A program made the translations under genes and the position numbers. 64,000 bases of DNA from Kribbella sindirgiensis (GTDB taxonomy: Bacteria > Actinomycetota > Actinomycetes > Propionibacteriales > Kribbellaceae). The stretch lies in the NCBI RefSeq assembly GCF_004331435.1, contig NZ_SJKA01000001.1, positions 62,001 through 126,000 on the forward strand. Reading direction: 5' to 3'. Under the pieces are notes generated by a model. The model was not told the DNA's origin, ran no database searches, and was given only the letters and a program-made list of their open reading frames with translations. Each line of letters starts with the position of its first letter. Within the stretch, counting starts at the first letter, position 1. Shown here in pieces: positions 1 to 64,000 of this stretch.

Positions 1-2
1 GC

Positions 3-419
3 GTACTCGGCACCGAGGAACTCGTCGTCGTGGTCGCCGCCGACGATCCCGCCGCGACCGGAGACACCGTCAAGCTCAACGACCTCGCGGACCGCTCCTG
101 GGTCCACTACGCACCAGGTCACGGCCTCGCCGACGTCCTCGACAACGCTTGCGCACAAGCGGGATTCGAGCCGCGCATCGCCGTACGGACCGAGCAGACC
201 GCGGCCGCGCCCGCGCTGGCTGCGGCAGGTCTCGGGCCCGCGTTGGTCCCCTACAACATCCTGCCGAAGGACTTCGACGGCCACGTCCTGCACCCTGAAC
301 CGGCGGTACGCCGGACGCTCACGGCGTACACGCGTGGTACACCAGACCCGCTCGCCGCCGCCTTCATCGACGTCCTGTTTCGATCCGCGGGCATCCGGGC
401 ACGCGAAGGTGATGCCTGA
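3..419 (+). CDS. LysR-type transcriptional regulator, C-terminal part (5' end outside window)
   Basis: The frame is open from the first bases of the window and stops with TGA at 417-419, so only about 138 C-terminal residues are present. They fit the second half of a LysR substrate-binding domain: a short hydrophobic strand (ELVVVVAADDP), a segment like 'LADRSWVHYAPGHGLADVLDNAC', then 'VRTEQTAAAPALAAAGLGPALVP', the usual effector-domain motif around the second lobe, and a tail ending 'AAFIDVLFRSAG'. The helix-turn-helix lies upstream of the window, so its target cannot be judged. The stop overlaps the start of the decayed cation-efflux gene that follows. Family call is fairly secure; effector unknown. 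Confidence 0.75.
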   Translation, partial: VLGTEELVVVVAADDPAATGDTVKLNDLADRSWVHYAPGHGLADVLDNACAQAGFEPRIAVRTEQTAAAPALAAAGLGPALVPYNILPKDFDGHVLHPEPAVRRTLTAYTRGTPDPLAAAFIDVLFRSAGIRAREGDA

Positions 420-660
420 CGAAGAGTCGGACGTCACAGTCCTCCTGGCCGGTACGGCGAATCTCGCGATCGCGATCGCGAAGGTCGTCGCCGCTGCGCA
501 CTGTCGTCCGGTTGCGGCGCGAGGCCCGCGCGGCAGGCATACCGCTCAGCAAGCAGCTGCGCGTCGCCGAGCCTGCCGTGAAGACGGTCGCCTTCGAGGA
601 CTCGGCCGCCCTGATCGGTCTCCTGATCGCCGGGGTCGGCGTCACCATGGCTCTGGTCTC
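412..660 (+). pseudogene. Remnant of a cation diffusion facilitator (CDF) transporter
   Basis: An ATG at 412 opens a frame reading MPDEESDVTVLLAGTANLAI..., which matches the first transmembrane helix of CDF family heavy-metal efflux proteins. After about 25 codons the reading jumps frame near 490. From 494 another frame reads LRTVVRLRREARAAGIPLSK followed by AVKTVAFEDSAALIGLLIAG, which is the characteristic stretch after the fourth helix of the same family. About 150 residues between the two pieces are missing and everything after the last helix is lost. I therefore read this as one gene with a large internal deletion and a lost 3' end, not two genes. Family assignment is from memory of the conserved segments. 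Confidence 0.6.
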
Positions 661-689
661 TATCTCGACCCGACCCCCGCCGACGCGCG

Positions 690-878
690 TCAGCGTTTGT
701 CGTGACCCCAGTTCGCGACGATGGCGGCGATCGGGGGCAGTACGGCGGCGACTGCGCTCATCCCGACGGCCGCCGGGATCGAGAACAGGCGCACGACGAA
801 CCACGCCAGGATGATCAGCGTCAGGCAGCTGCCCATCAGCAGGATGTAGAGCTTGCGGTTGTCGTAGCGGCGGGCCAT
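690..878 (-). CDS. Small membrane protein, DUF3099-like
   Basis: A 62-residue protein with a basic N-terminus (MARRYDNRK) and two predicted membrane helices: YILLMGSCLTLIILAWFVV and, after 'RLFSIPAAVG', a helix around AVAAVLPPIAAIVAN. This pattern (LMG.CL...LAW.VVR..S...A..MS) is that of DUF3099, a small actinobacterial membrane family of unknown role. It starts one base after the end of the MarR gene upstream on the same strand, so the two are likely co-transcribed. Its 3' end runs to the end of the decayed CDF gene. Function unknown. Confidence 0.7.
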   Translation of the reverse strand: MARRYDNRKLYILLMGSCLTLIILAWFVVRLFSIPAAVGMSAVAAVLPPIAAIVANWGHDKR

Positions 879-879
879 G

Positions 880-1329
880 TCACACCGTCAGCGGAAGCTT
901 CCCCAGCGCGGTGACCAGCGGGGACAGCTCAGGTAGCTCGGCGGCACGCTCCAACGCGGACGTCAGTACGGCGTCGTGGGTCGGCTGCGCCTGGTCGAGC
1001 AGCTCACGGCCGGCCTCGGTGACCTCGGTGTAGATGCCACGGCGATCTGTCGGGCACAGGTACCGCTGGAGCAGGTTGCGGTCCTCCAGCCGGTTGACCA
1101 GGCGCGTAGTAGCGGACTGGCTGAGCACCACCGCGTTCGACAGCTGGTTCATCCGCAGGTGGTAGTCGTCCTGCCGGGCCAGCACGTCCAGCACGCTGTA
1201 CTCGCTCACCGACAGCCCGTGCTGCTTCTGCAGCGCGCGCTCCAGCTCGTCCTCGATCCGGGCGTGCAGCGCCGCGAGAGTCCGCCAGCCCTGCGCCCGC
1301 GCCTCCGCGGCGTCATCCGGTAGTCCCAC
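880..1329 (-). CDS. MarR family transcriptional regulator
   Basis: 149 residues, the normal length for MarR. The winged helix-turn-helix is visible from about residue 45 to 105: 'LSVSEYSVLDVLARQDDYHL', then 'MNQLSNAVVLSQSATTRLVN' with the recognition helix, followed by the wing 'LCPTDRRGIYTEVTEAGREL'. It is divergent from an MFS efflux gene and an aldo/keto reductase, and the space between carries TTGC/GCAA repeats that make good MarR sites. The usual arrangement is repression of the divergent efflux pair until a phenolic or quinone-type ligand binds; that is inference from the family. Confidence 0.88.
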   Translation of the reverse strand: MGLPDDAAEARAQGWRTLAALHARIEDELERALQKQHGLSVSEYSVLDVLARQDDYHLRMNQLSNAVVLSQSATTRLVNRLEDRNLLQRYLCPTDRRGIYTEVTEAGRELLDQAQPTHDAVLTSALERAAELPELSPLVTALGKLPLTV

Positions 1330-1353
1330 GACACCTCCACTTGAACATCACGC

Positions 1354-1398
1354 TTGCATGCGCAATCATAGCGCTTGTGCAATAGCCCGCGTGTGCAA
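1354..1398. promoter_or_regulatory. Probable MarR operator region between the MarR and MFS genes
   Basis: The divergent spacer holds TTGCATGCGCAA at 1354-1365 (TTGC arms around 4 bp), TTGTGCAA at 1375-1382 and a third TGTGCAAC at 1392-1399. The last two share the direct repeat TGTGCAA. Repeated short palindromes in the gap between a MarR gene and its divergent efflux target are what autoregulating MarR proteins normally bind. Operator function is inferred. Confidence 0.55.
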
Positions 1399-1447
1399 CT
1401 ATCGCGCACGCCGGTAACAGTCTTCAGACTACATTCAAAGGAGCGTC

Positions 1448-2623
1448 ATGCCAGCGGCCCTGCTCGCACTCGCCATCGGTGCGTTCGGCATCGGGACCAC
1501 CGAATTCGTCATCATGGGCCTGCTGCCCGAGGTCGCCACCGACTTCGGCGTCAGCATCCCGTCCGCCGGACTGCTCATCTCCGGCTACGCGCTGGGGGTC
1601 GTGGTCGGCGCCCCGCTGCTCACCGCGATCGGCTCGAAGGTCTCCCGCAAGACCGTGCTGATCGCGCTGATGGGCGTCTTCATCGCCGGCAACCTGGTCT
1701 CCGCGGTCGCTCCGTCGTACGGCGTTCTGATGACCGGGCGGATCGTGGCGGCGCTGTCGCACGGCGCGTTCTTCGGCGTCGGGTCCGTGGTCGCGGCGTC
1801 GCTGGTTCCGAAGGCGAAGCAGGCCAGTGCGATCGCATTGATGTTCACCGGACTGACGGTCGCCAACGTGCTCGGCGTACCGGGTGGGACCGCGCTCGGC
1901 CAGCAGCTCGGCTGGCGGTCGACGTTCTGGGCGGTGACCGCGCTCGGTGTGATCGGGCTGCTCGGCATCGTGTTCCTGGTGCCGCGGCAGAACACCGCGG
2001 AAGGTCCTGGTCTCCGTAGCGAGCTCGCGGTGTTCAAGAGCCTGCAGGTGTGGCTGGCGTTGGCGATGACCGCACTGGGCTTCGCGGGGGTGTTCGCGTC
2101 GTTCACCTACATCGCACCGATGATGACCGAGGTCGCGGGCTTCTCCGCAGGTGCGGTGACCTGGCTGCTCGTGCTGTTCGGCGGTGGGCTCGTAGTGGGC
2201 AACCTGCTGGGCGGTAGAGCAGCGGACCGCTCGCTGATGCCGAGTCTGTACCTGATCCTGACGCTGCTGGCCGCCGTACTGGTCGTCTTCGTGTTCACTG
2301 CGCACGCCAAGCTCCCCTCTGCTGTGACGATCGCGCTCTTCGGCGCCGCTGGGTTCGCCACCGTCGCTCCGCTGCAGAAGCGAGTGATGGACAAGGCCAA
2401 GGGCGCTCCGGCACTGGCGTCCGCGGCCAACATCGCCGCGTTCAACCTCGGCAACGCGGCCGGGGCCTACCTCGGTGGACTCACCATCGAGCACGGCCTC
2501 GGCTACACCGCCCCCAACTGGGTCGGCGCTGCGTTGGCGGTTGCCGGTCTCCTCGTCGCTGTCCTGTCCGGCGTGCTCGACCGTGGCCGGGTTCCCGCAC
2601 TAGTACTTGAAGGAAGCCACTGA
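1448..2623 (+). CDS. MFS transporter, DHA1 (AraJ/YdhP-like) drug or sugar efflux family
   Basis: 391 residues with twelve hydrophobic segments. The first helix carries 'GAFGIGTTEFVIMGLLPEVA', the hallmark of the AraJ/YdhP/SotB branch of drug-proton antiporters, and motif A is present in degenerate form as GSKVSRKTVLIALMG after helix 2. The ATG at 1448 has AAAGGAG just upstream. The stop TGA overlaps the ATG of the following aldo/keto reductase (TGATG), giving translational coupling. The divergent MarR gene points to inducible efflux of a small toxic compound. Substrate cannot be told from sequence. Confidence 0.85.
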   Translation: MPAALLALAIGAFGIGTTEFVIMGLLPEVATDFGVSIPSAGLLISGYALGVVVGAPLLTAIGSKVSRKTVLIALMGVFIAGNLVSAVAPSYGVLMTGRIVAALSHGAFFGVGSVVAASLVPKAKQASAIALMFTGLTVANVLGVPGGTALGQQLGWRSTFWAVTALGVIGLLGIVFLVPRQNTAEGPGLRSELAVFKSLQVWLALAMTALGFAGVFASFTYIAPMMTEVAGFSAGAVTWLLVLFGGGLVVGNLLGGRAADRSLMPSLYLILTLLAAVLVVFVFTAHAKLPSAVTIALFGAAGFATVAPLQKRVMDKAKGAPALASAANIAAFNLGNAAGAYLGGLTIEHGLGYTAPNWVGAALAVAGLLVAVLSGVLDRGRVPALVLEGSH

Positions 2624-3450
2624 TGATCCCCACCGTGAAGCTCAACAACGACGTCGAGATGCCTCAGCTCGGGTACGGCGTCTTCCAGGTCCCGAACGAC
2701 GAAACGGCCGCTGCCGTGACGCAGGCGCTCGAGGCCGGCTACCGCAGCATCGACACCGCGGCGGCGTACCAGAACGAGGCAGGTGTCGGGCAGGCGCTCG
2801 CCGCGTCCGGGCTCGACCGGAGCGATCTGTTCGTCACCACCAAGCTATGGAACGCGGACCAGGGCTACGACTCCACTCTGAAGGCGTTCGACCAGAGCCT
2901 CTCCCTGCTGGGCCTGGAATACCTGGACCTGTACCTCATCCATTGGCCGACCCCGGCACGCGACCTGTACGTCGACAGCTGGCGCGCACTGGAGCAGTTG
3001 TACGCCGACGGTCGCGTGCGAGCGATCGGTGTGTCCAACTTCCAGCCGGAGCATCTGGACCGTCTCGCGCAGTCCTCCCGCATCACCCCGGCCGTCAACC
3101 AGGTCGAGCTGCACCCGTACTTGCGGCAGGACGAGGTGCGCGCGTACGGCGGTGACTTCGGCATCCGCACCGAGGCCTGGAGCCCGCTGGCCAAGGGCGG
3201 GACGCTGCTCGACGAGCCCGTGGTCGCCAAGCTGGCAGCGCTCTACGGGCGCACACCAGCCCAGATCGTCCTCCGTTGGCACCTGCAGCTCGGCAACATC
3301 GTCATCCCGAAGTCCGTCACCCCGGCCCGCATCCGGCAGAACCTGGACGTTTTCGACTTCACGCTGACCGACGACGACCTCACCGCGATCAGCACCCTCG
3401 ACCGCAACGAACGCACCGGCCCGGACCCCGACGCCTTCAACGTCGCCTAG
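2623..3450 (+). CDS. Aldo/keto reductase
   Basis: 275 residues, standard length for a bacterial AKR5-type NADPH-dependent reductase. The catalytic tetrad is intact: Asp44 and Tyr49 in 'YRSIDTAAAYQNE', Lys74 in 'VTTKLWNADQGYD', His107 in 'LYLIHWPTP'. The C-terminal NADP motif 'IVIPKSVTPARIRQN' is also present. It probably reduces aldehydes or ketones such as methylglyoxal or 2,5-diketogluconate-type compounds in the cytosol. It overlaps the efflux gene by one base, so pump and reductase are made together under the MarR regulator; a detoxification pair is the likely role. Confidence 0.92.
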   Translation: MIPTVKLNNDVEMPQLGYGVFQVPNDETAAAVTQALEAGYRSIDTAAAYQNEAGVGQALAASGLDRSDLFVTTKLWNADQGYDSTLKAFDQSLSLLGLEYLDLYLIHWPTPARDLYVDSWRALEQLYADGRVRAIGVSNFQPEHLDRLAQSSRITPAVNQVELHPYLRQDEVRAYGGDFGIRTEAWSPLAKGGTLLDEPVVAKLAALYGRTPAQIVLRWHLQLGNIVIPKSVTPARIRQNLDVFDFTLTDDDLTAISTLDRNERTGPDPDAFNVA

Positions 3451-3454
3451 GCGG

Positions 3455-4234
3455 TTATGTCTTGGGTACGGCGATGACGACGGCGTTGCTGAGGTACGCC
3501 GTACCGTCCCAATCCTCGCAGGTGACGAGGACGAGGCGGCCGGGGACGGACTGGTCGAACACCTTGGCCGCCTGCTTCGCCAGGGCTCGTTTGCGGTAGA
3601 CCGTGACGGAGGTGACCACGTAGCTGATCGCTCCGCGTCGCGTCGTCACCGCGACCGCGTCGCCGGCAGTCAGCCGGTCCAGATCGTCGAAGGCCCCGCC
3701 GCCGGTGTGCACGGTATGGCCGGTGATGATCGCCGAGCCCTTGGTCGCGCCCGGCCTGGCGCCGTCGGACCACCATCCGACGAGTAGCGGGTTCGAGGGC
3801 GGTACGAGGGTGCCGCCGCGGGCGCGGATGCTCAGTACCCGCGCCGAAACGCCCAGCCGGGGCACTGACAACCTGATCGGGTCACTGGGTTGCGGTCGAG
3901 CCGTACTGCGGACCTCTGGAGGCGGACCGCTCTGCTGAGGCTGCGTGGGGCTGGTCTGCTGCGTGGAACCCGCTGACGGCGACGGTGCGGTTGTCGTTCT
4001 ACGCGGCGCGCTGCCAGTCGTGCCGACGGGCGACGTCGTAGCGCCGCCCGCCTGCTGTCGGTTCTCACTGCCGTCGGTCCTCAACTGGAGGTATCCGCCG
4101 GTCAGGAGTAGTACGCCGCCGGCCGTCCAGGCCGCGATCGCCCACCAAGAGGGGCGTGCGCGACCCGGACGGCGACGCTTGGGCGACGCGTCAGGCAGAG
4201 TGCTGACCCCGCCGCTGCAGCAGCTTCGCGGCAC
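3455..4234 (-). CDS. Class F-type sortase
   Basis: 259 residues: a basic N-terminus, one signal-anchor helix (about 30-52, WWAIAAWTAGGVLLLTGG), a low-complexity Gln/Thr/Ser/Pro linker to about residue 110, then the sortase barrel. The catalytic His is in 'IITGHTVHTGGGAFDDL' and the catalytic Cys in 'LVLVTCEDWDGTAY'. The Arg that usually follows in the next strand is not obvious: 'AYLSNAVVIAVP' has Leu where many homologues have Arg, which deserves a check. The GTG start lies 44 bp inside the end of the surface-protein gene upstream, so the two are translationally coupled. It probably anchors that protein to the peptidoglycan or trims it. Confidence 0.8.
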   Translation of the reverse strand: MPRSCCSGGVSTLPDASPKRRRPGRARPSWWAIAAWTAGGVLLLTGGYLQLRTDGSENRQQAGGATTSPVGTTGSAPRRTTTAPSPSAGSTQQTSPTQPQQSGPPPEVRSTARPQPSDPIRLSVPRLGVSARVLSIRARGGTLVPPSNPLLVGWWSDGARPGATKGSAIITGHTVHTGGGAFDDLDRLTAGDAVAVTTRRGAISYVVTSVTVYRKRALAKQAAKVFDQSVPGRLVLVTCEDWDGTAYLSNAVVIAVPKT

Positions 4235-5123
4235 CGGCGATCAGCAGGATCCCGCCCAGGGACAGCAGGGCGATACCCCAGGTCCCTTGAGTGCTGGAGA
4301 GCGCCGAGGTGTTCCGCGCACCACCGGACAGACCGGCGTCGACCTCGGTCGGAACACCTACCGGGGTGCTGCTCGACGTGTCGCTCGGGGTCTCGGACGG
4401 CGTCGTGCTCGGCGTCTCGGAAACGGTCTCGCTCGGCGTCCCCGACGGCGTCGTGCTCGGGGTCTCCGACGGAGTCTCGCTAGGCGTCTCCGAGGGCGTC
4501 TGGCTCGGGGTCTCCGACGGGGTCGTGCTCGGGGTCTCCGACGGGGTTTCCGACGGAGTCTCGCTCGGCGTCTCCGACGGAGTCTCGCTCGGGGTTTCCG
4601 ACGGCGTCTCGCTCGGCGTCTCCGACGGGGTAGTCGTCGGAGTCTCCGTCGGCGTCGGCGTCGGCGTCGTGGCCTCACCGACGCAGAAGCTCAGGTGGCT
4701 GAGCCCGTAGTACTTGCCGTTGTCGTTGAGCGGCGTGTGCAGCCCTGCTCCGGCGATCGTGCCGCCGGGACGGTAGTCGTAGAAGTTCGCGTTCGGACCA
4801 CCCTTGACGATGGCGCCGAGCACTGTGCCGCCGGTGGCGGTGAAACTGATCAGGTCGCCGGTCTTCGCCCAGGTCACCGTGACGCCGGCGCCCTCCTTGG
4901 AACCCGGGGTCGGCGGGTCGAACTTGATCTCCGTAGAGCCCGGGATCAGGTCCTTGCACTTCGGGTTGCCCGGAATCGTGGTCACGGTGTCCGCCGACGC
5001 GGACGGAGCCGTGGCCAAGGCGACGCCGCCGACGGCAAGTGCGAGTGCGCCCACGCTGCCGAGCAGCGCGATCACGCGTGAGTTCTTGGAGCGCCCACGT
5101 GCGCCCGCCGAAATGTCTTCCAC
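4191..5123 (-). CDS. Secreted, Thr/Ser/Pro/Glu-repeat cell-wall protein; likely substrate of the adjacent sortase
   Basis: 310 residues from a GTG at 5123 preceded by GGGGAG. A signal peptide (basic SKNSR, then a hydrophobic run ending PSASADT, cleavage near residue 45) leads to a domain of about 105 residues with two or three Cys and the motif YGLSHLSFC. A stalk of about 100 residues built from TPSE/TPST tetrapeptides follows. The C-terminus is a cell-wall sorting signal: LSSTQG, then the hydrophobic WGIALLSLGGILLIAG, then RRGQHSA. LSSTQ replaces the canonical LPxTG. The open frame continues upstream, but no signal sequence supports a longer protein. No enzyme fold was recognised; adhesin or wall-scaffold role is inferred. 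Confidence 0.8.
   Translation of the reverse strand: MEDISAGARGRSKNSRVIALLGSVGALALAVGGVALATAPSASADTVTTIPGNPKCKDLIPGSTEIKFDPPTPGSKEGAGVTVTWAKTGDLISFTATGGTVLGAIVKGGPNANFYDYRPGGTIAGAGLHTPLNDNGKYYGLSHLSFCVGEATTPTPTPTETPTTTPSETPSETPSETPSETPSETPSETPSETPSETPSTTPSETPSQTPSETPSETPSETPSTTPSGTPSETVSETPSTTPSETPSDTSSSTPVGVPTEVDAGLSGGARNTSALSSTQGTWGIALLSLGGILLIAGAAKLLQRRGQHSA
4372..4672 (-). repeat. Tandem coding repeat, 12/24-bp period (TPSE stalk)
   Basis: About 300 bp of near-identical units reading (S/T)ETP on the coding strand, with a 12-bp base unit grouped in 24-bp blocks such as GGAGTCTCGCTCGGCGTC on the plus strand. The number of copies is likely to vary between strains by slippage. It encodes the wall-spanning stalk of the surface protein. 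Confidence 0.85.
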
Positions 5124-5388
5124 AGTCTCCCCTAGTTCTGAGGCCAGTCCTTCGCGACCAGCAGATCGCCGGTGGGCCCAGAGCGGTGTCCCGCATCCGG
5201 ACCAGGCGGTACAAGCCTTCGTCGTTCCAAAGCCCGGTCGAACAGGCTTCCCCCAACAGGAACCTGACCTTCGAGAGTGTGGTGATCCAGACCATCGAGC
5301 GCAAGTCTCAGCGCGACGACTCGCCGTGTTCCTTACGTTTCGCAACAGATCGTCGCCGATCCGGACGAAGAGTAGTTGCCAATCGCTA

Positions 5389-5405
5389 CTAAAACACCGT
5401 TTTAG
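5389..5405. promoter_or_regulatory. Palindromic operator (CTAAAAC-ACC-GTTTTAG) ahead of the TetR gene
   Basis: A perfect 7-bp inverted repeat with a 3-bp centre lies 23 bp before the TetR start and stands out as AT-rich in GC-rich DNA. Its position fits autorepression by the TetR protein. The remaining 260 bp back to the start of the surface-protein gene at 5123 hold no gene I can support and presumably carry that gene's promoter. Confidence 0.65.
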
Positions 5406-5427
5406 GCTCTGACACGCTGTATTCGCT

Positions 5428-6150
5428 ATGCTCCCGCGGGTGGCACGCGAAGCGGACCGGAAGACCGTGCTGGGGTCGGTGTGGCTGCGGGAGGAACCAC
5501 CGCCCACCCGGGCTCCGCTGAGCCGCGACGACATCGTCCTGAGCGCGATCAAAGTGCTCGACCGCGAAGGCCTGGCAGCGTTCTCGATGCGGATGATGGC
5601 GGCCGAACTCGGCACCGCGGCGACGTCCGCCTTGTACTGGCGGGTCGCAACGAAGAACGACCTGCTCGAACTGGTCGTCGACGAGGTCTTCGCGGCCGCG
5701 TTGGTGCCACCAACGGACGAGGGCGACTGGCGGGATCAGGTGACAACCGTTGTCCGGGCGGCTTATCAGGCGTTGTCGGACCACCCGTGGGCGTGCGAGT
5801 TGCTGGCGTCGCACGCCGAGCTCGGTCCGAACTACCAAGGGCTGACTGAGCGCTTGCACATGATCCTGAGGTCTGCGGGTTTCCGGGGCACACACCTGGA
5901 CTCGGCGGTGTCCGCGATCTTCCAGTACCTGATCGGCTCGGCCGTCACAGGTGCCGCCTGGCTCTCGGTGGTACGGCGCAGCGGGATGAACGGATCGCGC
6001 TGGGCTTCCGAGTCCGCCGACCGGATGGGCGTCGACGCGGAGCATCTCGCGGCCTACCTGGACCGCGGAAGCCACGGCGGCCCGGAGGCGCGCTTCACCT
6101 CCGGGCTCCGGGTGATTCTGGTCGGGTTGCGGCCGCGGCAGATCTCCTAG
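5428..6150 (+). CDS. TetR family transcriptional regulator
   Basis: 240 residues. The N-terminal helix-turn-helix is at about residues 33-80: 'SRDDIVLSAIKVLDREGLAA', 'MRMMAAELGTAATSALYWRV' with the YWRV recognition helix, then 'KNDLLELVVDEVFAA'. The C-terminal half resembles the TetR_C domain of tetracycline-repressor-like proteins ('ACELLASHAELGPNYQGLTE'). A GTG 12 bases downstream is an alternative start. The 5' palindrome at 5389-5405 is its likely autoregulatory site. The neighbouring bkd genes face it end to end, so its other targets are not evident. Confidence 0.87.
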   Translation: MLPRVAREADRKTVLGSVWLREEPPPTRAPLSRDDIVLSAIKVLDREGLAAFSMRMMAAELGTAATSALYWRVATKNDLLELVVDEVFAAALVPPTDEGDWRDQVTTVVRAAYQALSDHPWACELLASHAELGPNYQGLTERLHMILRSAGFRGTHLDSAVSAIFQYLIGSAVTGAAWLSVVRRSGMNGSRWASESADRMGVDAEHLAAYLDRGSHGGPEARFTSGLRVILVGLRPRQIS

Positions 6151-7412
6151 AGATCGGCGAATGCAGACGCGGGGTTCTCGAAGGCGTCGGCGACGAAGCG
6201 GAGGAAGGCGGCTGCCGTGCCGCCGTCGCAGACGCGATGGTCGAAGACCAGCGACAGTTGGGTGAGCTTCCGGATCGCCAGTTCGCCGTCGACCACCCAC
6301 GGCCGGTCGATGATCCGGCCGACACCGAGGATCGCGACCTGTGGGTGGTTGATGATCGCCGCGCTACCGTCGACCCCGAAGCTGCCGTAGTTGTTCAACG
6401 TGAACGTGCCGCAGGTCAGCTCCTGCTGGGTCAGCTTGCCGTCGCGCGCCGACGCGGTCAGGCGGCGGATCTCCGCGTCCAGCCCGCGTGTCGTCAGCGC
6501 GTGCGCACCTGCGACAGCCGGCACCACGAGACCGCGATCCGTCTGCGCCGCGAGTCCGAGGTTCACGCCGTCGTACTGGACGAGTTCCTCGCGCTCGGTG
6601 TCGACGTACCCGTTGAGTTCCGGATACTTGAGCAGTCCGGCGACCACGAAGCGCGCCATCAGCGCGAGCAGGCCCGGTCCGCCATCCGTTGCCGATCGCA
6701 ACGATTCGCGGAGCTCGATGAGGGCGGTCGCGTCCACGTCGACCCAGGTGGTCGCCTCCGGGATCTCCGCGCGGCTCCGGCTGAGCGTCGCGGCCACAGC
6801 CTTACGGAACCCGCTCATCGGAGTACGGCGCAACTCGGGCAGCCCGGTCACGGACGGCGCCTTCACAACGGGAACAGGCTCCGGCTGGATCCGCTGTGCG
6901 ATCGCCAGCTCCACGTCGCGGCGGACGATCAGGCCGTCGGGGCCGGAACCTGACAACGCCCGCAGATCCACCTCGGCATCGCGCGCCAACCGGCGTACCA
7001 GTGGGGAAATGACCAGCGGAACGCGCCTTTCCGGAACCTTTTCCGCAGCAGGCGCAACATTTGTTCCGGAAACCCGAGGCCGCCTACGACGTGCCGCCCC
7101 GGACGACTCGGACGTCCCGTACCCGACCAGCACGTTCCCCGACCCGGCCCGCTCCTCGACGCGGTACGCCGCCGCGTCCGGATCCCCGACCGTGACGAGC
7201 GGCTTCCCCACTGGGACCGTCGTACCGGGCTCACCGTGCAGTTCCTCGATCACACCGGCATACGGGCACGGCAGTTCGACGACCGACTTCGCGGTCTCGA
7301 CCTCCGCGATCGGAGTGTCGACGGCGACCACATCACCGACCTTCACGAGCCACCGGACGATCTCCGCCTCGGTCAGCCCCTCACCGAGGTCCGGGAGAAG
7401 GAACGTGTTCAC
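6147..7412 (-). CDS. bkdC: Branched-chain 2-oxoacid dehydrogenase E2 (dihydrolipoamide acyltransferase)
   Basis: 421 residues from the GTG at 7412, which overlaps the E1beta stop by 4 bp. Domain order: one lipoyl domain (residues 1-80) with the lipoyl Lys in 'VETAKSVVELPC'; an Ala/Arg-rich linker; the peripheral subunit-binding domain 'SPLVRRLARDAEVDLRALSG'; and the catalytic acyltransferase domain with the active-site motif LVFDHRVCDGG near the C-terminus. E2 carries acyl groups from E1 to CoA, making isobutyryl-, isovaleryl- and 2-methylbutyryl-CoA for catabolism and branched fatty acid primers. The E3 subunit is not in the window and is probably shared. Confidence 0.93.
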   Translation of the reverse strand: MNTFLLPDLGEGLTEAEIVRWLVKVGDVVAVDTPIAEVETAKSVVELPCPYAGVIEELHGEPGTTVPVGKPLVTVGDPDAAAYRVEERAGSGNVLVGYGTSESSGAARRRRPRVSGTNVAPAAEKVPERRVPLVISPLVRRLARDAEVDLRALSGSGPDGLIVRRDVELAIAQRIQPEPVPVVKAPSVTGLPELRRTPMSGFRKAVAATLSRSRAEIPEATTWVDVDATALIELRESLRSATDGGPGLLALMARFVVAGLLKYPELNGYVDTEREELVQYDGVNLGLAAQTDRGLVVPAVAGAHALTTRGLDAEIRRLTASARDGKLTQQELTCGTFTLNNYGSFGVDGSAAIINHPQVAILGVGRIIDRPWVVDGELAIRKLTQLSLVFDHRVCDGGTAAAFLRFVADAFENPASAFADL

Positions 7413-8395
7413 GAGTCCTCCCACTGCAGGTCGTCGACCGCGTCGAGGATCCGGTCGACGCTCGGGAGCTGGTACTTCTCCAGCTTCGGCGGCGGGAACG
7501 GAATGTCGAACGCGGTCACCCGCCGCACGGGTGCGGCCAGCGAGTGGAAGCACTTCTCGGTGACGCGGGCAACGATCTCCGACGACACACTCGCGAACCC
7601 GCTCGCCTCGGCCACCACGACAGCCCGTCCGGTACGCCGTACCGCCGCGCACACCGTCTCGTCGTCGAGCGGCGCCACCGACCGCAGATCCACCACGGTC
7701 AGCTGCCGCCCCTCGGCCGCCGCGACCTCCGCCGCCTCCAGAGCGACCGGCACCGCGGGACCGTAAGCGATCAACGTCGCGTCCGCCCCGTCCCGGCGTA
7801 CGACGGCCTTGCCGATCTCCGGCTGCGCCTCGGTGAGGTCGACCTCTTCCTTGGCCCAGTAGAGCTTCTTCGGCTCCATGAACACGACCGGATCCGGGAA
7901 TTCGATTGCCTTGCGCAACAATCCGTACGCGTCCGCGACCGTTGCCGGGGTCACCACCGTCAGCCCGGGTGTGTGCGCGAAGTAGCTCTCCGAGGAGTCG
8001 CTGTGGTGCTCCACCCCGCCGATGCCGCCGCCGTACGGGATCCGGATCACCATCGGCAGCTGCACGCGGCCGCGGGTCCGGTTGCGCATCTTGGCGACGT
8101 GCGAGACGACCTGCTCGAACGCCGGGTACCCGAACGCGTCGAACTGCATCTCGACCACCGGGCGCATCCCGTTCATCGCCATCCCGACCGCCATCCCGAC
8201 GATGCCGGCCTCGGCCAGCGGCGTGTCGAAGCACCGCTGCTCGCCGAACTCCGCGGTCAGCCCGTCGGTGATCCGGAAGACGCCGCCGAGCGCGCCGACG
8301 TCCTCACCGAACATCACCACCGACTCGTCGGCCGTCATCGCGTCGCGCAGCGCCTGGTTGAGCGCCTGCGCCATCGAGATCTTCGTGTGCGTCAT
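7409..8395 (-). CDS. bkdB: Branched-chain 2-oxoacid dehydrogenase E1 beta subunit
   Basis: 328 residues, normal length. It has the transketolase-like pyrimidine domain ('VVMFGEDVGALGGVFRIT', 'AEAGIVGMAVGMAMNGMRPV') and the transketolase C-terminal domain ('ATLIAYGPAVPVALEAAEVA'). The stretch 'PYGGGIGGVEHHSDSSESYF' is typical of the branched-chain rather than pyruvate enzymes. It forms the alpha2beta2 thiamine-diphosphate E1 with the upstream gene. Start ATG overlaps the E1alpha stop by one base and its stop overlaps the E2 start by 4 bp, so the three subunits are coupled. Confidence 0.94.
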   Translation of the reverse strand: MTHTKISMAQALNQALRDAMTADESVVMFGEDVGALGGVFRITDGLTAEFGEQRCFDTPLAEAGIVGMAVGMAMNGMRPVVEMQFDAFGYPAFEQVVSHVAKMRNRTRGRVQLPMVIRIPYGGGIGGVEHHSDSSESYFAHTPGLTVVTPATVADAYGLLRKAIEFPDPVVFMEPKKLYWAKEEVDLTEAQPEIGKAVVRRDGADATLIAYGPAVPVALEAAEVAAAEGRQLTVVDLRSVAPLDDETVCAAVRRTGRAVVVAEASGFASVSSEIVARVTEKCFHSLAAPVRRVTAFDIPFPPPKLEKYQLPSVDRILDAVDDLQWEDS

Positions 8396-9483
8396 CAGGC
8401 CTCCTCACGGGCGAGTTCGTCGCGGAGGAACGCGGCCTGCTCGCGCAACTGCTGGGTTTCCGACGCGTAGAGGTGCGCGAACAGGTCGGCGGGGTCGACG
8501 GACGGCTCCGGCATCAGCCCGTCACGCAACTGCGCGGCGACCTCGGCCGCGCCCGCCTCGGCGGTCGCCCGAATCTCGCTGGACAGCCAGCCCTGCTGCT
8601 CGAGGTACGTCGTCAGGCGGGCGATCGGATCGCGGTCCAGCCAGGGGGTGACCTCGTCGTCCTGGCGGTACCGGGACGCGTCGTCGGCGTTGGTGTGCGC
8701 CTGCACGCGATAGGTGTGCGCCTCGACCAGCTGCGGTCCTTCGCCGGCCCGAGCCTTGTCGACGGCTTGCCCGAGGACGGCGAGGAGGCCGGCCATGTCG
8801 TTGCCGTCGGCGCGTTCGCCCGGAACGCCGTACCCGATGCCCTTGTGCGCGAGGGACGGCGCGGCGCTCTGCCGGGCGAGCGGCACGGAGATCGCGTACT
8901 CGTTGTTCTGAATGAAGAACACGACCGGCGCCTGGAAGACCGCCGCGAAGTTGAGCGCCTCGTGGAAGTCGCCCTCGCTGGTCCCGCCGTCGCCGACGAG
9001 CGCCATCACGACCGTGTCCTCACCCTTCAGCCGGGCCGCGTGCGCGACACCGACCGCGTGCGGGAGCTGGGTCGCGAGCGGCGTCGCCTGCGGCGCCACC
9101 TTGTGCTCGTACGGGTCGTAGCCGCAGTGCCAGTCGCCGCGGAGCAGCGTGAGCGTCTCGATCGGGTCGACGCCACGGCTCATGATCGAGACGGTGTCGC
9201 GGTACGTCGGGAACAGCCAGTCGCTGTCGCGCAGCACCATCGTCGCCGCGAGCTGACAGGCCTCCTGGCCGAAGGACGACGGATAGACGGCGAGGCGGCC
9301 CTGGCGGACCAGCGCGCTCGCCTGGTCGTTGAACCGGCGGCCCCGGATCAACTGTGTGTAGCCGTCGAGCAGGGCTTCCTTGGTGGGCAGCCGGTACGAC
9401 GGATGGTCGTGCGGTACGCCGTTCTGATCGATCAGACAGACGGGTTCCGCGGAGGGGAGCAAGTGCTCCTCGACGGTGGTCAT
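8395..9483 (-). CDS. bkdA: Branched-chain 2-oxoacid dehydrogenase E1 alpha subunit
   Basis: 362 residues from the ATG at 9483, preceded by GGAGGG. The thiamine-diphosphate/Mg motif is complete: GDGGTSEGDFHEALNFA ending 'FFIQNNEYAIS'. Substrate-pocket and phosphorylation-loop regions ('HTNADDASRYR') follow. It catalyses decarboxylation of 2-oxoisovalerate and related acids and reductive acylation of the lipoyl group. It is the first gene of the bkdABC operon and is divergent from an Lrp/AsnC regulator across about 120 bp, matching the bkd/bkdR arrangement seen in other bacteria. Confidence 0.94.
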   Translation of the reverse strand: MTTVEEHLLPSAEPVCLIDQNGVPHDHPSYRLPTKEALLDGYTQLIRGRRFNDQASALVRQGRLAVYPSSFGQEACQLAATMVLRDSDWLFPTYRDTVSIMSRGVDPIETLTLLRGDWHCGYDPYEHKVAPQATPLATQLPHAVGVAHAARLKGEDTVVMALVGDGGTSEGDFHEALNFAAVFQAPVVFFIQNNEYAISVPLARQSAAPSLAHKGIGYGVPGERADGNDMAGLLAVLGQAVDKARAGEGPQLVEAHTYRVQAHTNADDASRYRQDDEVTPWLDRDPIARLTTYLEQQGWLSSEIRATAEAGAAEVAAQLRDGLMPEPSVDPADLFAHLYASETQQLREQAAFLRDELAREEA

Positions 9484-9603
9484 GGACCCTCCAGCGCAGG
9501 AGACGGACGGTAGCCACATCGTCGTCCCTACTGGCCAAGTTGATCCATAGCTGGAAATATTGAGAGACGTTTGGCCGAACACCGAGCCGAGGAGGTCGTG
9601 CGA

Positions 9604-10092
9604 ATGTCCGACGAGGTGATGGTCCACCGGGCCGGTCCTGGACGGATTGTCGTCGCTCCGGCACTCGACGAGATCGATCGGCAGATCATCGAGGCGCTCG
9701 GACGGGACGGACGGCTGTCGATCCGGGCCCTCGCCGACGAGGTGCACATCTCCCGCGCGAACGCGTACGCCCGCGTCGAACGGCTCACGAACACCGGCGT
9801 GATCACCGGCTTCACGGTCACCGTCGACCCGCTCAGACTCGGCCTCGCAACGTCGGCGTACGTCACCCTGAGTCTCCGGCAGAGCTCCTGGCGGACGCTC
9901 CGCAAACAGCTCCAGGCGATCCCGGAGATCAAGCACATGGCGCTGGTCGGCGGCGACTTCGACGCGATCCTGCTGGTCCGCGCCGCCGACAACGAGGGCC
10001 TCCGCCGCCTGGTCCTGGAGAAGCTCCAGGCGATCCCCGAGGTCCTGGCGACCCGGACAGCGCTGATCTTCGAGGACGTCGGGACCCTCTAG
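9604..10092 (+). CDS. Lrp/AsnC family regulator of the bkd operon
   Basis: 162 residues from the ATG at 9604, chosen because AGGAGG stands 8 bp upstream; in-frame TTG and GTG codons lie a little earlier. The N-terminal winged helix ('DEIDRQIIEALGRDGRLSIR', then 'DEVHISRANAYARVERL') and the RAM/ligand-binding domain ('MALVGGDFDAILLVRAADNE') are both present. It is divergent from bkdA, so leucine- or branched-chain-responsive control of bkd transcription is the natural reading. The stop shares bases with the stop of the convergent LacI gene. Confidence 0.9.
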   Translation: MSDEVMVHRAGPGRIVVAPALDEIDRQIIEALGRDGRLSIRALADEVHISRANAYARVERLTNTGVITGFTVTVDPLRLGLATSAYVTLSLRQSSWRTLRKQLQAIPEIKHMALVGGDFDAILLVRAADNEGLRRLVLEKLQAIPEVLATRTALIFEDVGTL

Positions 10093-11054
10093 CAGCCGCA
10101 GGACCTGCGCAGGATCAGTTCCGTCGGGAACGTGAACGCCTCGACCGCCTGCGCCCCGTCGATCAGCCGGCCGACGGCGGCCTCGGCCATCCGCTCCAGC
10201 GGCTGACGTACGACGGTCAGCGGCGGCCAACTGTACTCGGTTTCGGGGGTGCCGTCGAACGCCACCACCGCAACGTCGTCGGGCACTCGCACACCCGCCT
10301 CGTGCAGGGCACTCAGGACACCGACAGCCTGCAGATCGGAGCTGGCGAAGATCGCCGTCGGACGGTCGGACGACGCCAGCAACTCCCGGCCGGCCGCGCG
10401 CCCGCCCGCACGGCTGAACGTCGCGTGGGCGACGGGCCCGGGTGCGAGACCAGCGGCCGCGAGCGCGTCGCGCCAGCCGAGCTCCCGCTCCGGGTGACCG
10501 GCGCCGCCGATCACCAGGCCGATGGTGCGATGCCCGTGTGAGATCAGGTGCTCGACACCGATCCGGGCGCCCTCGCGGTACGCCGGCCGTACCGAGCTGA
10601 CCGTCGGCAGGACCCGGTTGATCGCGATCACCGGGACCTCGACGTCGTCCAGCGACGGATCCGCTGTCGGCGCGACCAGTAGCAGGCCGCTGACCTGGCG
10701 CGTGAGCAGTTCGGCGATCTTCGCCCGCTCGGTGACCGGGTCCCCGTCGGCGCTCGTCTGCAGTACGACGTACCCCCGCGCCGCGGCCTCCCGGTCGATC
10801 GCCTTCGCGAGCCCCGCGAACAGGGGGTTGCCCCCGTCCGGCGTGATCAGGCCGAAGGTCCGCGTCGTACCCATCCGCAACGCCCGCGCGGTCGCGTTCG
10901 GCCGGTACCCGAGCGTGCGGATCGCGTCCAGCACCCGCGCGCGGGTCTCCGGGGCGACCTTCCGCGGGCCCTCATTCACGACGTAGCTGACGACGGCCGT
11001 ACTGACCCCGGCGTATTCCGCCACGTCGTTGCGGGTCACCGGATCCTTGGGCAT
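10089..11054 (-). CDS. LacI family transcriptional regulator
   Basis: 321 residues. The LacI helix-turn-helix is at the N-terminus: 'TRNDVAEYAGVSTAVVSYVV' followed by the hinge helix 'YRPNATARALRMGTTRTFGL'. The periplasmic-binding-protein-like core follows, with 'HRTIGLVIGGAGHPER' and 'VAVVAFDGTPE' as typical strands. It is divergent from an oxidoreductase of the Gfo/Idh/MocA family with a LacI-type palindrome between them. It probably represses that gene in the absence of a sugar ligand. Confidence 0.9.
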   Translation of the reverse strand: MPKDPVTRNDVAEYAGVSTAVVSYVVNEGPRKVAPETRARVLDAIRTLGYRPNATARALRMGTTRTFGLITPDGGNPLFAGLAKAIDREAAARGYVVLQTSADGDPVTERAKIAELLTRQVSGLLLVAPTADPSLDDVEVPVIAINRVLPTVSSVRPAYREGARIGVEHLISHGHRTIGLVIGGAGHPERELGWRDALAAAGLAPGPVAHATFSRAGGRAAGRELLASSDRPTAIFASSDLQAVGVLSALHEAGVRVPDDVAVVAFDGTPETEYSWPPLTVVRQPLERMAEAAVGRLIDGAQAVEAFTFPTELILRRSCGC

Positions 11055-11107
11055 GCAGTGATGGTACGACGGTTGACCCGTCCGGAAAGCGATTGCTAGC
11101 GTTCGTG

Positions 11108-11121
11108 TCTACACGAGTAGA
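11108..11121. promoter_or_regulatory. LacI-type operator ahead of the Gfo/Idh/MocA gene
   Basis: TCTACACGAGTAGA is a 14-bp palindrome with the central CG of LacI-family sites and 6 of 7 symmetric pairs. It lies 11 bp before the GTG start at 11133, next to the Shine-Dalgarno site, so a bound repressor would block transcription or translation start. The overlapping CGTGT-CT-ACACG repeat (11104-11115) may reflect a second register. Function is inferred from position and symmetry. Confidence 0.5.
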
Positions 11122-11132
11122 AGGAGTCCACC

Positions 11133-12449
11133 GTGGCCAGACGCTATGCAGTCGCCGGGACCGGTTCGCGAGCGCAGTCCTATATCCGCGCGATCCTCCA
11201 GGAGCACCCCGAGGAGGCGGAGCTGGTCGCCCTGCTCGACTCGAACCCGGGCCGGCTGGCGTTCCACCAGCGGAAGCTGACCGAGCTCGGCGGCTCCGAG
11301 CTCCCGGAGTACGGCGCCGAGGACCTGGAGCGGATGGTCAAGGAGCAGGCCGTCGACCGCGTGGTCGTCACCAGCCCCGACTACACACATGCCGCGGTCG
11401 TGTCGCGGCTGCTGCGGGCGGGCGCGGACGTGATCGTCGAGAAGCCGCTGACCATCGACGCGGACGGGACGCGGCAGATCGTCGACGCGATGAACGAGTC
11501 GGGCAAGTCCGTCGTCGTCACGTTCAACTACCGCTACTCGCCGCGGAACAGCGCGCTGCGGCAGCTGATCCAGGACGGCGAGATCGGTCAGGTCACGAGC
11601 GTCGAGTTCCAGTGGGTGCTCGACACTCGGCACGGCGCGGACTACTTCCGCCGCTGGCATCGCGAGAAGAAGAACTCCGGCGGTCTGCTGGTCCACAAGG
11701 CATCCCACCACTTCGACCTGGTGAACTGGTGGATCGCCTCGACGCCGACCCGAGTGTTCGCGTCCGGCGGGCTGGCCTTCTACGGCGCCGACAACGCGGC
11801 GGCCCGTGGCCTCGGCGAGCGTCCGGCGCGCGGCACGATCGACGGCGCCGCCGACGACCCGTGGCTGCTCGACCTGCGCACCGACGACACGAATCGGCAG
11901 CTGTACTACGAGAACGAGAAGTACGACGGGTACCTGCGCGACCAGGACGTGTTCGCGCCCGGGATCACGATCGAGGACAACATGTCCGTGATCGCGGAGT
12001 ACGCGAACGGCGCGCGGCTGAGCTACTCGCTGAACGCGCACTCGCCGTGGGAGGGGTACCGCGTCGCCGTCAACGGCACGCTCGGTCGCGCCGAGCTGGA
12101 AGTGGTCGAACGGGCCGCGGTCGTCGACGACCAGATCGACCCGAGCTACCCGTCCGACCGCGTGATCGCCGGTGACGTGCGCACCAACGGCGAGCGGCTC
12201 GTGCTGCAGAAGCACTGGGCACCGGCCGTCGAGGTCGAGATCCCGCGTGGCGAAGGCGGCCACGGCGGTGGCGACCGGCTGATCTACGCCGACCTCTTCG
12301 TTGGTCCCGGCAACGATCCGTTGGGGCGCGCGGCCGACGTCAACGACGGTGTCCGCGCCGTCGCGGTCGGCATCGCGGCCAACCAGTCACTCGCCAGCGG
12401 CCAGCCGGTCGTCGTCGCCGACCTCAACCTCGGCGGCTGGGGCTCGTAA
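11133..12449 (+). CDS. Gfo/Idh/MocA family oxidoreductase
   Basis: 438 residues from a GTG preceded by AAGGAG. The N-terminal Rossmann domain opens RRYAVAGTGSRAQSYIRAIL and contains 'VEKPLTIDADGTRQIVDAM', the conserved EKP segment with the catalytic Lys of the family; the C-terminal alpha/beta domain contains 'GGLLVHKASHHFDLVNWWI'. The substrate is a sugar or polyol acted on with NAD(P), but its identity cannot be read from sequence. The divergent LacI repressor suggests a sugar-inducible gene. Confidence 0.87.
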   Translation: MARRYAVAGTGSRAQSYIRAILQEHPEEAELVALLDSNPGRLAFHQRKLTELGGSELPEYGAEDLERMVKEQAVDRVVVTSPDYTHAAVVSRLLRAGADVIVEKPLTIDADGTRQIVDAMNESGKSVVVTFNYRYSPRNSALRQLIQDGEIGQVTSVEFQWVLDTRHGADYFRRWHREKKNSGGLLVHKASHHFDLVNWWIASTPTRVFASGGLAFYGADNAAARGLGERPARGTIDGAADDPWLLDLRTDDTNRQLYYENEKYDGYLRDQDVFAPGITIEDNMSVIAEYANGARLSYSLNAHSPWEGYRVAVNGTLGRAELEVVERAAVVDDQIDPSYPSDRVIAGDVRTNGERLVLQKHWAPAVEVEIPRGEGGHGGGDRLIYADLFVGPGNDPLGRAADVNDGVRAVAVGIAANQSLASGQPVVVADLNLGGWGS

Positions 12450-12457
12450 CCCCGCTC

Positions 12458-12518
12458 CCCGCCGCCTGGCTCGGACGTTGCCCCGGACAACAATCGAGTG
12501 CGACTACCAGGCGGCGGG
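12458..12518. terminator. Inverted repeat between convergent genes (possible bidirectional terminator)
   Basis: CCCGCCGCCTGG at 12458-12469 is perfectly complementary to CCAGGCGGCGGG at 12507-12518. The right arm overlaps the last codons of the glyoxalase-fold gene. The 37-base loop and the lack of a T-tract make an intrinsic terminator uncertain, but position between convergent genes suits transcript ends. Confidence 0.4.
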
Positions 12519-12920
12519 AAGGCCGGGGCGGTGCGTGCCGAAGGTCCATTCGTAGCCTTCGGGGTCGGCGACGCGGCAGCGGTAGTTGCCCCACTGGGTC
12601 AGTTCGGGCTTCCACACCACGTCGGCTCCGGCGGCCGTGGCTTTCGTGAAGATGGCGTCGACCTGGTCTTGTGTGTCGAAGCCGACGTACATCCCGTGAC
12701 CGACCGTTTCGCCCTTGCGGGCGGGCCGGTCGTAGCCCTCCTCGTCCGTGAACAGGGTGAACGCGACACCGCCGTACCGCATCTCGGCGTGCATGACGCC
12801 GCCCTTGCCGTCCGGCACCTCCATCGTGGTCTCGAAGCCGAACGCCTTCTCGAGCCAGCGAAGGGCACCGACCGCGTCGCGGTAGCCGAAGTACGCGTAG
12901 AGCGTTGCTGTGTTGGTCAT
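12504..12920 (-). CDS. VOC (glyoxalase/bleomycin-resistance fold) family protein
   Basis: 138 residues, two beta-alpha-beta-beta-beta modules. The first has 'YFGYRDAVGALRWLEKAFGF', the second 'YVGFDTQDQVDAIFTKATAA' and ends with the metal-site region 'VADPEGYEWTFGTH'. The PhnB-like subgroup is the closest match by appearance. Substrate unknown. It stands alone between a convergent oxidoreductase gene and a secreted-protein gene on the same strand. Confidence 0.82.
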   Translation of the reverse strand: MTNTATLYAYFGYRDAVGALRWLEKAFGFETTMEVPDGKGGVMHAEMRYGGVAFTLFTDEEGYDRPARKGETVGHGMYVGFDTQDQVDAIFTKATAAGADVVWKPELTQWGNYRCRVADPEGYEWTFGTHRPGLPAAW

Positions 12921-12972
12921 GTGTCCAGCTTGGAGCGGGTAGCGGTCGGGAGCTGACCGCTACCCGATCCGA

Positions 12973-13908
12973 TTACTTGCGGAACTGGCCCGGACCGAGT
13001 ACCTGCCAGCCCTTGGCGGCCGGTGTCTGCAGTGAGCTCAGCGGCATGCTGAACGTGTGGACGAGCCGATTGGGCCGGCTGATCGCCCAGAAGGTCGGGT
13101 GCCTCGGATCCGAACGGTCCCAAGCGATGCCCTGACCCTGTACGTCGGGCAGCTCGACGGTGGCGATCCAGCGCAGCTCGGCGCCCGCGACCGGCAGTTC
13201 CATCACGTAGGCCTCGCCGAGGTCGTGGCCGGTGAGCCAGAGCCGGCCGTCCGGCCCCCAGGAGCCGCCCGAGTTCGACATCGGCTTGAAGCGGTCCAGG
13301 ATCGGCTTCGGGATCGTCCAGGACGCGAGCGGCTGGAACTTGTCGTTCAGCTTCACGATCTGGGTGTTGTACGTCTGCCCGTACGGCTGGTTCGTCTCGT
13401 CGGACATGTCGTCGTAGTTCGCGAAGCCGGCCCACCACGCACCGTCGTGCCAGTCCAGCCAGGTCAGCGAGCCACGGTAGATCCCGAACGAGTACGAGTC
13501 GACGTGGCGCATCGTCTTGGTGTCGAACACCTCGATCGAGCTCTCCATCGGCCACTCGGGGTAGTTCGAGTGCACGGCGTACAACTTGGAGCCGACGACC
13601 ACACCGCTGTCCATGTGCTTGAACGGGCCGTCGGTGTCGCCGGCGAACTGCAGCAGCGGCGCACCGGTGCGGCGGTCGTGCTTGGTGATCGTGCGGTTGT
13701 TGACCGCGTAGAAGTACTTCGCGTCGACGGCGATCGCCTGATTCGCGTCGAAGGCCGGGTACGACGCGAGCGGTGTGGCGTCGTACGTCGGGGGCGTCGC
13801 GGCCGACGTACTGACGTCGACTGTGCGCACCGGAACTGCGGACGCCGGGGACAGGGCGACCGCGGCCAGTACTGCCGTCGCGACGACGAGGGCGGGGAGC
13901 TTTCGCAT
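12973..13908 (-). CDS. Secreted beta-propeller-like protein of unknown function
   Basis: 311 residues from an ATG with GGAGG 5 bp upstream. A clear signal peptide (MRKLPALVVATAVLAAVALS, cleavage after PASAVP) leads to an extracellular domain with repeating strand patterns: 'AIAVDAKYFYAVNNRTITKH', 'SSIEVFDTKTMRHVDSYSFG', 'GSWGPDGRLWLTGHDLGEAY', 'GIAWDRSDPRHPTFWAISRP'. The repeats with GPDGRLW and IAWD motifs are typical of beta-propeller proteins such as SMP-30/NHL-like folds, though I do not recognise the exact family. No catalytic residues can be named. Confidence 0.7.
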   Translation of the reverse strand: MRKLPALVVATAVLAAVALSPASAVPVRTVDVSTSAATPPTYDATPLASYPAFDANQAIAVDAKYFYAVNNRTITKHDRRTGAPLLQFAGDTDGPFKHMDSGVVVGSKLYAVHSNYPEWPMESSIEVFDTKTMRHVDSYSFGIYRGSLTWLDWHDGAWWAGFANYDDMSDETNQPYGQTYNTQIVKLNDKFQPLASWTIPKPILDRFKPMSNSGGSWGPDGRLWLTGHDLGEAYVMELPVAGAELRWIATVELPDVQGQGIAWDRSDPRHPTFWAISRPNRLVHTFSMPLSSLQTPAAKGWQVLGPGQFRK

Positions 13909-13982
13909 CACAACCTCCAGGGGATGTGGTTCTTGCTCCCGACCCTCGGCTCGCCGGCGGAACACCGTGTGAATCAGGCCGG

Positions 13983-14987
13983 TCAGGTAGCTTGCCGTCG
14001 GGCTGCTCGTTGGCGGCGGAACCAGATCGCCAGCGCGATGCACGGAATCAGGAGGCCGCCGATGCCGAGGGCGAGAAAGTCCCACTCGGCGCCGATGTGG
14101 TCGACCAGCCAGCCGAAGTTCTGGCCGAAGAAGCCGGTGACGAAGGTCAGCGGGAGGAAGACCGTGGCGAGGATCGTGAGCTGCTCGATCGTCGCGTTCT
14201 GCCGGACGCTGACCTTGGTCTGCTCGACACCGATCACCGCCATGTTCGCCTCCAGGACGGTGGCCAGCAGGTCGCGCTGAGCGGCGACCTCCTCGTTCAC
14301 CAGGACGAGGTGATCGTGGACATCCCGGAAGTACGGCAGGAGCGCGGTGTTGCGGGCATCGCGTTCGAGGGTCGCGAGGACGGCGATCAGCGGGTGGACG
14401 GCGCGGTAGAAGTCGGTGACCTCGCGGCGCAGGAAGTAGATCCGCTCGGTCGGGGCGACCGAACCGGCGAACACCGTCCGCTCGACCTCCTCGATGTCCC
14501 GCTCCAGCTCCGCGACGACCGGGCCGTACCCGTCGACGACCTGGTCGAGGATCGCCCAGAGCACCGAACTCGTACCGCACTCCAGCAGCTCGGGCCGCTG
14601 CTCGAGCCGGATCCGCGCGCCGTGCAGGTCACTCGCGACACCCTGACGGACGGTGATCACGAACGCCGGCCCGACGAAGACGCTGACCTCACCGAAGTCC
14701 ACTTCCTCGCGCTCGTCGTCGTACCGGGCGGTGCGCAGGATCACCAGGCGGATGTCGCCCTCGTACGGCTCGACCTTGGGGCGGAGGTGGAACGTTTGCG
14801 CATCCTCGACGGCCAGCTCGTGCAGACCGAAACTCTCCCGGACCTCGGTCAGTTCCTCGGCGGTCGGCTCGTACATCCCCAGCCAGACGAACCCGCCGGC
14901 GCGGCAGCTCGCGGCGGCGTCCGCGACCGACATCGCCTCGACGTGCTGGCGGCGGCCGTCCCGGTAGTAAGCGCAGTCGATGATCAT
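13983..14987 (-). CDS. CorA-like divalent cation transporter with a GQN signature
   Basis: 334 residues from an ATG preceded by GAGGAGG. A large cytosolic N-terminal domain with the long stalk helices ('RIYFLRREVTDFYRAVHPLI', 'EVAAQRDLLATVLEANMAVI') is followed by two membrane helices near the C-terminus. The first ends in the selectivity loop, which here is GFFGQNFGW rather than the GMN of classical CorA; the second is IGGLLIPCIALAIWF. GQN variants occur in some actinobacterial CorA-like proteins, so it may move another ion or work differently. It is divergent from a hydroxyacid dehydrogenase. Confidence 0.85.
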   Translation of the reverse strand: MIIDCAYYRDGRRQHVEAMSVADAAASCRAGGFVWLGMYEPTAEELTEVRESFGLHELAVEDAQTFHLRPKVEPYEGDIRLVILRTARYDDEREEVDFGEVSVFVGPAFVITVRQGVASDLHGARIRLEQRPELLECGTSSVLWAILDQVVDGYGPVVAELERDIEEVERTVFAGSVAPTERIYFLRREVTDFYRAVHPLIAVLATLERDARNTALLPYFRDVHDHLVLVNEEVAAQRDLLATVLEANMAVIGVEQTKVSVRQNATIEQLTILATVFLPLTFVTGFFGQNFGWLVDHIGAEWDFLALGIGGLLIPCIALAIWFRRQRAARRQAT

Positions 14988-15124
14988 GGTGACCTCCTCA
15001 CCCTGATCGTCGTCGTTCGGGCGCCGGGGCGACAGTGGCGTCGGGCGAAGCGGGGATGAAGGTTCCGGTTCAGATGCTGGTCGGGTTCCTGGCACGGGTC
15101 GCGGCCGTCGACAAAGATGAGGCC

Positions 15125-16087
15125 ATGGGACTACCAGTCGTGTTGATGCCAGGACCGATGCACGAAGCCGTCGCCCCCGGGCTGGACGGTCACTGCGAGC
15201 TGATCCGGCTCTGGGAGGAGAGCGACCCGGACGCCGTCCTCGCGGCCCGCCGGGACGAGATCGTCGCCGTCGCCACGGGCGGTACGGCGATCGACGGCCC
15301 GTACCTCGACCGCCTGCCCGCGGTCCGCCTGGTCGCGAGCTTCGGCGTCGGCTACGACCGCATCGACGCGACCGCCGCCGCCGAGCGCGGTGTCGTGGTC
15401 ACCAACACCCCCGGCGTCCTGGACGACGAGGTCGCCGACACCGCACTCGGTCTGCTGCTGATGACTGTCCGCGAGCTGGGGCAGGCAGAGCGCTACCTTC
15501 GCGACGGCAACTGGGCCGACGGCGGGCCGTACCCGTTGACCCGCGCGACCATGCACGGCCGCCGGATGGGCATCCTCGGCCTCGGCCGCATCGGCCAGGC
15601 GATCGCCGACCGCGTCCAGCCGTTCGGTATCACCGTTGCCTACCACAACCGCAGCCCGAAGGACGTCGAGTACCAGTACTACCCGTCCCTGGTCGAGATG
15701 GCCGCCGCCGTCGACATCCTGATGATCGTCATCCCCGGCGGCGACACCACCCGCCACCTCGTCAACGCCGAAGTACTGAAGGCACTGGGCCCCGACGGCA
15801 TCGTCATCAACGTGGCGCGCGGCACCGTCATCGACGAGCAGGCCCTGGTCGACGCCCTCCGCACCAACACCATCCACGCGGCCGGCCTCGACGTCTTCGA
15901 ACACGAGCCCAAGGTCCACCCCGACCTCCTCACCCTCCCCAACACCGTCCTCCTCCCCCACGTAGGCTCCGCCACCGTCCCGACCCGGACCGCCATGGCC
16001 AACCTGGTGGTCCAAAACCTCACCACCTACCTGACCACAGGCACCCCACTGACTCCCGTCCCCGAATCCACCCGCCTCCTCCCCTAA
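15125..16087 (+). CDS. D-isomer-specific 2-hydroxyacid dehydrogenase
   Basis: 320 residues from the ATG at 15125. The NAD-binding motif 'GRRMGILGLGRIGQAIADRV' sits in the middle, 'VINVARGTVIDEQALVDAL' carries the catalytic Arg, 'AGLDVFEHEP' the Glu, and 'LLPHVGSAT' the catalytic His. The N-terminal 'LVASFGVGYDRIDATAAAER' is typical of the glyoxylate/hydroxypyruvate reductase subgroup. It probably reduces glyoxylate, hydroxypyruvate or a similar 2-oxoacid with NAD(P)H. It stands as a single transcription unit divergent from the CorA-like gene. Confidence 0.9.
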   Translation: MGLPVVLMPGPMHEAVAPGLDGHCELIRLWEESDPDAVLAARRDEIVAVATGGTAIDGPYLDRLPAVRLVASFGVGYDRIDATAAAERGVVVTNTPGVLDDEVADTALGLLLMTVRELGQAERYLRDGNWADGGPYPLTRATMHGRRMGILGLGRIGQAIADRVQPFGITVAYHNRSPKDVEYQYYPSLVEMAAAVDILMIVIPGGDTTRHLVNAEVLKALGPDGIVINVARGTVIDEQALVDALRTNTIHAAGLDVFEHEPKVHPDLLTLPNTVLLPHVGSATVPTRTAMANLVVQNLTTYLTTGTPLTPVPESTRLLP

Positions 16088-16187
16088 CCAACCACTCCAC
16101 GCGTGCGACGGCTATGTGCACGCCTCGCAGCCAAGATCGCGACGACGAGGACTGCGCACTTGAGCCTGGCGTGGCAAGCTGCCTCTC

Positions 16188-16613
16188 GTGGACGAGGCCG
16201 CCTGGAGACAGACATTGCATGCTGTAGGCAACCGCCTGAAGTTGCAGCCACCCGCCGACCCCGGCGAGATCGCGGCCGTCGAACGTCAACTGGGCATCGC
16301 GTTCCCCGCCGAGCTGCGTGCGCTGTACGCGGCGACGAACGGCATCTACGACAGGCCTGGCCAGTGGTTCGTGATGTGGCCTCTCGCGGACGTTGCGAAC
16401 TCGAACCTTGCCGCCTGGAGTGGAGGGGCACCAGAGGCCCGCCAGAAACTCTTAGGCTTCGGCGACGACGGCACGGGAGCCCCCTTCTGCATCGCAGTAG
16501 ACGGCGAGCCCATCGTCCTGACCTGGTCACCAATCGCACAGGAAGTGCGGCCACTCGCTGCCACCCTGCACGAGTTCTGGTTGAGCTGGCTGTCGGGGGA
16601 CATCAGGACCTGA
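16188..16613 (+). CDS. SMI1/KNR4 (SUKH) domain protein
   Basis: 141 residues from a GTG. The SUKH core is visible: 'PADPGEIAAVERQLGIAFPA', 'ELRALYAATNGIYDRPGQWF', then 'LLGFGDDGTGAPFCIAVDGE' and a C-terminal 'ATLHEFWLSWLSGD'. SUKH proteins often act as immunity proteins against polymorphic toxins, but no toxin gene is adjacent, so it may be an orphan immunity gene or have a housekeeping role. The next gene, on the other strand, is of similar general type. Confidence 0.8.
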   Translation: MDEAAWRQTLHAVGNRLKLQPPADPGEIAAVERQLGIAFPAELRALYAATNGIYDRPGQWFVMWPLADVANSNLAAWSGGAPEARQKLLGFGDDGTGAPFCIAVDGEPIVLTWSPIAQEVRPLAATLHEFWLSWLSGDIRT

Positions 16614-16628
16614 CGCTCCCGCGTGGGG

Positions 16629-17288
16629 TCAGCTCAGCTTGGTCGGGTGGCCGTACTGGGTGACGTATGCCTGCTGGTTCGGGGTTAGTGACGTTCGATC
16701 GACGGCGGAGTGGTAGAAGATTTCGTTGTCCATCCACCAGCGCCAGGTGAATTCGGCGAAAGAGTCGGCGACTACGACGTACTCGGTGGAGTCCAGCGGA
16801 GGATCGTCGGGGTCGGGGGTGAAGCCGGCGGGGGACATTGTGCCGACTACAACGGAGGTGCCTTCGTCGCCCAGGTAGAGGAGCCAGTGATAGACCCATT
16901 GGGAGTCTGAGATCAGGTGCAGGAGGCGACCGCCTTCGACGGCGACGATGAAGTCACCTAGGTCGAAGTACGAGTCGGTGGCGCTTCTCAGGCGGTCGCG
17001 GAGTCCTTCGTCCAGGAAGCGCGCGAAGTCGTCGGGGATGGTCGCGTCGTCCCCGAGAAGCTCCGCCACAGTCTGCGCCGACAAATCCCGTACGGCGTCG
17101 TCCGAGGCGTCCGCGAGGTGGTCCTCGGGGTGGCGGGGTGCGTTCCGGAGCCATTTGAAGTCGCCTACGTCGGCGGGGGCGGGAGGGCGTTCGTCGTAGC
17201 CGACGTACGTGGCGAAGGACCGCTCCGAGTACGTGCCGGGGACCTGGATGGTTACCCACCGGTGCGGGAGCTGGGTAAGGAAAAGCAC
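16629..17288 (-). CDS. Hypothetical protein, possibly SUKH-like
   Basis: 219 residues from a GTG; not recognised with certainty. It is acidic and rich in aromatic residues: 'DFARFLDEGLRDRLRSATDS', 'FIVAVEGGRLLHLISDSQWV', 'YHWLLYLGDEGTSVVVG', 'FAEFTWRWWMDNEIFY'. The 'YHWLLYLG' and 'EYVVVADSFAEF' strands resemble the later part of SUKH-type proteins, and it lies tail-to-tail with a SUKH gene. An orphan immunity protein is possible. No membrane segment or signal peptide. Confidence 0.6.
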   Translation of the reverse strand: MLFLTQLPHRWVTIQVPGTYSERSFATYVGYDERPPAPADVGDFKWLRNAPRHPEDHLADASDDAVRDLSAQTVAELLGDDATIPDDFARFLDEGLRDRLRSATDSYFDLGDFIVAVEGGRLLHLISDSQWVYHWLLYLGDEGTSVVVGTMSPAGFTPDPDDPPLDSTEYVVVADSFAEFTWRWWMDNEIFYHSAVDRTSLTPNQQAYVTQYGHPTKLS

Positions 17289-17325
17289 GGGCCTACCGTC
17301 CCACAGCGTTGTTAGTGTTCCTGGG

Positions 17326-18747
17326 GTGTCTGGTCTGTTGCCGCGTTCTGCGCCTGGTGCTGTGGGGGTCTCGGGGCGTTCGGTTCTCGAGTTGCTGGAT
17401 CGGCTCGAGGCGGAGTCCGTTGAGTGTCACTCGATCATGGTTGTACGGCGGGGGCACGTCGTCGCGGAAGGCTGGTGGGCGCCGTACTCGGCGGAACGCC
17501 CGCATCTGCTCTACTCGCTGACCAAGTCCTTCACCTCGATCGCGGTGGGCCTCGCGGTCGCCGACGGGCTGCTCGCGCTGGACGATCGGTTGGTCGACGT
17601 ACTGCCTGATCACGTTCCGGACGACGTCTCGGAGCAGGGTCGCCGGATCACCGTTCAGCACCTGCTCACGATGACGGCCGGCCACGCCGAGGACAGTCTC
17701 GAAGAGGCCTGGCGACGGGAACCGGGCGATCTGGTGAAGGGCTTCCTCCGTACGCCGTTCGCCGCGCCGGAGGGATCGCAGCACACCTACGACAACTCGA
17801 CCACGTTCGTCCTGGCCCGGATGGTCGAACGGGTGACGGGCCGCGGCCTCCCGGAGTTCCTCGACGAACGCATCTTCAAGCCCATGGGCATCGACCACGC
17901 CGAGTGGGACCGGGTGGCGAGCGGTGCCGCGTTCGGGTTCCACGGGCTGCACCTCACCACCGAGGCGGTCGCCGCGTTCGGTGAACTGCTCCTCCGCGGC
18001 GGTGTGTGGCGCGGCCGCCAACTGGTCCCGCGTGAATGGATCGAGCTGGCGACCCGCCGGCACGTCGACACGTTGCCGCTCCCGAACTGGCGGCGGAACC
18101 CGGAGTTCCTGTTCGGGTACGGCTACCAGTTCTGGATGTCGCAGCACGGCTTCCACGGCAACGGCGCCTTCGGCCAGTACTGCGTGGTTGCCCCGGCTCA
18201 CGATCTGGTGATCGTCGTGACCGGCTCCATCGAGCAGGAACACGCGCTGCCCGGCCTGTTCTGGGAGTGCCTGTTGCCCAGCCTCGACGCCCCGGAAAGC
18301 GCGGCGGACGACGAACTGCTCGCCGACCGGCTGCGGCAACTGACGTTCACGCCGGTGCAGGGTGAGGCCAACCCGGAGCGCTCCGCCAAGGCCAGGCTCA
18401 AGGCGTCCACGCCGGACTCGCCGCTGCCCGACGGCACCACTGTCACCGTCGATCCCGCGGGCGACGGGTGGCGCCTGCGACTCGGAGAGCTCCTCGATTT
18501 CGAGGTCGGTCACGGCGAATGGCGGGAGAGCTCGCCACTCGGCCGTCCAGTGGTCGCGACAGGTGCCTGGCAGGACAACACGTTCGTCGCCGAACTGTTC
18601 GTGATCACGAGCCCGCACCGGGTCCGGGTGGTGGTCGACGCCGAGGCGGGGACCGCGGTGGCCACCTGGAACACCCTGCCGCTGACCGGCCCCAATCTGG
18701 TGTTGCACGTCCAGTCGCCGCTGATGACCCGCCCCGACGTCTCCTAG
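17326..18747 (+). CDS. Beta-lactamase-fold serine hydrolase (class C/penicillin-binding-like)
   Basis: 473 residues from a GTG at 17326, 37 bp from the divergent gene. The Ser-x-x-Lys nucleophile is in 'HLLYSLTKSFTSIAVGLAV', the Tyr-x-Asn in 'HTYDNSTTFV', and the third motif is represented by 'HGNGAFGQYCVV'. These are the signatures of the esterase/D-aminopeptidase/class C beta-lactamase group. The last 110 residues form an extra beta-rich domain. No signal peptide is evident, so a cytosolic esterase or amidohydrolase is more likely than a lactamase. Confidence 0.85.
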   Translation: MSGLLPRSAPGAVGVSGRSVLELLDRLEAESVECHSIMVVRRGHVVAEGWWAPYSAERPHLLYSLTKSFTSIAVGLAVADGLLALDDRLVDVLPDHVPDDVSEQGRRITVQHLLTMTAGHAEDSLEEAWRREPGDLVKGFLRTPFAAPEGSQHTYDNSTTFVLARMVERVTGRGLPEFLDERIFKPMGIDHAEWDRVASGAAFGFHGLHLTTEAVAAFGELLLRGGVWRGRQLVPREWIELATRRHVDTLPLPNWRRNPEFLFGYGYQFWMSQHGFHGNGAFGQYCVVAPAHDLVIVVTGSIEQEHALPGLFWECLLPSLDAPESAADDELLADRLRQLTFTPVQGEANPERSAKARLKASTPDSPLPDGTTVTVDPAGDGWRLRLGELLDFEVGHGEWRESSPLGRPVVATGAWQDNTFVAELFVITSPHRVRVVVDAEAGTAVATWNTLPLTGPNLVLHVQSPLMTRPDVS

Positions 18748-18750
18748 GCC

Positions 18751-19635
18751 CTAGCGGGTCAGGAAGGTCTCTTCCGTCAGGTGGGCGAGCTTGGCGGGGT
18801 TCCGTACGGCGTACAGGCCGGCGATCTTGCCGTCCTCCACGTGGAGAACGGTGACCGTGTCCACCTCGTCGCTGAAGCGGAGGATCAGTGCCGGTTGCCC
18901 GTTGATCTGGGTGATCTCGAGGGACCCTTCCGCCAGACGCTCGACAGCCAGCGCGAGCAGGCGGGCGACCTTCTCGGCGCCGACGACCGGACGCGGGAGG
19001 GCCTGCACCACGCCGCCGCCGTCGCCCAGGAAGACCACATCAGGGGCGAGAATGTCGACCAGGCCCTGGAGGTCGCCGGTGTTCACGGCACGCTGGAACG
19101 CCTCCAGCGCGTCGCGGGTCTGGTTGGCGGAGACGACGCCGCGCGGGCGGCGGGCGGCCACATGAGAGCGGGCCCGGTGCGCCACCTGGCGAACGGCTTC
19201 AGGTGTCTTGTCGACCGCCTTGGCGATCTCGTCGTAGTCGAGACCGAACACCTCGCGGAGAACGAACACGGCCCGTTCGGTCGGCTTGAGCGTTTCGAGG
19301 ACCAGCAGCATCGCCATCGACACGCTGTCGGCGAGTTCGACGTCCTCGGCGACGTCCGGCGCGGTGAGCAGCGGTTCGGGCAGCCACGGTCCGACGTACG
19401 ACTCCTTGCGGCGGCCGAGGGTGCGGAGGCGCTGCAAGGCCTGGCGGCTGGCGATCCGGACCAGGTACGCGCGGTGGTCCTGCACCGTGTCGAGGTCCAC
19501 CTTGACCCAGCGCAACCAGGTCTCCTGCAGGACGTCCTCGGCGTCCGCGGCCGAGCCGAGGAGTTCGTAGGCGACGGTGAACAAGAGATTGCGATGGGCA
19601 ACGAAGGCCTCGGTGGCCCGGTCGGTACCGGTCAT
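18751..19635 (-). CDS. sigJ: RNA polymerase sigma factor, ECF41 family (SigJ-like)
   Basis: 294 residues from an ATG with GGAG upstream. Region 2 ('RNLLFTVAYELLGSAADAED') and region 4 ('ERAVFVLREVFGLDYDEIAK') are followed by a SnoaL-like C-terminal domain of about 120 residues. The three signatures of ECF41 sigma factors are present: WLPEPLL in the linker between regions 2 and 4, DGGG, and NPAKL near the end. In this family the C-terminal domain replaces the anti-sigma factor and modulates activity. It is divergent from a carboxymuconolactone-decarboxylase-family gene, the standard ECF41 partner. Confidence 0.92.
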   Translation of the reverse strand: MTGTDRATEAFVAHRNLLFTVAYELLGSAADAEDVLQETWLRWVKVDLDTVQDHRAYLVRIASRQALQRLRTLGRRKESYVGPWLPEPLLTAPDVAEDVELADSVSMAMLLVLETLKPTERAVFVLREVFGLDYDEIAKAVDKTPEAVRQVAHRARSHVAARRPRGVVSANQTRDALEAFQRAVNTGDLQGLVDILAPDVVFLGDGGGVVQALPRPVVGAEKVARLLALAVERLAEGSLEITQINGQPALILRFSDEVDTVTVLHVEDGKIAGLYAVRNPAKLAHLTEETFLTR

Positions 19636-19671
19636 GACTTGGCTCCTTCTGCGCGCGTGTGTCACCCACAA

Positions 19672-19698
19672 GATGCCGCCCGCGCCGATCTTGTGACA
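19672..19698 (-). promoter_or_regulatory. ECF41-type promoter of the sigma factor gene
   Basis: On the minus strand TGTCACA (19698-19692) is followed by exactly 16 bases and CATC (19675-19672), 36 bp before the sigma ATG. The published ECF41 consensus is TGTCACA and CGTC, so the -35 is perfect and the -10 has one change. Autoregulation is the expected outcome. Confidence 0.7.
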
Positions 19699-19733
19699 TC
19701 GGAGCCGGTATGGCGCTCGTCACGCCGGCCGGC

Positions 19734-19760
19734 TGTCACGGGACCGGGGCCGGTGGCATC
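19734..19760 (+). promoter_or_regulatory. ECF41-type promoter of the carboxymuconolactone-decarboxylase-family gene
   Basis: TGTCACG (19734-19740), 16 bases, CATC (19757-19760), 40 bp before the ATG at 19801. It has the same -35 core, spacer length and -10 as the minus-strand promoter of the divergent sigma gene, which strongly suggests both are read by the same sigma factor. Confidence 0.7.
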
Positions 19761-19800
19761 TCGTGGTCATCCAGTAGATCGCACAGTGAGGACGACGACG

Positions 19801-20289
19801 ATGGAACCCCGTATCGACCTGATGCAGAACGAATTCGGCGGCAAGCTCGCGAAGCGGATGTACGCGGTCCACAGCCTCGTGCAGCAGACCGGCCTGCCGA
19901 CGGCGACCCAGAACCTGGTGATGCTCCGGGCCAGCCAGATCAACGGCTGCGGAAACTGCATCGACATCCACGCGAAAGAGGCCGCGGCCGAGGGCGAGAC
20001 CACGACTCGCCTGAACCTGGTCGCCGGCTGGCGGCACTCGACGGTGTTCACCGAGGAGGAGCAGGCCGCGCTGGCGATGACCGAGGAGGCGACCCGGCTC
20101 GCCGACGCGTCCGACGGCGTCTCGGACGAGACGTGGGCCCGCGCGGCGAAGTACTACGACGAGAACCAGCTGATCGGGCTGGTCACGCTGATCGCCATGA
20201 TCAACGCGACCAACCGGATGGCCGTCACCCTCAACCAGCTCGGCGGCTCCTACGAGCCCGGTCTGATGGCGGCCGTTGTCAGCAGCTGA
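19801..20289 (+). CDS. Carboxymuconolactone decarboxylase / AhpD-like family protein
   Basis: 162 residues. The AhpD-type redox motif Cys-x-x-Cys with downstream His is present: 'NGCGNCIDIHAKEAAAEGET'. The preceding 'LVMLRASQI' and the following helices fit the family. AhpD-like members act as thioredoxin-like peroxide reductases, and this family is the usual gene paired with ECF41 sigma factors. With the matching promoter at 19734 it is the predicted target of the divergent sigma factor, probably in an oxidative or electrophile response. Confidence 0.92.
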   Translation: MEPRIDLMQNEFGGKLAKRMYAVHSLVQQTGLPTATQNLVMLRASQINGCGNCIDIHAKEAAAEGETTTRLNLVAGWRHSTVFTEEEQAALAMTEEATRLADASDGVSDETWARAAKYYDENQLIGLVTLIAMINATNRMAVTLNQLGGSYEPGLMAAVVSS

Positions 20290-20290
20290 A

Positions 20291-20812
20291 CTACTCCGCG
20301 GCGGCCGCGGCCGGGAGGTCCCAGATGCGACCGGATGTCCAGGCGTACTCCCAGGCCTGGATGTCCGGGGGCTCGATGCCGAGGCCGGTGAGGATCGCGC
20401 AGACCTGTTCGCGGTGGTGGTTGGCGTGGTTGATCGCCTGGGCGACGAAGATCCCCGCGCGCGTCTCCCGGGTGTTGTCGTCGATGACGATCACGCGGTC
20501 GACGTCGAACGGCTGGGTGAGGAAGTACTCCCAGAGCACGCCGGCCTCGGCGTTCCAGGTGGCCAGCGTCTCCAGATCGGTCGCCGGTTCGGTGTCGACG
20601 TACTCGAGTGGCCGGTCGACGATTCGGCGCAGGTAGCTGCCGTCGCACCGGACGATGTGGTCGAGGGTCGCGAGGATGCCGCCGTACGTGCCGACGCCGG
20701 TGATCTCCAGCTGCTCGGCGGTCAGGTTCTGGGCGCGGCAGAACTCGATCAGGCTGCCGGTCGCCCAGTTGTTGTGCCGGATGGGGTCGTAGAGCAGATC
20801 GTTGAGTCCCAT
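20291..20812 (-). CDS. DinB family protein
   Basis: 173 residues of a four-helix DinB-fold protein. Metal-binding His residues are visible in 'ILATLDHIVRCDGSYLRRIV' and in 'AINHANHHREQVCAILTGLG'. DinB-fold proteins in actinobacteria include mycothiol-dependent transferases, so a thiol-transfer detoxification role is possible, but the substrate is unknown. It faces the carboxymuconolactone-decarboxylase-family gene end to end, with one base between stops. Confidence 0.85.
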   Translation of the reverse strand: MGLNDLLYDPIRHNNWATGSLIEFCRAQNLTAEQLEITGVGTYGGILATLDHIVRCDGSYLRRIVDRPLEYVDTEPATDLETLATWNAEAGVLWEYFLTQPFDVDRVIVIDDNTRETRAGIFVAQAINHANHHREQVCAILTGLGIEPPDIQAWEYAWTSGRIWDLPAAAAAE

Positions 20813-20882
20813 ACTTCACGCTAGCCGCGCCCGCCGGGCCCGGGGTACCGGTTTTCGTCCCCGAGCACGGCGTACGTCGTCG

Positions 20883-21293
20883 TCAGCTCGCGGCGATGTT
20901 GACCATCCAGTTGATGCCGAACCTGTCGGTGACCATGCCGAACTCGTCGCCCCAGATCTGCTTCTCCAGCGGGACCGTCACCTTGCCGCCGTTGGCGGAC
21001 AGCTTCTCGTAGTACCCGCGCAGCTCGTCGCCTTCGCCACTGAGGCTGATCGCGATGTTCTCGCCCGGGTTGTACGGCATGCCCTGCGGTGTGTCGGCGG
21101 CCATCAGCGTGAACCCGCTCGGGGTCTCCAGCTGGCTGTGCATCAGCTTGTCGTCGTCGTCCGGCCCGTGACCGGTGCCGAACTCCTTGAAGGTGTTCGA
21201 GGACAGCTCGCCGCCGAAGACCCCCTGGTAGAACTCCATCGCGGCACGCGCGTCGCCGTCGAACTGGATGTACGGATTGAGCCGAGATGCCAT
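20883..21293 (-). CDS. VOC family protein, PhnB-like
   Basis: 136 residues. 'NPYIQFDGDARAAMEFYQGV' and the later 'MHSQLETPSGFTLMAADTP' and 'ISLSGEGDELRGYYEKLSAN' follow the PhnB-like (3-demethylubiquinone-9 3-methyltransferase-like) pattern, ending with 'EFGMVTDRFGINWMVNI'. Function in this group is mostly unknown; some confer resistance to small molecules. It is a single gene with its own leader of about 120 bp shared with a divergent VOC gene. Confidence 0.85.
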   Translation of the reverse strand: MASRLNPYIQFDGDARAAMEFYQGVFGGELSSNTFKEFGTGHGPDDDDKLMHSQLETPSGFTLMAADTPQGMPYNPGENIAISLSGEGDELRGYYEKLSANGGKVTVPLEKQIWGDEFGMVTDRFGINWMVNIAAS

Positions 21294-21413
21294 CGAACCT
21301 TCCTTCCCCCAAACGGCCGGACCCTCTGGCCCGGCGCCCATGCTCCGCACAGTAGACCCGGCCGCCGACAGTCCGCGACCCCTGGAAACTCGCCATCCAG
21401 TTAAGGTCTCGGC

Positions 21414-21788
21414 ATGTTGCTGCGACACATCACGATCGATGCCGGAAACCCCTACAAGCTCGCGCAGTTCTGGAGTACCGTGACCGGCTGGCCAGTGGCC
21501 GACGGGGACGTGCCGGGAGACGACGAGGTCCTGGTGCAGGCGCCGGCGCCGCTTCCCGGGCTCCTGTTCATCGCGGTCCCGGAAGGAAAGTCCGTGAAGA
21601 ACCGGGTGCACCTCGACTGGAGCCCGACGGAGCGGACGCGGGATCAGGAGGTCGACCGGATCCTGTCGCTCGGCGGCACGATCCACGAGGACCATCGGGT
21701 CCCGGACGGCCGCGGCTGGGTCACGATGAAGGACCCCGAGGCCAACGAGTTCTGCGTCGAACGCAGCGAAGCGGAGCGCGCCGGCTGA
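21414..21788 (+). CDS. VOC family protein (Glyoxalase_6-like)
   Basis: 124 residues with one glyoxalase-type pair of modules: 'LRHITIDAGNPYKLAQFWST' at the start, the central 'NRVHLDWSPTERTRDQEVDR' and the ending 'GWVTMKDPEANEFCVERSEA'. The DPEANEFC motif is characteristic of the Glyoxalase_6 group. Single gene, divergent from a second VOC protein; substrate unknown. Confidence 0.85.
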   Translation: MLLRHITIDAGNPYKLAQFWSTVTGWPVADGDVPGDDEVLVQAPAPLPGLLFIAVPEGKSVKNRVHLDWSPTERTRDQEVDRILSLGGTIHEDHRVPDGRGWVTMKDPEANEFCVERSEAERAG

Positions 21789-21931
21789 GCAGACCAGCTC
21801 GTACGCCGCTCGTCCGCACCACCCGTCGTGATCGACCCCCCACGTCCCGTCAACCTATCCAGGAATTGCCTCTTCGGGGATCCTGGTGTGGGGAACCGGG
21901 GGGTTCGCTCCGGGGTGTTGGGGGTAGGAGC

Positions 21932-22834
21932 ATGCAGCGAATTCGGGGGTCACCGCGTCATGTCAGTAAAGGGATGCGGAGGCTGGGGGGCGTCGAGATG
22001 TTGCAACAGGTGCGGGACAAGCCGGGGCATGGGCACCACAGGAAGCCGTCCGCGTGGCGGGCGTTCCTGGGGTCGGTCCTCGCGATCGGTGTGACACTGC
22101 TCGTGGTGGCGTTGCTCGGCGGCGTCCTCGTCGTACTGGACCCGCGGTCGACGAGCGCCGACACCGCCGTCAGCGGGTCGTACAGCGTCCCGTCGGGCGG
22201 GCCGGGGCGCTACGGATCGGGCACCCTCGGTCCGTGGCAGAACCTGATCCACCGGATCAGTCCCGAGGACCAGATCCGCGAGGTGCTCGCGTTCGACGGG
22301 GTCTTCATGTTCGGCGACAGCATCGCCGTCCAGGACAGCGCCGCGCTCGAACGGCTGCTGGCCGATCGCACCGGCGACGCGATCGCCTTCCACGACTGGT
22401 CCGGGCAGCCGGCGTCCGCGGCGGTCGACGCGCTCGAAGAGTGGTCGCGGACCTACGGTCTGCCACGGCGGATCGTGATCGCGGCCGGTACGAACGACAT
22501 CTTCGACCCGCCCGCGTTCGCGGCGCAGATCGAGCGCGCGCTGCGGATCGCCGGTCCGGACCGGACGGTGTACTGGGTGAACGTGTACGTCGACCGCACC
22601 AAGCTGCCGGCCTCCGTACGGGCTGCCGATCGCGCCAACAGCGCGTGGATCAACCAGCAACTGCAGGATGCGGAGATCCGGCACCCGAACCTGCGGATCA
22701 TCGACTGGGCCGGGTTCCTCACGTCCCAGCCGAACGGCCCGGCGCAGTATCTACGGGACGGCGTTCACACCAGCCAGCCGGCCGGCGGGTCCGCCCGCAA
22801 CGAGCTGATCGCGGACGCGATCCGAAATCGCTAG
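21932..22834 (+). CDS. Membrane-anchored SGNH/GDSL-type hydrolase (paralogue 1)
   Basis: 300 residues if it starts at the ATG at 21932; ATGs at 21974 and 21998 are also possible and the ribosome site does not decide. A signal-anchor helix ('AIGVTLLVVALLGGVLVVLD') is followed by the SGNH domain: block I 'GVFMFGDSIAVQDSA' (nucleophile Ser), block III 'AAGTNDIFDPPA', block V 'LRDGVHTS' with the catalytic Asp and His. It likely removes acetyl or other acyl groups from an extracellular glycan. The next gene is a close paralogue and a heparinase-like gene follows. Confidence 0.83.
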   Translation: MQRIRGSPRHVSKGMRRLGGVEMLQQVRDKPGHGHHRKPSAWRAFLGSVLAIGVTLLVVALLGGVLVVLDPRSTSADTAVSGSYSVPSGGPGRYGSGTLGPWQNLIHRISPEDQIREVLAFDGVFMFGDSIAVQDSAALERLLADRTGDAIAFHDWSGQPASAAVDALEEWSRTYGLPRRIVIAAGTNDIFDPPAFAAQIERALRIAGPDRTVYWVNVYVDRTKLPASVRAADRANSAWINQQLQDAEIRHPNLRIIDWAGFLTSQPNGPAQYLRDGVHTSQPAGGSARNELIADAIRNR

Positions 22835-22888
22835 GCGCGTGCCAACCTCGACGCCGGTGTGCGCGTGAACAGAGCTGAGGAGGTAGGC

Positions 22889-23644
22889 ATGTTCATCAAG
22901 CGCTGGTCGACCTCGGCCGCCGTCATCGTGGTCCTGACCGCGTTCCTCCTGGCGCTGCTGCATCTCGAAGCACCGTCCGCGCATGCGAAGGCCGCCGCGC
23001 CGGTCGTCAGCTCGGGGGACTACGGATCCGGCGCGCTCGGGTCCTGGCAGGCGAACAACCGGGTGATCTCGAGCAGCGCGGAGGTCCGCCACGTGGTCGC
23101 GTCCGACGGCGTGGTGCTGTTCGGGGACAGCATCGCCGTACAGGACGGCGCGGCGCTCGGCCGGCTCCTCGGGCAACAGCTGGGTACGTCGTTCGCGCAG
23201 TACAGCTGGGCCGGCCAGCCGACGTCCGCCGCGGTCGACGAGATGGCAGTCTGGGACCGCGAGTACGGCCTCCCGCGGCGGATCGTGATGGCGGTCGGGT
23301 CCAACGACATCTTCGATCCGCCGGCGTTCGCGGCACAGGTCGAGCGGGCGCTCCGGATCGCCGGCCCGCAGCGATCCGTGGTCTGGGTCGACGTACAGGT
23401 GTCCCGGACGGACGAGCCGACCGTGGTCCAGGTCGCGGATCAGCGCAACAGCGAGTGGATCAACCTGCAACTGTCGCAGGCAGCGTCGCGGCATCCGAAC
23501 CTGCGGATCGTACATTGGGCCGAGTTCCTCGCGGCCCGGCCTGAGCGGCTGCACACCGACCTGCGTGACGGCCGGCACACGACCGTGCCGACCGGTCAGA
23601 ACGCGCGGAACGCCCTGATTCTGCGGGCGATCCGGACCAGCTGA
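22889..23644 (+). CDS. Secreted or anchored SGNH/GDSL-type hydrolase (paralogue 2)
   Basis: 251 residues from the ATG at 22889, preceded by GAGGAGG. A signal sequence (hydrophobic AVIVVLTAFLLALLHL, then APSAHAKA) is followed by the SGNH domain with 'GVVLFGDSIAVQDG', 'VGSNDIFDPPAF' and 'LRDGRHTT'. About half of the residues match the upstream gene, including the unusual 'DIFDPPAFAAQ' stretch, so the pair arose by tandem duplication. It starts 54 bp after the first and is probably co-transcribed. Extracellular polysaccharide deacylation is the likely role. Confidence 0.85.
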   Translation: MFIKRWSTSAAVIVVLTAFLLALLHLEAPSAHAKAAAPVVSSGDYGSGALGSWQANNRVISSSAEVRHVVASDGVVLFGDSIAVQDGAALGRLLGQQLGTSFAQYSWAGQPTSAAVDEMAVWDREYGLPRRIVMAVGSNDIFDPPAFAAQVERALRIAGPQRSVVWVDVQVSRTDEPTVVQVADQRNSEWINLQLSQAASRHPNLRIVHWAEFLAARPERLHTDLRDGRHTTVPTGQNARNALILRAIRTS

Positions 23645-23932
23645 CGCTGCCCTTCCGGGCAACCGGAAACCGGAGTCGCCGATCCGCGCAACTTTTCGGA
23701 GCACTCACGACATCTATGAGGTAGAGGAAACAATCTGACCTCGGGGGGAACCGATGGCGACGTACACGACAGGAGCAGACCGGCGGATCTGATGCCGGGT
23801 GCAACCTACGGCGACGCGCTCAGCGTTTTCTGAAGCGACACCACCACTTGACTCTGTCCCGGGGATCGCCCCACCCGAATTCAGGTCTAGGCCAGAATAG
23901 TCATGCCCTCGGGCATGTGGGGAGGACCAACG
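23645..23932. other. Non-coding gap before the heparinase-like gene, with a possible 12-codon ORF
   Basis: About 290 bp with no recognisable gene. An ATG at 23754 with GGGGGG upstream opens a 12-codon ORF ending at 23792; this could be a leader peptide or the remains of a lost gene. The stretch is less GC-biased than its surroundings around 23690-23740 (ACTTTTCGG, GAGGAAACAATC), which suggests it contains the promoter of the heparinase-like gene. Confidence 0.35.
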
Positions 23933-25825
23933 ATGCCGGCGAGACATCTCCGCACGTCCAGTACGACGCTCCGGCTCACGATCGCGTTGCTCGTGAGCGT
24001 CGCCGTACTGGGCGCCGTGCTGATGATCCCGTGGGGCGGCTCCGAGCCGGAGGCCGCTCCGGACCCGACCGTGAGCCACACGCCCGAACCGCCCACACCG
24101 CCACCGGCGCCGGTCCGGCAGAACGTCTACACATGCCCGGCGTACAGCGGAATCGACCACGCGAACCCGGTCGCCAACCTCTACAAGGACACATTCAAGT
24201 GGGGTACGACGCCGCCCACCAAGGTCGGTGACGGCAAGGGGAACATCAACTGGCGGATGAACCCGGCCAACAACCCCAGCTGGTACATGTGGCTGCACTC
24301 GCTTCGTTGGCTCGGGCAAGGAATCGACGCCGCCGCGCGCGGTGACAAGGCTGCGCTGCAGCGGGTCAGCGCGATCGTCCACGACTGGGTCAAGGACAAC
24401 CCGTACTCGTGGAAGTCCGACGTCGGCGCGTACGAGTCGACCATGCACCGCACCAACGTGCTGATCTGCCTGCGGCAGGCGGTGCTGTCGGGGCTGAAGG
24501 TGGCGCGGCTGCCGCTGACGTACGCGTGGCTGGACAAGGCGCTGCTGGAGCACGCGTGGTTCCTGCAGAAGAACTACAGCGGCGACTGGAACCACGGGAC
24601 CGACGAGAGCCTGGCGTTGTTCGGCATCGGCTGCACGCTGCAGCGCGACGACCTGAAGAAGATCGCGTCCGACCGGCTGACGAGCGCGATCAAGACGTCG
24701 ATCGACACGCAGGGGTCGACGAACGAGCAGTCGACGGCGTACGCGCAGTTCAACTACGTGCTCTGGGGACGGGCGATCGACGTACTGCGCAAGTGCGGCG
24801 CCGACCCCGGTACGACGATCACGGCCCGCCGGCGGGAACTCGCGAAATGGCTCGCGCTGGCGACCAACTCGCTCGGGAACCTGCCGCAGCTCGGCGACTC
24901 CGAGGTGGTGCGCACGGCGCCCGTCCCCGGGACCGTTCTGGAGTACGCCGGGACGCGTGGCGCCCGCGGCATCCGGCCGACGCAGCGGATCGGGATCTTC
25001 GACGCCGGGTACATCTTCGGGCGGACCGGCTGGGGCGAGAAGCGGCCGTTCACGCAGGAATCGACGTACAGCATCCGGTTCGGGCCGACGCGGAAACTGC
25101 ACGGCCACGAGGACCACACGTCGATCACGTACACGTCGCGCGGGCGGGACATCCTGATCGACGGCGGGCACGCCGGGTACAAGGTGGACGACTGGCGGAG
25201 CTGGGCGAAGAGCCAGTTCGCGCACAACGAGCTGACCGTGGCCTCGGCCGCGGCCGAGCACCCGGACACGAAGCTGGTGCGGTCGTCGATCAAGGACACG
25301 TCGGAGTTCTACGAGTTGAAGGACAAGCTCGGCGCCGTCGACCGGACGCGGGACGTACTGGTGCTGAAGGATCCCGACCTGATGGTGGTGCTGGATCGCG
25401 GTTCGTCGGCCGCCGAGCAGGAGTACTCGACGCTGTGGCATCTGCCCGCGGACCAGACGGTAGTTGTCAGCGGCAACGACCGGGCGACGGCCGCGCGGCC
25501 GGGTGACACGGTGAAGACGACGCTGCTGCAGATCCCGTTCCAGCAGCAGACGACGCCGATCGAGGTGACGACCGGGCAGCAGGACCCGATCCAGGGCTGG
25601 CACTACACGACCATCGACAAGCGCCTGCCGTCGCCGGTGGTGAAGTTCAACCGGACCGGGCAGAACGCGAGCATCCTGTCCGTGATCGCGCCGACCCGCA
25701 CCAACGCGACGGTCTCGTACACCACGTCGATGCAGGGCTCACGGATGATCGTGAACCTGACCGTCGACGGGGTGACAACGGTGATCGGGGTTTCCGCGGA
25801 CGGGACGCTGCAGCGGATCAAGTAG
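23933..25825 (+). CDS. Heparinase II/III-like polysaccharide lyase family protein, membrane-anchored
   Basis: 630 residues from the ATG at 23933 (GGGGAGG upstream; an ATG 30 bp earlier is in frame but has a weaker site). One N-terminal signal-anchor helix (LTIALLVSVAVLGAVLMIPW), a Pro-rich linker, an alpha-helical toroid domain (about 60-390) with 'WNHGTDESLALFGIG' and 'NEQSTAYAQFNYVLWGR', then the heparinase II/III beta-sandwich with 'LHGHEDHTSITYTSRGRDIL' and 'IDGGHAGY'. The NHG..E and GHEDHTS motifs carry the likely catalytic His and Asn/Tyr residues. It probably cleaves a uronic-acid-containing cell-surface or environmental polysaccharide and works with the two SGNH hydrolases. Confidence 0.87.
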   Translation: MPARHLRTSSTTLRLTIALLVSVAVLGAVLMIPWGGSEPEAAPDPTVSHTPEPPTPPPAPVRQNVYTCPAYSGIDHANPVANLYKDTFKWGTTPPTKVGDGKGNINWRMNPANNPSWYMWLHSLRWLGQGIDAAARGDKAALQRVSAIVHDWVKDNPYSWKSDVGAYESTMHRTNVLICLRQAVLSGLKVARLPLTYAWLDKALLEHAWFLQKNYSGDWNHGTDESLALFGIGCTLQRDDLKKIASDRLTSAIKTSIDTQGSTNEQSTAYAQFNYVLWGRAIDVLRKCGADPGTTITARRRELAKWLALATNSLGNLPQLGDSEVVRTAPVPGTVLEYAGTRGARGIRPTQRIGIFDAGYIFGRTGWGEKRPFTQESTYSIRFGPTRKLHGHEDHTSITYTSRGRDILIDGGHAGYKVDDWRSWAKSQFAHNELTVASAAAEHPDTKLVRSSIKDTSEFYELKDKLGAVDRTRDVLVLKDPDLMVVLDRGSSAAEQEYSTLWHLPADQTVVVSGNDRATAARPGDTVKTTLLQIPFQQQTTPIEVTTGQQDPIQGWHYTTIDKRLPSPVVKFNRTGQNASILSVIAPTRTNATVSYTTSMQGSRMIVNLTVDGVTTVIGVSADGTLQRIK

Positions 25826-25901
25826 GTTTCGCGGACCGCCAGCACTCAACAACTGCCCTCCTCGGCACGCGCTGAGCGTGAACCGGGGTCGCCGAGGCAG
25901 G

Positions 25902-26498
25902 TTATGTAGTGGTGGCGGTCCGCTTCGGGCCGACCGGCTTCCAGTCGTGGGGTGGGTCCTCGCCGACGCGGCCGTCGACGGCCTCGCGGATCAGGTCCGC
26001 GTGGCCCGTGTGGCGGCCGTACTCCTCGATCAGGTCGCAGACCAGGCGGCGGAGGCTCGCGTGCCTCCCATCCGGCCAGGCGATGTCGGCCGGCTGGTCG
26101 AGCCCACCGTCGGCGATCGCCGCCGTCAACGTCGCCCGCGACCGGGCGACCGCGCCGTCCCACAGCGCGTACAGCTCAGCCGGCGTGTTGTCGACGGCGG
26201 AGTTGAACTCCCAGTCGTTGTCGTCCCGCCAGCCGTTCTCCAGCCACGGCCCGCTCATCGGCCTCCCCTGGAACTTCACGTCGAACAGATAGTCCTCGTT
26301 CGCCGCCAGGTGCTTCATCAACCCGCCGAGCGTGATCGACGACGCCCCGATCCGCGTGTTCAACCCGTCCGCGTCCAGCTCGTCGACCTTGTACCGGAAC
26401 GTCGTACGCAACCGGTCCAGCGCACCGACCAGATGCTCGACGTCACTCCCCGCCAACGGCGGCTCCCACCACGGCGACACCCACGCAGTTTCACTCAT
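25902..26498 (-). CDS. DUF664 / DinB-fold family protein
   Basis: 198 residues of the DUF664 (mini-circle) branch of the DinB superfamily. 'DRLRTTFRYKVDELDADGLN', 'TLGGLMKHLAANEDYLFDVK' (metal His) and 'ASLRRLVCDLIEEYGRHTGH' (two more His) form the predicted metal site. Such proteins are thought to be thiol-dependent S-transferases in actinobacteria. Single gene, divergent from a NUDIX hydrolase. Confidence 0.87.
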   Translation of the reverse strand: MSETAWVSPWWEPPLAGSDVEHLVGALDRLRTTFRYKVDELDADGLNTRIGASSITLGGLMKHLAANEDYLFDVKFQGRPMSGPWLENGWRDDNDWEFNSAVDNTPAELYALWDGAVARSRATLTAAIADGGLDQPADIAWPDGRHASLRRLVCDLIEEYGRHTGHADLIREAVDGRVGEDPPHDWKPVGPKRTATTT

Positions 26499-26558
26499 GG
26501 CAGCACGGTAGGCCCGGTTCCGGACACTCTCCTTCCGGAACCTGCAATACTCGCCCGC

Positions 26559-27029
26559 ATGCAGCGATACGCCGGTGTGATCGCACGGTACGACGGGATG
26601 GTCGCGGTGGTCCGGGAGCAGTACGAGGCCTGGGACGCGCCGTACTGGAACCTGCCGAGCGGCGCCGTGGAGGACGGTGAGACCCCGGCGGACGGCGCGG
26701 TACGGGAACTGCGCGAGGAGTCCGGCCTGGTCGCCGCGGCGGGAGACCTGGAGCTGGTGTGGACGACGCGCACGACGGCCGACGGCCGCATGACGTCGCG
26801 GTCGTGGAACTACGTCGTGGACGTGCGCGATCCCGCGTTCGCGGTCGACGATCCGGACCGGTCGGTCATGGAGGTGCGGTGGGTCCCGGTCGAGGACGCC
26901 GTACGGCTGCTGAGCAAGCTTCCGTACCCACCGATCGCCGTACCCGCGGTCGACTACCTCGCGTACGGCATCCGCGGGCGGGACTGGGGGTTCACCCTCT
27001 ACGGAGAGACGTGGAGCTGGGATCAGTAA
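26559..27029 (+). CDS. NUDIX hydrolase
   Basis: 156 residues from the ATG at 26559. The Nudix box is perfect at residues 35-57: 'GAVEDGETPADGAVRELREE' followed by SGL. The region after it ('WTTRTTADGRMTSRSWNYVV') lacks features of a specific nucleotide class, so it could act on ADP-ribose, NTPs or other nucleoside diphosphate derivatives. The last 38 bp overlap the 3' end of the convergent acetyltransferase gene. Confidence 0.9.
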   Translation: MQRYAGVIARYDGMVAVVREQYEAWDAPYWNLPSGAVEDGETPADGAVRELREESGLVAAAGDLELVWTTRTTADGRMTSRSWNYVVDVRDPAFAVDDPDRSVMEVRWVPVEDAVRLLSKLPYPPIAVPAVDYLAYGIRGRDWGFTLYGETWSWDQ

Positions 27030-27591
27030 AGGTCCGGCGGACGACAACGTTGCGTTTGGCCGACGTACGGTCCTCGGCGTACGTCGTGAAGCCGGCGGCG
27101 AGGAAGGTGCTGAGTACGCCGCGGCCGGGGTCGCCGGGCATCGCCTTCACCGGGTACGCCTCGACGATCCGCGCACCCGAACTGCGCGCGTAATCGACGG
27201 CCGCATCGACCATCGGAGACGTCAGCCCCTGCCTCCGGTACCCGCTCTTCACGAACAGGCAGTTGATCGCCCAGATCGTCTCGTCCTCCGGCTCGTCGAT
27301 CGGCAACACCCGCGAGTGGACGATCGCGGCGTACTCCGTCCGCGGGGCGACCGCACACCAGGCCGCCGGGCGCTCATCGACGTACCCGATGAGCCCGACC
27401 GGGACGCCTGCCTGAACGAAACCCTCGAGCGCGGCGCGGTTCTCGGCACTTCCGTTCGCGGCGACGGTCGACGCAGGCAGCCGGCGGGCCATGCACCAGC
27501 ATCCCCGCGTCCCACCACTCGTCCCGAACAGCTCGAGCAGGTCCTCCCACCGCCCCTGGTCGACCGGATACGCCTCCACCCGCGCATTCAA
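26992..27591 (-). CDS. GNAT family N-acetyltransferase
   Basis: 199 residues. The N-terminal part has 'GRWEDLLELFGTSGGTRGCW'; the acetyl-CoA binding motif A is 'INCLFVKSGYRRQGLTSPMV' with the (Q/R)-x-x-G-x-(G/A)-like loop RRQGLT, followed by 'DAAVDYARSSGARIVEAYPV' and 'FLAAGFTTYAEDR'. This matches a common actinobacterial GNAT subgroup of unknown substrate. Its 3' end overlaps the NUDIX gene by 38 bp in convergent orientation. Confidence 0.87.
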   Translation of the reverse strand: MNARVEAYPVDQGRWEDLLELFGTSGGTRGCWCMARRLPASTVAANGSAENRAALEGFVQAGVPVGLIGYVDERPAAWCAVAPRTEYAAIVHSRVLPIDEPEDETIWAINCLFVKSGYRRQGLTSPMVDAAVDYARSSGARIVEAYPVKAMPGDPGRGVLSTFLAAGFTTYAEDRTSAKRNVVVRRTFTDPSSTSLRRG

Positions 27592-27600
27592 CCACGCATG

Positions 27601-27765
27601 TATCGTCCGGACGCACGTCGGATCCGGCGCGCTGAGCTACGACGACCGCGACGTGGAACACGCGGTGGTCGGCACCGACGGCCTGGTCACGGACGGCCCG
27701 CCCCTGAAGGGCACCGCTACAACGCCCTGGGCACCGAACAATGGCCAGGCCTCTGGCGCGGTTAG
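27601..27765 (+). pseudogene. Possible frameshifted gene fragment
   Basis: Between the GNAT and the peptidoglycan-binding gene, one frame reads 'DRDVEHAVVGTDGLVTDGPP' and, after a one-base shift near 27712, another reads 'KGHRYNALGTEQWPGLWRG' and stops at 27765. Together they look like the C-terminus of an otherwise missing protein. I do not recognise the family. The stop is shared with the end of the convergent gene. Treat as a weak call. Confidence 0.25.
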
Positions 27766-28277
27766 CTGCAGGTCCGGGTGTTGTACGACGCCCACGTCCA
27801 GCCGCTGCCAATGTTGAACTGGTAGTTTCCGGCGCTGCTACGACGAACGTAGAAGGCATGCTCGGGACCGGAGTACAGCCCGTTGACCCAGCCGGACGCG
27901 TCGAAGGTGTGAGAGATGATGCCCGCCGCAGTCCAACTCTGGCGGCCCGCGGAACCGTCCGCAGACAGACCGTTCGCCCGTTGGAACGCCCGCGTCGCCG
28001 TATCGGTCCGGTCGCCGAAAATGCCGTCGATCTCGCTCTTCGCCAGGAAGCCGTTGGCCCAGAGCACCGCCTGCCACAGGCAGGTGGCGTTCGAGTACCG
28101 ATGGACGGCGACGCTCACCACACCCTCGTCGTACCAGTCGGTCTGCATCGCGCCTGACCCGGCCACGTAAGCCCGGCCGGTGTAGCTGCCACTGGCCTGC
28201 GCCGGACCTGCGACCAACAAACCGGCAACCACCGCCGCGATCCCCACCACGGCGCTCAGAATGCGCGTCTTCACCAA
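27762..28277 (-). CDS. Secreted peptidoglycan-binding-domain protein
   Basis: 171 residues. A signal peptide (MVKTRILSAVVGIAAVVAGL, cleavage after PAQASG) leads to a short N-terminal region and a PG_binding_1 domain: 'NATCLWQAVLWANGFL', 'EIDGIFGDRTDTATRAFQRA', 'NGLSADGSAGRQSWTAAG'. The tail of about 60 residues has 'HAFYVRRSSAGNYQFNIGSG' and three Cys overall. No catalytic domain follows, so it probably binds the wall or serves as an accessory factor. The 280 bp upstream to the tRNA-Thr terminator hold no gene that I can support. Confidence 0.8.
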   Translation of the reverse strand: MVKTRILSAVVGIAAVVAGLLVAGPAQASGSYTGRAYVAGSGAMQTDWYDEGVVSVAVHRYSNATCLWQAVLWANGFLAKSEIDGIFGDRTDTATRAFQRANGLSADGSAGRQSWTAAGIISHTFDASGWVNGLYSGPEHAFYVRRSSAGNYQFNIGSGWTWASYNTRTCS

Positions 28278-28510
28278 ATCCTCCAGAAGTGTCCTCGAGC
28301 CTGCGCCGCGACGGTACGCGCCACCTCCGCCGCACTACTGCCCGTACCCGACCCGTACCGAGCGCCCAGAAAGCCTGCTAACGCCGAGCCGGACGAATAC
28401 GACAAGACAGACGAGGACGAGGGGCCGGAGGCGTCCGCGCTGGTGCCCAGTTAGCACGCGCGTTGGCAAACCCGCACCATGAGCGGCACGACGAAGCAGG
28501 CGAGACATGC

Positions 28511-28547
28511 AGAACCCCAGGTCGATGTTGCTCTGACCTGGGGTTCT
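28511..28547 (-). terminator. Terminator hairpin downstream of tRNA-Thr
   Basis: AGAACCCCAGGTC (28511-28523) and GACCTGGGGTTCT (28535-28547) form a perfect 13-bp stem with an 11-base loop, 13 bp past the 3' end of the minus-strand tRNA. No T-tract follows, as is common in high-GC actinobacteria. Confidence 0.65.
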
Positions 28548-28560
28548 CCGAGTGCGGGAG

Positions 28561-28636
28561 TGGAGCCGCCTGTCGGAATCGAACCGACGACCTTCTCATT
28601 ACGAGTGAGACGCTCTGCCGACTGAGCTAAGGCGGC
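28561..28636 (-). tRNA. tRNA-Thr (anticodon CGU)
   Basis: A canonical 76-nt cloverleaf with encoded CCA. Acceptor GCCGCCT pairs with AGGCGGC; U8-A9 are present; D-arm AGCTCAGTCGGCAGAGC; anticodon arm TCTCA-CTCGTAA-TGAGA with CGU at 28593-28591; T-arm GTCGG-TTCGATT-CCGAC. This ordinary gene is a useful contrast to the irregular tRNA-like genes on the opposite strand just downstream. Confidence 0.97.
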
Positions 28637-28659
28637 GGGTTGCTGCGGCAAGAGTGTAG

Positions 28660-28792
28660 CGGGAGGTGGGGGAGGATTCCGAATCGGATCCTGGGCGGAG
28701 GGGTACGGCGGGGTACCGCGGGGGCGGGGTGTGGTCGGGGTCACTGGGGAAGGGAGCGGAACCGGGGTGGGGTGGTGGGCGTCGGAGGGGTG
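28660..28792 (+). other. G-rich spacer with a G-quadruplex motif
   Basis: The plus strand is unusually rich in G-runs here. 28764-28790 holds four runs of at least three G with loops of 1, 4 and 7 bases, the formal G-quadruplex pattern. No credible gene is present; a 64-codon open frame is low-complexity Gly/Arg and lacks a good ribosome site. The stretch separates tRNA-Thr from the promoter of the irregular tRNA cluster. Confidence 0.4.
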
Positions 28793-28807
28793 GCTGAATT
28801 GCTTGGG

Positions 28808-28860
28808 AACAATTGTTTTGCGGAAATGCGTTGACTTCGTTGTGGGTGCTGGGTGAGACT
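28808..28860 (+). promoter_or_regulatory. Palindrome and probable promoter of the tRNA/RtcB cluster
   Basis: AACAATTGTT at 28808-28817 is a perfect 10-bp palindrome in a short AT-rich patch. TTGACT at 28831-28836 is a strong -35 match, and 18 bases later GAGACT (28855-28860) is a usable -10. The leader ORF starts 36 bp downstream. The palindrome could be an operator. Prediction from sequence only. Confidence 0.5.
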
Positions 28861-28895
28861 ATTTCCCGCGAGACCAAGACCTTGAGGAGAAGATC

Positions 28896-29027
28896 GTGTA
28901 CGGAACGCACATCCTGAACGAAGCCTGGCGGCCGGGCCGCGTGGCTTTGTCGGCGTGCCTGCGATCCGTGGGCGACGACACCGCCTACCACCAGCTCAGC
29001 CTGTGCACGGACGGCCCACCTGGGTGA
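28896..29027 (+). CDS. 43-codon leader ORF ahead of the tRNA/RtcB cluster
   Basis: A GTG with TTGAGGAG 7 bp upstream (the best ribosome site in the neighbourhood) opens a 43-residue ORF beginning VYGTHILNEAWRPGRVALSA and ending SLCTDGPPG. No domain was recognised. It is followed at once by two hairpins, the second with a T-tract, and then by the irregular tRNA genes. The order promoter, short ORF, terminator, structural RNA genes resembles an attenuation leader. It contains codons for Trp, Tyr, His, Arg, Pro, Gln and Leu, all amino acids of the downstream anticodons, though in 43 codons this is weak evidence. It could equally be a small protein. Confidence 0.5.
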   Translation: MYGTHILNEAWRPGRVALSACLRSVGDDTAYHQLSLCTDGPPG

Positions 29028-29094
29028 TCTCCGCGTGGAGAGACCTCCAGGAGCCGTCTGAGCCGGGTACCGGCAGCAGGCGGCTCTTTCTTTT
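29028..29094 (+). terminator. Hairpin and intrinsic terminator (possible attenuator) before the tRNA cluster
   Basis: Immediately after the leader stop, TCTCC-GCGT-GGAGA (29028-29041) forms a small hairpin. Then GAGCCG (29051-29056) pairs with CGGCTC (29081-29086), with an inner CTG/CAG and CCGG/CCGG stem, followed by the T-tract TTTCTTTT (29087-29094). GGAG at 29037 can also pair with CTCC at 29045, so alternative folds exist. This is one of very few T-tract terminators in the window, and transcription must pass it to reach the tRNAs unless they have another promoter. Confidence 0.65.
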
Positions 29095-29109
29095 GCCCGA
29101 ACCACGGGC
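29095..29109 (+). other. Hairpin directly upstream of tRNA-like gene 1
   Basis: GCCCG-AACCA-CGGGC, a 5-bp stem ending 4 bases before the tRNA-like gene at 29114. One of five stem-loops in this cluster that sit 2 to 6 bases before a tRNA 5' end; a role in 5' processing is inferred. Confidence 0.5.
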
Positions 29110-29113
29110 CATC

Positions 29114-29182
29114 GCCGATGCGCAATGGTTGCGGACCGGATTCCAAACCCGCGTCATGAGGGTTCGACTCCCTCCATCGGTG
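29114..29182 (+). tRNA. Irregular tRNA-like gene 1 (apparent anticodon CCA, Trp)
   Basis: 69 nt. Acceptor GCCGATG pairs with CATCGGT (one G-U); T-arm GAGGG-TTCGACT-CCCTC is perfect. The D-arm is shortened to a hairpin CGCAA-TGG-TTGCG that takes the place of positions 8 and 9, so U8 is absent. The anticodon arm folds poorly: with CCA at 29143-29145 only three central pairs form, or an alternative GAC-CGG stem with a 9-base loop. No encoded CCA. Either a degenerate tRNA or a specialised tRNA-like RNA; amino-acid identity is uncertain. Confidence 0.55.
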
Positions 29183-29240
29183 CTTTCCGGTATTCACGGA
29201 TATCGGCACGAACAATTGACAACTGGACATTCATCGCATT

Positions 29241-29268
29241 TCTCCCGGCGCCTTGTGGGGCCGGGAGA
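29241..29268 (+). other. Hairpin directly upstream of tRNA-like gene 2
   Basis: TCTCCCGGC (29241-29249) pairs with GCCGGGAGA (29260-29268) around a 10-base loop, ending 3 bases before the tRNA at 29272. A TTGACA at 29216-29221 upstream might be a -35 element for this part of the cluster. Confidence 0.55.
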
Positions 29269-29271
29269 GGA

Positions 29272-29347
29272 CCAGTTGTAGGCCAGCGGCCAGGCCACCT
29301 CATTTGGGTTGAGGAGATCGGGGGTTCGAGTCCCTCCAACTGGACCA
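29272..29347 (+). tRNA. tRNA-Pro-like gene (anticodon UGG)
   Basis: 73 nt plus an encoded CCA. Acceptor CCAGTTG/CAACTGG perfect, U8-A9 present, D-arm GGCC-AGCGGCCA-GGCC, anticodon arm CCTCA-TTTGGGT-TGAGG with UGG at 29305-29307 and U33 present, variable loop AGATC, T-arm GGGGG-TTCGAGT-CCCTC with one G-U. Discriminator A. It is the only member of this cluster that encodes CCA, and its fold is fully credible. Confidence 0.85.
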
Positions 29348-29450
29348 GGCGCCCGCAGGATGCTCAGCTACCGGCCGAGCGAGCGCCACAACCAGGTCGG
29401 CGTCTGCAGCCAGGGGAGGCTCTGGACTGCCGCTGCCGACCCACCCATGC
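29348..29450 (+). other. Structured spacer between tRNA-Pro-like and tRNA-Arg-like genes
   Basis: GGCGC (29348-29352) can pair with GCGCC (29383-29387) around an inner GCTC-loop-GAGC hairpin that looks like a D-arm, and a GCAG/CTGC hairpin follows. There is no T-arm sequence, so no tRNA can be called. It may be a decayed tRNA or another structured RNA. Confidence 0.3.
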
Positions 29451-29489
29451 GCCCTGCGCCGGAAATCCGCAAGACATCCGGCGCAGGGC
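29451..29489 (+). other. Strong hairpin directly upstream of the tRNA-Arg-like gene
   Basis: GCCCTGCGCCGG (29451-29462) and CCGGCGCAGGGC (29478-29489) form a perfect 12-bp stem with a 15-base loop, ending 6 bases before the tRNA at 29496. There is no T-tract, and transcription has to continue into the tRNAs, so a processing signal is more likely than a terminator. Confidence 0.65.
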
Positions 29490-29495
29490 CGGTGA

Positions 29496-29569
29496 ACGCC
29501 CGTGGCTCAACCGGACAGAGCGCCTGCCTACGAAGCAGGAGGGTGCAGGTTCGAATCCTGCCGGGCGTG
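29496..29569 (+). tRNA. tRNA-Arg-like gene (anticodon ACG)
   Basis: 74 nt. Acceptor ACGCCCG/CGGGCGT perfect, U8-G9, D-arm GCTC-AACCGGACA-GAGC, anticodon arm CCTGC-CTACGAA-GCAGG with ACG at 29530-29532, variable loop AGGGT, T-arm GCAGG-TTCGAAT-CCTGC. Discriminator G, no encoded CCA. All stems are perfect. The position-34 A would normally be edited to inosine. Confidence 0.88.
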
Positions 29570-29571
29570 CT

Positions 29572-29645
29572 GTGTCCGAGGCAGAAGCGGGCGATGCGCC
29601 GGGACGTGGCCCCGGAGGAAGCGGGTTCGAGCCCCGCCGGACACC
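29572..29645 (+). tRNA. tRNA-His-like gene (anticodon GUG) with C33 and no U8
   Basis: 74 nt, only 2 bases after the tRNA-Arg-like gene. Acceptor GTGTCCG/CGGACAC perfect, anticodon stem CCGGG/CCCGG perfect, T-arm GCGGG-TTCGAGC-CCCGC perfect, variable loop AGGAA. The anticodon loop is ACGTGGC: GUG at 29606-29608, but position 33 is C (29605) instead of the near-universal U. Position 8 is A. The discriminator is C, the His identity base. No encoded CCA. Confidence 0.75.
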
Positions 29646-29648
29646 CTC

Positions 29649-29683
29649 GAGTACGGCACGCTCACGCAGCGTACGCCGTACTC
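29649..29683 (+). other. Hairpin directly upstream of the UAG-anticodon tRNA-like gene
   Basis: GAGTACGGC (29649-29657) pairs with GCCGTACTC (29675-29683), enclosing a second stem ACGCT/AGCGT. It ends 3 bases before the tRNA at 29687. Confidence 0.6.
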
Positions 29684-29686
29684 CCC

Positions 29687-29760
29687 GCGGCTCTGGCCCA
29701 ACTGGGAGAGGCGCCTGGCTTAGAACCAGGAGGTTCAGGGTTCGAATCCCTGGGGCCGCA
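29687..29760 (+). tRNA. tRNA-like gene with anticodon UAG but a class I body
   Basis: 74 nt. Acceptor GCGGCTC/GGGCCGC with one G-U, U8-G9 present, D-arm with GCC/GGC pairs, anticodon arm CCTGG-CTTAGAA-CCAGG perfect with UAG at 29721-29723, variable loop AGGTT, T-arm CAGGG-TTCGAAT-CCCTG perfect. UAG reads the Leu codons CUA/CUG, but bacterial tRNA-Leu normally has a long variable arm, which is missing here. Discriminator A, no encoded CCA. The charging amino acid is therefore uncertain. Confidence 0.8.
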
Positions 29761-29842
29761 CGGATCAACCGAGACCGACCGACACCGAGATCGCCGACCT
29801 GCTGACCGCGGGTCGGGCACACTGGATGGGAGGAGGAACCAC

Positions 29843-30289
29843 ATGAGCGGTGTGATCGTTCTGAATGCCTCGTACGAGCAGCTGCACGTCGTGTCGATCC
29901 CGCATGCCATCCGGATGCTCGTCCGGGAGGTCGCCGTCGTCGAGGAAGCACATGACGGCGCCAGCATCGGACCGTTCCCCCTCCCCCGCGTCCTGCGTCT
30001 TGTCCGGTACGTCGTGATGAAGTGGCGCTACGCCTCCGGCCGGCTGCAGTACACGCGGGCCGGCGTACTGAAGCGCGACAAGTACACGTGCGCGTACTGC
30101 GGCCAGCTCGGCGCCACCACGATGGACCACGTGATCCCACGATCACGCGGCGGTCGGGGAGAGTGGCTGAACGCCGTCGCCGCGCACGCGCGCTGCAACG
30201 AGAAGAAGGGCTCGCGCACACCGGAAGAGGCCGGCATGCCACTGCGGTGGCAGCCGTGGGTCCCTTCCCGTGCCGAGATAGCGCTCTGA
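29843..30289 (+). CDS. HNH endonuclease inside the tRNA/RtcB cluster
   Basis: 148 residues from an ATG preceded by GGGAGGAGG. The N-terminal part 'SGVIVLNASYEQLHVVSIPH' is the leader domain common to a family of actinobacterial HNH proteins. The nuclease core is 'CAYCGQLGATTMDHVIPRSR', then 'WLNAVAAHARCNEKKG': two CxxC-type zinc knuckle halves, the DH of the catalytic motif and the Asn. It lies between tRNA-like genes on both sides and shares a stop-spanning hairpin (30281-30320) with the next one. The family's substrate is usually DNA; an RNA target here would be speculation. Confidence 0.88.
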   Translation: MSGVIVLNASYEQLHVVSIPHAIRMLVREVAVVEEAHDGASIGPFPLPRVLRLVRYVVMKWRYASGRLQYTRAGVLKRDKYTCAYCGQLGATTMDHVIPRSRGGRGEWLNAVAAHARCNEKKGSRTPEEAGMPLRWQPWVPSRAEIAL

Positions 30290-30320
30290 CGCGACACCCA
30301 CCGGTGCCGCCGACGAGCGC
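30281..30320 (+). other. Inverted repeat spanning the HNH stop and ending just before the next tRNA-like gene
   Basis: GCGCTC (30281-30286) and GAGCGC (30315-30320) flank the HNH stop codon and end 2 bases before the tRNA at 30323. Same placement as the hairpins before other tRNA-like genes in this cluster, though with a longer loop containing CACCGGTG. Confidence 0.4.
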
Positions 30321-30322
30321 GA

Positions 30323-30395
30323 TGCCAGGTGGGCGCCGGTGACCCACCCTCGGTTCTGACCCGAGGCCCCGCAGGTTCGAGCCCTGCCCTGGCAG
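30323..30395 (+). tRNA. tRNA-Gln-like gene (anticodon CUG)
   Basis: 73 nt between the HNH and rtcB genes. Acceptor TGCCAGG/CCTGGCA perfect, U8 present, short D-stem GGG/CCC, anticodon arm CTCGG-TTCTGAC-CCGAG with CUG at 30356-30358 and U33, variable loop GCCCC, T-arm GCAGG-TTCGAGC-CCTGC. Discriminator G, as in bacterial tRNA-Gln. No CCA; the palindrome CTGCATGCAG follows directly. Confidence 0.82.
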
Positions 30396-30424
30396 CTGCA
30401 TGCAGACGAATCGAGGAGGGGAAC

Positions 30425-31615
30425 GTGGAGCTTCCAGTTGAGCTGAGTGGGGCGAAGAGCTCCACCCTGATGTGGGCTCAGGAGTACGACGTCGACGCGA
30501 AGGCCCTGCAGCAGCTGCGGAACATCGCGGCGCTGCCGTGGGTGCACGGCGTCCGGGTGATGCCGGACGTGCACCTCGGTAAGGGCGCGACCGTCGGGTC
30601 GGTGATCGCGATGAACCAGGCCGTGTCGCCGGCCGCCGTGGGCGTCGACATCGGGTGCGGGATGGAAGGTGTCCTGACCTCGCTGACGGCTTCGGATCTG
30701 CCGGACGACCTGTCGGCGATCCGGTCGCGCATCGAGGCCGCCGTACCGGTCGGCTTCCGGGCTCACGAGGACCAGGTCGGCGTACGGCGGCTCGGGCTGG
30801 ACCCGCGTCCGTGGGACAAGCTGTGGGGCGAGTTCACGAGTCTGCACGACGGTGTGCAGGACCGGGAGCGCAAGGCCAAGCAGCAGATGGGGTCGCTGGG
30901 CGGGGGCAACCATTTCATCGAAGTGTGCCTCGATGACGAGGACCGTGTGTGGCTGATGCTGCACTCCGGGAGCCGGAACATCGGCAAGGAGCTCGCGGAG
31001 CGGCACATGCGGATCGCCCGGGACCTGCCGCACAACGCGGATCTCCCGGACCGTGACCTGGCGGTGTTCCTGTCCGGTACGCCGGAGATGGACGCGTACC
31101 GTCGCGACCTCACGTGGGCCCAGGAGTACGCCGCCCGGAACCGGGCCGTCATGCTCGCGCTGGTGATGGAGGCGGTGCGCGGGTCGTTCGAGGTCGACGT
31201 ACGGTTCGAGCAGCCGATCTCGTGCCACCACAACTACGTGGCCGAGGAGCACATCCACGGGCTCAACCTGCTCGTCACCCGCAAGGGGGCGATCCGGGCC
31301 GGGCGTGGCGACCTCGGGCTGATCCCGGGGTCGATGGGCACCGGTTCGTACGTCGTTCGCGGGCTCGGCTCGGAGCGCTCGTTCTACTCGGCCTCGCACG
31401 GGGCAGGCCGGCGGATGAGCCGCAACGAGGCGAAGCGCCGGTTCACCGTGGACGACCTGGTCGCCCAGACGACCGGCGTCGAGTCCCGCAAGGACGCCGG
31501 CGTGATCGACGAGATCCCCGCCGCCTACAAGGACATCGACTCGGTCATCGCCGCCCAGTCCGACCTGGTCGAGGTCGTCGCCCACCTCAAGCAGGTCATC
31601 TGCGTCAAGGGCTGA
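30425..31615 (+). CDS. rtcB: RNA ligase RtcB
   Basis: 396 residues from a GTG with GAGGAGGGG upstream. Key residues are intact: metal-binding Asp75 and Cys78 in 'AVGVDIGCGMEGV', His residues in 'LGGGNHFIEVCLDDEDRVWL', 'LHSGSRNIGKEL' and 'ISCHHNYVAEE', and the guanylylated His in 'SASHGAGRRMSRNEAKRRF'. RtcB joins RNA ends bearing 2',3'-cyclic phosphate (or 3'-phosphate) and 5'-OH using GTP and Mn2+, and can repair tRNAs cut by ribotoxins. It starts 29 bp after a tRNA-like gene and shares its strand with the whole cluster. No archease or RtcA gene is nearby. Confidence 0.97.
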   Translation: MELPVELSGAKSSTLMWAQEYDVDAKALQQLRNIAALPWVHGVRVMPDVHLGKGATVGSVIAMNQAVSPAAVGVDIGCGMEGVLTSLTASDLPDDLSAIRSRIEAAVPVGFRAHEDQVGVRRLGLDPRPWDKLWGEFTSLHDGVQDRERKAKQQMGSLGGGNHFIEVCLDDEDRVWLMLHSGSRNIGKELAERHMRIARDLPHNADLPDRDLAVFLSGTPEMDAYRRDLTWAQEYAARNRAVMLALVMEAVRGSFEVDVRFEQPISCHHNYVAEEHIHGLNLLVTRKGAIRAGRGDLGLIPGSMGTGSYVVRGLGSERSFYSASHGAGRRMSRNEAKRRFTVDDLVAQTTGVESRKDAGVIDEIPAAYKDIDSVIAAQSDLVEVVAHLKQVICVKG

Positions 31616-31616
31616 A

Positions 31617-31655
31617 GAGGTTCCTGCCGTGGTCAGGGGACACGGCAGGAACCTC
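31617..31655 (+). terminator. Terminator hairpin after rtcB
   Basis: GAGGTTCCTGCCGTG (31617-31631) and CACGGCAGGAACCTC (31641-31655) form a perfect 15-bp stem with a 9-base loop, 1 bp after the rtcB stop. No T-tract. It probably ends the main tRNA/HNH/rtcB transcript. Confidence 0.7.
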
Positions 31656-31754
31656 GAGGTGCTCGCTGGTACGTGGTTGTTCGCAGGTGCGCCGAGGGCG
31701 GTGTGGGTAGTTCTTCGGAAGCGGAAGTGCGGCGTCGAGGCCTACCTTGGCGGT

Positions 31755-32579
31755 ATGACGGTGCGCGGGCGGCTGCTGCGAGGTCTGCCGGTCGACGAAC
31801 GGCGGGGCCAGGTCGGCGGTGTGGCGACGGTCGTTCTCGAGGGCGGGGACGGGCCGCCGCTTGTTCTTCTGCACGGCGGTATCGAGTGTGGCGGGGCCTA
31901 CTGGGCGCCGGTGATCCCGCGGCTCGCGGAGCAGCACCACCTCGTCGTACCGGATATGCCGGGGCTCGGGGAGTCCGATCCGGTCGCTCGACTGGACCAG
32001 CCGACCTTCGACGACTGGCTGAAGGCGCTGCTCGAGCTGTGCGATCAGCCGCCGACCTTGATCGCGCACTCGCTCGTCGGGACGTTGGCGGCGCGGTTCG
32101 CGGCGACTCACCCCACGCGCCTGCAGCGGTTGGTGCTGTACGGCGTACCCGGGATTGGACCGTACCGGATGCCGATCGGGCTGCGGGGGATCGCTGTCCG
32201 GTTCGCGCTGCGCCCGTCCGCGGCGAACATGGAACGCTTCGAACGGTGGGCTTTCGCCGATCTCGACGCCGTACGACGCCGCGCACCGGACTGGATGGAC
32301 GCCTTCAGCACCTATACGCGCAGCCGCGCCCGCGTACCGCACGTCAAGCGGACGATGCGTTACCTGGTCGCCACCTGCACCAAACAGATGCATGACCGGA
32401 TCGACGTCCCCACGACGCTGATCTGGGGTGCGCAGGACCGCTTCGTACCGCTGGCCCTCGCCGAGGAGGCCGGCCGCAGGCTTGGCTGGCCGCTCAAGGT
32501 GATCGACGACGCCGGGCATGTCCCGCACATCGAGCGACCCGGCGCGTTCCTCGAGGAAGTCACACGAACGCCGCGCTGA
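31755..32579 (+). CDS. Alpha/beta hydrolase
   Basis: 274 residues from the ATG at 31755. There is no ribosome site, but TACCTT lies 7 bases upstream like a -10 box, so the mRNA may be leaderless. The oxyanion strand is 'PPLVLLHGGIECGGAYWAPV', the nucleophile elbow 'TLIAHSLVGTLAA' (Ala-His-Ser-Leu-Val-Gly, the first Gly of GxSxG replaced), then 'TTLIWGAQDRFVPLALAEEA' with the acid Asp and 'DDAGHVPHIERP' with the His. A complete triad, so an active esterase or similar enzyme is expected. Its link to the tRNA genes is positional only. Confidence 0.85.
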   Translation: MTVRGRLLRGLPVDERRGQVGGVATVVLEGGDGPPLVLLHGGIECGGAYWAPVIPRLAEQHHLVVPDMPGLGESDPVARLDQPTFDDWLKALLELCDQPPTLIAHSLVGTLAARFAATHPTRLQRLVLYGVPGIGPYRMPIGLRGIAVRFALRPSAANMERFERWAFADLDAVRRRAPDWMDAFSTYTRSRARVPHVKRTMRYLVATCTKQMHDRIDVPTTLIWGAQDRFVPLALAEEAGRRLGWPLKVIDDAGHVPHIERPGAFLEEVTRTPR

Positions 32580-32605
32580 GGAACCTCCCGATCCCCGAGG
32601 CCAGT

Positions 32606-32998
32606 GTGGCCGGGATCGCGGCCGGGTTCGCGCTCGAGCAGCTCCATCCGTGGTGTGTCAGACGACGGCCCGGCGGATGGGCGCTGATCGCCGCCGGCGG
32701 CATCGTCATCGCGGGCGCCGTGCGGGCAGCCGCAACCAACGACCTCGCGAGGCCCGAACGGCTCGTCACCAGCGGGCCGTATGCGCTGAGCCGGAATCCG
32801 ATGTACGTCGGCTGGTTCATGGCGCAGGTGGGGATCGGGCTGGTGACCGGCTCCGGCTGGGTGCTGGCGACGTTGCCGGCCGTCGGGGCGGGGCTGCACC
32901 GGGACGTCGTCCGTGAGGAACGGCGACTGGCCCGGAGCTTCGGGGACGAGTACGAGCGCTACTCGGAGAAGGTCGGTCGCTACCTCCCCAGGCGATGA
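32606..32998 (+). CDS. Isoprenylcysteine carboxyl methyltransferase-like membrane protein
   Basis: 130 residues from a GTG, a short version of the ICMT/phospholipid methyltransferase family. Two or three hydrophobic segments, then the family motifs 'LVTSGPYALSRNPMYVGWFM' and 'REERRLARSFGDEYERYSEK' with the conserved Glu-Glu and final 'VGRYLPRR'. It probably methylates a small lipid or prenylated acceptor with SAM. The stop codon is followed immediately, with no spacer, by the tRNA-Tyr-like gene, so the tRNA must be cut out of a longer transcript. Confidence 0.82.
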   Translation: MAGIAAGFALEQLHPWCVRRRPGGWALIAAGGIVIAGAVRAAATNDLARPERLVTSGPYALSRNPMYVGWFMAQVGIGLVTGSGWVLATLPAVGAGLHRDVVREERRLARSFGDEYERYSEKVGRYLPRR

Positions 32999-33082
32999 GC
33001 AGGAGCGCCGCCGCTGGAGGGGCGGGGCGGGCTGTAAACCCGTTGCCTTCGGGCCTAGCAGGTTCGAATCCTGCCTTCTGCA
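32999..33082 (+). tRNA. tRNA-Tyr-like gene (anticodon GUA), class II, no U8
   Basis: 84 nt, starting at the base after the preceding stop codon. Acceptor GCAGGAG/CTTCTGC with one G-U; D-arm CCGCC-GCTGGAGG-GGCGG; anticodon arm GCGGG-CTGTAAA-CCCGT with GUA at 33034-33036; long variable arm with GCC-TTCG-GGC, as expected for bacterial tRNA-Tyr; T-arm GCAGG-TTCGAAT-CCTGC. Position 8 is C rather than U. Discriminator A, no encoded CCA. Confidence 0.82.
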
Positions 33083-33134
33083 CGCAGGACTGCACAGCTA
33101 TGACAACAGATATGACAAGAGAGGAGGACCGGCC

Positions 33135-33329
33135 ATGGCCGACCTCAGGAACAGGAAGCGAGTGCCTGGCGGCAGGACCGGTGCTCCGGTCCAGCAGGGT
33201 CACTCGATGCGCCGCGTGCTGCTCGCCTGCGGGCATGTGCAGCGCGACCGAATCGCCCACCGTGGAGATCACGTCTGGTGCGAAGCCGACTGCTCCGACT
33301 GGATCCGCGTGGTCTCGGTCCAGGAGTAG
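33135..33329 (+). CDS. Small Cys/His protein in the tRNA cluster, unknown function
   Basis: 64 residues from an ATG with GAGGAGG 8 bp upstream. A basic N-terminus (MADLRNRKRVPGGRTG) is followed by a compact part with 'RRVLLACGHVQRDRIAHRG' and 'HVWCEADCSDWIRVV'. Cys-Gly-His and Cys-x3-Cys could bind one zinc ion. No family recognised. It lies between two tRNA-like genes on the same strand; the basic tail and zinc-ribbon look would suit nucleic-acid binding, but that is inference. Confidence 0.7.
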   Translation: MADLRNRKRVPGGRTGAPVQQGHSMRRVLLACGHVQRDRIAHRGDHVWCEADCSDWIRVVSVQE

Positions 33330-33376
33330 TCAGCACCAGGGCCGGCAGTGTCCCGCAACGGCCGGCCTAGTACCCA

Positions 33377-33408
33377 TAACCCTCCCCAAACCAGTTTGGG
33401 GAGGGTTA
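33377..33408. terminator. 15-bp perfect inverted repeat after the small Cys/His gene
   Basis: TAACCCTCCCCAAAC (33377-33391) and GTTTGGGGAGGGTTA (33394-33408) form a near-continuous hairpin 48 bp after the preceding stop. Without a T-tract but with an AT-containing long stem; likely terminator for the upstream genes. Confidence 0.65.
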
Positions 33409-33463
33409 GCGGGACACGTCGTCGTGTGGGCGTACGGCGTCTGGTCGGTGCGCTGCGCGTATT

Positions 33464-33532
33464 CCCCCTGGTGACGGATTCTCGCCGGGCCCTCCGAAGG
33501 CTCGGTTCCTGGTTCGACTCCGGGCAGGGGGA
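33464..33532 (+). tRNA. Irregular tRNA-Arg-like gene (anticodon CCG), 69 nt, no positions 8-9
   Basis: Acceptor CCCCCTG/CAGGGGG perfect. The D-arm GTGA-CGGATTC-TCGC follows the acceptor with no linker, so positions 8 and 9 are absent. Anticodon arm GGGCC-CTCCGAA-GGCTC (one G-U) with CCG at 33494-33496 and U33; variable loop GGTT; T-arm CCTGG-TTCGACT-CCGGG with one U-G. Discriminator A, no CCA. The 3' end abuts the stop codon of the convergent fucosidase gene. The same total length as irregular gene 1. Confidence 0.68.
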
Positions 33533-34804
33533 CTACAACAGTGGATCGAAGTGGACGGACAAACTCACTTCGGCATCAGCGCGCGCCGAGAGGATGCGGA
33601 GGCGTACGTCGTTCACCGTGACAGGCGACTCCAGCGGGAGGAGCCGGCGGTGGCCGATCGTTGTTCCACGGGCGATCTCCTGCCAGGACCCGTCGACCAG
33701 ACCGTCCACAGCAAACGACTCGACCTGCTGACCGGCCGTGATGTCCTCGCGCAGATCGACCACGTTGACCTCACCCGGCAGCGCGACAGGCGTGTCGTAG
33801 TACTGCCGCACAGCCGCACCGAAGGCGGTCAGCGCCTCGACGTCCGGATCCGCGAACAGCCCGCGCCGGTCGGGCGGGATGTTCAGCAGCAGTACGGCGT
33901 TCCGCCCGACCGACTTGCGATAGATGTCCAGCAGTTCCGGCACGGACTTCACCGCCGTGTCCTCGGCCGCGTGGTAGAACCACCCGGGCCGGATCGACAC
34001 GTCTACTTCAGCGGGATACCACCGCAACTCGTCAGCGCGAGCCAACTCCTCCGGGCCGGCCACAGACGCCGCGGTCTGCTCAGCCACCATCTGCCCGTTG
34101 AGGAACGGTACGACGCTCCACTCCGTCTCCCGCGCGAACCCGTCCTCGTTCCCGACCCATCGCACGTCCGGCCCGCCGATCGCGATCGTCGCGTCGGGGG
34201 CCAGCCGCCGAATCAGGTCGAACCAATCGTCATAAGAATAGGTCTGCGCACTGTGAGTCGGATTGGCCCCGTCCAGCCAGACCTCGGCGATCGGCCCGTA
34301 CGACGTCAGTAGTTCGTGCAACTGCTGCATGTAGAACCGGTTGTAGTCGTCGACCACGTACGTGAACTCGCCGATCTGCGCGGAAACCGCTGGACTCCCG
34401 TTTCCGTAGTACCCGCCCGGCGCCTTCTCCTGATAGAGATCGGCCGGCGACAGGTACACCCCGAACCCGAGTCCGCCGGCCTCACAAGCCGCGGACAGCT
34501 CACCCACGACGTCGCGACCGAAGCCGGCGGAAACCGTGTGCGGAAGGTACTTGCTGGGCCACAAGCAGAAGCCGTCGTGGTGCTTGGCCGTCAGGATCAC
34601 GCTCTTGAATCCCGCGGACACCAGCGCGGCAACCCATTGCGAGCAGTCCAGCGACGACGGAGCGAACGCCGCCGGATCGTCGACGCCGGTCCCCCACTCC
34701 AGGTCCGTGAACGTGTTCGGCCCGAAGTGCACGAACGCGGTCAGCTCCTGCCGCTGCCACGCGAGCTGCCGCGGCGACGGGCGGACGGCGGAGGGATCGA
34801 TCAC
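33533..34804 (-). CDS. Alpha-L-fucosidase, GH29 family
   Basis: 423 residues, no signal peptide, so cytosolic. GH29 hallmarks: 'LTAFVHFGPNTFTDLEWGTG' at the N-terminus, 'SVILTAKHHDGFCLWPSKY', and 'IAEVWLDGANPTHSAQ' with the catalytic nucleophile Asp; 'NAVLLLNIPPDRRGLF' closes the barrel, then a C-terminal beta domain. It is the last gene of the nine-gene minus-strand operon, overlapping the FAD-oxidase gene by 4 bp. It would release L-fucose from imported oligosaccharides, which points to a fucose-type pathway for the operon. Confidence 0.9.
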   Translation of the reverse strand: MIDPSAVRPSPRQLAWQRQELTAFVHFGPNTFTDLEWGTGVDDPAAFAPSSLDCSQWVAALVSAGFKSVILTAKHHDGFCLWPSKYLPHTVSAGFGRDVVGELSAACEAGGLGFGVYLSPADLYQEKAPGGYYGNGSPAVSAQIGEFTYVVDDYNRFYMQQLHELLTSYGPIAEVWLDGANPTHSAQTYSYDDWFDLIRRLAPDATIAIGGPDVRWVGNEDGFARETEWSVVPFLNGQMVAEQTAASVAGPEELARADELRWYPAEVDVSIRPGWFYHAAEDTAVKSVPELLDIYRKSVGRNAVLLLNIPPDRRGLFADPDVEALTAFGAAVRQYYDTPVALPGEVNVVDLREDITAGQQVESFAVDGLVDGSWQEIARGTTIGHRRLLPLESPVTVNDVRLRILSARADAEVSLSVHFDPLL

Positions 34805-36174
34805 AGCAGTACCTTTCCAGGATTGAACAGGTTCCCGGGATCGAACGCGGCCTTGATCCGCCGGTGCAGTTCGAGCCCGACCGGCCCGAGCTCGGTCTCC
34901 AGCCAGCGCGCCTTCAACGTCCCGATCCCGTGTTCCCCGGTGATCGTCCCGCCGAGCCGCAGACCGAGTTGCATCACCGCGCCGAACGCCTCCAGCGCCC
35001 GCGCCTCGGCCGCCGCGTCGGCGGGGTCGAAGACCACGGTCGGGTGCATGTTCCCGTCACCTACATGCCCAGGGCAACAAATCAGTACGTCGTACTTCGC
35101 GCCGATCTCCGCGATCCCGCGCAGCAGCGTGATCAGCTGCGACCGCGGTACGGCGACGTCGTCGATCAGCGTCGTACCCAGCGGCTCCAGCGCCGAGTTC
35201 ACCAGCCGGCGCGCCTCGAGCAACATCCGGGACTCCTCGGCGTCGGACGCCTCGGCGACCTCGATCGCGCCGTGCGCCGTGCAGATCTCGGCGATCCGCG
35301 CGACGTCCTCGGCGGCACGCGTCCCGCGGTCGGACTGCGCGAGCAGCATCGAGCCGACATCTTCCGGGAGACCCATGTCCCGGTGGTCCTGGATCGCTCG
35401 CAGCGTCGGCTGGTCCAGGAACTCGAGCAGCGACGGACGCAGGCCCGAGGCCATCACGGCCGCGGCCGCCGCGATCCCGTCCTCGATGGACCGGAACGTC
35501 GCCGCCGCGGTCAACGCCGCCTCGGGCGCCGGGCGCAACGCCAGCGTCGCCTCGGTCACCACTCCGAGCGTGCCCTCGGACCCGACGATCAGCCGCGTCA
35601 GGTCGTACCCGGCGACGCCCTTCGCCGACCGCCGTCCGGTGCGCACCACCTCACCGGACGCCAGCACCACTTCGAGTCCGCGCACGAAGTCCGAGGTCAC
35701 GCCGTACTTCACACAGCACAACCCGCCCGCGTTCGTCGCGATGTTCCCGCCGACCGTCGACATCTCCCACGACGACGGATCCGGCGGGTAGAACAGGTCC
35801 TGCTCCAGCACAGCGCGCGACAACTGAGCGTTCACCACGCCCGGCTGCACCACGGCGACCTGGTCCTCGACCGAGATCTCCAGGATCTGCGTCATCCGCG
35901 CGGTCGACAGCAGCAGGCACCCGTCGATCGCGTTCGCGGCACCCGAAAGCCCGGTGCGCGCGCCCTGCGTCACGATCGGCACGCCGAGCTCACCGGCAGC
36001 CCGAACCACCTCGACGACCTCCGCGGTCGACGACGGACGGACGAGCGCCCGCGGCGCCCCGGCGGTACAGAACTTCGCGTGATCGTTGCGATGGCTGTCC
36101 AGTACGTCGGGATCGTCGACGACGGCGTCGTCTCCGAGGGCGGACCGGAGCCGCGCTACGAGCGGATCGGTCAT
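34801..36174 (-). CDS. FAD-linked oxidase, D-lactate/glycolate dehydrogenase (GlcD) type
   Basis: 457 residues. The PCMH-type FAD domain has 'VRPSSTAEVVEVVRAAGELG', 'VPIVTQGARTGLSGAANAID' and 'SSWEMSTVGGNIATNAGGLC', ending with 'VGSEGTLGVVTEATL'. The C-terminal domain has 'CCPGHVGDGNMHPTV' and 'GTITGEHGIGTLKARWL', the conserved His residues of the GlcD/D-lactate dehydrogenase group. It oxidises a D-2-hydroxyacid to the 2-oxoacid. Together with the LarA-like gene two steps upstream it would fit removal of lactate made by this operon. Confidence 0.9.
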   Translation of the reverse strand: MTDPLVARLRSALGDDAVVDDPDVLDSHRNDHAKFCTAGAPRALVRPSSTAEVVEVVRAAGELGVPIVTQGARTGLSGAANAIDGCLLLSTARMTQILEISVEDQVAVVQPGVVNAQLSRAVLEQDLFYPPDPSSWEMSTVGGNIATNAGGLCCVKYGVTSDFVRGLEVVLASGEVVRTGRRSAKGVAGYDLTRLIVGSEGTLGVVTEATLALRPAPEAALTAAATFRSIEDGIAAAAAVMASGLRPSLLEFLDQPTLRAIQDHRDMGLPEDVGSMLLAQSDRGTRAAEDVARIAEICTAHGAIEVAEASDAEESRMLLEARRLVNSALEPLGTTLIDDVAVPRSQLITLLRGIAEIGAKYDVLICCPGHVGDGNMHPTVVFDPADAAAEARALEAFGAVMQLGLRLGGTITGEHGIGTLKARWLETELGPVGLELHRRIKAAFDPGNLFNPGKVLL

Positions 36175-37037
36175 CCTTCGTCTTGTTCGGCGAGGAGCCG
36201 CAGGATCAACTCCGCCCGGCGCACCCGTTCCCGTCCGAGCGCTTCCGCCGTACCGGTCAGATGCGCCCCGACCGGGTAGATGTTCGGGGCGTTCCGCAGA
36301 CCCATCTTGAGGTACACCGGGGCCGCGGTCCGGACGATCTCCGGTACGTCGTAGAAGCGGACGTGGCCGCCCTGGTCGTCGGGGACCTCGATGTACATGT
36401 CGATCGGGACCGTCGTCACCGACCTGATCTCCGCGAGCACCGGCACCGGCAGGTCCGTCGACACGTTCAGGCTGGTCGCGCCGAGCCGCTCGTACAGCCG
36501 GGCGGTCGGTGCGTTCGGCAACGGCATCAGCACCGAGGTCTTCAGCACCAGGTCCGCGGGCAGCTCCCCCTCGATCTTCAGCTGGCCCAGGATCTCGAGT
36601 ACGCCGATGTCGCCGACCAGCAGGCTCCGTACGCCGAGCTCGACCGCACGGTACGCGTCACACAACGACGCCGCCACCTGATCGTTGCCCCGCGCAACAC
36701 CACCGACCGCGGCCGACACCTTCGCCTGGCCGCCGATGTCCCAGGAGCCCCGCGGCCCGAGGAACAGGCAGACCTCCACGCCCGCGTCGGCGCCCAGCGA
36801 GAGCATCTCCTCGATCTCGCCGTCGGTCAGCATCATCACACCGCTGCCCTGCGACACCCGGTCGATGGTGACGCCGCGGTTCTTGGCCTCCTCCAGCACC
36901 GCGGTCATCACCCGCGGCCCTTCACAGGAAGGGATCTCGACCTTGTACGGCGATCCGTCGGAAAACGTTTTCGTCGACGTCTCACCCGGCCGGAAACCGC
37001 GGTCGGCCAGCAGGGCACGTGCTTCGCGAAGGTTCAT
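36171..37037 (-). CDS. U32-like / uncharacterised TIM-barrel protein
   Basis: 288 residues. It reads 'VTIDRVSQGSGVMMLTDGEI', 'DAGVEVCLFLGPRGSWDIGG', 'AVELGVRSLLVGDIGVLEIL', 'LMPLPNAPTARLYERLGATS', 'IDMYIEVPDDQGGHVRFYDV'. The layout resembles proteins annotated as peptidase U32 family, but the U32 active-site Cys motif is not visible, so peptidase activity is doubtful. It overlaps both neighbours by 4 bp in the sugar-acid operon, which suggests a metabolic or accessory role. Function unknown. Confidence 0.6.
   Translation of the reverse strand: MNLREARALLADRGFRPGETSTKTFSDGSPYKVEIPSCEGPRVMTAVLEEAKNRGVTIDRVSQGSGVMMLTDGEIEEMLSLGADAGVEVCLFLGPRGSWDIGGQAKVSAAVGGVARGNDQVAASLCDAYRAVELGVRSLLVGDIGVLEILGQLKIEGELPADLVLKTSVLMPLPNAPTARLYERLGATSLNVSTDLPVPVLAEIRSVTTVPIDMYIEVPDDQGGHVRFYDVPEIVRTAAPVYLKMGLRNAPNIYPVGAHLTGTAEALGRERVRRAELILRLLAEQDEG
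36961..36972. promoter_or_regulatory. GAAAACGTTTTC palindrome inside the U32-like gene
   Basis: A perfect 12-bp palindrome with the central CG of LacI-family sites, about 65 bp inside the gene. A related but imperfect AAACGTTT occurs at 44192-44199 inside the UxaA gene of the same operon. Both are AT-rich within GC-rich coding DNA. No LacI gene is in the operon, so this would be an internal site for an unlinked regulator. Confidence 0.35.
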
Positions 37038-38337
37038 GTCTCGCTCCAAGGTCCGAGTCGCCCGGCCGGCGTCAGGTCCCGCGCCGTACCGGTGATCTCC
37101 AGGTCGAATCGTTCGGCCGCCTCGGTCAGCAGGGCCGGTGTCACCATCAACTCGTTCGGCGACAGCGTGTCCTTGATCCGGGCCAGCCGGAGCTCGGACC
37201 AGTGCCGCCGTCCGCACATCGTCACGGCCGCCAGTACGGCGGCCTCGTCGTCCTCCATCACCATCGGCAACCGCGAACGGCGTGCACCGCCGGCGCCGGA
37301 GGTCAGCGCGTTCACGTAGCTCGCGCGCAGGTCGATCTGTTCCAGCAGCCGCGCCGGAATCACGTCCGCCAGGCCGAGCCCGGACGCGTTGCCGTGCGAG
37401 GCCGGCGACAGCGAGTGGACGCTGATCGCGGCGATCGTTGGCGACTCGAACTCCGGGATACCGTGCACCCAGCACCGGCCGATCACGTTGGTGTCCATGC
37501 CGGCGCCGGACTTGTCCTTGCCCAGCTCGTCGACGACCAGGACGTCCAGTTCGTCGAACGGCAGCCGTCCGAGCAGGCTGGAAGCTCTTTGCAGCAAGGC
37601 GTTCTCGGCGGTTTCGCCGATCCCGTCCGCGGTGAGCAGCTCGACCGACGCGGTCTGCTCGTGGGCGTTCTCCAGGATCGCGAGGCCGCCCAGGATTTTG
37701 CCCTGGGCAACCACCATGCGGGCGGCGGCCTCGATGTTGGCGCCGAGCGACGGGATGCCGCCGGCGTGCAGGGAGGCCGCGCCGAGGTGGTTGCCGAGTC
37801 CGATTGCGAGGATCTTCGCGATCCCGCTCTCGATCGGGCCGCGGAAGTCGGTGTGCGGTTTGATCCGGTTCACCAGCAGGACGCCGTCGGCCTTGGCGGC
37901 GATCGCGTCGTGGTGCACCTCGGTGCCGTCGTCCAGCGCACCCACGACAACGGTTTCCATCGTCGCCTCGATGGGGCAGCCAACGGTTTCCGGCGTGATT
38001 CCGAGACCTTCCAGCATCTCCCGCTGACCGTCGGCGGTGGCGCCGCCGTGCGATCCCATCGCCGGGATCACGAACGGCGCGGCCCCGGCGTCGCGGAGCC
38101 AGTCCACGGCGGCCTTCACCACCGGCACCAGATCGTGAATCCCCCGGCTCCCCGCGGTCACCGCGATCCGCGCACCGGGCAGGATCCGGGACCGCAGCGG
38201 TTCGAGCGCCGCCCGCGCGTCGGCGTACGGATCCGCCGACACCGGCAGATCCGTGAGAATCCGCCGGACCGGCGTCACCTGCGGAAGCGTCCCCGCGGGC
38301 CGCAGCCCGCGGATCTGCTCGAACGGTCCCCAGCTCA

Positions 38338-38338
<1 letters not shown>
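37034..38338 (-). CDS. LarA-like (lactate racemase domain) protein
   Basis: 434 residues. Family features: 'ARIAVTAGSRGIHDLVPVVK', 'PFVIPAMGSHGGATADGQRE', then 'LLVNRIKPHTDFRGPIESGI' and 'AIGLGNHLGAASLHAGGI', which hold the Lys and His residues that bind the nickel-pincer cofactor in LarA. The partner genes larB, larC and larE for cofactor assembly are not in the window, so an active enzyme would depend on copies elsewhere. It could racemise lactate or epimerise another 2-hydroxyacid. It overlaps the dehydratase gene by 1 bp and the U32-like gene by 4 bp. Confidence 0.8.
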
Positions 38339-40154
<1,816 letters not shown>

Positions 40155-40158
<4 letters not shown>

Positions 40159-41606
40159 CGCGACACCTCACCTGTGGTCACGGTTCCGTTGACCCGGCGG
40201 GTGATCCCGGCCGGGTTCGAGTCCTTCAGTACGTCGGGCAGCACCGCATCGGGGGCGTCCTGGTACACGACCGGACGCTGGAACCGGCGCGCCGCCGTCA
40301 CCCCGACGCTGGTGTGGATCGAGCCGACCGTCGACGGGAACGGCCCGCCGTGGTGCTGGGCCCACGACACCGCGACCCCGGTCGGCCAGCCGTTCCACAG
40401 CACGCGCCCTGCACGGGCGGTCAGCAGCGGGAGCAGGTCGCGCGCGAGCTCGGCGTCCGCGTCCTCCGCGTGCAGCGTCGCGGTCAGGTTGCCGTCGAAC
40501 GCCTCGACGGCCGCACGCAGCTCGTCGGGCGAGGCGTACTCGACGACGACCGAGACCGGGCCGAAGCACTCCTCGAGGATCTCGTCGCGGCGGGCGAGCA
40601 GTTCGGGCACCGTGGTCTGCAGCAGGGTCGCGCCGCCGGAGGCCCAGACCCTTACGCCGTCGACCTTCTCCAGCCGGTCGAGGCCGGAGCTGAAGCCGTC
40701 CTTGATGCGGTCGTTCAGCATCGGCGCCTCGGCGACGGCACCGACTGCCTCGGACAGTTGATCCTGCAGGCCGTGGCCGGCCGGGAGGAAGAGCAGGCCG
40801 GGCTTGGTGCAGAACTGCCCGACGCCGAGGGTGAACGAACCGGCGTACCCGGTGGCGATGTCCTTGCCGCGGGCATCGATCGCTGCCTGCGTGACGAAGA
40901 CCGGGTTCAGGCTGCCGAGCTCGCCGTAGAACGGGATCGGCTCCGGGCGCGTGACGGCGATCTCGTGCAGTGCCTTGCCGGCCGGGACCGAACCGGTGAA
41001 GCCGGCGGCGGTGATCCGTGGGTCCTTGAGTGCTGTGACGCCGACATCGAAGCCCGAGATCAGGCCGAAGGTCCCGTCCGGCGCACCGGCGGCCTTCAGT
41101 GCCTCGATCATCACCTCGGCGGTGCGGACGGAGAGCTCCGGGTGACCCGGGTGGGCCTTGACGATCACCGGGCAACCGGCCGCGAGTGCGGACGCGGTAT
41201 CGCCGCCGCAGACGCTGAACGCGAACGGGAAGTTGCTGGCGGCAAACACCAGGACCGGGCCGAGCGGGACCAGGACGCGGCGGAGGTCGGGGCGCGGGAC
41301 CGGCTTCGCCTGCGGATCCAAGGTGTCGATGGTGACTTCCAGCAGGGAGCCTTCTTCGAGCGCGTCCGCGAACATCCGCAGCTGGCCGGTGCTCCGGGCG
41401 ACCTCACCGGTCAGCCGGGCTTGCGGCAGCGAGCTCTCGCGCATCGCGATCGGCACCAGTTCATCGGAGGCCGCGTCCAGCGCGTCCGCGACCGCGCGGA
41501 TCCAGCCCGCCCGAACCGCGGGCTCGGAGGATCCAAAGGCCGGCGCGGCCCCAGCAGCCGCAGCAAGCGCGTGCTCGAGCTGAGCGGGCGTGGTGTCCGG
41601 GGTCAT
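40155..41606 (-). CDS. Aldehyde dehydrogenase, 2-ketoglutarate semialdehyde dehydrogenase type
   Basis: 483 residues. Active-site Glu is in 'PEPIPFYGELGSLNPVFVTQ', the catalytic Cys in 'TLGVGQFCTKPGLLFLPAG', and the NAD(P)-binding 'FTGSVPAGKALHEIA' precedes them. The GELGS.NP and GQFCTKPG versions belong to 2,5-dioxopentanoate (ketoglutarate semialdehyde) dehydrogenases of non-phosphorylating pentose pathways. It would oxidise the aldehyde product of the dehydratase steps. Overlaps both neighbours by 4 bp. Confidence 0.88.
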
Positions 41607-42523
41607 CGGAGTCCCTCCAGGTTGTTGGTGGCGAGGAACTCGAACGGTTCCCGGCCTACGGCCACGGTATTCGTGAGGGTGCCGACCTCGTCGATGGTGA
41701 TGGTGATGATGTCGCCCGCGGCCAGCGCGAAGTCCAGTTCGGGGACGATGCCGGTGCCGGTCGCGAGGATCACGCCGTCGGGGAAGTCGTTCGGCAGGAA
41801 CAGTGCGTCGATCAGGTCCTGCAGCTCGCGCACCAGCTTCTCGGTGGACGTCGTACCGCTGAACACCTCGTCGCCGCCGCGGCGGATCACCAGGTCGATC
41901 CCCAGCTTCTTCGGGTCCGCGACCTCCCACACCGGCCGGATCCCGGCCGCCAGCGCGCATCCGCCCGCGAACAGCTTCGCCTGCGGCACGTACAGCGGGT
42001 TGACGCCTTCGATCGACCGCGAGCTCATGTCGTTGCAGACGGTGAATCCGACGATCTCACCGTGGCTGTTGGCGACGACCGCCAGCTCCGGCTCGGGGAC
42101 GTCGTGACCGGAGTCGGACCGGATCCCGACCGGCTCGCCGTCGACGACGACCCGCCAGGCCGGCGCCTTCTGGAACAGCTCGGGCCGGTCGGCCGTGTAG
42201 ACCTTGTCGTAGACCGACTGCTCGCTGCTCTCCTCCATCCGGGCGCCGCGCGAGCGCTCGTACGTCACACCCGCGCACCACACCTCGCCGCGGCCGTCGA
42301 TCGGCGGGAGGAACGACAGCCCAGCGACGGGCAGCGCCTCACCGGCCTTGTCGACCTCCGCCTGCAGCTCCTCGCGGGTGAGCCGGAGCAGTTCGGCGAA
42401 ACTGTTCACCCCGGGCAGCGGAGCCACCGTGCCGGACTCTGGGTCCCCGGTGCGCACACCGGGGATCGGGCGGCCGTCGACCGGGGACAGATAGCGGACC
42501 AAATGCATGGACAGACCTCTCAC
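41603..42523 (-). CDS. Fumarylacetoacetate hydrolase (FAH) family protein
   Basis: 306 residues if it starts at the GTG at 42523, which overlaps the UxaA stop by 4 bp as at most junctions of this operon; an ATG at 42508 with GAGAGGT upstream is a good alternative. The FAH core is 'EVWCAGVTYERSRGARMEES', 'VGFTVCNDMSSRSIEGVNPL', 'FSGTTSTEKLVRELQDLIDA' and 'ILATGTGIVP', with the metal-binding acidic residues in place. FAH members in sugar-acid operons act as 2-keto-3-deoxy-acid dehydratases or as diketo-acid hydrolases that give pyruvate plus lactate or glycolate. Confidence 0.85.
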   Translation of the reverse strand: MRGLSMHLVRYLSPVDGRPIPGVRTGDPESGTVAPLPGVNSFAELLRLTREELQAEVDKAGEALPVAGLSFLPPIDGRGEVWCAGVTYERSRGARMEESSEQSVYDKVYTADRPELFQKAPAWRVVVDGEPVGIRSDSGHDVPEPELAVVANSHGEIVGFTVCNDMSSRSIEGVNPLYVPQAKLFAGGCALAAGIRPVWEVADPKKLGIDLVIRRGGDEVFSGTTSTEKLVRELQDLIDALFLPNDFPDGVILATGTGIVPELDFALAAGDIITITIDEVGTLTNTVAVGREPFEFLATNNLEGLR

Positions 42524-45234
42524 ATTGACGTTCCGAGCAGACCGCGGGTGATCTGGAATCCGACGTTGCCGGAGGCAACAGCCTTGGGGACGAGCCGGCG
42601 ACCGGCGACCGCGGCGACGACGTCCAGCCCGATCCGCGCCTGCTCGGCCGCGTCACCGGTGGCCACGGCGTCCAGGTCGTCGCCGTACGTCGCGACCGTC
42701 TCCGGGTCGTTGCTGAACTCGACGACCGGGACGAACCGCTGCGCCGACAGAGTGCCGCCCGAGACATGGGCCAGGATCTGCTGTACACCGGTCGCGCCGA
42801 AGCCGGTCGCGGTCTCCATCCAGTCCGTTCCCGGCATCCGCATCACGTGCCAGCCCGGCACCGCGAGCCGCTGACCGTGCGCGACCGTCGGGCCCACCGG
42901 GTCCGACGAGCCGAACGCCGCGGTACGGAAGCCGTCGTGTGCCAGCAACGCGCCACGCGACGACAGTACGACGGAACCGCCGGAGCCCACGATCTCGCGA
43001 CCGATCAGCGCGAGCGCCTCGGCGGTGGTGTCCGAGAACGGTCCGCGGGCCTCCAGGCCGATCGTCAGCGCGCCGAGATCACCGGTCTGGGCGAGCGGTG
43101 CGGGCAGGTCGAAGCTGCCGAACCAGTCCCTGACCTTTTCGCCGACCGCGTCCAGGCCGCCGTCTGCCTGGATGCTTGCCCAGCCGAAACGGGACGGATC
43201 CTTGCCGGCCTCGACCAGCCGGGACCGGAAGTAGTCGTTGTGCGTCTTCTCGCACCCGTGCTCGAGAAGCAGGGCCATCCGGGTGTTCGGGTGCAGGAGG
43301 TAGCCGAGCATGATCCGCGCGAACGTCTCCTCGGACGCGCCGCCGCTGCTGCCGCACCCCTCGGTGTGCGGCAGTGCGACCATCCGCGTGACGGCGTCAC
43401 CGGCCCACTTCTCCAGCTCTGCCTGGGCCGCGATCCGCAAGGCGATCTGGCCGGAGCAGAGGCTGGTCGGCAGGATCAGGCCAACCGCCTCGGGCACCAA
43501 CCGGTCGTCGACGCGCAACAGTTCCGCGGGTGTCCGGCTGTCGGAGGTCAGGCCGCGGTGCGGGAGGCCGTCGAGCGGAGCGTCGCGGTCCTCGCTCGGG
43601 AGGTCGACGAGTTTCCGGCTCATCCGGCCGTCCGTGGTGATCGAGATGCCCTCGCGGTGTCCGGTCTGCTTCCAGTTCCGCCAGATCGACACCTGGCTGT
43701 GGCCGGCGCGCTCGCCCGCGCTCTGCTCACCGGATGCGACACGGACGACGAGATCGAAGGTCTCCGCGGTCAGGTCCGCCATCGACGTACCGGTCAGGTA
43801 CTTGCCGGCGTCGACGTCCATCTCGGCGTGCAACCGCTCGTACCGCGCGCTGGTCGTGACGAACTTCAGCGTCGGAACGAACGGAAAGTTCGTGATCGAG
43901 CCGTTTCCGGTGGTGAAGAAGATCAGGTTGCAGCCGCTGCCGATCTGGCCGGCCACCGACTCGAGGTCGTTACCGGGGCTGTCCATGAAGACGTAGCCGT
44001 CGCCGGGCAGCGGTTCGCCGTAGTCGATCACGTGGTCGAGCCGGACCTCGCGCGGCAGTTTCCGGGCCGCGCCGATGGACTTCAGCACGATGTTGTAGAG
44101 ACCGCGGTACACGTTGCCGCCGGACGGGTTGCCCTCGGCGGTGTGCCCGTGCCAGCCGACCCGTTCCTTGAACGACTTGATCGTCGCCAGAAAACGTTTC
44201 GCGGTCGCCAGGTCGCGGACGTTCTTCAGCACGTACGGCTCGGCGCCGATCAGTTCGTCCGTTTCCGCGAGCACGGCCGTACCGCCGTGCCGGATGACCT
44301 CCGCGCTGACCTGCCCGGCGAGCGGGTTCGCGGAAATTCCGGAAAACGCGTCAGAACCACCGCACTGCAAGGCGATCTTGAGGTCCGCGAGCGGGACCTC
44401 CTGGCGCTGCTGCGCGTCGACGACCGGCAGCCACGGCTCGATCAGCGCGCCGGCGGCCGTCAGGTCGTGCTCGAAGCCCGCGCTCCGGGTGAAGTAGGCG
44501 TGCGGCACCTTGATCGGCGGGTAGCCGTTCTCGGCCAGGAAGTTCTTGATCGCCTCGCCGGAGACCACATCACCCTCGGTGTCGACGATCAGGACGGCGC
44601 CGACGTTCGGATTCAGCGTGAAGCCGCCGAGGGTGGCGAGCAGGAAGTGCAGGTTGTTCGGGACCTCGTCCTCGCCGCCTTCGGTGTGCGCCACCGGTAC
44701 GACGCCGTCGCCCGCGGCCGCGCCGTCGAAGCGCCGCGCCAACTCGGTGACGAACCCGCTGCTGCGCGAACTGGTCGCCAGCAGTACGACGTGATTTCGC
44801 GTCCCGGCCGGACCCCGCTCCCGGGGATAGCCGAGGAACGTACCAGGCTGCTCGACGCTCGTCACCTGGGCGCCGAAGTGCAATGCCGACTCGTCCAGCT
44901 CGAACGGGTCGAGCGGTTCGTTCGTGGCCGAAGGCTCCGCGGGCAGCCCCTCCACGCCACGGGCCGTGACCGCGGCGAGGCTGGTCGGCGTACAGACGTA
45001 GTCGCCGGGGACCAGGTCACGGGAGGCGCGCGCGAACGCCGTGTTCCAGGAGGTCAGTGCGTCTTGTGCGCTGACCGGTGCGACCACGAAGCGGTGTCCC
45101 TCGAGCACGGTGTGCGGCAGCGTGATCGTCGTACCGTCGAGCTCGACCTCCGTGCCGGCCTCCAGCCGCCGCGAGGCGATCGCGACGTTGTCGCCGGGCT
45201 CGGGCAGGACGCCGATCTGTTCGAACCGCACCAT
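42520..45234 (-). CDS. UxaA/altronate-galactarate dehydratase family protein, double length
   Basis: 904 residues, against roughly 500 for UxaA. An N-terminal SAF-like domain (1-95) and an UxaA core ('PGTRNHVVLLATSSRSSGFV', 'LKIALQCGGSDAFSGISANP', 'FMDSPGNDLESVAGQIGSGC') fill the first 520 residues. The remaining 380 residues begin a second UxaA-like half: 'LCSGQIALRIAAQAELEKWA', 'VALPHTEGCGSSGGASEETF', 'LLEHGCEKTHNDYFRSRLVE'. So the protein looks like a fusion of complementary parts of the family. It probably dehydrates a sugar acid using iron or iron-sulphur. First gene of the operon; AGGGAAGG precedes the ATG. Confidence 0.85.
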   Translation of the reverse strand: MVRFEQIGVLPEPGDNVAIASRRLEAGTEVELDGTTITLPHTVLEGHRFVVAPVSAQDALTSWNTAFARASRDLVPGDYVCTPTSLAAVTARGVEGLPAEPSATNEPLDPFELDESALHFGAQVTSVEQPGTFLGYPRERGPAGTRNHVVLLATSSRSSGFVTELARRFDGAAAGDGVVPVAHTEGGEDEVPNNLHFLLATLGGFTLNPNVGAVLIVDTEGDVVSGEAIKNFLAENGYPPIKVPHAYFTRSAGFEHDLTAAGALIEPWLPVVDAQQRQEVPLADLKIALQCGGSDAFSGISANPLAGQVSAEVIRHGGTAVLAETDELIGAEPYVLKNVRDLATAKRFLATIKSFKERVGWHGHTAEGNPSGGNVYRGLYNIVLKSIGAARKLPREVRLDHVIDYGEPLPGDGYVFMDSPGNDLESVAGQIGSGCNLIFFTTGNGSITNFPFVPTLKFVTTSARYERLHAEMDVDAGKYLTGTSMADLTAETFDLVVRVASGEQSAGERAGHSQVSIWRNWKQTGHREGISITTDGRMSRKLVDLPSEDRDAPLDGLPHRGLTSDSRTPAELLRVDDRLVPEAVGLILPTSLCSGQIALRIAAQAELEKWAGDAVTRMVALPHTEGCGSSGGASEETFARIMLGYLLHPNTRMALLLEHGCEKTHNDYFRSRLVEAGKDPSRFGWASIQADGGLDAVGEKVRDWFGSFDLPAPLAQTGDLGALTIGLEARGPFSDTTAEALALIGREIVGSGGSVVLSSRGALLAHDGFRTAAFGSSDPVGPTVAHGQRLAVPGWHVMRMPGTDWMETATGFGATGVQQILAHVSGGTLSAQRFVPVVEFSNDPETVATYGDDLDAVATGDAAEQARIGLDVVAAVAGRRLVPKAVASGNVGFQITRGLLGTSM

Positions 45235-45290
45235 CGTTCGCGACCTTCCCTAGCGTGCCCGTGGCTTGACCATAGCTTGCCGAGCCCAGA

Positions 45291-45309
45291 ATCGTGCATG
45301 ATGCATGAT
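45291..45309. promoter_or_regulatory. GntR operator between the UxaA and GntR genes
   Basis: ATCGTGCAT-G-ATGCATGAT: a 19-bp palindrome with 8 of 9 symmetric pairs, lying 57 bp before the UxaA ATG and 69 bp before the GntR ATG. TGCAT-G-ATGCA is the core. It is well placed to control the whole operon and the regulator itself. Confidence 0.7.
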
Positions 45310-45377
45310 TACCAGTGTTACCCTGCCGAAACCTGACCGGTGGGGTCAAGCCCGCGACCAGAATCCGGAGACACCTG

Positions 45378-46058
45378 ATGAGCGAGCCAGTGGCACCGGT
45401 GGACCGGCGGCTGCTCCGGCGGCAGATGCTCGCCGACGACGTGTACGAGGCCATCAAGACGATGCTGATGGACCACGTCATCCGGCCCGGGGCGCGGATC
45501 TCGATCGACGGACTCGCGCGGGAGTTCCAGGTGTCGTCGACCCCGGTCCGGGAGGCACTGGCCCGGCTGGAGTCCGAAGGGCTGGCGGTCAAGGAGCCGC
45601 TGAAGGGTTATCGCGCGACCCCGCTCCTGTCGCTCGAGGAGTTCGACGATCTCTACCGGTTCCGGCTCTTGCTCGAGCCCTGGGCGGCCCGCCGCGCGGC
45701 CGAGCTGATCTCCCCTGAGGGCGTGGAACGGTTGCGCGCCGAGCTGGCGACCGCGGTCGAGCCGACCTCGATCGACTACGCCGGGTACAAGTCGCTGACC
45801 GTGCACGACAACCGGTTCCACTCGCTGATCGCGTCGCTGTCCGGGAGCGAGCAGGTCCGGTCGGCGTTCGAGCGAACCCACTGCCACCTGCACATCTTCC
45901 GGTTGCACTACGACCGCGACATCGGCCCCGAGGTCCTCACCGAACACCGGGTTCTGGTCGAGGCGATCAGCTCCGGCGACCCGGCCGCCGCCGAGTCCGC
46001 GATGACTCGCCACATCGAGAACTCGATGACGCTGCGGCTGCGCCGCCTGTACGAGTGA
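45378..46058 (+). CDS. GntR family regulator (FCD/FadR subfamily)
   Basis: 226 residues from an ATG with CCGGAG upstream. The winged helix: 'ADDVYEAIKTMLMDHVIRPG', 'ISIDGLAREFQVSSTPVREA', 'LARLESEGLAVKEPLKGYRA'. The FCD effector domain has the metal-binding pattern with Asp and three His: 'LTVHDNRFHSLIAS', 'THCHLHIFRLHYDR', 'LTEHRVLVEAISSGD', 'MTRHIENSM'. It is divergent from the sugar-acid operon with a palindrome between, so it most likely represses the operon until a sugar acid binds. Stop overlaps the next gene. Confidence 0.9.
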   Translation: MSEPVAPVDRRLLRRQMLADDVYEAIKTMLMDHVIRPGARISIDGLAREFQVSSTPVREALARLESEGLAVKEPLKGYRATPLLSLEEFDDLYRFRLLLEPWAARRAAELISPEGVERLRAELATAVEPTSIDYAGYKSLTVHDNRFHSLIASLSGSEQVRSAFERTHCHLHIFRLHYDRDIGPEVLTEHRVLVEAISSGDPAAAESAMTRHIENSMTLRLRRLYE

Positions 46059-46465
46059 CCCGCCGCCCGTTCCCGCTGACGGTGCCGGCGGTGCTCACGG
46101 CGTACATCCTCGACTTCCACTGGGACGTCGAACGGCTGCACGCCCTCGACCTGCCGACGGTCGAGCTGCCGGTCGCCGACCTGGCACACCATCTCGACCT
46201 GCCGTTCTGGGCGTACGACGACCGGCCCTTCCAGGTCACGCCCCGTCAGGTCGCGGCGGACCCGGTCACGTACCGGGCGCAGTACGAACGCACGCTGGCC
46301 GCGGACCTTCGCCATCCCATCGACACCGTTCGCCGACCCGACAACCGGATCACGATCCTGGACGGGGTCCACCGGCTGCTCCGGGCAGAGCTCGAACACC
46401 GTCCGACCGTCGCCGTTCGACTGCTCGACTGGGCCGACCTGGACCGCATCGCCGTACCCGACTGA
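46055..46465 (+). CDS. ParB/Srx-like domain protein
   Basis: 136 residues, starting at a GTG that overlaps the GntR stop by 4 bp. 'TVELPVADLAHHLDLPFWAY' and 'RQVAADPVTYRAQYERTL' lead to 'NRITILDGVHRLLRAELEHR', which resembles the DG.HR motif of ParB/sulfiredoxin-like nucleotide-binding domains, followed by 'PTVAVRLLDWADL'. Not a partition protein given its length and context. Co-transcribed with the regulator; function unknown. Confidence 0.55.
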   Translation: MTRRPFPLTVPAVLTAYILDFHWDVERLHALDLPTVELPVADLAHHLDLPFWAYDDRPFQVTPRQVAADPVTYRAQYERTLAADLRHPIDTVRRPDNRITILDGVHRLLRAELEHRPTVAVRLLDWADLDRIAVPD

Positions 46466-46501
46466 CTGTTTGGGTGTATCAGCACCGGGCACCGCGTGAA
46501 G

Positions 46502-47131
46502 ATGGATCTGCCTGCGCCGCGCCCTGTCCTCTGGCCGCTGCGTCCGCTCGACAGCGCGGGCGTCTCCACCTCGTCCGACGAGAGCCGAACCCTCGTCACG
46601 ATCGCCCACGCGCCACTCGAGCAGGTGACGCCGGAGATGCTCGCCTGGTGGTACACGCACGTCCCGGGAGACATGCGGTACGCCGGGACGACCTGGCCGC
46701 GGTACCTGGTCTGGCATCCGCTCGACCACATCTCCTACGAGGCGACCACACCCGGCCTGATCGGGCCCGGCACGCGGCTGCACATCACCGAGGCACTCGG
46801 GCGGGATCCGTCGATGCTGCTCGACCTGGAGGTGATGATCGAAACCGTCGACAGCCAATCGGCGGTGATCACCAAACGCATCCTCGGCAGCTCACTGGTC
46901 CAGCTCGAGAACGAGTTCACTCGCACGAACTCCGGCTGCCGCTACATCACCCGCCTCACCATCGGCGACACCACCACGCTCGGCCGGCTGTTCCTGAATC
47001 GAACCGCCCACCAGCGCGCGTTCCCACCCGCCAAGCTGAGCGCGTGGATCCGGCACCACATCGAGGAGATCGGCAACCTGGAGAACTTCCTCCCCGACCT
47101 CTACCGCTACCACTCCGACCGCGAGCCCTAG
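46502..47131 (+). CDS. DAPG-hydrolase (PhlG)-like family protein
   Basis: 209 residues from the ATG at 46502; a GTG at 46496 is also in frame. 'LEQVTPEMLAWWYTHVPGDM', 'YLVWHPLDHISYEATTP' with conserved His and Asp, then 'ENEFTRTNSGCRYITRLTIG' and a helical tail ending 'LENFLPDLYRYHSDRE'. The WHP.DH motif and length resemble the phloroglucinol hydrolase/START-like PhlG domain, in which such His bind a metal. I am moderately sure of the family; the substrate is unknown. Confidence 0.5.
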   Translation: MDLPAPRPVLWPLRPLDSAGVSTSSDESRTLVTIAHAPLEQVTPEMLAWWYTHVPGDMRYAGTTWPRYLVWHPLDHISYEATTPGLIGPGTRLHITEALGRDPSMLLDLEVMIETVDSQSAVITKRILGSSLVQLENEFTRTNSGCRYITRLTIGDTTTLGRLFLNRTAHQRAFPPAKLSAWIRHHIEEIGNLENFLPDLYRYHSDREP

Positions 47132-47466
47132 GCCACCGGCGCACCACCGTACGAGACCTCGTTGCCGTCCGGGTCGTAGAACGTCGCGTGCCGTACGCCG
47201 TTCTCGTACGTCTCCCGTACGGCCGGCTCGAGCCCCCGCTCCGCGATCCCCTTCAAGGTCTCGTCGAAGTCCTCGACGAACAAGGTGTGCTGAGCATGAC
47301 CGGCATGCTCAGGCACCACCTCGATGTAGAGGTACTGGTGCTCGCCGAGCTCCCACACCGCCTCGATGTCGTTGGGAAGGAAGCTCGGCGGCGCTCCGAG
47401 AAGCTTCTCGTACCAGGCGACCGCGCTCTCGTAGTCACGGACGGAGATTCCGGCAAAGAGGTCCAT
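47128..47466 (-). CDS. VOC (glyoxalase-fold) family protein
   Basis: 112 residues. 'FAGISVRDYESAVAWYEKLL' and 'LPNDIEAVWELGEHQYLYIE' form the first module, 'HTLFVEDFDETLKGIAERGL' and 'HATFYDPDGNEVSYGG' the second with the terminal DPDGNEV metal motif. Single gene; its 3' end overlaps the end of the convergent PhlG-like gene by 4 bp. Substrate unknown. Confidence 0.83.
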   Translation of the reverse strand: MDLFAGISVRDYESAVAWYEKLLGAPPSFLPNDIEAVWELGEHQYLYIEVVPEHAGHAQHTLFVEDFDETLKGIAERGLEPAVRETYENGVRHATFYDPDGNEVSYGGAPVA

Positions 47467-47491
47467 ACCGGATACTACCGACCGAAGGGTG

Positions 47492-48682
47492 TCAGGCGGG
47501 GGCGTCGCCGTGGTCGGGGATTTCGAGTTGTACGCCGCCTTGGAGGGCGGACTGGTGGGCGTAGATGCCGGGGAGGGTGTAGCGGGCGGAGACCCAGGCG
47601 TTGATCGGCGGGAGGGTCTTGTCGGCGACGGCGCGGACGAAGTCGTCGGCGAGGAAGTGGTGCGAACCCTCGTGGCCGTTGTGCAGGCCGGCGAACTCCT
47701 CCGGCAGGCGGGAACGGTCGTGCACCGGGGACAGCCCGGAGCGGAACGCGTCCCGCAGCGCGGGATCGACGTTCTCGAGGTCGGCGTCGTCACCCGTCGC
47801 CTTGGTCTCCATCAGATGCGAGACGTCCTCGACGCCTTCCTTGTTCTGCCACAGGGTCGTGGTGGCGAGCTGCTCGAAGCTGCCCTCGGTGCCGAACACC
47901 CGCAGCCGGGACTCGCGGATGTGCGACGGGTACCCGACCCGGCGCATCTCGTTCGTCCGCATGATCCCGCCGTCGGCGAGCTTGAACAGGGCGGTCGCGT
48001 TCGAGAAGTCGTTGTCGAACTGGCTGACGTCCTTGTCGAAGACGCCGTCGCCGCGGTCGTCCTTGACGCCGATCGCCGACACGTGGGTGGCGTGCTGACC
48101 GGTCACCGAGAGCACGTTGCCGACGGCGTGCGTCGGGTAGAGCAGCGGCGGGAACGACGCGGTCTTCTTCCAGTCCTCGCCGCCGGAGTACTGGTACGCC
48201 GCGTAGAACCCGAGGTCCATGTCGTGGACGTAGTCGCCCTCGGTGTAGAACACCCGGCCGAACTCGCCGTCGGCCAGCTTCTGCCGGCAGTACACCGAGG
48301 ACGGGTAGTAGAAGCTGGTCTCACCCATCATGTAGGTGAGCCCGGTCTCCTTCACCAGTTCGATGATGCGGGCGATCTGGTCCGCCTCGATCGCCATCGG
48401 GACCGTGGAGTACACGTGCTTCCCGGCCTCGAGCGCCTTGATCGCCATCTCGCCGTGCAGCCAGCGCTGCGTGAAGATCGCGACCGCGTCCACGTCCGAC
48501 TCGAGCATCTCCTCGAACGACGTGTGCGTCACCGTGATGCCCTGCTTGGCGGCCATCTCCGCGGTCCGCTCCGGGATGACGTCGGTCAGCCGCACCTCGG
48601 ACACGTCCGGGTGCGCGGACCACAGCCGCAGGAACGAAGGAGCGAACTGGCCGGCTCCGGCCACACCGATGCTGATTCCCAT
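47492..48682 (-). CDS. Gfo/Idh/MocA family oxidoreductase
   Basis: 396 residues from the ATG at 48682; an ATG at 48703 would add MCGWVFC. The Rossmann start is 'GISIGVAGAGQFAPSFLRLW', followed by 'DVDAVAIFTQRWLHGEMAIK' and 'HVYSTVPMAIEADQIARIIE'; the usual EKP is replaced by TVP here, so the catalytic Lys is missing at the normal place. The C-terminal domain has 'FPPLLYPTHAVGNVLSVTG'. It has its own palindromic operator and a terminator separates it from the inositol-phosphatase/ABC operon. Sugar or inositol substrate is possible. Confidence 0.82.
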   Translation of the reverse strand: MGISIGVAGAGQFAPSFLRLWSAHPDVSEVRLTDVIPERTAEMAAKQGITVTHTSFEEMLESDVDAVAIFTQRWLHGEMAIKALEAGKHVYSTVPMAIEADQIARIIELVKETGLTYMMGETSFYYPSSVYCRQKLADGEFGRVFYTEGDYVHDMDLGFYAAYQYSGGEDWKKTASFPPLLYPTHAVGNVLSVTGQHATHVSAIGVKDDRGDGVFDKDVSQFDNDFSNATALFKLADGGIMRTNEMRRVGYPSHIRESRLRVFGTEGSFEQLATTTLWQNKEGVEDVSHLMETKATGDDADLENVDPALRDAFRSGLSPVHDRSRLPEEFAGLHNGHEGSHHFLADDFVRAVADKTLPPINAWVSARYTLPGIYAHQSALQGGVQLEIPDHGDAPA

Positions 48683-48705
48683 GCAGAAGACCCAACCACA
48701 CATTT

Positions 48706-48726
48706 ATGTTCCACGGAAGAACATAT
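48706..48726. promoter_or_regulatory. Operator TATGTTC-N7-GAACATA upstream of the oxidoreductase gene
   Basis: A perfect 7-bp inverted repeat with a 7-bp centre, 24 bp before the ATG at 48682, in an AT-rich patch. Likely binding site for a repressor that is not in the immediate neighbourhood. Confidence 0.6.
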
Positions 48727-48767
48727 TCAGACGTTGGAACGTGTGCCCCACCCATCCCCAGCGCACT

Positions 48768-48822
48768 TTGAGCACCCACCAACCATTTCCAGCCCGGGAA
48801 AACGGTTGGTTGGTGCTCAAAG
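48768..48822 (-). terminator. Terminator-type inverted repeat after the glycerophosphodiesterase operon
   Basis: TTTGAGCACC-C-ACCAACC on the left pairs with GGTTGGT-T-GGTGCTCAAA on the right: 17 paired bases with one mismatch and a 19-base loop. It lies 8 bp after the stop of the last gene of the minus-strand operon and before the promoter of the next gene. Confidence 0.7.
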
Positions 48823-48830
48823 TTGGGTGG

Positions 48831-49505
48831 TCAGTGGTGGGTGAGGAGGTGGGGGTTGTCGGTGGTGATGCCGTCGGCGCCGAGCGTCACCGCCGTGGCG
48901 AGGGTTTCCGTGTCGGGGACGGGCCAGGCGGTGACGTTCAACCCGGCGGCGTGCAGTTCGGCGACCGCCTCGACGGTCAGGCCGGCGATGCCGCACAGCG
49001 CCCAGCTGGCGCCGGCCGCGCGGGTGCGGGTGATGACCTCGGCGATCTCCGGCGTACGGCCGAAGATGTGTCCGGTCGTCACGTCCGGGAACGCCTCCCG
49101 GACCGCGAGCAGGATCTCCGGGTGGAACGACGTGACCAGGGTCCGCTCGGCCAGCGACCGGTCCGCCTTCAGCGACTGAGCGAGGAGCGGTACGGCGGCC
49201 TCGGCCTTGATCTCTGCCTGGAACCGTACGTCGATCGCCGCGACGGTCTCGGCCCACGTCGGGACCTGCTCCCCGAGGCCCGCGTCCAAGGCCCGGATCT
49301 CCGCCAGCATCAGCTCCTCGACCGCGCCCGACCCCGACGTGGTGCGGTCGACCGTGGCGTCGTGCATGATCACGAGTTCGCCGTCCGCGGTGACGCGGAG
49401 GTCGAGCTCGATCTCGTCGCAGCCGTCCGCGACCGCCCGCCGGAACGAGCGCAGCGTGTTCTCCGGTTCGGTCCCGAGCGCGCCCCGGTGGCCGGTGATG
49501 ATCAC
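48831..49505 (-). CDS. Glycerophosphodiester phosphodiesterase
   Basis: 224 residues from a GTG that overlaps the binding-protein stop by 4 bp. GDPD motifs: 'ITGHRGALGTEPENTLRSFR' (HRG..PENT), 'GCDEIELDLRVTADGELVIM' then HDATVDRTT with the metal and catalytic His residues, and 'VDIRFQAEIKAEAAV' plus 'TAWPVPDTETLATAVTLGAD' at the end. Cytosolic, like UgpQ. It hydrolyses glycerophosphodiesters to glycerol 3-phosphate and an alcohol, probably those imported by the ABC transporter of the same operon. Confidence 0.92.
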   Translation of the reverse strand: MIITGHRGALGTEPENTLRSFRRAVADGCDEIELDLRVTADGELVIMHDATVDRTTSGSGAVEELMLAEIRALDAGLGEQVPTWAETVAAIDVRFQAEIKAEAAVPLLAQSLKADRSLAERTLVTSFHPEILLAVREAFPDVTTGHIFGRTPEIAEVITRTRAAGASWALCGIAGLTVEAVAELHAAGLNVTAWPVPDTETLATAVTLGADGITTDNPHLLTHH

Positions 49506-50824
49506 AGCACCTTCTCCTCGTAGAGCCGTTTGACCTCGTCGCCGATCGCCTCGAGCCGGCGCCCGACCGAGGCGAACACCTTCTTCGGCTGCGCGTTGTC
49601 GGCGTAGATCTGCTGCAGCCCGGTGTAGATCTGCACGTTCGCGTTCCGCCCGTACAGCCGGATCGCGTCCTGCTGCCGCGCGTTCTCCAGTTGCGCGATG
49701 GCGACGCCGTAGTTCGGCTGCTCGGCGATCAGCTTCTTCAGCTCGGCGTCCTCGCGGGCCTTGTTCACCACCGGAAGGTACCCGGTCTGCGTCGTCCACC
49801 AGGCCGAGTTCTCCGGCAGCGCGAGGAACTGCAGGAAAGTCGCCGCGGCCTGTTTCCGCTCGTCGGAAATGTTCCGCAGCATCCCGATTCCGCCACCGCC
49901 GGTCGCGAGCCCGGAGGCGACCTCGGACGGAATGAACCCGGCGCCGACCTTGAACTTCGCCTTGCTGCTGATGGTCTTCATGCCACCGGTCGACTCCTGG
50001 ATCACCGCGACCAGTCCGTTGGCGAAGTCCGTACTCGGGCTGCTGGCCATGTACGCCGCGCCGAGGTCGTGCACCATCGACCGCTGCCACTCCCCCGCAG
50101 CCACCGCACCGGCCTGGTCGATGGTGATGTCGAGGCCCTTGGAGTACGCGCCGCCGAACTGCCACACGTTCCCCTGGAACTGCCAGTCGCCGTCGATCTT
50201 CGCGAACGCGATCGTCCGCAACGACCGTCCACCCGACTGCACCTTGGCCAGCGAAGGCACCCAGGACCGCAGCTCGCTCCACGTCCGCGGCGCGCGGTCC
50301 GGCAGCCCGGCCTTCGCGAACGCGTCCCGGTTGTAGTACATGATCGGCGTACTGCGGGCGAACGGGACGGCCCAGCTCTGCCCCTTCACGACGTACTCCC
50401 CGAACAGCTTCTCCTGGTAGACACCGGGCCCGAATCCGTCGGTGAAATAACCGTTCAACGGTTCGAGCGCGTCGTTCAGGAAGAACCGCTCCCAGGTGAC
50501 GTCCGACAGTACGGCGAGATCGGGCGCCTGCTTCGCGACCAGCGCGGCCGCGACCTTCTGCGCCACGTCGTCGTAGCTGCCCTGGAACTGCACCTCGACG
50601 TACACGTCCTGCTGCGAGTCGTTGAACTTGGCAACGAGTTTGTCGACCGCCTTGCCGTTCACACCGCCGTACGGCGACCAGAACACGACCCGCGTGCGCC
50701 CGGCGTACTGCTTGGGCACCTCCCCGTCCGGCTGTGAGTAGGTCGCGTCGACGGAACGGTAGCCGCAACCGGCCAGCGAAAGTCCTGCGGTGACTCCGAG
50801 GAAAGTACGACGTAGCATGCTCAT
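49502..50824 (-). CDS. ABC transporter substrate-binding lipoprotein (UgpB-like)
   Basis: 440 residues. The start ATG at 50824 overlaps the permease stop by 4 bp. A Tat-like 'MLRRTFLGVTAGLSLAGCGY' leader contains a lipobox (Leu-Ala-Gly-Cys), so the protein is lipid-anchored outside the membrane. The extracellular solute-binding family 1 fold is clear: 'TRVVFWSPYGGVNGKAVDKL', 'PDLAVLSDVTWERFFLNDAL', 'GQSWAVPFARSTPIMYYNRD', 'ATFLQFLALPENSAWWTTQT'. Similarity to UgpB-type proteins and the GDPD partner suggest a glycerophosphodiester or polyol ligand. Confidence 0.88.
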   Translation of the reverse strand: MSMLRRTFLGVTAGLSLAGCGYRSVDATYSQPDGEVPKQYAGRTRVVFWSPYGGVNGKAVDKLVAKFNDSQQDVYVEVQFQGSYDDVAQKVAAALVAKQAPDLAVLSDVTWERFFLNDALEPLNGYFTDGFGPGVYQEKLFGEYVVKGQSWAVPFARSTPIMYYNRDAFAKAGLPDRAPRTWSELRSWVPSLAKVQSGGRSLRTIAFAKIDGDWQFQGNVWQFGGAYSKGLDITIDQAGAVAAGEWQRSMVHDLGAAYMASSPSTDFANGLVAVIQESTGGMKTISSKAKFKVGAGFIPSEVASGLATGGGGIGMLRNISDERKQAAATFLQFLALPENSAWWTTQTGYLPVVNKAREDAELKKLIAEQPNYGVAIAQLENARQQDAIRLYGRNANVQIYTGLQQIYADNAQPKKVFASVGRRLEAIGDEVKRLYEEKVL

Positions 50825-51633
50825 CCCTTCAGAGCTCCGGCCGTGATGCCGCCGACGATGTAGCGCTGGGCGATCAGGAAGATCAGCAGCATCGGCGCGA
50901 GCACCAGCAGCGTGCCGGCCATGATCGTTCCCCAGGCCGCCAGGCCTTCCTCGTCCTTGAGGATCAGCAGCCCGACCGGCAGTGTGCGCATCGACGCGGT
51001 GTTGGTGACGATCAGCGGCCAGACGAAGTTGTTCCATTCCTCGACCGCGGTGATCACCACGACGGTGATCAGCATCGGCCGTGACATCGGCAGGACGACG
51101 CGCCACAACGTGCGCAGGTGTCCCGCGCCGTCGACCGCGGCCGCGTCCGTCACCTCGGTGGGCAGCGTGAGGAAGTGCTGCCGCATCAGGAACGTCGCGA
51201 ACGCGGACCCGATCCCGGGGATGATCAGGCCGGCGTAGGTGTTGATCCAGCCGAGGCTCGCCACGGTCAGGTAGTTCGGCAGCAGGGTCACGTGGCCGGG
51301 CACCATCATCGCGCCGAGCACCGCGAAGAACAGGATCTTCTTGAACGGGAACCGCAGGTAGGCGAAGGCGTACGCCGTCAGCACGGCGTTGACCACCTTC
51401 AGCGCGGTCCCGATCACGGTGATGATCGTGGAGTTCAGGAAGAACCGGTCGAACGGCGCGGCCTTCCACGCCAGGCTGAAGTTCTCCCAGGTCAGGTGCG
51501 GCCACCAGGCCGGCGGCCACTGGTAGATCTGGGTCGGCTGCTTGAACGCCGTGGACAGCAACCAGTACAGCGGTCCGAGGAACACGGCCGCCACACCGAT
51601 CAGTACGACGTACTGGATCGCGCGTGTCTTCAT
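50821..51633 (-). CDS. ABC sugar transporter permease (UgpE/MalG-like)
   Basis: 270 residues, six membrane helices. The EAA loop that docks with the ATPase is 'EVTDAAAVDGAGHLRTLWRV', and the N-terminal 'FLGPLYWLLSTAFKQPTQIY' is typical of MalG-type permeases. It pairs with the upstream UgpA-like permease, overlapping it by 4 bp. No ATPase gene is present in the operon, so a shared MsiK-type ATPase elsewhere is expected. Confidence 0.93.
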   Translation of the reverse strand: MKTRAIQYVVLIGVAAVFLGPLYWLLSTAFKQPTQIYQWPPAWWPHLTWENFSLAWKAAPFDRFFLNSTIITVIGTALKVVNAVLTAYAFAYLRFPFKKILFFAVLGAMMVPGHVTLLPNYLTVASLGWINTYAGLIIPGIGSAFATFLMRQHFLTLPTEVTDAAAVDGAGHLRTLWRVVLPMSRPMLITVVVITAVEEWNNFVWPLIVTNTASMRTLPVGLLILKDEEGLAAWGTIMAGTLLVLAPMLLIFLIAQRYIVGGITAGALKG

Positions 51634-52580
51634 CGGTAGTGCACCCGCCTCTCCATCACCCGGGCCTGCACGGTGGTGACGAGCAGCAGGATGACGAACA
51701 TGATGATCGACAGCGTCGCCGCGCGGCCCGCGTTGAACGCCTGGAAGCCTTCGTTGTAGATCGACCAGCTCAGCGTGGTGGTGGCATCACCAGGGCCGCC
51801 ACCGGTCATCACCGCGATCACGTCGAACGCCTGGAAGGTGCCGATCACCGTGGTGATCAGCAGGAAGAAGGTGATCGGGGCCAGCAACGGGAGCTTGATC
51901 GAGCGGAACCGTGTCCAGGTCGACGCGCCGTCGATCGCGGCCGCCTCGTCGAGCTCCTTCGGCAGGCCCTGCAGGCCGGCCAGGTAGATCAGCGCGGCGA
52001 ACCCGACGTTCTTCCACAGGTAGACGATGACGAGTCCCGGCAGCGCCCAGTCGGAGTTGTTCATCCAGTCCGGCGGCTCGGCGCCGAACGGTTCGATCAG
52101 CGCCCGCATCAGGCCGTACCCGGGGTCGAAGATGAACGCCCAGATGGTCGCGACCGCGGCGCCGGACAGGATGTGCGGCGCGAACGCGATCGTCCGGACC
52201 GCCCCGCGGCCCTTCAGCGGCAGGTTGAACAGGAACGCCAGCGCGAGCCCGATCACCAGGCTGCCGACCACGATCAGGCCGGTGAACACGACGGTGATCC
52301 ACAGCGTCTTGTGGAACGCGGGGTCGGTCAACGTGCGGCCGTAGTTGGCCAGCCCCACGAACGTCGGGCGCGCCGCGATCATGTTCCAGTCGGTCAGGCT
52401 GAGGAACGCGTTGTAGATGATCGGCCAGTACGCGAAGACCGCGATCACCAGCAGGTTCGGCGCGACCAGCAATGCGAACAGCCCGTACTCGCGCCGGCGT
52501 CGGCGCTTCCGCTGATCATTGCCATCGGCAATCGTTCGTTCGTCCGGATGGGTCCGGGCCGGCAGGTCTACTACCGTCAC
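51630..52580 (-). CDS. ABC sugar transporter permease (UgpA/MalF-like)
   Basis: 316 residues from a GTG at 52580 with GAGGAGG 5 bp upstream; that ribosome site lies inside the end of the inositol-phosphatase gene, whose stop overlaps by 4 bp. Six membrane helices, beginning 'FALLVAPNLLVIAVFAYWPI', and the EAA loop 'ELDEAAAIDGASTWTRFRSI'. It forms the membrane channel with the UgpE-like partner. Confidence 0.93.
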   Translation of the reverse strand: MTVVDLPARTHPDERTIADGNDQRKRRRRREYGLFALLVAPNLLVIAVFAYWPIIYNAFLSLTDWNMIAARPTFVGLANYGRTLTDPAFHKTLWITVVFTGLIVVGSLVIGLALAFLFNLPLKGRGAVRTIAFAPHILSGAAVATIWAFIFDPGYGLMRALIEPFGAEPPDWMNNSDWALPGLVIVYLWKNVGFAALIYLAGLQGLPKELDEAAAIDGASTWTRFRSIKLPLLAPITFFLLITTVIGTFQAFDVIAVMTGGGPGDATTTLSWSIYNEGFQAFNAGRAATLSIIMFVILLLVTTVQARVMERRVHYR

Positions 52581-53386
52581 ACCGACCTCCTCATGAGTAA
52601 CTCTTGCAGTGGGGTGGCCACCGAGGGGGCGGCGGCCAGGATGCCTTGCGGGAAAAGGGGTCCGCGGACGACGGTGGCGCCGGCCTCGCGGACGATCAGC
52701 GCACCGGCGGCGACGTCCCAGGGCTGGATCAGGTGCTCGTAGTACGCGTCCGCCGTACCGTCGGCGACCGAGCACAGGTCGAGCGCGGCCGATCCGCCGC
52801 GGCGGATGTCGCGGACGGCCGGCAGCAAGTCTTGCAGAAGCGCTGCCTGCTCGGCCCGGCGCTCCGGCAGGTACGAAAAGCCCGTACACACGAGGGAAGC
52901 CTCCAGCCGGGTCTGCCGCAGCGGACCCAGGCGCCGACCATCAGACGGGGCGTCGGCACGATAGGCGCCCGCGCCGCGGACGGCGGACCATGTCGTACCG
53001 GTGCGCGGTTGATGGACCACGCCAACGAGTGCGCCGTTCTCGTCCTCGACGGCGATCGACACGCTCCAGTCGACGCGGCCGTAGAGGTAGTTGACCGTGC
53101 CGTCGAGCGGGTCGATCACCCAGGTCAGCCCAGTGGTCGAGGGCCGTGAAGCGCCTTCTTCGCCAAGGAGTCCGTCGCCGGGGCGGTCTGCGGTCAGACC
53201 GTCCGTGATGAGCTTCTCGGACGCGCGGTCGGCCGCGCTGACCGGGTCGTTGGCGGAGCTTTTGGTCTCGACACCAGCCGCGTCGATCGACAGACTCCGC
53301 TGACGGGCCAGGAGCTCCGAACCTGCCGCGATCGCCAGCCGGACGGCGAGTTCGCGCAGGTCAACGAGGTTCGGTACAGCGGGCAT
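52577..53386 (-). CDS. Inositol monophosphatase family protein
   Basis: 269 residues. The metal site is complete: 'DGLLGEEGASRPSTTG' (Glu of GEE), 'TWVIDPLDGTVNYLYGRVDW' (DPLDGT), and 'LIQPWDVAAGALIVREAGAT' (WDVAAG). The enzyme removes phosphate from inositol phosphates or related sugar phosphates in the cytosol. It is the first gene of an operon with an ABC transporter and glycerophosphodiesterase, downstream of a strong palindrome; uptake and breakdown of glycerophosphoinositol or a similar compound is a reasonable guess. Confidence 0.92.
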   Translation of the reverse strand: MPAVPNLVDLRELAVRLAIAAGSELLARQRSLSIDAAGVETKSSANDPVSAADRASEKLITDGLTADRPGDGLLGEEGASRPSTTGLTWVIDPLDGTVNYLYGRVDWSVSIAVEDENGALVGVVHQPRTGTTWSAVRGAGAYRADAPSDGRRLGPLRQTRLEASLVCTGFSYLPERRAEQAALLQDLLPAVRDIRRGGSAALDLCSVADGTADAYYEHLIQPWDVAAGALIVREAGATVVRGPLFPQGILAAAPSVATPLQELLMRRSV

Positions 53387-53431
53387 GCCGGTGAAATTAT
53401 CACCGAACGATGGTTACGTATAGATAATCTG

Positions 53432-53455
53432 TGTGATTTTCTCATCTAAATCACA
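53432..53455. promoter_or_regulatory. Operator TGTGATTT-N8-AAATCACA before the inositol-phosphatase operon
   Basis: A perfect 8-bp inverted repeat with an 8-bp centre, 46 bp before the ATG at 53386. Nearer to the gene, ATTATC (53396-53401) and GATAAT (53423-53428) form a second, wider repeat that shares the TTATC/GATAA half-site with the operator before the FGGY operon at 59435. Confidence 0.6.
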
Positions 53456-53463
53456 TTCGTAGC

Positions 53464-54159
53464 TCAATCGTCATCGTCGTTGCGGAGCCGTACGCCGGTG
53501 ACGCCGTCGAGATCGTCCAGGGCCAGCACCAGGTTCTGCAACGGTGGGCGCCCGGAGAACCGCATAGACGCCCGTACCTGCGGGCGCGCCCCGTCCCGAT
53601 GGACCTCGGTGCCGAGCACCGAGGCCTCGAATCCCATCGACGTGGCAGTCGCCAGGATCGCCCGCAGTACGCCGGCTCCGTCGTCGTACCGCACTGTGAC
53701 GACGCGGCGGCGGTCAGGCGACGGCAGGAACCGGCCGAGTCGCGCGAACGGGCCGACGGCAACCAAATGCAGCATGGTCGCCGCCAGCGCGAGGAGCGGC
53801 ATCCCTGCGCCGCAGGCCATACCGATCGCGGCGGTCATCCAGATCGTGGCCGCTGTAGTCAGCCCGCGGACCACGTCCCGGCGCATGAAGATCACGCCGG
53901 CGCCGAGGAAGCCGACGCCGGACACGATCTGCGCCGCGATCCGGGACGGGTCGAGATTGACGTCGGTCCCGAGGACGGCGTTGAAGCCGAACCCGGACAC
54001 CAGGGTGAACAGCGCGGCCCCGGTGCCGACGAGCGTGTGCGTTCGCATACCGGCGCTCTTCTGCCGTACCTGACGCTCGATGCCGATCACCATCGACAGC
54101 ACGAAGGCGATCAGCAACAGCAGAAGCTCGGTCCAGGTCGTGGTGGTTGCTAACTTCAT
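53464..54159 (-). CDS. MgtC/SapB family membrane protein
   Basis: 231 residues. The MgtC domain occupies the first 140 residues with four or five helices and the signatures '[20 protein letters not shown]', '[19 protein letters not shown]', '[20 protein letters not shown]' and '[20 protein letters not shown]'. A cytosolic ACT-like domain follows ('[20 protein letters not shown]'). In other bacteria such proteins modulate ATP synthase or membrane potential under magnesium or acid stress. It lies 21 bp after the hydroxyacid dehydrogenase gene and could be the last gene of the FGGY operon, or be separately transcribed. Confidence 0.9.
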
Positions 54160-54180
54160 GATCCCTGTCCTGTGCCCCGC

Positions 54181-55200
54181 CTACGCCGAGACCAGTCCAG
54201 CGGGGTCCTTTCCGTTGAGGAAGGCGGCGACTGCCTCCGCCGCGATCGATCCGGCGCGGTGGGCCGTCTGCCGCGTGGCACCGGCGAGGTGCGGTGTCAT
54301 CACGATGTTGGGCGCGGTCAGCAGCCGCGATCCCGCGGGCACCGGCTCGGACGGGAACACGTCGAACGCCGCCGCTCCCAGCTGCCCGGACTCCAACGCG
54401 TCCACTGTCGCGTCGTAGTCGAGCAGACCGCCACGGGCGGTGTTCACCAGTACGGCGCCGCGGGGCATCGCGGCGATCTGCTGCGCACCGATCATCCCGC
54501 GGGTCTGATCGGTCAGCCGCGCATGCAGGCTGACCACATCCGACTGCCGCAGCAGCTCGTCGAGTTCGACGAGTTCGATGCCCTCGGGCGCTTGGTCGAC
54601 GTACGGATCGGCGACCAGGACGCGAGCGCCGAACGCCAGCATCACCCGGGCGACCCGTTGCCCGATCGCGCCGTACCCGACCAGGCCCACGGTCGAGCCG
54701 TCGAGTTCGCCCCCGCACTCGTCGTACGCGTAGAGGTCGGAGCGCCACTCGCCGTGTTCCAGCGTCCGTTGCAGGCGCGGAAGGTTGCGCAGGGCACCCA
54801 TCGTCAGTGCGACCGCGTGCTCGGCGGCCGCCACCGCGTTCCGTCCGGGCGTCGACGCCACCGCGATCCCGCGCTCGGCCGCCGCGGCGACGTTCACGTT
54901 CACGGGGCCGCCTCGGCAGACCACCAGGAACCGCAGGTCGGGCGCCGCGTCCAGCACGCGCTCGGTGAACGGCCCCATCTGCGTGACCGCGAGCTCGACC
55001 CCGGCCAGCGCCTCGATCAGCTGGTCCTCCGCGTCGCTCGCCTCGTCCACCTCGGCGACACGTCCGTACGGCGTCAGCGGCCAGGGCAGCGTGACCTCAC
55101 GGAACTCGAACGCCACGTCCGGAATCGTGCTGAGCGCCGCGGCCAGCAGGTCGTTCCGCACGAAATGGTCGCCGGCGAGCAGCGTCTTGACGGTTCTCAT
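54181..55200 (-). CDS. D-isomer-specific 2-hydroxyacid dehydrogenase
   Basis: 339 residues. 'GSTVGLVGYGAIGQRVARVM' is the NAD-binding motif, 'AVLVNTARGGLLDYDATVDA' carries the catalytic Arg, 'AAFDVFPSEPVPAGS' the Glu, and 'IVMTPHLAGATRQTAHRA' the catalytic His. The N-terminal 'CRGGPVNVNVAAAAERGIAV' is like phosphoglycerate/phosphonate-type members seen in sugar-kinase operons. Start overlaps the FGGY kinase stop by 4 bp. It may oxidise the phosphorylated product of the kinases, such as a phospho-sugar acid; inference. Confidence 0.88.
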   Translation of the reverse strand: MRTVKTLLAGDHFVRNDLLAAALSTIPDVAFEFREVTLPWPLTPYGRVAEVDEASDAEDQLIEALAGVELAVTQMGPFTERVLDAAPDLRFLVVCRGGPVNVNVAAAAERGIAVASTPGRNAVAAAEHAVALTMGALRNLPRLQRTLEHGEWRSDLYAYDECGGELDGSTVGLVGYGAIGQRVARVMLAFGARVLVADPYVDQAPEGIELVELDELLRQSDVVSLHARLTDQTRGMIGAQQIAAMPRGAVLVNTARGGLLDYDATVDALESGQLGAAAFDVFPSEPVPAGSRLLTAPNIVMTPHLAGATRQTAHRAGSIAAEAVAAFLNGKDPAGLVSA

Positions 55201-56657
55201 CGATCTCCTGTGAACGTAGGTGCTGGGTCGGACCAGCGTGGGCGGGCCGACTCGATGCGGCGCAGGTAGTGGGCGTAGCCCTCCGCGTAGAACGCGGCGC
55301 GCGCCGGGTCCGGGTCGACCTGGCGGGTCTCGGCGATCCACTCGGCGCCGGCGCTGTCCGGGTCGATCGCACGACGCGCGCAGATCACCGCACCGCGGGC
55401 GGCGACCTGTTCGGCCTCGGCGGTGTGCAACGGCGCGTTCAGTACGTCGGCGAGGATCTGGGTCCACTCGCTGCTCCGGGCGCCGCCGCCGCACACGGTG
55501 ACGCGACCGGTCCAGCCGGCCGCGTCGAGGCAGTGCCGTGCGGCGTACGCGATGCCTTCGCAAGTCGCGCGGACCAGGTCGGCCGTCGTCGTGGACAGCG
55601 AGATGCCGTCGATCGTGCCGCGGGCCCGGGTGTCGACGAACGGGGCCCGTTCGCCCGCCTCCGACAGGTACGGCAGGACCGTGACGCCGGATGCGCCGGG
55701 CGGGCTGTCCGCGAGCAGCGACGGCAGCTGGTCGGTGGTGACGCCAACAAGTGCGAGGACCCGGTCGAGGGCAGCCGTACCGACCATTGCAGGCATCGCG
55801 CGGAGCCAGACCCCTGGCGTCCAGGTGCCTAGGAACAGGCCCGCGGGTTCGCCGTCGACGGGCAGCTCTCGCGTGATGACCTGGCAGGCCAACGTCGTAC
55901 CCACCGTCAGCAGCGCGTCACCTGGCTCGGTCACTCCAGCGCCGGCTGCCGCGGCCGGGAGATCGTACGGACCGGCGGAAACACGTGTTCCGGGTGCCAT
56001 CCCGGTCGAGTCGTCGCGCAACTCGCCTACCGGTCCGGTGGCCGCAACGGGCGCTAGCAGCCCGCGCACGCCCGACAACCCGGTAGCCTCCAGCGCCGCG
56101 TCGTCGTACTCCCCGGTCCTGGGGTCCAGGAACGGTGCGGAGGCATCGGACACATCCGTCGCCCGGACACCGGTCAGCGCCTGCATCACCACGTCCTTGC
56201 AGTACGCCGCCGTACCGGCCCGCTCGACGACGTCGGGTTCTTCCGCTAGCACGGCGGCCAGCAGCGGACCCGATGCGCCCGGAAACATCCGGTTTCCGGA
56301 ACGGCGGAACACGTGTTCCGCGACCCCGTCGGCGGTCCACTGCTCGAGGATCGCGCTGCTCCGCGCGTCCAGCCAGGAGATCGCCGGGCGCACCGGCGTA
56401 CCGGCGTCGTCGACCAGCCACAGGCCGTCGCCCTGCGCAGTGATGGCCAGGACCTCGGGTCGGGTTCCCACAGCGGCCGCCAGCTCACCGACCACCTCGT
56501 TGACCGAAGCAACTATCTCGGGGGTCTCGTGCTCGAATCGCCCAGGGCTGCGGTGCAGCAGCCTGGTCGGTCGCGATGCTTCGGCCAGTGGGCGGCCGTC
56601 GGCGCTGAACGCGACTGCCTTCGTGACGGTGGTGCCGACGTCAACGCCTACGTCCAT
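55197..56657 (-). CDS. FGGY family carbohydrate kinase (1)
   Basis: 486 residues, two actin-like domains. N-terminal phosphate motif 'DVGVDVGTTVTKAVAFSADG'; the sugar-binding 'QGDGLWLVDDAGTPVRPAIS'; C-terminal ATP-binding 'VTVCGGGARSSEWTQILADV' and 'AEAEQVAARGAVICARRAID'. It phosphorylates a sugar or polyol; the subgroup resembles xylulo/ribulokinase-like and erythritol-kinase-like enzymes. It sits in one operon with a second FGGY kinase, a histidine phosphatase and a DeoR regulator. Confidence 0.9.
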   Translation of the reverse strand: MDVGVDVGTTVTKAVAFSADGRPLAEASRPTRLLHRSPGRFEHETPEIVASVNEVVGELAAAVGTRPEVLAITAQGDGLWLVDDAGTPVRPAISWLDARSSAILEQWTADGVAEHVFRRSGNRMFPGASGPLLAAVLAEEPDVVERAGTAAYCKDVVMQALTGVRATDVSDASAPFLDPRTGEYDDAALEATGLSGVRGLLAPVAATGPVGELRDDSTGMAPGTRVSAGPYDLPAAAAGAGVTEPGDALLTVGTTLACQVITRELPVDGEPAGLFLGTWTPGVWLRAMPAMVGTAALDRVLALVGVTTDQLPSLLADSPPGASGVTVLPYLSEAGERAPFVDTRARGTIDGISLSTTTADLVRATCEGIAYAARHCLDAAGWTGRVTVCGGGARSSEWTQILADVLNAPLHTAEAEQVAARGAVICARRAIDPDSAGAEWIAETRQVDPDPARAAFYAEGYAHYLRRIESARPRWSDPAPTFTGDR

Positions 56658-56669
56658 AGATGCCCCCTC

Positions 56670-57470
56670 CTAGAGTTTGGCGACCTCCACGGTGGCGCCG
56701 TGGTCGCGCAGCGGTTCGATCAGGTCCTTCGGGGTCTTCTCGTCGACGATCACGACGTCGAAATCGGTCAGCGGAGCCAGCCGGTGCAGTGCGGTGCGCT
56801 GCAGCTTGGCGTGATCGACCAGCAGCACCTTGGTCCGCGCCGAGCGCAGCATCGCCCGCTTCACCAGGACGATCTCCTCCTCCTGGTGGAACGCGTGCGT
56901 CGACGACACCGCGGACACCGAGCAGAACAGCAGGTCGGCGTGCAGCGCCTCGACGGCCTCCGCGCACGGCATCCCGCCGAACGAGTCGTGGGTCGCCGAG
57001 TAGATCCCGCCGAGGGCCAGCAGCGTGACGTCCCGCAGCTGCGCCAGCTTGGTGATCGCCGGCAGGAAGTTCGTTGCCACGGTCAACGGAGCGATGTCCT
57101 CGAACAGGTCGACCAGGGCCAGCGCGCTGGTCGAGTCGTCGAGCATCACCGACATCCCGGGCTCGATCATCGCCCGCGCGTGCCGGGCGATCGCGGCTTT
57201 CTCCGCGTGCGCGGTGTTCAGCCGGTACGCGACATTGCTCTCGAACACGCTGGTCGGCTGCGCGCTGACCCCGCCGCGGTACTTCCGGACCACGCCCTGC
57301 CGCTCGAGCTCGTCCAGGTCGCGGTGCACGGTCATCACGCTCACACCGAACGCCTCGACCAGATCGTTCGCCGACACCGAGCCGTGTTTCACGACGTACG
57401 CCGCGATCTCGGCCTGCCGGCGCGCGGGACGACTCAGTTCGGTGGTGTCGCCGTCGACATCCGTTGTCAT
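56670..57470 (-). CDS. DeoR/GlpR family transcriptional regulator
   Basis: 266 residues. The DeoR helix-turn-helix is 'RRQAEIAAYVVKHGSVSAND', 'LVEAFGVSVMTVHRDLDELE', followed by 'VVRKYRGGVSAQPTSVFESN'. The sensor domain has 'EKAAIARHARAMIEPGMSVM', 'LDDSTSALALVDLFEDIAPL' and 'LVDHAKLQRTALHRLAPLTD', which bind a sugar phosphate in this family. It lies inside the FGGY operon and overlaps the histidine-phosphatase gene by 4 bp, so it is probably autoregulated through the palindrome at 59435. Confidence 0.92.
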   Translation of the reverse strand: MTTDVDGDTTELSRPARRQAEIAAYVVKHGSVSANDLVEAFGVSVMTVHRDLDELERQGVVRKYRGGVSAQPTSVFESNVAYRLNTAHAEKAAIARHARAMIEPGMSVMLDDSTSALALVDLFEDIAPLTVATNFLPAITKLAQLRDVTLLALGGIYSATHDSFGGMPCAEAVEALHADLLFCSVSAVSSTHAFHQEEEIVLVKRAMLRSARTKVLLVDHAKLQRTALHRLAPLTDFDVVIVDEKTPKDLIEPLRDHGATVEVAKL

Positions 57471-58084
57471 TCCAGGGTCTCCATTCGCACAGGAGGAACG
57501 TTGAACGCCTCGAGACCCACTGTGCCGTTCTGCCAGCGCAAACGCACGAGCGCCGCGGGACCGAGCGCAGGTAGCAGTCTGCGGTAGTCGTTCAGTCGCA
57601 GACCGAGCACCCTGCACACGAGCAGCCGGATGAGCGTGTTGTGCGCGACCACGAGGACCTTCTGGCCCTGGTGCCGCTGCCCGATCTCGTCGAAGACCTC
57701 GCGGACCCGATCGGCCGCCGCGGCCGGATCCTCGCCGCCCGGAAAGTGGTCGCGCACCGGGTCGAGCTCGAACGCCTTGCCCACCGCCGGCGGCAGCTCA
57801 CTCAGCATCTTGCCCTCGGCCGACCCGAAGTCGACCTCCCGCAACCGGGCATCCAGCGTGGGCGTGAGGCCGAGCAGTTCCGCCGTCGGCGTGATCGTCT
57901 GCCGGGCCCGCAGCATCGGCGACGCCCACAGCGCATCCGGCGCATAGTCCGCCGCCCAGTCCTTCAGTTGCTGCGCCTGCCGTACGCCGACCTCGTCGAT
58001 CGGGAGGTCCGTGGACCCGGTGTAGCGGTTGCCGTGGTGCCATTCGGTGCGGCCGTGGCGGGCCAGCACGATCGTCGTTCTCAT
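57467..58084 (-). CDS. Histidine phosphatase family protein
   Basis: 205 residues. The catalytic RHG motif is 'IVLARHGRTEWHHGNRYTGS', the second His is in 'KVLVVAHNTLIRLLVCRVLG', and the acid Glu is in 'DARLREVDFGSAEGKMLSEL'. It is a phosphoglycerate-mutase-like phosphatase, probably acting on a sugar phosphate. Its presence between two FGGY kinase genes, with 4-bp overlaps on both sides, suggests it limits or recycles a phosphorylated intermediate. Confidence 0.92.
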   Translation of the reverse strand: MRTTIVLARHGRTEWHHGNRYTGSTDLPIDEVGVRQAQQLKDWAADYAPDALWASPMLRARQTITPTAELLGLTPTLDARLREVDFGSAEGKMLSELPPAVGKAFELDPVRDHFPGGEDPAAAADRVREVFDEIGQRHQGQKVLVVAHNTLIRLLVCRVLGLRLNDYRRLLPALGPAALVRLRWQNGTVGLEAFNVPPVRMETLE

Positions 58085-59415
58085 CCCCTGTACCCCCGGC
58101 GGTCGAGTTCGGCGACGAACTCGCCGTACAGATCGTCCAGTCGTTCGCCGCGCGGCTCGAGGACATGGTCGACCCGGACCATCCGGCGCGCCGTCCCGGT
58201 GAGATCGGTCCCGCCGGACGCGGCCAGCACCGCCATGCCGTACGCCGGGTCCGGGATCGCCGGAAGCTCTACCGGTACGCCGAGGACGTCGGCGCGGAGC
58301 TGGTTCCAGTACCCGGCCTGGGTGGCGCCGCCGGTCAGCGAGACCGAGCGAACCGGGTCCGCGCCGAGCGTCTCCAGGTGTTCGAACGCGAGTCGCTCGA
58401 CGAACGCGACACCTTGCAGCACGGCGGCGTACGTCTGCAGGTCGTCGTTGGTGCTCCCGAGGGTGAACCGTTCGGCCTGTGGTGCGACGAAGGGGAATCG
58501 CTCGCCGGTCTTGGTGATGGGGTAGATGACTGCATCGACCGGGTGGGCGGCTCGATCCAGGGCGTCGAGGTCGGCGCCGGGAAGGAGCTCGGTGAGTACG
58601 CCGGCGCCGGTGCTGGACGCGCCGCCAGGTAGCCAGCCACCGTCGGGGTGACGGTGGCTGTAGACAGCTCCGGTGGGGTCGGTGAGCAGCTCGGTGCTGA
58701 CGCCTTTGAGGACAAGTGTGGTGCCGAGGACCGAGTTCCACGCGCCGGGAGCGAGGGCGCCGGCGGCGATCTGGGCCGCGCAGCCGTCGGTCATACCGGC
58801 GTACACGGGGACGCCGTCCGGCGTGCGGCCGAGCTCGGTGCCCGGGCGGACGACCTCGGGGAACGCGGTGAGCGGGAGACCGAGTTTGTCGAAGGCCGCA
58901 GTCGGCCAGGCGTCGGCGATCAGGTCGTAGCCGGTCTTGAGGGCGTGGCTGGTGTCGGTCGCGACCGGGTGCCCGACGAGGTGCGCCGCGACGAAGTCGG
59001 CGCTGTGGACGACGTGACGGTCCGTGAGGTCGAGGTCGAGGATCTTCGGGAGCGCCCACGTCGGTTGCATGCTGGTCGCCCAGCGCTCCGGATCGGCGTC
59101 CACGATGTGGTCGCGACGGGCGGTCGCGCGCGCGTCGTCGTACATCAGGGCCGGTGTGACGGGGCGACCGGCGCGGTCGGTCAGCAGGAACGTGCCGGAG
59201 GTGGAACAGATCGCGACGCCGTCGACGCCGGTCGATCCGACCTCCGCGAGGACCGCGTCGACGGCGGTCAGCCAGGCCTGCGGGTCCTGTTCGTGACGGA
59301 CGCCGTCACGGTGGCTGGTAAGCGGACGCGTTGCACGGGACAGAACGTGACCCTTGGCATCGGCCAGCACGGCACGCACACTTTGCGTGCCGAGGTCGAG
59401 CCCGATCCAGCCCAC
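58081..59415 (-). CDS. FGGY family carbohydrate kinase (2), xylulokinase-like
   Basis: 444 residues. 'WIGLDLGTQSVRAVLADAKG' is the phosphate-1 motif, 'VAICSTSGTFLLTDRAGRPV' the substrate region, 'GVPVYAGMTDGCAAQIAAGA' and 'WNSVLGTTLVLKGVSTELLT' the hinge, and 'SVSLTGGATQAGYWNQLRAD' the adenosine motif. First gene of the operon. The kinase differs considerably from the second FGGY kinase, so the two probably act on different sugars or steps. Confidence 0.9.
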   Translation of the reverse strand: MGWIGLDLGTQSVRAVLADAKGHVLSRATRPLTSHRDGVRHEQDPQAWLTAVDAVLAEVGSTGVDGVAICSTSGTFLLTDRAGRPVTPALMYDDARATARRDHIVDADPERWATSMQPTWALPKILDLDLTDRHVVHSADFVAAHLVGHPVATDTSHALKTGYDLIADAWPTAAFDKLGLPLTAFPEVVRPGTELGRTPDGVPVYAGMTDGCAAQIAAGALAPGAWNSVLGTTLVLKGVSTELLTDPTGAVYSHRHPDGGWLPGGASSTGAGVLTELLPGADLDALDRAAHPVDAVIYPITKTGERFPFVAPQAERFTLGSTNDDLQTYAAVLQGVAFVERLAFEHLETLGADPVRSVSLTGGATQAGYWNQLRADVLGVPVELPAIPDPAYGMAVLAASGGTDLTGTARRMVRVDHVLEPRGERLDDLYGEFVAELDRRGYRG

Positions 59416-59434
59416 GAAGCGCCTCCCAGGTGAG

Positions 59435-59454
59435 TGTTATCTGCATTGATAACA
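59435..59454. promoter_or_regulatory. Operator TGTTATC-N6-GATAACA ahead of the FGGY operon
   Basis: A perfect 7-bp inverted repeat 20 bp before the ATG at 59415, followed by an extra TAAC half. The TTATC/GATAA half-site also occurs in the palindromic region before the inositol-phosphatase operon. The DeoR regulator inside the operon is the natural candidate. Confidence 0.65.
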
Positions 59455-59554
59455 TAACACCAGAAGACGATAAGAACGCACCAGCCCCTGACCGAAGGCG
59501 GACAGAAAACGGCCCCCGCAAGCCGGTCGGCCTACGGGAGCCAGGAGCGTCGGG

Positions 59555-59788
59555 TCAGGAGTGCATCAGAACCAGGGCAGTGTCGGCCGTGGCCAGCTCG
59601 AGCCGGCCCGCGTCGACCGCGCCGTACGCACCGATTGGGCCGCTGCTGCGACGACCGCTCCGGTTGAGCCAGAAGCGCCAGCCCGCCGGGGCCTCGGGCC
59701 AGGTCGGGTCAGGCGTCCATCCGGGCGGCGGACGCCAGCCGTCCGTCGGCGGCTGCGGCCACTGCGGCGGCGGGTTGAACTTGTGCAC
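59555..59788 (-). CDS. Small Pro/Trp-rich protein, unknown function
   Basis: 77 residues from a GTG at 59788 with GGAGGG 7 bp upstream. The first half is 'FNPPPQWPQPPTDGWRPPPG' followed by WTPDPTWPEAPAGW, a repeated Pro-Trp pattern like that in DUF2510-type regions of actinobacterial surface and signalling proteins. The rest ('RSSGPIGAYGAVDAGRLELA') has no recognisable fold. A longer frame upstream is not supported by composition. Confidence 0.5.
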   Translation of the reverse strand: MHKFNPPPQWPQPPTDGWRPPPGWTPDPTWPEAPAGWRFWLNRSGRRSSGPIGAYGAVDAGRLELATADTALVLMHS

Positions 59789-60010
59789 TAGCGGTCCCTC
59801 CGGATTCCCCAGCGATCCGCTGAGCGGAACTGTCTGACAGATCAACGATCTGGCACACCGAACGTCACGGATAAATCTTCGTAAAGTTTCAGCCCGTACG
59901 AGGACCCATCTCAGCACCGAAACAGCGCTCCGGCAACCGTTCTCTCAACCACCGGACTGCACGTGCATCCTCAAAGGATTTTGTTGCCCCTTCCACAGGC
60001 AACACCCCGG

Positions 60011-60077
60011 TTGTCCACAGCAACAGCCCCTTTGTCCACAGTCAAGACTCGTTATCCACAGGAGAATCTGTGGACAG
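60011..60077. other. Cluster of four DnaA boxes
   Basis: Within a gap of about 300 bp: TTGTCCACA at 60011-60019 and 60032-60040, TTATCCACA at 60052-60060, and on the minus strand CTGTCCACA at 60077-60069. The first two are the high-GC actinobacterial consensus and the third is the Escherichia coli consensus; the fourth has one mismatch. The plus-strand boxes are 21 and 20 bp apart, about two helical turns. No dnaA, dnaN or rpmH gene is near, so this is probably not oriC. The rest of the gap (59789-60010) shows no gene. Confidence 0.75.
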
Positions 60078-60085
60078 CTCGCTGG

Positions 60086-62728
60086 TTACACGTCGTACAA
60101 CCGGTCGTGCACTCGGTGATGGTCGACAAGGGACTCGGTGAGGGCGTGGCCGAGGGAGCGGTAGGCCTCGAAGTCCCACTCGTCGTAGAACTGGTCGCCG
60201 GTGGTACGGCGGGGGAAGTCGGCGTGCTCGACGGCGTACTGCTCGAGGTCCCAGTCGAGGTGGCCGGCGAGGACGGCCTTCACGAAGAAGATCTCGGTCT
60301 TGTACGGCTTCTCTTCACCCTCATCCAACGGGTGCGTCGCGATCCCGTACGCCCACGCCCGGTCGGCTCGGGGCTTGGTGCCGCGGATCATCGGGGACGG
60401 GTCGAGGTTGATCTCGATGCCGTGGTCCATCCGGGCCGTGGCGATCGCCTCGGCGAGGGCGGTGAAGCGGTCCTCGGCGTCGTTCGAGGCGTCGATCACG
60501 ATCACCTGGGCGGGCTTGCGGCGCAGCGCCTCGACCAGGCCGAGGTTGTCGTAATGACCACCGTCGGTGACGTAGATCCGACGTTCGTACATCGACGGAG
60601 ACCCGACCGCCTCGTGCAGCAGCCGGTACGGGCCGGGTTTGTCGATCACGCTGCCGACGTACCGCCGTACCTTCGCGACGAACCCGCGCCGGTCCGGGAA
60701 CGCGGCCTCGGCGCGGTTGTTCCAGTACGGGTTCGGCAGCCACACACCGAGCCGCGCGTTGAGTACGGCGAGCAGCAGCCGCACCGGCCGCGTCCGGGCA
60801 TTCACCCGGCCGGTCAACGGGCTGAACGCGGCGCCGCTGATCGCCATCGCCGCGGGCACCGTGACCTCGCGCTTGAGGACGTCGGCCTCGCGCTCGTAGT
60901 CGGCCGTCTCGCGCCGGCCGCCGTCGGGCAGCGACCGGTCCCCGACGATCCCGATCTGCTCGGCGTCGAACACGAACGGCACGCAGTCGCGCTGCGTCGG
61001 CACGAAGTCCGGGTCGTCGACGTTCGCGACGCCGGCGATGACGAGCTGCGGCCCGCCGTCGATCGGCTTCGCCCAGTCCGAGTACCGCAGCCGCAGGTGG
61101 TAGTCGAGTCCGACCGCGGCGCCGTTGTCCTGCCGCTTCACCAGGAACGCGCGCGACAGCCGCTCCCGGTAGAAGGAGTGCAGCGAGGTGCGGTTCGCGT
61201 CGGTCAGCACCTTGATGGCGAGCGCGATCGCGGCCAGGATCAGCGCGACGTTCCAGTCCTCCTGGTACGTCGCATCGGTCGCGTAGCCGCCGGTCCAGCG
61301 CAGCAGCACGATCACGGCGGCGATCACGATGATGGCGCTCCCCGCCCACGGCGCGAGCTTGGTCCGCGCGAACACCAGCAACCGCGCGCGCAGTCCGGTC
61401 GCCGCCTTGCCCTCGACAGTCAGCCCGTTCCAGACCGATTTACCCAGGCCGATCAGTACGACGACCAGCGCGCTGAACGACGCCACGCCCTGTTTCGTGG
61501 GGTCGACCAACGCCAGGAGCGCCGACGGCAGACTCGGTTGGTCGATGGACTCACCGGGGACTTTCCCCAACAGGTAAAGGCCTCCCGGCACACCGAGCAA
61601 CAGCACGGCGACCGGTACGCCGTACCGCAGGGTCACGTTGCCGATCGTGGTGAGGATCGTGCGGACCAGGTCCGGCATCCGCGCCCACCGGTCCCAGACC
61701 TTCTCGATCAGGAACATCAGCGCGCTCACCGCGAGCAGGAACACGGACATGCCGACGAAGAACCAGGAGTCGTTCGGCTTCCAGTCCACCCGGAGCCCGT
61801 CCATGATGACCTTCTGGTCCGCGAGGAACCAGCCGAGGATCCAGGCGATCGCGCGCAGCGTGATGCCGATCAGCAACAGGTTCACCACCAGGCCGAACAG
61901 CACCGACAACGCCGCGCGGAACATCGCCCGGCCACCGGACAGGAGATAGCGGGTCTGCCGTCGCAGGCGGGCCAGCTCGGGTGATCCCGGCGAGAACGGG
62001 TCGGCGCAGGTACGGCGAAGTACGTGGAAGGCGGCGGCCAGGTATCCGCCGCCGCTGACGCCGATGACTGTCGAGGCCTTGTCGTACAGACCGCGTTCGC
62101 GCAACAACTGCAGCGCACCGAGGCAGAACGACGCCGAGCGGATCCCGCCGCCGGAACAGGTGATGACGAGGCGGCCGCTGTCCTTGTCGTCACGCTTCGC
62201 CCGGCGGAACGTCGCGGGCGGCGGCGGCTCCGCGCCGTACCACTTCCGCTGACCGAAGCGGCTCGTCGCGAACAGGCTGACAGCGAGGATCAGTACGCCG
62301 GCCACGACGACGGCCCGCGCCAGCCAGGTGAACCAGCCGGTGGAGAGGTCAGCGCACGGAGCGGACGCGAAGTCGCCCCAGAGGGCCAGGTTCTCGGCGA
62401 TGTCGAGGACGGCGGCGACAAGGACGAGCCACCACCCGACGACCGCGACCCGCCGCCAGGACTGGAGGTTCAGGAACTTGACGTACTTGTACGCCCGGTA
62501 CGCCGCGTACACGCCGGCCAGCACGAACGCCGAGTCGACGAGGATCGAGAGCCGTGCCGGCGCCGCGCACTCCGCCGCCGAACCGGCCGCTTGCTGGACG
62601 GCGGCCCGCATCGGCACCTGCACGATCGCGAGGACGATGGCGAGTTGGAGCGTCTTGGTGAAGGTCCGCCGGCGCCCGATCTGCTCGATCGTGGCTTCGC
62701 CCCTGGTGCCGTCCGAGTCCCCGAGCAT
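60086..62728 (-). CDS. Patatin-like phospholipase family membrane protein
   Basis: 880 residues. N-terminal membrane helices (about 28-160, including 'LQLAIVLAIVQVPMRAAVQ' and 'VAVVGWWLVLVAAVLDIAE'), then the patatin start: oxyanion motif 'LVITCSGGGIRSASFCLGAL' and nucleophile elbow 'STVIGVSGGGYLAAAFHVLR'. A block of about 270 residues with at least five more helices intervenes before the catalytic Asp motif 'IYVTDGGHYDNLGLVEALRR'. So the Ser-Asp dyad is complete but split by a membrane region. The protein is a putative integral-membrane lipid hydrolase; the usual patatin domain is about 200 residues without such an insert. Confidence 0.85.
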   Translation of the reverse strand: MLGDSDGTRGEATIEQIGRRRTFTKTLQLAIVLAIVQVPMRAAVQQAAGSAAECAAPARLSILVDSAFVLAGVYAAYRAYKYVKFLNLQSWRRVAVVGWWLVLVAAVLDIAENLALWGDFASAPCADLSTGWFTWLARAVVVAGVLILAVSLFATSRFGQRKWYGAEPPPPATFRRAKRDDKDSGRLVITCSGGGIRSASFCLGALQLLRERGLYDKASTVIGVSGGGYLAAAFHVLRRTCADPFSPGSPELARLRRQTRYLLSGGRAMFRAALSVLFGLVVNLLLIGITLRAIAWILGWFLADQKVIMDGLRVDWKPNDSWFFVGMSVFLLAVSALMFLIEKVWDRWARMPDLVRTILTTIGNVTLRYGVPVAVLLLGVPGGLYLLGKVPGESIDQPSLPSALLALVDPTKQGVASFSALVVVLIGLGKSVWNGLTVEGKAATGLRARLLVFARTKLAPWAGSAIIVIAAVIVLLRWTGGYATDATYQEDWNVALILAAIALAIKVLTDANRTSLHSFYRERLSRAFLVKRQDNGAAVGLDYHLRLRYSDWAKPIDGGPQLVIAGVANVDDPDFVPTQRDCVPFVFDAEQIGIVGDRSLPDGGRRETADYEREADVLKREVTVPAAMAISGAAFSPLTGRVNARTRPVRLLLAVLNARLGVWLPNPYWNNRAEAAFPDRRGFVAKVRRYVGSVIDKPGPYRLLHEAVGSPSMYERRIYVTDGGHYDNLGLVEALRRKPAQVIVIDASNDAEDRFTALAEAIATARMDHGIEINLDPSPMIRGTKPRADRAWAYGIATHPLDEGEEKPYKTEIFFVKAVLAGHLDWDLEQYAVEHADFPRRTTGDQFYDEWDFEAYRSLGHALTESLVDHHRVHDRLYDV

Positions 62729-62755
62729 CGCCCCATCATGCCGGGGCGTGAGGGT

Positions 62756-62971
62756 CTATGCGGCGTTCACGCGCGTCTCGCTCAAGCGGCACGGAGGGAC
62801 GTCGCCGGCCTCGAGGGCGGCGAGTTCGGTGCAGGCCAGCGCGATGGCCTCGGCCTGGGTCCGGCAGTCGGCGTACCAGAAGGGGTCGTCGGGCTGCCGG
62901 TCGTCGGCGTCGTCGATGTCGGCGTACCAGCAATCGTGCCGGTAGTGCACGACCCGAACCTTGAGCTTCAT
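62756..62971 (-). CDS. Small hypothetical protein
   Basis: 71 residues. It reads 'KLKVRVVHYRHDCWYADIDD', a short acidic linker 'ADDRQPDDPFWYADCRTQAE', then 'AIALACTELAALEAGDVPPC'. Four Cys, beta-alpha layout resembling HicB-like or other small dsRNA-fold proteins ('VHYRHDCWYADIDD..., QAEAIALACTEL'), but no toxin partner HicA is adjacent. No recognised function. Confidence 0.5.
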   Translation of the reverse strand: MKLKVRVVHYRHDCWYADIDDADDRQPDDPFWYADCRTQAEAIALACTELAALEAGDVPPCRLSETRVNAA

Positions 62972-63018
62972 GTGCGGTGTGACGCCGGCTGCCGGCCTCA
63001 GGTTCCTGGCCGAAAGGT

Positions 63019-63032
63019 TTACAACGTTGGAA
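63019..63032. promoter_or_regulatory. LacI-type operator before the GH43 gene
   Basis: TTACAACGTTGGAA has the central CG, the perfect core CAACGTTG and 6 of 7 symmetric pairs of LacI-family operators, 57 bp before the ATG at 63089. Such sites commonly control arabinan and xylan genes in actinomycetes. Confidence 0.55.
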
Positions 63033-63088
63033 GTAGCCGGTACAAACGAGAGCGAGACCGGTCCGCCCCAGGTTTCGAGAGGTGTGTC

Positions 63089-64000
63089 ATGAGGATCTTC
63101 CGTGCCGCCCTGGCCGCCGCACTGCTCTGCGGCCTGCTCGCTCCGACCGCATCCGCAGCCGACCAGCAGGAGCACGCTGTGACGTCGCAGACGTTCCGGA
63201 ACCCGGTGAATCCGTCCGCGGATCCGTCCCTGATGTTCTACAACGGCAAGTACTACGTCGCGACCACGCGCGGCGACCGGATCGGGATCTGGTCGTCGAC
63301 CAGCCTCGCGACGCTGCTCGTGCAACCCGAGCAAGTCGTATGGCGGGACTCGGACACGAGCCGCAACACGCAGATGTGGGCGCCGGCGTTCCGGCACGTC
63401 GGGAACCGCTGGTACATCTACTACACGGCCTCCGACGGCGTCGACGCCAACCACCGGATGTACGTGCTCGAGTCGGCCGGCGACGACCCGCTCGGCCCGT
63501 ACAGCTTCAAGGCGAAGATCGCGGACTTCGGTGAGTACGCGATCGACGGCGAGCCGATCACGGTCAACGGGCAGCAGTACTTCGTCTGGACCGGCCCGGG
63601 CCGCGGACAGGGCGGACCGGCGCAGCTGTACATCGTCCGGATGAGCAACCCGTGGACCGCTACCGGCGGCCGCGTCGCCATCCCGGCCGACGGCGGGTGC
63701 ACCGAAGTACGGGAAGGACCGACCCCGCTCTACGGCGCGACGCGCACCTTCCTGACCTACTCGACCTGCGACACCGGCAAGCCGGACTACCAGCTGTGGA
63801 TGAAGAGCATCGCGAACGGCGCCGACCCGATGGTCGCGGCGAACTGGGTGCAACATCCCGGCCCGGTCTTCTCCCGCAACGACGAGACCGGCGTGTGGGG
63901 TCCCGGGCACCACTCGTTCTTCAAGTCACCGGACGGGACCGAGGACTGGATCGCGTACCACGGCAAGAACACCAGCACCTACACGTACTCGTACCGCACG
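63089..64000 (+). CDS. Secreted glycoside hydrolase family 43-type arabinosidase (3' end outside window)
   Basis: 304 codons remain open to the end of the window, starting at an ATG with GAGAGG upstream. Signal peptide 'MRIFRAALAAALLCGLLAPT', cleavage after ASAAD. The five-bladed GH43 propeller is recognisable: 'VNPSADPSLMFYNGKYYVAT' with the catalytic-base Asp, 'MWAPAFRHVGNRWYIYYTAS', 'YAIDGEPITVNGQQYFVWTG' with the acid Glu, and 'ETGVWGPGHHSFFKSPDGTE' with the conserved His. It probably releases arabinose from plant arabinans outside the cell. Regulated by the LacI-type site upstream. Confidence 0.88.
   Translation, partial: MRIFRAALAAALLCGLLAPTASAADQQEHAVTSQTFRNPVNPSADPSLMFYNGKYYVATTRGDRIGIWSSTSLATLLVQPEQVVWRDSDTSRNTQMWAPAFRHVGNRWYIYYTASDGVDANHRMYVLESAGDDPLGPYSFKAKIADFGEYAIDGEPITVNGQQYFVWTGPGRGQGGPAQLYIVRMSNPWTATGGRVAIPADGGCTEVREGPTPLYGATRTFLTYSTCDTGKPDYQLWMKSIANGADPMVAANWVQHPGPVFSRNDETGVWGPGHHSFFKSPDGTEDWIAYHGKNTSTYTYSYRT

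What the first reader, a model, noticed from the sequence alone, without database searches (positions are those of the whole stretch)
28808..33532. Locus that mixes eight divergent tRNA-like genes with RtcB and an HNH nuclease
Seen: one strand carries tRNA-like genes with apparent anticodons CCA, UGG, ACG, GUG, UAG, CUG, GUA and CCG, interleaved with HNH, rtcB, an alpha/beta hydrolase, an ICMT-like gene and a small Cys/His protein, while a normal tRNA-Thr lies just outside on the other strand. Known: RtcB reseals RNA cut to 2',3'-cyclic phosphate and 5'-OH, the ends left by ribotoxins, and toxins such as colicin D (Arg tRNAs), colicin E5 (Tyr, His and others) and some VapC/MazF proteins hit tRNAs of several of these identities. 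Inference: the locus supplies spare or decoy tRNAs plus a ligase to survive tRNA cleavage, or is an RNA-damage sensing island.
Basis: partly seen in the sequence, partly recalled or inferred. Interest (0 to 1): 0.93.

Follow-up and report, generated by a model that had tools for sequence, protein, structure and literature searches.

The report
Stress-inducible tRNA backup-and-repair locus
All 38 genomes examined of the bacterial genus Kribbella carry a cluster of unusual spare tRNA genes with a nuclease gene and, in nearly all, an RNA-repair ligase gene, behind a promoter and an RNA switch that are predicted to turn it on when protein synthesis stalls, so it likely helps the cell survive attacks on its tRNAs or ribosomes.

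Summary
The eight tRNA genes, HNH and rtcB are real. The cluster is in 38 of 38 Kribbella genomes examined; rtcB is intact in 36, in pieces in one, absent from one. Hydrolase and ICMT genes are variable passengers (9 and 12 of 38). The tRNAs keep their stems through compensatory changes, differ from housekeeping isoacceptors in D-arm, anticodon-arm length and position 37, and each isoacceptor has a normal copy elsewhere. A strict promoter pattern occurs four times in the own genome: here, before a second HNH gene, before an APH-family gene, and once with no clear gene. The leader holds a near-invariant CGA codon (35 of 38), which only tRNA-Arg(ACG) would read; that tRNA is in every array. Best reading: predicted translation-stress-induced supply of replacement tRNAs plus RNA repair. 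tRNA-cutting toxins are one plausible trigger, not shown. New variant of a known kind (HNH-linked tRNA arrays; Anabaena trn operon).

The parts
28823..28860 (+). WhiB7/WblC-type promoter: GAAAT box, 3 nt, TTGACT, 18 nt, GAGACT
   Evidence: 37 of 38 Kribbella loci carry AAAW-N3-TTGAC; 33 of 38 pass a stricter test that has 4 background hits in about 2.3 Mb of non-Kribbella loci; 4 strict matches in the 8.9 Mb own genome
28896..29027 (+). leader ORF (43 aa, GTG start, TGA stop inside the antiterminator); near-invariant TGC-CTG-CGA block at 28956-28964
   Evidence: open in 38 of 38; other frames open in 6 and 23 of 38; CGA in 35 of 38; coordinates
29009..29059 (+). predicted antiterminator hairpin; its 5' arm is the end of the leader ORF, its 3' arm is the terminator's 5' arm
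   Evidence: forms in the nascent RNA fold in 38 of 38; mean z -3.3
29050..29094 (+). predicted intrinsic terminator with T run
   Evidence: folds in 38 of 38 when the antiterminator's 5' arm is blocked; mean z -5.0
29114..29182 (+). tRNA-Trp(CCA)-like, very short D-arm and extended anticodon helix
   Evidence: Rfam 28.2 bits; ARAGORN-called in 14 of 38 genomes; 9 of 22 pairs with both-side changes
29272..29347 (+). tRNA-Pro(UGG), CCA encoded
   Evidence: 34 of 38 genomes
29496..29569 (+). tRNA-Arg(ACG), A37
   Evidence: 38 of 38 genomes; A37 in 38 of 38
29572..29645 (+). tRNA-His(GUG)-like, C33, no G-1
   Evidence: 38.7 bits; 29 of 38 genomes; T at -1 in 29 of 29, C33 in 16 of 29
29687..29760 (+). 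tRNA-Leu(UAG), A37
   Evidence: UAG in 21 and CAG in 6 of 38 genomes; A37 in 7 of 22 UAG copies
29843..30289 (+). HNH nuclease gene
   Evidence: PF01844 5e-11; 38 of 38 genomes at 88-100% identity; purifying selection
30323..30396 (+). tRNA-Gln(CUG), A37
   Evidence: 38 of 38 genomes, A37 in 38 of 38
30425..31615 (+). rtcB, 3'-P/5'-OH RNA ligase gene
   Evidence: PF01139 1e-123; intact in 36 of 38, in pieces in one, absent in one; the only RtcB found in this genome
31617..31655 (+). 15-bp perfect hairpin just after rtcB, possibly a U-less terminator or processing signal
31755..32579 (+). alpha/beta hydrolase, variable passenger
   Evidence: PF00561; 9 of 38 genomes
32606..32998 (+). PEMT/ICMT-like methyltransferase, variable passenger
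   Evidence: PF04191; 12 of 38 genomes
32999..33083 (+). tRNA-Tyr(GUA), long D-stem and variable arm
   Evidence: 23 of 38 genomes
33135..33329 (+). 64-aa Cys/His protein, predicted metal-binding
   Evidence: 38 of 38 genomes; 20 hits in the protein database, the four whose source names an organism are Kribbella; no Pfam
33462..33533 (+). tRNA-Arg(CCG)-like, no D-stem in the consensus fold, 8-bp anticodon stem, A37
   Evidence: 23 of 38 genomes; consensus fold

Best explanation
The locus is a Kribbella gene cluster, found in 38 of 38 genomes examined, of redundant, structurally divergent tRNAs with an HNH nuclease gene and usually an rtcB ligase gene, which is predicted to be switched on by translation arrest through a WhiB7/WblC-type promoter and a ribosome-sensing attenuator and would then likely restore translation with replacement tRNAs and RNA repair. 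Predicted control: WhiB7 with the main sigma factor starts transcription. If the ribosome reaches the leader stop codon it covers the antiterminator's 5' arm, the terminator forms, and the locus stays off. Predicted output: tRNAs whose anticodon loops and arms differ from the housekeeping ones, so that they may escape the nucleases or enzymes that hit those, while RtcB reseals RNA with cyclic-phosphate/5'-OH ends. Shown: the parts, their conservation, the tRNA structures, the motif and its rarity. Inferred: WhiB7 dependence, attenuation, co-transcription, charging of the tRNAs, RtcB substrate. The HNH role is open; likely part of the response or a former homing enzyme kept with the array.
For: Fixed locus: HNH 38 of 38, small Cys protein 38 of 38, RtcB matches 37 of 38 (36 intact), beside a - strand tRNA-Thr(CGU) in 36 of 38, the other two loci lying close to a contig end. 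tRNAs: paired cells 96-100%, compensatory changes in 11 of 11 groups; all eight isoacceptors also have a normal copy; locus Arg-ACG, Gln-CUG and Arg-CCG are A37 in 38/38, 38/38 and 23/23, where the own genome's housekeeping copies show G37. Promoter; the strict pattern has four matches in 8.9 Mb, of which one is here, one lies upstream of the second HNH gene (the site is there in 21 of 21 genomes looked at) and one upstream of an APH-family gene. The own whiB7 gene has a weaker site of the same layout (box 4 of 6), a 65-codon leader ORF and a terminator hairpin. Attenuator: leader ORF, terminator and nascent antiterminator each 38 of 38, z-scores. CGA at a fixed place in 35 of 38, against 4.2% of Arg codons in HNH+RtcB; no anticodon UCG found in the own genome. 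Same layout (site, leader ORF, terminator) in 13 of 17 selected Micromonosporaceae rtcB loci, at a site threshold with 0.03 expected hits per 2.2 kb. WblC directly regulates six tRNA genes in S. coelicolor (PMC7157823, passages and section 9); cutting of tRNA-Ser(CGA) by VapC5 goes with strong whiB7 induction (PMC10287673, passages).
Against: No expression data. The leader peptide shows no codon-level constraint as a whole (positional heterozygosity 0.36/0.35/0.38), frame +2 is open in 23 of 38, and its codon use is relaxed in general (AGA+AGG 12% of Arg codons against 0.5%), which weakens the CGA argument. With the terminator's 3' arm present the minimum-energy fold keeps the terminator in 37 of 38 (L172 is the exception), so antitermination depends on folding during transcription. 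Covariation at the antiterminator base is weak: 1 of 8 pairs with a both-side change. Five of 38 Kribbella loci fail the stricter site test. Outside Kribbella that stricter site lies upstream of rtcB in only 16 of 106 loci, none of the 31 in the Nocardia group. RtcB is in pieces in one genome and absent in another while the rest remains; ten of 38 genomes have a second, distant RtcB. HNH relatives in 11 class-level genomes have neither tRNAs nor the site, and 65 of 76 non-Kribbella RtcB loci have no default-level tRNA within 1.5 kb. tRNA-His lacks G-1 in all 29 and U33 in 16 of 29, so it may not be charged. The 38 genomes are one genus, not independent.
Confidence: 0.6

Rival explanations
1. 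A domesticated remnant of a phage or plasmid tRNA array, kept mainly because the HNH gene is a homing endonuclease that protects or spreads the array; tRNAs and RtcB have little present function.
For: Relatives of this HNH sit inside or near tRNA arrays of Microbacterium phage Cece (23 tRNAs, RNA ligase and RtcB nearby) and of one Mycobacterium, one Nostoc, one Tsukamurella and one Pseudarthrobacter plasmid (17-28 tRNAs in the stretches fetched). PMC5966550 (passages) calls HNH the most widespread coding gene in mycobacterial arrays.
Against: Same neighbour in 36 of 38 genomes, strong purifying selection on HNH, RtcB and the Cys protein, compensatory changes in the tRNAs, and a conserved control region. 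This explains origin better than present use.
Confidence: 0.2
2. Antibiotic-response supply of ordinary tRNAs: WhiB7 raises tRNA supply to keep translation going under ribosome-targeting drugs, with no link to tRNA cleavage; RtcB repairs other RNA such as rRNA or does nothing specific.
For: WblC-type promoter; six tRNA genes in the S. coelicolor WblC regulon (PMC7157823, passages); the Anabaena trn operon is induced by translation-targeting antibiotics (PMC10272220, abstract).
Against: The tRNAs are not ordinary: altered D-arm, longer anticodon helices, A37; rtcB is intact in the locus in 36 of 38 genomes; a general supply would not need a near-fixed CGA codon in the leader.
Confidence: 0.3
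3. tRNA-like decoys or sensors: at least some locus tRNAs are not charged and serve as bait for tRNA-cutting toxins or as signals.
For: His-like tRNA lacks G-1 (29 of 29) and often U33 (16 of 29); Trp-like and Arg-CCG-like have reduced D-arms.
Against: In the window the discriminator base equals that of the housekeeping copy in 7 of 8 (Arg-CCG has A for G); acceptor and T stems are kept; U33 is in all but one copy at most of every other group.
Confidence: 0.15

Closest known systems
Anabaena PCC 7120 trn operon and TrcR regulon (PMC10272220; outline, abstract and passages read)
   Same: Redundant tRNA genes induced by translation stress; rtcB and HNH genes under the same regulator
   Different: 26 tRNAs on a megaplasmid, rtcB on the chromosome, TrcR repressor of the RHH family; here a fixed cluster with rtcB inside, a predicted WhiB7-type activator site and an attenuator
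tRNA array units of mycobacteria, their phages and plasmids (PMC5966550, PMC12803027; passages read)
   Same: HNH gene embedded, redundant anticodons, structural differences in D-arm and anticodon arm
   Different: Those units have 20 or more tRNAs and occur on chromosomes, phages and plasmids; here 8 tRNAs, fixed in a genus, with rtcB and a conserved leader
WblC/WhiB7 regulon with leader-ORF attenuation (PMC7157823, PMC10287673; passages read)
   Same: GAAAWY box 3 nt before the -35; translation stress; some tRNA genes in the regulon; uORF attenuation of whiB7 itself
   Different: rtcB does not occur in the main text of PMC7157823; the one listed paper with both words is on feather degradation (listing only)
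Salmonella rsr-yrlBA-rtcBA repair operon (PMC7790460; abstract and outline read)
   Same: RtcB, response to broken tRNAs
   Different: Regulator RtcR binds tRNA fragments directly; no tRNA genes are named in the abstract; here predicted sensing by ribosome stalling
Phage tRNAs that evade anticodon nucleases (PMC10264068; abstract and Results read)
   Same: Extra tRNAs with altered anticodon loops
   Different: Phage-encoded; here a host locus, and no nuclease has been tested

Membership tests
tRNA array unit (mobile type) | 20 or more tRNA genes at high density | tested here: not met
   8 tRNAs in 4.4 kb; definition from a passage of PMC5966550
tRNA array unit (mobile type) | HNH gene embedded and anticodons redundant with the rest of the genome | tested here: met
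tRNA array unit (mobile type) | found at differing places or on mobile elements | tested here: not met
   same neighbour tRNA-Thr(CGU) in 36 of 38 genomes, the other two close to contig ends
WhiB7/WblC regulon | A/T-rich GAAAWY-like box 3 nt upstream of the -35 | tested here: met
   5 of 6 box matches or better in 33 of 38; 4 background hits in about 2.3 Mb
WhiB7/WblC regulon | whiB7 gene with AT-hook in the genome | tested here: met
   L202, RPRGRPRK tail (that this marks WhiB7 is recalled)
WhiB7/WblC regulon | transcription depends on WhiB7 | not testable with these tools
   needs RNA-seq or ChIP
Ribosome-mediated transcription attenuator | leader ORF ending in an antiterminator that competes with a terminator | tested here: met
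   predicted in 38 of 38 for each element; at equilibrium the terminator wins in 37 of 38
Ribosome-mediated transcription attenuator | read-through rises when leader translation is arrested | not testable with these tools
   needs reporter assay
RtcB RNA ligase | full-length family match with catalytic Cys and His motifs | tested here: met
   PF01139 1-426 of 426; Cys and His motifs in register with an RtcB-family structure (residue roles recalled)
rtcBA repair operon (RtcR type) | RtcA and RtcR encoded beside rtcB | tested here: not met
   no such domains among the 8 proteins scanned in and around the locus; rest of genome not searched
Anabaena trn/TrcR system | TrcR-type repressor control | not tested
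   no search for TrcR was made

The most novel reading that the evidence does not exclude
The leader is a codon-specific tRNA-integrity sensor: ribosomes would stall at its near-invariant rare CGA codon when tRNA-Arg(ACG) is cut or unmodified, and the released locus then supplies a cleavage-resistant tRNA-Arg(ACG) and other replacement tRNAs plus RtcB, a bacterial operon that senses the loss of a tRNA and makes its own spare.
Probability: 0.25. Interest if true: 0.9.

Novelty: new variant of a known kind. Interest (0 to 1): 0.74.

Why it matters
It would tie three things usually studied apart - spare tRNA arrays, RtcB RNA repair and the WhiB7/WblC antibiotic response - into one predicted circuit, and gives a testable answer to what rtcB is for in some actinobacteria. 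It also suggests that host genomes, not only phages, keep divergent tRNAs against attacks on translation.

Tried and rejected
Hydrolase and ICMT as core parts: rejected, 9 and 12 of 38 genomes. Decaying pseudo-tRNAs: rejected by compensatory changes, with the caveat that the structures counted there were predicted from the same alignments and that the consensus folds of Leu, Ser(CGA), Glu and Arg(CCG) are not clean cloverleaves. Codon supplementation as the sole reason: every anticodon in the window is already covered. HNH-tRNA linkage as a class-wide rule: not supported; HNH relatives at E <= 1e-35 in 12 of 148 class genomes including the own one, and the other 11 have no default-level tRNAs or site in the 7-8 kb fetched. 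HNH-RtcB linkage in that class sample: no case outside the own genome by coordinates (drafts, E limits 1e-35 and 1e-60). WhiB7-type sites in four plasmid arrays and phage Cece: no clear site among scattered weak matches. Special pairing as the reason for the conserved TGC-CTG-CGA block: 0.68 against 0.65 for the region. Leader enriched in codons of the array's amino acids: only 47% against 39%. A first promoter pattern with too narrow a gap gave an unclear result for Micromonosporaceae and was replaced. RNAalifold of the antiterminator's apical part gave no stem there, probably because the alignment is ambiguous. A simple consensus scan finds no sigma-70 promoter and not the leader terminator, likely because that hairpin has an internal loop.

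Full report
What is there. The window lies in a genome inferred to be Kribbella (RtcB 98-99% identical to K. pratensis and strain VKM Ac-2569; window = G000:C11:62001-126000). The + strand of 28823-33533 carries a promoter, a leader, five tRNA genes (Trp, Pro, Arg-ACG, His, Leu), HNH, tRNA-Gln, rtcB, two passenger genes, tRNA-Tyr, a 64-aa Cys/His ORF and tRNA-Arg(CCG). The tRNA-Thr on the other strand is ordinary (72.3 bits).

Conservation. The locus HNH is found in 38 of 38 genomes of the family held (one genus) at 88-100% identity; a second HNH, 74-77% identical to it, occurs elsewhere in all 38. I fetched all 38 loci. tRNA-Arg(ACG), tRNA-Gln(CUG), HNH and the Cys protein occur in 38 of 38; tRNA-Pro(UGG) 34, Ser(GCU) 31, His 29, Tyr 23, Arg(CCG) 23, Leu(UAG) 21 or (CAG) 6, Ser(CGA) 19, Glu(CUC) 15, Trp 14; hydrolase 9, ICMT 12 (ARAGORN permissive mode, which can both miss odd tRNAs and call false ones). 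RtcB is intact in 36, in pieces in one (L153) and absent from one genome (L162/G019); the own genome shows no other RtcB, while ten of the 38 have a second, distant one. Codon-position heterozygosity shows purifying selection on HNH (0.05/0.03/0.30, n 38), RtcB (0.06/0.04/0.26, n 36) and the Cys protein (0.11/0.07/0.35, n 37).

The tRNAs. In 11 of 11 groups 96-100% of base-pair cells stay paired and every group has at least one pair with a both-side change; the structures were predicted from the same alignments, and four groups do not give a clean cloverleaf. Trp has a 4-bp D-stem with a 3-nt loop and a 6-bp bulged anticodon helix; Arg(CCG) has no D-stem in the consensus fold and an 8-bp anticodon stem; Gln and Tyr have 6-bp anticodon stems. 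Arg(ACG), Gln and Arg(CCG) have A37 in all copies, where the housekeeping copies of the own genome have G37; Pro keeps G37 in 34 of 34. Every isoacceptor has a normal copy in the own genome. In the window the discriminator base equals the housekeeping one in 7 of 8. The His-like gene has T at -1 in 29 of 29, where the housekeeping gene has G, and C33 in 16 of 29.

The control region. Upstream of the first tRNA, 37 of 38 loci carry AAAW-N3-TTGAC followed at a nearly fixed distance by a -10-like element, with a variable spacer. This is the layout published for WblC (GAAAWY 3 nt before the -35; PMC7157823, passages). With a 5-of-6 box test 33 of 38 pass, against 4 background hits in about 2.3 Mb of non-Kribbella loci; upstream of rtcB outside Kribbella the same test gives 0 of 31 (Nocardia group), 7 of 29, 3 of 16 and 6 of 30 loci. 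In the own genome the strict pattern GAAAW-N3-TTGAC-N17-20-KANNNT has four matches and its reversed control none: this locus, the second HNH gene (93-96 nt upstream; 21 of 21 genomes looked at have the site), an APH-family ORF (starting 43 nt after the site's start), and one with no clear gene. The own whiB7 gene has a weaker version (box 4 of 6), a 65-codon leader ORF and a terminator hairpin.

The leader ORF (42-59 aa) is open in 38 of 38; the two other frames in 6 and 23. Its stop lies in TGATC in 37 of 38. The RNA of its last codons pairs with the terminator's 5' arm when the 3' arm is not yet made, in 38 of 38; the terminator folds in 38 of 38 when that 5' stretch is blocked; mean z-scores -3.3 and -5.0. 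Against this: no codon-level constraint on the peptide as a whole, weak covariation at the antiterminator base, 1 of 8 pairs, and at equilibrium the terminator wins in 37 of 38, L172 being the exception. One block is nearly fixed: TGC-CTG-CGA, with CTG in 35 and CGA in 35 of 38, 20-37 codons before the stop; CGA is 4.2% of Arg codons in HNH+RtcB of the same loci, but AGA and AGG are also commoner in the leader than in those genes; the block is not more paired than its surroundings. The own tRNA set shows no UCG anticodon, so CGA should depend on tRNA-Arg(ACG) (wobble rule recalled).

Beyond the genus. One search kept the best 80 RtcB loci of a capped list; of its 76 non-Kribbella loci, 11 have default-level tRNAs within 1.5 kb of rtcB: nine Micromonosporaceae, and single calls in Nocardia alba (overlapping the end of rtcB) and an Arthrobacter. 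Only Rhizocola (L076) also has the HNH in the stretch. A family sample (f38, inferred Micromonosporaceae) has this RtcB in 52 of 121 genomes; of the 30 best loci fetched, 9 have default-level tRNAs in the stretch and one (L232) has 18 tRNA calls, 17 at default, within 4.2 kb. In 17 such loci that I picked because they had tRNAs or a site, 13 (12 of 15 after merging two apparent duplicates) have site, leader ORF and terminator in the same order; one of the 13 (L218) has no default-level tRNA. The box threshold there was 4 of 6, for which the same loci elsewhere give 0.03 hits per 2.2 kb. Relatives of the HNH lie in or near tRNA arrays on one Nostoc, one Mycobacterium, one Tsukamurella and one Pseudarthrobacter plasmid and in Microbacterium phage Cece, which also has an RtcB-like ligase; of the eight plasmid and phage regions fetched (of 72 and 84 records with a match), one Curtobacterium and one Nonomuraea region have no tRNAs and phage Mimi has four. 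In 11 class-level chromosomes the HNH has no tRNAs nearby.

Reading. The parts and their conservation are shown; induction, attenuation, charging and repair are inferred. The most economical account is a translation-stress module that likely descends from, or shares parts with, mobile HNH-tRNA arrays and is now predicted to be wired to WhiB7. Cutting of a tRNA goes with strong whiB7 induction in M. abscessus (PMC10287673, passages), so tRNA attack and antibiotics would both fit. In print: searches with RtcB+WhiB7 (one paper, on feather degradation by its title), RtcB+HNH+tRNA+Streptomyces (5 papers), rtcB+tRNA genes+actinobacteria+WhiB7 (11 papers), tRNA array+HNH+rtcB (20 of 43 listed), Kribbella+tRNA array+RtcB+tRNA operon (4 papers) and tRNA array+WblC/WhiB7+attenuation (10 of 25 listed) list nothing whose title or abstract start describes this combination; only the held open-access library was searched, and which six tRNA genes WblC controls in S. 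coelicolor I could not see (the supplement was not available).

Noticed in passing
G000:C11:203891-204421 (L149, L244): A second HNH gene of the same family, without tRNAs in the 6.4 kb fetched, also has a WhiB7-type site about 93 nt upstream, in 21 of 21 Kribbella genomes looked at.
   Followed up: partly
L245 (G000:C44:1641, - strand): An APH-family phosphotransferase ORF starts 43 nt after the start of another strict WhiB7-type site.
   Followed up: partly
window 31617-31655 and 33370-33415: Strong hairpins without a T run after rtcB and before tRNA-Arg(CCG); possible U-less terminators or processing signals.
   Followed up: no
L239 (Microbacterium phage Cece): 23 tRNAs with the same HNH family embedded, a second RNA ligase and RtcB nearby: a phage counterpart of the locus.
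   Followed up: partly
L232: An inferred Micromonosporaceae locus with 18 tRNA calls (17 at default) within 4.2 kb around rtcB.
   Followed up: partly
L162 (G019) and L153 (G002): RtcB lost or in pieces while tRNAs, HNH, leader and promoter remain.
   Followed up: no
window 29569-29572: tRNA-Arg(ACG) and the His-like tRNA are only two bases apart in the window; the His-like gene is preceded by the same 'gct' in all 29 genomes in which it was called.
   Followed up: no
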